A DNA stretch of 12,863 nucleotides from contig JAUWBH010000171.1 of NCBI GenBank assembly GCA_030605085.1, positions 1 through 12,863 of the forward strand. Direction: 5' to 3'. The position numbers were made by a program, and so were the translations under genes. Positions 1 to 12,863 of the stretch are shown in pieces; the stretch's first letter is position 1; each line of letters opens with the position of its first letter. This DNA comes from Promethearchaeota archaeon (GTDB taxonomy: Archaea; Asgardarchaeota; Lokiarchaeia; Sigynarchaeales; SOKP01). Below the pieces are notes generated by a model. It did no database searches. It saw only the letters and a list, made by a program, of their open reading frames with translations, and was not told the origin of the DNA.

Positions 1-10
1 ATATTTAGAT

Positions 11-1237
11 ATGGTTATAGTAAAAAGGGAAGGAATTCTTCTTGAAGCAACTGAGAACGAATTTGAAAACCAGGCGGTTTTAAACCCTACAGTGGTTCAA
101 CAAGGAGATACTTTACATTTATTTTATCGTGCTGTAAAAGAAGGGAATTATTCAAGCATTGGCTATTGTAGATTGGAAGGACCCTTGAATATAGTGGAAA
201 GAAAAAAAAGCCCGATTTTGTTCCCAGAATATGATTACGAAAAACATGGTACAGAAGACCCTAGAATAGTTTTTCTTGATGGAATTTATTATCTTTTTTA
301 TACTGCCTACGATGGTAAAAATGCATTAGTAGCGTATGCAACTAGCAAAGACCTGAAAATATGGGAAAAACACGGGCTTATTTCCCCTAAAATAACTTAT
401 GACGAGGTAAAGAATTTTTTTCATTCTTCGAATTTAAAGGAGAAGTATTTTTTCTTTGTATCCTACTATAAGGATGTAATTGGCCCAGATGTGCTTTTAT
501 GGGAAAAGGATTGCTTTATATTTCCAAAAAAATTTAACAATAAATTCGCATTAATTCACAGAATTTTACCGGATATTCAGATTATTTACTTTGAGGATTT
601 CAATCAATTAAGCACCGATTTCTGGAAAAAATATCTAAAAAAATTAGGCGATTATGTGATTCTTGAGCCAAAATATGGTTATGAATCAAGAAATATTGGG
701 GCTGGTGCACCATTAATAGAGACTCAAATAGGATGGCTCATGATATACCATTCTGTAGAGGATTCCAATAAAGGGAAGGTATATCATGCAAGTGTAGCTC
801 TCCTTGATAAAAACGACCCACAGAAAGTAATTGGGCGCCTTAAAGAACCACTTTTCTCACCGAATGAAGATTTTGAAAAAGTCGGAGATGTAGGGAATGT
901 GATTTTTCCTACTGGAACAGCTATTTTCGGTGAAAGGCTCTATATATATTATGGGGCTGCTGATAAGAGAATAGCAGTTGTTTCGGTAAATTTAAATACA
1001 CTTTTGAAAGAACTCTTAGCAACTAAATCAGAATTAGAAGTTAAAATTGGTTTCTTAGCGGGGGAGATTTTTAAAGCCGCATTTAAGGAAGAAGTAACCC
1101 TAAAACAACTTAAGCAATCATTAAATCAGGACGAAAACATGTTGATGATGGCAATCGGGTGGTTAGCAAGAGAAAATAAAGTAGTATTTAGACATGATCA
1201 TAATGATATTAAAATATGGACAAAAAATGAAAATTAA
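11..1237 (+). CDS. GH130-family mannoside phosphorylase/hydrolase with C-terminal winged-helix domain
   Basis: Residues 1-335 form a five-bladed propeller of the GH130 type, a family that phosphorolyses or hydrolyses beta-1,2- or beta-1,4-linked mannosides. Visible hallmarks are the N-terminal NPTVV...LFYR strand, GTEDPRI at 80-86 with the acidic residues expected in the active site, the GAGAPL strand at 231-236, IYHS at 245-248 and YYGAAD at 313-318. Residues about 343-408 (LKQLKQSLNQDENMLMMAIG region) match the small DUF2582 winged helix-turn-helix domain, unusual as a fusion to an enzyme. The frame is open upstream to the window edge, but the ATG at 11 places the MVIVKREGI start where the family normally begins. 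No signal peptide is seen, so the protein is probably cytoplasmic. The glycosyltransferase gene follows after 26 nt, suggesting an operon. Linkage specificity, and phosphorylase versus hydrolase, cannot be told from sequence alone. Confidence 0.88.
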   Translation: MVIVKREGILLEATENEFENQAVLNPTVVQQGDTLHLFYRAVKEGNYSSIGYCRLEGPLNIVERKKSPILFPEYDYEKHGTEDPRIVFLDGIYYLFYTAYDGKNALVAYATSKDLKIWEKHGLISPKITYDEVKNFFHSSNLKEKYFFFVSYYKDVIGPDVLLWEKDCFIFPKKFNNKFALIHRILPDIQIIYFEDFNQLSTDFWKKYLKKLGDYVILEPKYGYESRNIGAGAPLIETQIGWLMIYHSVEDSNKGKVYHASVALLDKNDPQKVIGRLKEPLFSPNEDFEKVGDVGNVIFPTGTAIFGERLYIYYGAADKRIAVVSVNLNTLLKELLATKSELEVKIGFLAGEIFKAAFKEEVTLKQLKQSLNQDENMLMMAIGWLARENKVVFRHDHNDIKIWTKNEN

Positions 1238-1263
1238 TAAAGAATAAATCTATTATTCATTAT

Positions 1264-3492
1264 GTGGAACCAATATGGATTCTTTATTTAGGGACATTTC
1301 CCCCAAGAGAATGTGGAATTGCTACCTTTACAAAGGATTTAACAATAGCAATGGATAATAAATTCTCACCCTCCATAAAATCAAAAATCGTTGCCATAAA
1401 CGACAGAGGAACTAACTTTTATAATTACCCTGAGGATGTTATATTTGAAATAAATGATAACGATATTTCATCATATATAGATGTAGCAAAAAAGATCAAC
1501 GCGATTGATGCAATAAAGTTGATAAATATTCAGCATGAATTTGGGATATTTGGTGGAAAGTATGGAGAATATTTGATAGCCTTTCTTGAGAACGTTAAAA
1601 AGCCTATTGTCATTGCATTACACTCGATAATTCCGAATCCCAATGATAAATTAAAGAAGATAGTTCGTACGCTTGCTGAGAAATCGTCATGTTTAGTAGT
1701 CATGGCTAAAATAGGAATCGAGATTCTCAGAAAAGATTATGAAATTGGGGCAGATATTATTTTCATACCTCATGGAGCCCCAACAGTTCAATTTATTCCT
1801 AGTATTAAAAAAAAAAAGGCATTAGGTTTTAGCGATAAAATTCTCCTCGCCTCTTTTGGCATGATGAATTCAGGAAAAGGTTATGAATATGTGCTTGACG
1901 CGCTCCATGAAGTGGTTAAAAAATTCCCTAATATTTTATATTTGATCACAGGGGCAACTCATCCTATTGTACTAAGAAATGAAGGAGAACGCTATCGAAA
2001 TTTTCTAAAGGAAAAGGTTAAAGAATTAAACCTTCAAAAAAATGTGAAATTTAATAATAATTATGTAAAGATAGAAGAGATCATACAATTATTACAGGCA
2101 ACCGATATTTATATCTCGTCAAATTTGAATCCTGATCAAATTGTTAGTGGTATTTTAGCATATGCAATGGCTTGTGGAAAAGCTGTTATATCCACGCCAT
2201 TCCTTCATGCAAAAGATGCTATTAATCCTGAAAGGGGGCTTCTTGTTAGATTGAAAGATTCAAAGTCATATAAAGAAGCCATAATTAGAATTCTCTCGAA
2301 CCCTAACTTGAAAGAAAGTATAGAAAAAAATATGTACTCCTATACGAGGAATACAACATGGCCAAATATAGCTTTAGCTTATTTTAATCTATTTTCTAAA
2401 TTCATAGTCGAATTTGATGATTTTGAGATGCCCTTTCCCAAGATCAAGTTGAGTTATATCAATAAACTAACAGATGATTTCGGGATGCTACAGTTCGCAA
2501 ATTATACAACACCCGATAAATTGTCCGGTTATACTCTTGATGATAATGCAAGAACTTTGTTAGTTTATACAATTCATTTCAATATCTTTAATGATAGTTC
2601 TAAATTGAAGCAAATTAAAAAACATCTGGATTTTATAAAGTTTATACAACAAAATGATAATAAAATGTATAATTTTGTAAATCACAATCGAAAAATAAAT
2701 CTGAAGAGTTGGAGCGAAGATTCACATGGAAGGGCAATGTGGGCTCTTGGCTATTTAGTATCTTCAAAAACAATTTCTAATGATTTGAGAAAAGAGGCTC
2801 AAGTTATTTTTGAAAAAGGGTTAAAAGCTGTAAAAGATATTAAATCTCCTAGAGCCATTGCATTTATTATAATAGGTCTTTATTTTTACAATCAGGTAAA
2901 AAAATCGAATGATATTCAAATTAAAAAACTATCTAATTATTTAATCTCACTTTATTTCAGATGTTCTAACGAGGAATGGAACTGGTTTGAAAATTATTTT
3001 ACCTATTCAAACAGTAAGCTTCCAGAAGCTCTTTTCTATAGCTACAAAATAACTAAAGAAGAAAAATATTTAAGAGTTGCAAAAGACTCTTTAAATTTCC
3101 TCATCGCTATTACTTTTAAGAATGATTTGTTTAGCCCTGTTGGCCAGAATGGATGGTATATTAAAGAAGGTCATAAAGCTTCTTTTGATCAACAGCCTGT
3201 AGATGTCGCTTCTATGGTACAAACATTAATTTTAGCATATGAGATAACTAAGGAGGAAAGATATATGAAACTTGCAATTATTGCATTCGAGTGGTTCCTT
3301 GGAAAGAATTCATTGAATCAAGTGATCTATGATGAATCTACTGGTGGCTGCTATGATTTCATAGGGGAATTTTCAATAAATCTGAACCAGGGTGCTGAAT
3401 CATCAGTTTCATACCTTCTTGCAAGACATACTTTTGAAGAATTTGAAAGAAATAGGCAAGCAGATAAAATTTTAGAGAATCTAATAAGTTAA
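1264..3492 (+). CDS. Two-domain GT4-type glycosyltransferase with C-terminal all-helical (alpha/alpha barrel-like) domain
   Basis: The N-terminal half (about 1-380) is a GT-B fold, GT4-like glycosyltransferase: PPRECGIATF at 13-22 is the donor/acceptor loop, PHG at 169-171 and FGMMNSGKGYEYVL at 198-211 mark the inter-domain region and C-terminal Rossmann domain. The usual E-x7-E signature is replaced by DQIVSGILAYAMACGKAVIS (291-310), seen in a subfamily often next to GH130 genes. The second half (about 395-742) is helix-rich with repeated aromatic/acidic motifs (TLDDNAR, SWSEDSHGRAMWALGYL, WFENYFTYSNSKLPEALF, NLNQGAESS), resembling a six-hairpin glycosidase-type barrel. The start is a GTG that overlaps an out-of-frame ATG two bases upstream. 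The gene follows the GH130 gene after 26 nt, so synthesis and breakdown of a mannose-type oligosaccharide are probably coupled. Donor and acceptor are unknown; no membrane segments are visible. Confidence 0.86.
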   Translation: MEPIWILYLGTFPPRECGIATFTKDLTIAMDNKFSPSIKSKIVAINDRGTNFYNYPEDVIFEINDNDISSYIDVAKKINAIDAIKLINIQHEFGIFGGKYGEYLIAFLENVKKPIVIALHSIIPNPNDKLKKIVRTLAEKSSCLVVMAKIGIEILRKDYEIGADIIFIPHGAPTVQFIPSIKKKKALGFSDKILLASFGMMNSGKGYEYVLDALHEVVKKFPNILYLITGATHPIVLRNEGERYRNFLKEKVKELNLQKNVKFNNNYVKIEEIIQLLQATDIYISSNLNPDQIVSGILAYAMACGKAVISTPFLHAKDAINPERGLLVRLKDSKSYKEAIIRILSNPNLKESIEKNMYSYTRNTTWPNIALAYFNLFSKFIVEFDDFEMPFPKIKLSYINKLTDDFGMLQFANYTTPDKLSGYTLDDNARTLLVYTIHFNIFNDSSKLKQIKKHLDFIKFIQQNDNKMYNFVNHNRKINLKSWSEDSHGRAMWALGYLVSSKTISNDLRKEAQVIFEKGLKAVKDIKSPRAIAFIIIGLYFYNQVKKSNDIQIKKLSNYLISLYFRCSNEEWNWFENYFTYSNSKLPEALFYSYKITKEEKYLRVAKDSLNFLIAITFKNDLFSPVGQNGWYIKEGHKASFDQQPVDVASMVQTLILAYEITKEERYMKLAIIAFEWFLGKNSLNQVIYDESTGGCYDFIGEFSINLNQGAESSVSYLLARHTFEEFERNRQADKILENLIS

Positions 3493-3625
3493 GATGAGAT
3501 AAATGAAATCTCACCAGCCATAGTCGACGATGGTTAATTCAAGACATATGACACAAGGCGCAATATATTTAGTATTGTGAAGTTTGAGAAGAAAAAGAAG
3601 AAATAAAGAAGTATTTCCATTTGTT

Positions 3626-4504
3626 TCATTCATATGTTAATAATTGCGGTATTCTTTTTTCCATAGCTATTTCTTTTGTAATAATTTCATTTAAGAGAGC
3701 TTTCCGCTCCTTACCTGAAAGCACTTCTAATTTTCTAATTCCCAAAGGATCTACTTTTTCTCTTAAAAGTTTTATTTTTTTTACTGTAGGCGGTCGTGTT
3801 TCTTTTAAATCGTCTGGAATAATTAACTCAAACCCAGTTGAATTTATAACTGTTTCGAGATCGTTTTCTGGGTGAATTGTACCGATTTTCATTCTCTTAG
3901 TTTCATTGTCAAAAGTTAAATAAGCTAAATCGGTAATAACACACTGAGGTCCAGCACCACCACATATACTTTGCTTCCCGTCTGGAAATCCAACTCCTGA
4001 AATAAAATCAATTTTTGGAACAAAAGTTCGAGTGTCGTGTCTTGGAGTGTATAAAAAACTCCCACGCGAATAAAACATAGAAAAGTCAGCAATTCCCGCA
4101 CATCCGGGAAACCTTAATTTTGGAGTACTCCAATCTCCAATACAAATATTATTAGTATTCCCATACACATCGATTTGTGCGGGTCTAAACCATTCAATCG
4201 TAGTAAGTTTATCTGAAGGAAGAGATTCTAAGGTACATTCTCCCGAATTCTGAAATCTATATGCCCTTGTGGTATTCATCTCCAAATATAATAAAGAAAC
4301 TTGGCGCGGTTCGTACACAAAAGTATTTCCCATTATATAATGATATATCGCATCAGGAGCATGTGTTAATTTGGCTAATGTAAACGCAGTCCATACCATT
4401 GGAGTTGCAACTCCTACAATCATAACATCGTCGTTTCTTACTTCTCGAGCCATTAACACTGTAAGTATTTCGTCAACTGTATAATCGTTTGAATTTTCTG
4501 TCAT
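3626..4504 (-). CDS. CoA-transferase family I, beta subunit (GctB/IpdB-like)
   Basis: 292 aa. The protein follows the glutaconate CoA-transferase B pattern: an N-terminal DYTVDEILTVLMAR helix, the GVATPMVWTAFTLAKLTHAPD segment, AQIDVYGNTNNICIGDW at 109-125, RFPGCAGIADF at 131-141, and PQCVITDLAYLTFD plus NSTGFELIIP near the C-terminus. The family beta subunit normally carries the catalytic glutamate in an ESG motif after the APD element; here the aligned positions read IMG (57-59), so the glutamate seems absent. That resembles IpdB, where the heterodimer opens a CoA-linked ring instead of transferring CoA. The alpha subunit lies upstream on the same strand (5721-6578), but an SDR gene separates the two, an unusual order. 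ATG at 4502-4504 is preceded on the - strand by an AT-rich stretch with TATA-like sequence. Family assignment is firm; the reaction is not. Confidence 0.85.
   Translation of the reverse strand: MTENSNDYTVDEILTVLMAREVRNDDVMIVGVATPMVWTAFTLAKLTHAPDAIYHYIMGNTFVYEPRQVSLLYLEMNTTRAYRFQNSGECTLESLPSDKLTTIEWFRPAQIDVYGNTNNICIGDWSTPKLRFPGCAGIADFSMFYSRGSFLYTPRHDTRTFVPKIDFISGVGFPDGKQSICGGAGPQCVITDLAYLTFDNETKRMKIGTIHPENDLETVINSTGFELIIPDDLKETRPPTVKKIKLLREKVDPLGIRKLEVLSGKERKALLNEIITKEIAMEKRIPQLLTYE
4473..4494. repeat. 22-bp direct repeat, copy 1 (inside the beta-subunit gene start)
   Basis: This 22-bp stretch begins TCAACTGTATAATCG and ends TTTGAAT; it is identical to 5671-5692 and in the same orientation. 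It encodes residues SNDYTV near the N-terminus of the CoA-transferase beta subunit. The two copies bracket the SDR gene. Confidence 0.9.
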
Positions 4505-4595
4505 TATAAATTTTATATACCTCTTAAATTAAAATATTAAAAAGGAATAAATACATGAATTAATCAAATTATAAAAAATAATACTTGTTTCACAT

Positions 4596-4642
4596 TAAAA
4601 AAACGATGATTAAAAAAAGAATTTTGATTATAAATAATCATC
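4596..4642 (-). terminator. Stem-loop plus T-run at the end of the SDR gene
   Basis: A perfect 8-bp inverted repeat, GATGATTA at 4605-4612 and TAATCATC at 4635-4642, surrounds the SDR stop codon (4628-4630). On the - strand the second arm is followed at once by G and seven T residues (4597-4603). The layout fits an intrinsic terminator for the SDR transcript, and would separate SDR and downstream beta-subunit transcription at least partly. The 22-nt loop is long and the stem is AT-rich, so strength is uncertain. Confidence 0.5.
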
Positions 4643-5524
4643 AAGATTTATCCCATATTTCAAAAAATACTCTTTGTTTGTATTAAGAAAGTTCTCGTTA
4701 AAATTTACTAAAAATTCTTCAAATTGTTGGGGATTTCCTTTTAAGGCCAGAATGGGTAATATTGTTTTCATATCATATACATATAATCGATTTTCCTTAA
4801 TTTGAGTAATATATTTGCGTACTGCGCGTTTTGGAAGCATTGCTTTACTAGCCATATCTTTCATGAGCGTATTATAAATTTCTTCTATCTTTTCCACACC
4901 ATAGTCCTCTACAAGCTTTTTTCGGTATTTTATCTTACTTGCAAGAAAAATATTGGTTCTTATATATGAGGGTACTATTACCGAGACTCTTATACCTCGG
5001 CTATATAGTTGCCCATAAAGCGCTTCTGAAATTCCCACAACCGCAAATTTTGATGCAATATAAGGGAGAGGTTCTGATGTGCCAAAAATACCCGCCCCTG
5101 AAGCTATATTTACAATGTGCCCCGATTTTTTCTCGAGCATTCTTGGTAAAAATACTTTAATCGAATGAATAATACTCCACAGATTAATGTCGAGAACATC
5201 TTTCCAATCTGCTAACTCAAGTTCTTCTATTGGCCCTCCAATAGAAATTCCAGCATTATTTATTAAAAGATCAACGTTTCCTAATTTAGAATAGAACTCC
5301 TTAGCTATATTTACAAAATCTTCGTATTTAGAAGCATCGCACTTACCAGCAAAAACTTTAGCCCCCATTTCTTCTATTTCTTTTTTAACCGTTTCTAAAT
5401 TTTCCATATCAATGTCCGAAATAAAAAGGTTCATTCCCTCTTTCGCTAAGGCGATTGCAAAAGCACGCCCTATTCCATTGGAGGCTCCAGTTAAAAAACA
5501 ATTTTTATTCTTTAAATCTTTCAT
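4628..5524 (-). CDS. Short-chain dehydrogenase/reductase (classical SDR)
   Basis: 298 aa classical SDR, an NAD(P)-dependent oxidoreductase with a Rossmann fold. The cofactor loop is TGASNGIG at 12-19; Asp37 at the end of the second strand (FISDID) favours NAD(H). CDAS at 62-65 supplies the adenine-binding Asp, NNAG is at 89-92, and the catalytic set is Asn114, Ser142, Tyr155 and Lys159 (YIASK). The VPSYIRTNIF segment (184-193) is the usual PG-like turn after strand six. The C-terminal 90 residues are a variable, helical substrate lid, longer than in minimal 250-aa SDRs. The gene sits between the two subunits of a CoA-transferase-like enzyme on the same strand, so a hydroxyacyl- or ketoacyl-CoA substrate is a reasonable inference but not shown. 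A 22-bp direct repeat brackets the gene and its flanks, suggesting it was inserted there. Confidence 0.93.
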   Translation of the reverse strand: MKDLKNKNCFLTGASNGIGRAFAIALAKEGMNLFISDIDMENLETVKKEIEEMGAKVFAGKCDASKYEDFVNIAKEFYSKLGNVDLLINNAGISIGGPIEELELADWKDVLDINLWSIIHSIKVFLPRMLEKKSGHIVNIASGAGIFGTSEPLPYIASKFAVVGISEALYGQLYSRGIRVSVIVPSYIRTNIFLASKIKYRKKLVEDYGVEKIEEIYNTLMKDMASKAMLPKRAVRKYITQIKENRLYVYDMKTILPILALKGNPQQFEEFLVNFNENFLNTNKEYFLKYGINLDDYL

Positions 5525-5670
5525 TTCTTATTCAATTTAAATTTTTTAATTTAATTACATATATGTATTCAATTTTTATTTTTCTGTGGATTTAAAATAA
5601 TCTTAAATATCTATAATTTGGATTTAATGAAAATCAATAAAATATTTAACTAATAAAATGAGTGGCAAAT

Positions 5671-5692
5671 TCAACTGTATAATCGTTTGAAT
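5671..5692. repeat. 22-bp direct repeat, copy 2 (downstream of the alpha-subunit gene)
   Basis: Exact copy of 4473-4494 in direct orientation, lying 29 nt beyond the alpha-subunit stop codon on the - strand. It is part of the decayed beta-subunit start at 5671-5712. Confidence 0.9.
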
Positions 5693-5712
5693 ATTCGTTC
5701 AATTGAACTCAT
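5671..5712 (-). pseudogene. Vestigial 5' end of a CoA-transferase beta-subunit gene
   Basis: Reading the - strand from the ATG at 5710-5712 gives MSSIER and then, after dropping one A, YSNDYTVE, which matches the N-terminus SNDYTVDE of the intact beta subunit. Similarity stops at 5671, and the remaining frame ends soon at a stop. The fragment starts only 8 nt past the alpha-subunit stop (5721-5723), which is where the beta gene normally sits in this family. It is therefore read as the original start of the beta gene, cut off when the SDR-containing segment arrived, then frameshifted. The exact 22-bp match makes shared origin safe; the order of events is inference. Confidence 0.65.
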
Positions 5713-5720
5713 AACATGTC

Positions 5721-6578
5721 CTACAATAAAATATTCAATATTGTCTGAGCCCCGCCTACTGCTTCAAGATATTGAGCATATGTTTTATTTAGTATAAATT
5801 TTTGTTTATATTCTTCAAAATCAGTTTTGAGATATCTTTGGATATGAATAGGGTCAAATGTGTAAATTGGAAAACATGAAGTTGGATGTGCTCCAAAAGG
5901 AATTTTAACAACCGCATCCGTAGTTTGCATCGGCAATTGTGCTTTTCCTGGAGATTGTATAATATCCTCCATCTCTACTAATTTTTCACATGTAATAATC
6001 GTTTTTTTGGCGGTTTTTGCCATGTCGTCATCCATCCATACAGCCCCAGCAATATTTCCGTTTCCAAATTCGTCAGCATGATTTACATGCAATATAGCGA
6101 CATCTAAATCGATTTTAGGCATTGCCATTAATTGGGTGCCAGAACCCAACGGGTCCTCAAATTGTTTAATGTCTTTTCTGACCTTAGGGAAATCAGTTCC
6201 TATTATCCCTTTTAATGGCATAAATGGTACCTTTAAATAAGAACATTTGAGTCCTAAAGCAATGGACGCTTCACTTTCTTCAGAGACTCTGATTTTTCCT
6301 GATTCAACACCCTTTCTGTAATGAGGCGCCATACCAAACACTTCCATTCCTGTAAACGAGGCTCTCACTTCAGAAACGCAACCACCTGCAATAAGCATAT
6401 CAACATCAATTCCCCCGACGAAGGTACATATTGTTAAGTTCTTTTTGGCTTGTCTTATTATTTCTCTACAAGCACTAATTGGTTTTCTCCAGAATGACAA
6501 TCCCCCAATCCCGACAAGATCATCATTTTTGACGTAAGTAGAGATGGCTTCTTCTAACGACATTAGTTTTGAATCCAT
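5721..6578 (-). CDS. CoA-transferase family I, alpha subunit (GctA/IpdA-like)
   Basis: 285 aa. Family features are the N-terminal VGIGGLSFWRKPISACREIIRQ (residues 22-43), the FVGGIDVDMLIAGGCVSEVR strand-turn, GSGTQLMAMPKIDLDVAILHVNHAD (145-169), and EFGNGNIAG...MDDDMAKTAKKTIITCEKLV. An acid cluster SEESE at 99-103 lies where IpdA-type enzymes carry a functional glutamate; this placement is from memory of the family and should be aligned. The protein should pair with the beta subunit at 3626-4504 to form the active heterodimer or heterotetramer in the cytoplasm. A TATA-like box about 26 nt upstream of the ATG suggests a leaderless transcript starting this - strand group. Whether the complex moves CoA between acids or hydrolyses a cyclic diketone-CoA cannot be settled here. 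Confidence 0.86.
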   Translation of the reverse strand: MDSKLMSLEEAISTYVKNDDLVGIGGLSFWRKPISACREIIRQAKKNLTICTFVGGIDVDMLIAGGCVSEVRASFTGMEVFGMAPHYRKGVESGKIRVSEESEASIALGLKCSYLKVPFMPLKGIIGTDFPKVRKDIKQFEDPLGSGTQLMAMPKIDLDVAILHVNHADEFGNGNIAGAVWMDDDMAKTAKKTIITCEKLVEMEDIIQSPGKAQLPMQTTDAVVKIPFGAHPTSCFPIYTFDPIHIQRYLKTDFEEYKQKFILNKTYAQYLEAVGGAQTILNILL

Positions 6579-6598
6579 TTATACACTCTTACCCAACT

Positions 6599-6611
6599 AA
6601 ATATTTTTAAA
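6599..6611 (-). promoter_or_regulatory. TATA-like box upstream of the alpha-subunit gene
   Basis: The - strand reads TTTAAAAATATTT about 26 nt before the ATG at 6576-6578, the spacing expected for an archaeal TATA box with transcription starting at or next to the start codon. No Shine-Dalgarno sequence is seen. Confidence 0.45.
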
Positions 6612-6661
6612 ATAAGCTCAAAATCTAATAAATTATATTTTAATATTATTATTCCTTCTTT

Positions 6662-6718
6662 TTAGGATTTAGGATTTTCGATTTTATCTTGTCTTAAAAA
6701 TAGCTTTATCGTGGAGTT
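6662..6718 (-). pseudogene. C-terminal remnant of a third seven-helix membrane protein copy
   Basis: The - strand encodes NSTIKLFLRQDKIENPKS followed by a stop. This aligns without gaps to the last 18 residues of the intact membrane protein (NWIKKRLLKEEKIENSKS), including the stop position and the sequence after it. Nothing recognisable of the helices remains upstream, where the headless ferredoxin-like fragment begins on the other strand. It is a degraded paralogue tail; the match is short but position-for-position. Confidence 0.55.
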
Positions 6719-6744
6719 AGGGTCAAATTTATTAGATTTTCTAA

Positions 6745-6921
6745 CTTAATTTTATCTTAGAATTAAACAAAGATCTATGTATTGGTTGTGGAGTTTGCTC
6801 CATGAATTGTTCAGTCAATCGATTAATTCTCGAAAAAGTTGAAAATAAAATACCGGTACCCTCAATGCAAGATGCCTATCAAAGATATGGTAAAGAATGT
6901 TTTAAAAACAAACTAAATTAA
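6745..6921 (+). pseudogene. Headless 4Fe-4S ferredoxin-domain fragment
   Basis: The open frame from the stop at 6742-6744 to the stop at 6919-6921 gives about 58 residues with no ATG, GTG or TTG before the cluster motif. It contains LCIGCGVCSMNC, a full CxxCxxCxxxC iron-sulfur motif, although the proline that usually follows the fourth cysteine is Ser, followed by LILEKVENKIPVPS. Such a half-ferredoxin motif usually ends a larger redox protein or sits in a 2[4Fe-4S] ferredoxin, so this is probably the 3' remnant of a lost gene. An intact small protein from a non-standard start cannot be ruled out. It lies on the strand opposite to its neighbours, between two copies of the membrane protein family. 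Confidence 0.6.
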
Positions 6922-6943
6922 TTATTTTTATCAATCGTTTTTT

Positions 6944-7690
6944 TTAGGATTTGGAATTTTCAATTTTCTCTTCTTTTAATAAACGTTTTTTGATCCAATT
7001 AGGTAAAATAAATCCCCAATAAAAAAGAATAGCACTCAAAATTTCTAAAGTTCTGTATATTGGAAAAGTAAGGAAAATATGTGGTAAGGCAGCGTCTAAT
7101 GCAGATCCTACAACAAAAGAAATGAGTGCTGCTAATATTAGTTTACCTTTTAATTGGAGTTCTGGATTTTCAGAACTGATCGCTTTACGAGCAAAAATAA
7201 TTCCGGTGATTAGCGCCGTAGCATCAGCAAACAGATAATAGCTAATTACAAGAGGACCATATTGAACATCTGTATACCCCTTTAATTGGCCAATTAAACT
7301 GTGATCTGTATATAGAAAATAAAAAAAAACTATAAGATATAGAGTTCCATGTATAATATAAATAGAAACAATCAATTTCTGATTTTTCTTATATGTAAGG
7401 TCAGTAAATGCAATCAACCAACACACCAAAGCGACAGGTACAAAAACATTACCAATTATAAAATAAGCTTCAGGAGTCAAGCCTTTACCTGTTAAAAGAA
7501 ACATAACGAACGAAATACCTGCGGCATACCAAGGACTCACAAGAAATATCCATGTAAGTCCCACAAAAAGGAACTCTCTTCGTTTATATTTAAAATAATT
7601 CAAAATTATAATTATCCCTACATATATAGATAATCCACAAAAAGCGATAAGGACTATTCCGTTAGCAATATCAAAAGTTTCAAGTGGCAT
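6944..7690 (-). CDS. Seven-helix membrane protein of unknown function
   Basis: 248 aa, almost all membrane. Hydrophobic segments lie at about 9-31, 38-66, 73-97, 105-127, 145-167, 181-203 and 212-231, giving seven predicted helices and a short basic tail (WIKKRLLKEEK). Conserved-looking polar elements are TWIFLVSPWY (46-55), FTDLTYKKNQK (95-105), ENPELQLKGKL (174-184) in the loop before helix six, and RTLEILSAILFYWGFILPNW (213-232). The fold resembles the seven-helix sensory modules found at the N-terminus of some histidine kinases, but no output domain is attached and no family can be named with confidence. Two degraded paralogues lie on either side (6662-6718 and 7909-8340), so this family has duplicated and decayed locally. 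A TATA-like box 24-33 nt upstream suggests its own promoter and leaderless start. Confidence 0.78.
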   Translation of the reverse strand: MPLETFDIANGIVLIAFCGLSIYVGIIIILNYFKYKRREFLFVGLTWIFLVSPWYAAGISFVMFLLTGKGLTPEAYFIIGNVFVPVALVCWLIAFTDLTYKKNQKLIVSIYIIHGTLYLIVFFYFLYTDHSLIGQLKGYTDVQYGPLVISYYLFADATALITGIIFARKAISSENPELQLKGKLILAALISFVVGSALDAALPHIFLTFPIYRTLEILSAILFYWGFILPNWIKKRLLKEEKIENSKS

Positions 7691-7713
7691 TATGAAATTT
7701 TTCGTTTATATCG

Positions 7714-7723
7714 AGTATTTATT
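7714..7723 (-). promoter_or_regulatory. TATA-like box upstream of the membrane protein gene
   Basis: The - strand reads AATAAATACT 24-33 nt before the ATG at 7688-7690, followed by a second AT-rich element. Spacing fits an archaeal promoter giving an almost leaderless message. Confidence 0.35.
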
Positions 7724-7908
7724 CAAATTTTTCGAAAATTATCTTAGGAAAAATTATATTTATAATAAAAATAAATAGATTTAATTTAAATTTGATTTAA
7801 AAAATAATTTTTTTATCTTCAAAATAACATGCAAGAGATTAACAAAACCATATGAGCCCTAATGTTTCAAATATCCTAATTTTTCCAAATTTCATGTAAT
7901 CCTTCTTT

Positions 7909-8340
7909 TTAGGATTTGGATTTTAAACTTTCTCTTCTTTTAAAAAAAGTTTTTTCATCCAGTTAGGTAAAATATACCCCCGTAAAACGCAATAGCACTT
8001 AAAATCTCAAATCCTCTAACTATTGGTAAAGTTAGAAAGGTTAGTGGAACAGACATATCTAATCTTGCACCAATGACAAACTGTATAAACGCAGCAAGGA
8101 GTAGTTTCCCTTTTAATCGAAGTTCTGGATTATCTGAATTTATAGATTTTCGACAAATAAATATCCTGTGATAATCATAATTATTAAAAGTGTGATACCA
8201 TAACTCACTACGAATATATTGTATTGAACGGCAGTATACCCTGTTAGATATCCAATTAAACTTGGATCTGTAAAAAGCAAATAGTAAAATACAATGTAGA
8301 ATAGAACTCCAGAGAGAATGAAGATTAAGACAATAGTTTT
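7909..8340 (-). pseudogene. Frameshifted, 5'-truncated copy of the seven-helix membrane protein
   Basis: The - strand from about 8340 encodes KTIVLIFILSGVLFYIVFYY, LLFTDPSLIGYLTGYTAVQY and NIFVVSYGITLLIIMIITG, aligning to residues about 105-163 of the intact neighbour. At about 8161 one base is missing; after it the frame continues as FICRKSINSDNPELRLKGKL and on through REFEILSA-like GFEILSAIAFY. A second single-base loss near 7981 breaks the frame again before LPNWMKKLFLKEEKV and an early stop at 7923-7925; similarity to the intact 3' end continues to about 7909. The first 104 residues are absent. It is a dead duplicate. The 7691-7908 stretch between the copies holds only the neighbour's promoter and AT-rich sequence. 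Confidence 0.82.
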
Positions 8341-8407
8341 TAGAAAAAAAAATCTAAAATATTATTATGGATAATAATTGATAAGAATTATTTTTTTTTA
8401 AAAATTA

Positions 8408-8418
8408 AATTTAAATAT
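8408..8418 (+). promoter_or_regulatory. TATA-like box upstream of the adenosyltransferase gene
   Basis: The sequence AATTTAAATAT ends 17 nt before the GTG start at 8435. This fits an archaeal TATA box and transcription starting at or within a few bases of the start codon. Confidence 0.45.
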
Positions 8419-8434
8419 AGTTTTAATTAAGGAT

Positions 8435-8980
8435 GTGTTTTATATTACTCGAAAAAGATTAAATGTTGGATTAGTGCAGTGTTACTACGGAAGAGGTAAA
8501 GGTAAGACAACAGCCGCGTTGGGTCAAGGATTCCGTGCGATCGGACATGGTTTCAAGGTTTATATGATCCAATTTATGAAAGGCAATACAAAGTATGGAG
8601 AAATTGAGGCTATTAAAGCGACTCCTAATTTTGAAGTAAAACAATTTGGAACAAAACAGTTGATTGAAGTGCCTGGAGAAATTGATTTTGAAGAGGGAAA
8701 TAAAGCAATAGAATTTGCAGAAAAAATAATTAAAAGTGACGAATACGACATTGTAATATTGGATGAAGTTGGAGTTGCAATCGAAATGGGTATTGTAAAT
8801 GTAGAAGATGTGTTAAAATTAATCGAATTAAAACCCGAGAAACTAGAATTAATTATTACAGGTGGACAGAAAATGCACCCTAAAATTAAGGAAAGAGCTG
8901 ACCTTTTGACTGAAATGAGAATGATTAAGCACTACTATTCCTTACAGGGTATTAAAGCCCGATATGGAATAGAATATTAG
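8435..8980 (+). CDS. cobA: Corrinoid (cob(I)alamin) adenosyltransferase, CobA/CobO type
   Basis: 181 aa P-loop enzyme that transfers the adenosyl group of ATP to the cobalt of cob(I)alamin or a corrinoid precursor, making the coenzyme used by mutases and dehydratases. The P-loop GRGKGKTT is at 19-26, the substrate strand MIQFMKGN at 44-51, the Walker B stretch DIVILDE at 105-111, and the C-terminal block ITGGQKMHPKIKERADLLTE followed by MRMIKHYYSLQGIKARYGIEY is the family signature. Length is normal. The GTG at 8435 overlaps an out-of-frame ATG at 8433 and gives about ten residues before the first strand. No other cobalamin gene is nearby, so it probably serves salvage or a distant pathway. 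A 10-nt T run at 9068-9077 may end its transcript. Confidence 0.92.
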   Translation: MFYITRKRLNVGLVQCYYGRGKGKTTAALGQGFRAIGHGFKVYMIQFMKGNTKYGEIEAIKATPNFEVKQFGTKQLIEVPGEIDFEEGNKAIEFAEKIIKSDEYDIVILDEVGVAIEMGIVNVEDVLKLIELKPEKLELIITGGQKMHPKIKERADLLTEMRMIKHYYSLQGIKARYGIEY

Positions 8981-9003
8981 TTTATTTATTATGTTCAATA
9001 TTT

Positions 9004-9027
9004 AGAAAGAATATTAGAAAGAATATA
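9004..9027. repeat. Tandem 12-bp repeat, two copies
   Basis: AGAAAGAATATT at 9004-9015 is followed directly by AGAAAGAATATA at 9016-9027. It is short and AT-rich, in the 3' region of the adenosyltransferase gene, with no visible function. Confidence 0.5.
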
Positions 9028-9067
9028 TTAAATAAAAGGATTAAAGAAAAAAGTAGTCATGCCTTCA

Positions 9068-9077
9068 TTTTTTTTTT
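9068..9077 (+). terminator. T-run, probable archaeal terminator
   Basis: Ten consecutive T residues about 90 nt past the adenosyltransferase stop. Archaeal transcription often stops at such runs without a hairpin. Confidence 0.4.
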
Positions 9078-9132
9078 AACAAATTTTGCTATAAATTAAA
9101 TATAAGAATTTTTTTGTTATTTATTAGTTTAA

Positions 9133-9142
9133 GAATATTTAT
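9133..9142 (+). promoter_or_regulatory. TATA-like box upstream of the unknown coiled-coil gene
   Basis: GAATATTTAT lies 15-24 nt before the ATG at 9157 and favours that ATG, or the one at 9169, over the TTG at 9145 as the start of translation. Confidence 0.35.
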
Positions 9143-9156
9143 CATTGATTTTTCTA

Positions 9157-9993
9157 ATGCAGAAAGTTATGGAAGAATCGCTTGAACAAAAAGCTGCAGA
9201 AATAATAAATGGAAATGTTAAAAATATTGAATTAATCAGTTATTTTAAGAGATCAACAATTAAAACTCCCGTATTTTTAGGTGTTATTCAGAGAATTAAA
9301 AATTTCGCTGAGATAAGGCCATTATTAAATCGAGGCTTAATTAAAGATTTTAAGCCAGTAAAAAGCTACGAATTCCATCTTGATAAACTTGAAAACACCT
9401 TTTATTGCAAATATCAAGAACAAATAGACGAATTGAAATACATGATTTGGAGAAGAAAAATGAGGAAAACGGAGATTATTGACATCACGGAATCTATGGA
9501 ACCAGAAAAAGAAAGTAAAAATTATGACCAGAAATTACAAGAGTGTCTTAATTATGCTAGAAAAGCGATTGACGAACTGGATGTAATGGAAGCAGAAAAA
9601 GAGGAATTTAATAATCAAGTTGGTGAATTACAAGAAAAAATGAAGGAAGATCCCCTATATAAATTTTTATTATTCGTGCTTAATGACAATGAATTCATTT
9701 TTAATAAAAGAACTGAAGATAACGAAAGTGTTATTCGTAAAAAGATATTAGGGTATTTAGAAAAACGCAAACAAGGGAATGGACGGAAGATGTTTAACGA
9801 ACTCAAGAAGGATGGATTCTTTAAAGAGTATTCCCCTGCTAAAAATTATTATATTACTGATTTGGGTTTATGTGTTGATAGTAAATTAAAACAAATTAAA
9901 TGGACTCAAGATGACGAAGATTACGAAAAATTTGAAGAGGAAATTGCTCAAGAAAAAGAATTTAATAAGTTAAGAAAACATTTTAATCTTTAA
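9157..9993 (+). CDS. Hypothetical charged coiled-coil protein with possible winged-helix ends
   Basis: 278 aa from the ATG at 9157 (282 aa if the TTG at 9145 is used). I do not recognise the family. Residues 1-75 are helical and carry a compact segment (KTPVFLGVIQRIKNFAEIRP) that could be a small helix-turn-helix. Residues about 120-165 are strongly charged with a heptad-like pattern and probably form a coiled coil. Residues about 190-245 (IRKKILGYLEKR, then MFNELKKDGFF, then NYYITDLGL) look like helices followed by a beta wing, as in a winged-helix domain. The tail is acidic. No membrane segment or signal peptide is seen. The gene stands alone between the adenosyltransferase and MaoC genes, with its own TATA-like box and a T run about 150 nt downstream. 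A DNA-binding or scaffolding role is a guess from shape only. Confidence 0.7.
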   Translation: MQKVMEESLEQKAAEIINGNVKNIELISYFKRSTIKTPVFLGVIQRIKNFAEIRPLLNRGLIKDFKPVKSYEFHLDKLENTFYCKYQEQIDELKYMIWRRKMRKTEIIDITESMEPEKESKNYDQKLQECLNYARKAIDELDVMEAEKEEFNNQVGELQEKMKEDPLYKFLLFVLNDNEFIFNKRTEDNESVIRKKILGYLEKRKQGNGRKMFNELKKDGFFKEYSPAKNYYITDLGLCVDSKLKQIKWTQDDEDYEKFEEEIAQEKEFNKLRKHFNL

Positions 9994-10138
9994 TTTTAAT
10001 TAATTAATACTCTTTATTTGTAAAAACAAGAAGCCTTTATGGAAAAAGTTAAAATACTTAAATCGTAAAGCAGAATGTTAACTTTCATAAAACTCAATTC
10101 CAGTTAAGTTTAATTATAAGCATTATAATGCCATTTGT

Positions 10139-10167
10139 ATTTTTTTTTAAAATAAAAAAAAAAAAGA
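10139..10167. terminator. Back-to-back T-runs between convergent genes
   Basis: A run of T on the + strand (about 10140-10148) lies downstream of the coiled-coil gene, and a run of A (about 10156-10166), hence T on the - strand, lies just past the MaoC stop at 10176. The two fit T-run terminators for convergent transcripts. Confidence 0.4.
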
Positions 10168-10175
10168 TTAATTTA

Positions 10176-10613
10176 TTATTGTAATACTAAAACGACGCCT
10201 TCACCATCAGTAACTAATTCATCATTTTGATTATAGACTTTAGTATCACACTTAATGAACTTTAACTTACCCTCTTTTTTAGTGTATTTTTCTTTAACAG
10301 TGGCAACAGCTGTTAAAGTATCATCAAAAAAGACTGGTTTAATAAATCTTACAGTTTGTTCTCCGTAGAGTATTCCTGGGCCAAATAATTTTACGCCCAT
10401 AACAGCTGAAATTAAGCCAGCGCTAATAACTCCATGAGCAACTTGTTTTCTAAACATTTGAGTCTTAGCGAAGTCAGGGTTAACGTGAATAGGATTATAG
10501 TCACCGCTAATCTCAGCAAATTTCATTACATCTTCTTCGGTTATTTTTTTGGTGAATTTCGCGGAATCGCCAACCTTATAGTCATCCCATTTTACGGGTT
10601 CTAAATTAGACAT
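10176..10613 (-). CDS. MaoC-like (R)-specific enoyl-CoA hydratase
   Basis: 145 aa single hot-dog-fold hydratase, which adds water to a trans-2-enoyl-CoA to give the (R)-3-hydroxyacyl-CoA, or the reverse. The hydratase-2 motif is GDYNPIH at 37-43, with Asp38 and His43 as the catalytic pair, followed by VAHGVISAGLISAVMG (58-73), the central helix and substrate contact. The EQTVRFIKPVFFDDTLTA strand (85-102) is also typical. Length matches PhaJ-type hydratases. It is transcribed divergently from the thiolase gene across a 172-nt gap, so both probably act in acyl-CoA chain shortening or its reversal. A TATA-like box about 20-32 nt upstream of the ATG suggests a leaderless message. Confidence 0.92.
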   Translation of the reverse strand: MSNLEPVKWDDYKVGDSAKFTKKITEEDVMKFAEISGDYNPIHVNPDFAKTQMFRKQVAHGVISAGLISAVMGVKLFGPGILYGEQTVRFIKPVFFDDTLTAVATVKEKYTKKEGKLKFIKCDTKVYNQNDELVTDGEGVVLVLQ

Positions 10614-10632
10614 AATTTAAATTAATGAAAAG

Positions 10633-10645
10633 ATAGATAAAAAGA
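10633..10645 (-). promoter_or_regulatory. TATA-like box upstream of the MaoC gene
   Basis: The - strand reads CTTTTTATCTATC, centred about 27 nt before the ATG at 10611-10613; this is one half of the divergent MaoC/thiolase promoter region. Confidence 0.4.
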
Positions 10646-10748
10646 TTAACCTTCTGATTGTTTAAAAATTGCCAATATTGAATTTTTGTAAAAACAAAAG
10701 AATAAGTAATAAAACTATTCAATTATTCATTTTATTAAATTTAATTCC

Positions 10749-10758
10749 ATATAAAAAA
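10749..10758 (+). promoter_or_regulatory. TATA-like box upstream of the thiolase gene
   Basis: ATATAAAAAA sits 28-37 nt before the thiolase ATG at 10786 and is the most conventional TATA box in the window. It predicts a start of transcription only a few bases before the coding region. Confidence 0.5.
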
Positions 10759-10785
10759 AAAATTAAACAAAAAATGTGAAAGAAT

Positions 10786-12076
10786 ATGGGCAAACTAGCG
10801 AGAAAAATTGCGATAATAGGAGCCGGTATGAGTAAATTTGGGAGGCATTTTCCTCTCAAAAGAAATCCCGATTTGTGGGTTGATGCGTGGCTTGATGCAG
10901 TTAGTAGAGTAGATAATGGTATTGAACCTAAGGATGTAGATGCGTGTTATGTTGGAAACTACTCTTCCGATTTGTTTAACCATCAAGGTCATATAGGACC
11001 TCTTATGGCAAATTTAGTTGGATTAACGCCTAAACCAGCACCACGCATGGAAGGTGCATGTGCAAGTAGTGGGGTAGCTCTTCGGCAAGCTATAATGGCT
11101 ATTGCTTCAGGAATACACGATGTAATTGCGGTTTGTGGCTGTGAAACTATGACAGAGGTATCTACGACTTTAGTGACCGACACACTGGCTACTGCATCTG
11201 ATATTCAGTTTGAATATCCTGCGGGTGCAACATTTCCAGGATTATATGCTGCAATTGCTTCAACACACTTCTATAAGTACGGTACTGCTCCAGAAGATTT
11301 AATGAGAGTTGCTATTAAAAATCATGAAAATGGGAAAGAAAATCCGTACGCTCATATGCAACAATCAATTAAAGATATAATGAATAGCAAAATAAAAAAG
11401 TTGGAAAGTCAAGGAGCAGATATTCCTGAATGGAAAGATGAGTTCGATTTCCTTAAGAGTCGTTCAAATCCAATGATAGCTTCTCCTTTAAGATTGTTTG
11501 ATTGTTCTTTAGTTACAGATGGCGCTGCATGCGTAATAGTAGCAGCTGAAGATGTTGCGAAAAAATTTACTGATACTCCTATTTGGATAACTGGTACTGG
11601 ACAGGGAAGCGCTGCGCTTTCATTACATGATAGAGAAAATATAACTAGCTTTATTGCTACAAAAGAGGCAGCTAGACAAGCGTACGAAATGTCTGGATTA
11701 GGACCGAAAGATATTCAAATTTGTGAGGTACATGACTGCTTTACAAAGAGCATGGCTAAACCGTTATGTTCGTAAATTAGCAGAAATTGTAGCTCTTGAA
11801 GATTTAGGATTTTACGAGAAAGGCAAAGCTGTTGAGGCTATAAAAAATGGAGAAACGAAAAGAGATGGATGTTTACCAATTAATACTTCAGGGGGATTAA
11901 AATCAAAAGGGCATCCAGTTGGAGCTACAGGGGCAGCAATGGCTGTAGAAACCTTCAAACAGATGAGAGGCATCGCAGAAAGAAACAGACAAGTCAAATT
12001 CGATGTTGAGAGAGCTATGACTCATAATCTTGGCGGATCTGGTGGCACATGTGTGGTAACAATTTATCAAAAGTGA
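10786..12076 (+). CDS. Thiolase (SCP-x/acetyl-CoA acetyltransferase-like), interrupted by a 31-nt BHB intron
   Basis: The gene reads 10786-11746 joined to 11778-12076 and would give 419 aa, a normal length for this archaeal thiolase group that condenses or cleaves ketoacyl-CoA. Exon 1 carries EGACASSGVALRQA with the nucleophile Cys92, CGCETMTEV (117-125) and EVHDCFT with His316. Exon 2 carries IAEIVALEDLGF, GGLKSKGHPVGATG with His366, and MTHNLGGSGGTCVV. Read without splicing, exon 1 runs into a stop at 11773-11775 (329 aa) and lacks the GHP motif. Removing the intron joins A to TA as an Ile codon (321), restoring the standard HDCFTIAEI motif. The DUF35 partner gene begins 14 nt downstream, as usual for this group, where it can channel acyl-CoA to the thiolase. 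A decayed pseudogene is the alternative, but every other part of both exons is intact and conserved. Confidence 0.92.
11747..11777 (+). other. Probable archaeal bulge-helix-bulge intron (31 nt) in the thiolase mRNA
   Basis: The transcript can fold as: outer helix CUGCU (11736-11740) with AGCAG (11779-11783); central 4-bp helix UUAC (11741-11744) with GUAA (11772-11775); 3-nt bulge AAA (11745-11747) on one strand and 3-nt bulge AUU (11776-11778) on the other; inner helix GAGCAUGGC (11748-11756) with GUUAUGUUC (11763-11771), nine pairs of which three are G-U; loop UAAACC. This is the strict substrate of archaeal tRNA splicing endonuclease, which cuts between the second and third bulge bases, here 11746/11747 and 11777/11778. 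Those cuts remove exactly the bases needed to restore the thiolase frame. Ligation would be by RtcB. Neither enzyme lies in this window. Confidence 0.85.
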
Positions 12077-12081
12077 GGTGA
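12075..12081 (+). promoter_or_regulatory. Shine-Dalgarno sequence for the DUF35 gene
   Basis: GAGGTGA overlaps the thiolase stop codon and lies 9 nt before the DUF35 ATG at 12091. It is the only strong ribosome binding site seen in the window, and it serves an operon-internal gene. Confidence 0.7.
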
Positions 12082-12090
12082 AAGTTAAAT

Positions 12091-12510
12091 ATGTCAGAAG
12101 AAAAGGAAATTACGGTACAAAATTATTTAGAGTATATAAATAACAAAAAATTGATGGGTTCTAAATGTAAAAAGTGTAGTGCTACATATGTTCCTCCAAG
12201 AAAATTATGCATTAAATGTAATTCGACGGATATGGAATGGATAGAGATGTCTGGTATTGGTAAAATAGCGGCATTTTCGTGCATAGGAGTTGGGACAACA
12301 TTTATGGTAGATAAAGGTTATTCAATGAAAAAGCCTTACTGTTTTTCGGTTATTAAACTTGATGAAGGTCCAATGATCAGCGGGCAATTAATCGGTGTAG
12401 ATGAATCTAAACCAGAATCCATAAAAATAGAAACTCCCGTGAAAGCATTATTTTTAGAGACGGAGATTAAAGAAGAAACGAGAATTGATTTAGGATTTGA
12501 GCCAGTTTAA
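12091..12510 (+). CDS. DUF35 OB-fold/Zn-ribbon thiolase partner protein
   Basis: 139 aa. An N-terminal helix (about 5-20) is followed by a rubredoxin-like zinc ribbon with Cys26, Cys29, Cys40 and Cys43 (CKKC and CIKC), then an OB-fold from about residue 48 (WIEMSGIGKIAAFSCIGV) to the end. In archaea this protein binds thiolase, and in some lineages HMG-CoA synthase, as a scaffold with a shared CoA site, passing the reactive intermediate between enzymes. It follows the thiolase gene after 14 nt with a strong Shine-Dalgarno sequence, so the pair should be made from one mRNA. The thiolase must be spliced for a full complex; this protein can be made either way. T-rich sequence at about 12530-12552 may end the transcript. 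Confidence 0.92.
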   Translation: MSEEKEITVQNYLEYINNKKLMGSKCKKCSATYVPPRKLCIKCNSTDMEWIEMSGIGKIAAFSCIGVGTTFMVDKGYSMKKPYCFSVIKLDEGPMISGQLIGVDESKPESIKIETPVKALFLETEIKEETRIDLGFEPV

Positions 12511-12529
12511 AGTTTTTACTGAACTATTC

Positions 12530-12552
12530 TAATTTTTTTAATTTTTTTTTTA
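12530..12552 (+). terminator. T-rich terminator after thiolase-DUF35
   Basis: Two long T runs separated by AA lie within about 40 nt of the DUF35 stop, fitting an archaeal T-run terminator; no hairpin is visible. Confidence 0.45.
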
Positions 12553-12668
12553 ATATGACTTCTTTTTTAGGATTTCTTTAAAATTCTGGTTTGTTAAGAA
12601 AGTTAATACTAAAAAATTTAAATAAAGCTTTTTATTTAATAGTCCAATGAAAAACTAGTTTAATTATC

Positions 12669-12863
12669 ATGCAAAGTAAAAGTATAAAAAAAAGGACTTC
12701 AGAAGGTAAAAAAAGAAATATCTCAAAGAAAAATGTTATAGTCGCAGCATTATTATTATTTTTTGCCTTTTTTGGATCTTTCATAATCTACTTTATATTA
12801 CAAATTGCACTTAACACCCAAACACCTATGGTTGTCGTCGTTTCGGATTCAATGGCGCCAAAC
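12669..12863 (+). CDS. Signal peptidase I, archaeal/Sec11-like, N-terminal part (runs off the window)
   Basis: The first 65 residues are present and the gene continues past the window edge. Residues 1-22 are very basic (cytoplasmic), residues 23-48 form one hydrophobic anchor (VIVAALLLFFAFFGSFIIYF), and residues 53-65 read PMVVVVSDSMAPN. The SDSM box is the conserved catalytic block of membrane signal peptidases (usual form SGSMEP), with Ser61 as the nucleophile and the active site on the outer face of the membrane. The enzyme removes signal peptides from exported proteins. The second part, which would show the His or Lys general base and so separate Sec11-type from bacterial type, is outside the window. 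AT-rich TATA-like sequence is at 12616-12640. Confidence 0.85.
   Translation, partial: MQSKSIKKRTSEGKKRNISKKNVIVAALLLFFAFFGSFIIYFILQIALNTQTPMVVVVSDSMAPN

Follow-up and report, generated by a model that had tools for sequence, protein, structure and literature searches.

Putative bulge-helix-bulge introns in a thiolase gene and other protein-coding genes of Lokiarchaeia

An intron in archaeal pre-mRNA, that of the cbf5 gene of Crenarchaeota, is reportedly the subject of Watanabe 2002. In the available text of Yokobori 2009 (PMC2738675), the cbf5 intron is described as bulge-helix-bulge (BHB)-like and cut by the tRNA-splicing endonuclease EndA between bases two and three of the bulges, and predicted introns in other genes are mentioned. 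The accessible parts of two further articles state that, in archaea, only Cbf5 homologues have pre-mRNA introns (PMC4810243) and, as of 2020, that cbf5 is the only additional archaeal BHB intron reported to date (PMC7714728). The portion of PMC12397907 at hand contains no word starting with ‘Asgard’. In the open-licence literature (preprints excluded), we found no report of BHB introns in thiolase genes or in Asgard protein-coding genes, and earlier reports may exist. A match for BHB introns in Lokiarchaeota concerns group I introns in its accessible part, while one for EF-2 introns is unrelated, judging by its title and the start of its abstract.

Here, we examined a stretch of 12,863 nt from a Lokiarchaeon (hereafter, the window), which carries an interrupted thiolase gene. 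The frame that opens at 10786 meets a TAA stop at 11773-11775 after 329 codons, as originally predicted, and a second frame runs on to 12076. The same prediction held that removal of 31 nt repairs the gene, and this is borne out: the frame 10786-12076 without 11747-11777 encodes a thiolase of 419 aa with no further stop or frameshift, in which the motif HDCFTIAEI and the peptide EVHDCFTIAEIVALEDLGF span the junction. Pfam Thiolase_C_1 (144 positions) is matched up to position 49 by the N part and from position 50 on by the C part, and the spliced protein matches positions 1-143 without a break. Only the spliced form contains the whole N- and C-terminal thiolase domains along with the GHP motif, which places it with the thiolases of the 6esq type. 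The closest solved structure by sequence is the acetoacetyl-CoA thiolase 6esq itself, which we take to be an archaeal enzyme. The GHP motif, to which we ascribe an active-site role, is carried by the second exon as had been anticipated, so that the activity of the thiolase would probably depend on splicing. The original prediction also raised the idea that splicing might work as a switch of enzyme output. The Zn-ribbon/OB-fold protein encoded by the next gene is presumably the usual partner of a thiolase of this kind. As judged from the sequence, positions 11747-11777 very probably constitute a protein-coding BHB intron that would be cut by EndA and joined by the ligase RtcB to give the 419-aa enzyme. 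The features of the locus are listed in Table 1.

Table 1. Coordinates of the thiolase locus and of the predicted BHB fold within the window.
Feature	Position	Strand	Remark
Thiolase exon 1 (codons 1-320 and first base of Ile321)	10786..11746	+	
31-nt BHB intron (predicted)	11747..11777	+	
Thiolase exon 2, with SKGHPVGATG motif and stop	11778..12076	+	
Zn-ribbon/OB-fold protein gene (PF12172, PF01796), next gene after thiolase	12091..12510	+	Pfam match
Outer helix, 5' strand CTGCT, exonic	11736..11740	+	
Central helix, 5' strand TTAC, exonic	11741..11744	+	
5' bulge AAA, predicted cut after 11746 (AA/A)	11745..11747	+	Rule of cutting between bases two and three from the available text of PMC2738675
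Inner helix, 5' strand GAGCATGGC	11748..11756	+	
Closing loop TAAACC	11757..11762	+	
Inner helix, 3' strand GTTATGTTC	11763..11771	+	
Central helix, 3' strand GTAA, intronic, contains the unspliced-frame stop TAA	11772..11775	+	
3' bulge ATT, predicted cut after 11777 (AT/T)	11776..11778	+	
Outer helix, 3' strand AGCAG, exonic	11779..11783	+	

The fold consists of an outer helix of 5 bp, a central helix of 4 bp, an inner helix of 9 bp with three G-U pairs, and two 3-nt bulges. All of the helices, bulges and the loop of the strict BHB that was originally predicted are found in the sequence, and the standard cuts between bulge bases two and three fall exactly on the junction that restores the conserved thiolase. 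This is the sole BHB on either strand of the window (outer helix at least 5, inner helix at least 6, intron at most 60). Six mononucleotide shuffles, searched on one strand, gave 0, 1, 1, 1, 0 and 0 such folds, none of them with an inner helix of at least 9. When the insert was shuffled between fixed exons, none of 2000 shuffles had a central helix of 4 and an inner helix of at least 9 at the needed junction, and 0.1% had a central helix of 4 with an inner helix of at least 5. RNAfold recovers the outer and inner helices (z = -2.95), with the 4-bp central helix left open in the minimum-energy structure. Rfam models gave 0 matches to the window at the gathering score, those for group I and other Rfam-listed introns included.

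When genome contigs were searched with the spliced thiolase (thiolase A), 40 loci were found, namely 38 from Lokiarchaeota/Lokiarchaeia and two from bacteria. At 35 of them, orthologues of at least 75% identity cross the site insert-free and read straight through, and two further Lokiarchaeal loci are short fragments. One locus (L023, contig JAUWRB010000223.1, genome G001) has an insert of 45 nt at the identical base, between CTGCTTTACAA and TAGCAG, in which TAA stops occur twice. Its BHB has the TTAC:GTAA central helix and the outer helix of the window, bulges AAC and ATT, and a different 5-bp inner helix and core. Aligning homologous thiolases was a check proposed along with the original prediction, and its outcome favours the intron: 35 sequences without an insert and one with a different insert in which the BHB is kept at the site. 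The 5-bp outer helix would be possible in 7 of the 35 intronless orthologues, and the codon pair TGC + GCA, present in both intron-bearing thiolase A genes, is found in two of them. Among 83 genomes of the class of G001, 72 have a thiolase match at E ≤ 1e-60; in the matches listed, the thiolase A insert occurs in G001 only. Breaks in thiolase A of two other genomes (G065 and G018) were rejected as introns, being contig ends, Ns (L099) or substitutions.

In addition, protein catalogues were queried with a thiolase cut short so that full-length thiolases fall out, and the best 120 of 1512 matches were examined. N-halves terminating directly after HDCFT form the window's own cluster and at least nine others, from jgi, ena and ncbi sources. 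The nine other clusters have seven different tails (e.g. KSMTKPLCS, KNMNKLQSSCS, TIYS and KIKKEKVLIAD), from which we infer inserts at the HDCFT break, as read from the translations. Together with L023, these thiolases split at the same residue back the predicted phase 1 at Ile321 and the boundaries 11747-11777. In another Promethearchaeota genome, the 117-aa C-half P0001 reads out of the same intron with Ala changed to Thr. Taken at the level of protein letters, the Ala to Thr changes in P0001 and in a further protein, P0123, imply G to A at inner-helix positions 3 and 8, respectively, each of which would turn a G-U into an A-U pair; this supports the earlier proposal that the G-U pairs mark an RNA feature. 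Conservation of the fold at the window's own site is thus read from two DNA sequences (the window and L023) and two implied changes. In a tree of 54 thiolase N-parts, the 11 intron rows require at least seven gains or losses, of which well-supported branches force at least four. The intron tail of P0123 differs in one residue from that of window 11747-11775, the two proteins are 82% identical, and P0123 lies in another major clade; this likeness may reflect slow intron change or transfer.

An assembly or sequencing error that added 31 nt has to be considered, as the data are of metagenome origin and such data do hold frameshifts (L197) and Ns (L099). Against it, L023 has a structured insert at the identical base, the break recurs at the same residue in nine further protein clusters from three sources, and structured inserts lie in other genes and covary where tested. 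This recurrence leaves almost no probability for an error.

The first hint of introns beyond thiolase was the rtcB gene of G001, which is broken between GGVGY and DINCGV. In total, we identified 27 predicted introns at nine sites in six genes of 20 genomes plus the window, namely: two thiolases (A and B), RtcB, aEF-2 (four sites), an EF-2 paralogue and CO dehydrogenase. Their length is 29-33 nt in 26 of 27 cases, the exception being the 45 nt of L023. The earlier view of the thiolase intron as a one-off, of a kind rare outside cbf5, fails for Lokiarchaeia, where the same design occurs in five other genes. Thiolase B has a 30-nt intron at ILIGN/MDHFEG in 6 of 29 orthologues among the matches listed (at least 80% identity, site covered). 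The RtcB intron at GGVGY/DINCGV is 29 nt long, with a TTGG:CCAA central helix and a 9-bp inner helix (L147 1473-1501 and L184 1485-1513). It is carried by 2 of the 74 genomes with an RtcB match, some of these matches being partial, and the copies of the two carriers, G001 and G062, differ only in the loop and bulge.

For aEF-2, 30-nt introns occur in 14 genomes, relative to 54 whole-query matches (323 residues, at least 78% identity). They occupy four sites: E1 at TD/SDEEE (2 genomes), E2 at TDSD/DEEQ (9), E3 at TAH/IDHG (3) and E4 within HGK (1), and the aEF-2 gene of G037 (L223) has two separate introns, at 945-974 and 1074-1103. Many of the 14 genomes also have a paralogue that is about 45% identical. 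A distant EF-2 paralogue in G007 contains a 33-nt intron, and CO dehydrogenase contains one of 32 nt in a single genome, G031, the removal of which gives a full match to TIGR01702 (1-621 of 621). Sites E1 (L204 2287-2316, L212 917-946) and E2 (L214-L219, L221-L223) are 6 nt apart beside the near-repeat (A/T)CAGAT, and the 3' ends of their introns are alike (CTACTGTAG, with CTACTGAAA in most E2 introns), as if one intron had slid.

It should be noted that several other interruptions were observed. Between LPD and AHQGYG, the RtcB of G081 (L186, about 382-411) is interrupted in frame by 30 nt that include a stop and a strong hairpin; as its central helix has only 3 bp, this insert was not counted. 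In the RtcB of G008 (L185, about 1411-1439), about 75 conserved residues of the C-terminal half are gone, with about 27 nt in their place. Among the EF-2 paralogues at L225, L226 and L230, those of G071 and G026 have a single in-frame stop with no clear insert, and that of G081 is broken between frames; a stop was also indicated for G025.

The structure of 25 of the 27 introns was scored, leaving out L219 at E2 and CO dehydrogenase. Four central pairs, 3-nt bulges and a cut between bases two and three at the junction are found in 25 of 25, a figure that is partly by construction since, away from thiolase A, we set the junctions by hand within the limits of the protein alignment; the per-intron shuffles permit sequence-equivalent junction shifts only. 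The inner helix has nine unbroken pairs in 16 of 25 introns and nine positions with at most one mismatch in 22, and is shorter in three (8 in L228, 5 in L023 and 4 in L214). Counted as unbroken pairs, seven of 25 have five or fewer: 5 in L023, L217 and L218, 4 in L214 and in the E3 intron of L223, 2 in the E2 intron of L223, and 0 in L224, which 10% of its shuffles equal on this measure. In five of these seven, the inner helix still extends over nine positions, interrupted by a single mismatch. Apart from thiolase A (5 bp), all sites have a weak outer helix of 0-4 bp.

The fold is kept while the intron sequence changes, as seen between L023 and the window and in the covariation at two further sites, where the sequences are related and kinship inflates the counts that follow. 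In thiolase B (6 sequences), 100% of cells are paired (2 of 500 shuffles as high), 4 cells are double-changed (2 of 500), and the score is reached by 2 of 500. In EF-2 E2 (9 sequences, 8 distinct), 94.2% of cells are paired (8 of 500), with 6 of 104 unpaired; 4 cells are double-changed (4 of 500), and 4 of 500 attain the score. As a control, the partner was slid by 1-3 columns, and pairing fell to 28-49%. The number of double-changed pairs, two in thiolase B, is not unusual at either site (63 of 500 shuffles as high for thiolase B, 145 of 500 for EF-2 E2), and one slid control of EF-2 E2 likewise gives two; nor is the number of further pair types (255 and 394 of 500, respectively).

The uniform design bears on whether the ribosome might hop over the hairpin with no RNA removed, as in the byp elements and T4 gene 60. 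Conserved genes interrupted by short hairpins of about 30 nt would be in keeping with such translational bypass. Bypass elements have matching take-off and landing codons. By inspection, the last codon ahead of the insert and the triplet that ends the insert are different at all six phase-0 sites: AAT/TAA in thiolase B (AAC/CAA in one genome), GAT/TAG at E1, GAT/AAA at E2, CAT/TAA at E3, CAT/CAA in the EF-2 paralogue and TAT/CCA in CO dehydrogenase; no matched take-off and landing codons are therefore present. At thiolase A, RtcB and E4 a codon is split, and a hop would not rebuild it. Moreover, bypass has no need of a 4-bp helix and two 3-nt bulges at the junction, as seen in all scored introns, and leaves the same design in tRNA genes (see below) unexplained. 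We regard bypass as very unlikely.

Hardly more can be said for gene decay or a split gene, i.e. a pseudogene or two separate working chains, which is a highly improbable reading even though both halves in the window are open frames (329 and 117 aa) and public catalogues enter such halves as separate proteins. The 419 codons are free of any other defect, two chains would cut a single domain in two, with the break falling between profile positions 49 and 50, and the intron helices covary at the two sites tested. Furthermore, no second RtcB copy was found in the draft genomes of G001 and G062, so that the sole RtcB found in each is the interrupted one, and aEF-2 is interrupted in 14 genomes. Removal of the insert from the mRNA thus remains our preferred explanation.

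Regarding the spread of such introns, 174 of 227 Promethearchaeota genomes have an EF-2 match at E ≤ 1e-75, and among the matches listed internal stops in EF-2 are confined to genomes of the G001 class set. Loose scans for a BHB combined with ORF fusion yielded many chance matches among those listed. A tightened scan of stretches not picked for these genes gave two accepted introns (EF-2 and CO dehydrogenase) among 12 matches listed, which amounts to 1 in 400 kb for G031 and 1 in 681 kb for G001; the other 10 were judged by eye to be chance or gene junctions. The scan is not exhaustive: the 45-nt intron in the thiolase of G001 (L113), which had deliberately been put into its input, was not recovered, and several introns per genome is therefore a rough guess. 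Several candidates were dismissed. The conserved frame passes through the ‘intron’ in L197 (around 3116), a frameshift without BHB in what we take to be a U32-type peptidase, and in L171, presumably a threonine-synthase-like gene. L005 lies inside an intact gene, and in L045, L121, L122, L130 and L271 two genes are joined across a gap.

The enzymes expected to remove these introns are encoded in related genomes. All six genomes tested have EndA (PF01974), five of them with two genes for it, and five of the six have RtcB. By eye, one gene of the EndA pair keeps the Tyr/His/Lys pattern, which we take to be the EndA motif, and the other is without the His; such a pair fits a hetero-oligomeric enzyme. 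In the available text of PMC2738675, hetero-oligomeric EndA is linked to relaxed motifs and to cbf5 splicing. Introns of 29-31 nt with the same design are also found in tRNA genes of G001 and G031, in 4 of the 16 matches examined (of 45 listed) in an Rfam tRNA search of the two whole genomes, with a cut-off of 8/9 inner pairs that was set after the matches were seen. ARAGORN found no tRNA in the window or in 44 loci, and an Rfam search over 140 kb gave no match.

EndA and RtcB are thus the likely machinery for the mRNA introns as well. The thiolase pre-mRNA would fold into a BHB around 11747-11777, the EndA of the host would cleave each bulge after its second base, and RtcB would join the exons into the message for the 419-aa enzyme; the excised 31-nt by-product would be either circular or degraded. 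Cutting, ligation and the role of both enzymes on this mRNA are deduced here from DNA and protein sequence. As the only RtcB found in G001 and G062 is interrupted, the ligase would contribute to the splicing of the mRNA that encodes it, a loop that we put forward as a hypothesis.

Taken together, the same-design inserts in at least five genes other than thiolase A suggest that mRNA splicing is common in Lokiarchaeia, close relatives of eukaryotes. We consider it fairly probable that BHB introns of about 30 nt in mRNA are a lineage-wide feature, repeatedly gained, lost and sliding, and removed by the tRNA-splicing enzymes beside splicing of the eukaryotic type; they would include an intron in the active site of RtcB, giving the splicing machinery control over its own mRNA. 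Such introns recur in central genes (aEF-2, RtcB) of archaea close to eukaryotes, and these two genes would make splicing efficiency directly testable. Gene callers split the affected genes, so Asgard protein sets contain them in truncated form. Gain or loss at the same site and the apparent sliding also offer a manageable system for studying how introns arise without a spliceosome.

Compared with known systems, the thiolase intron most resembles that of cbf5, which in the accessible text of PMC2738675 is likewise BHB-like, cut by EndA between bases two and three (a predicted cut in thiolase), placed in the codon of a catalytic residue and in phase 1. From the same text, cbf5 introns share with the Lokiarchaeal set a patchy gain and loss and an often relaxed BHB, and the hetero-oligomeric EndA of their hosts may have a counterpart in Lokiarchaeia. 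The set differs from cbf5 in its genes (thiolase and five others), its lineage (Lokiarchaeia), its lengths (29-33 nt in all but one), the several sites in one gene (aEF-2) and the intron in the ligase gene rtcB, and it is known from DNA and protein sequence. Archaeal tRNA introns, including those of intron-rich Asgard tRNAs (PMC11291895, accessible part), share this fold and, in the case of G001 and G031, also the 29-31-nt design, whereas here the host is an mRNA, so that translation of an unspliced transcript can yield a truncated protein. In Haloferax, EndA likewise acts on BHB sites in an mRNA, that of HVO_1309, but these sites are in the 5' UTR, so that, unlike in thiolase, no reading frame is restored (PMC7714728, accessible part). 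The predicted thiolase intron belongs with the archaeal BHB introns of pre-mRNA; the new aspects are the gene, the lineage and the number.
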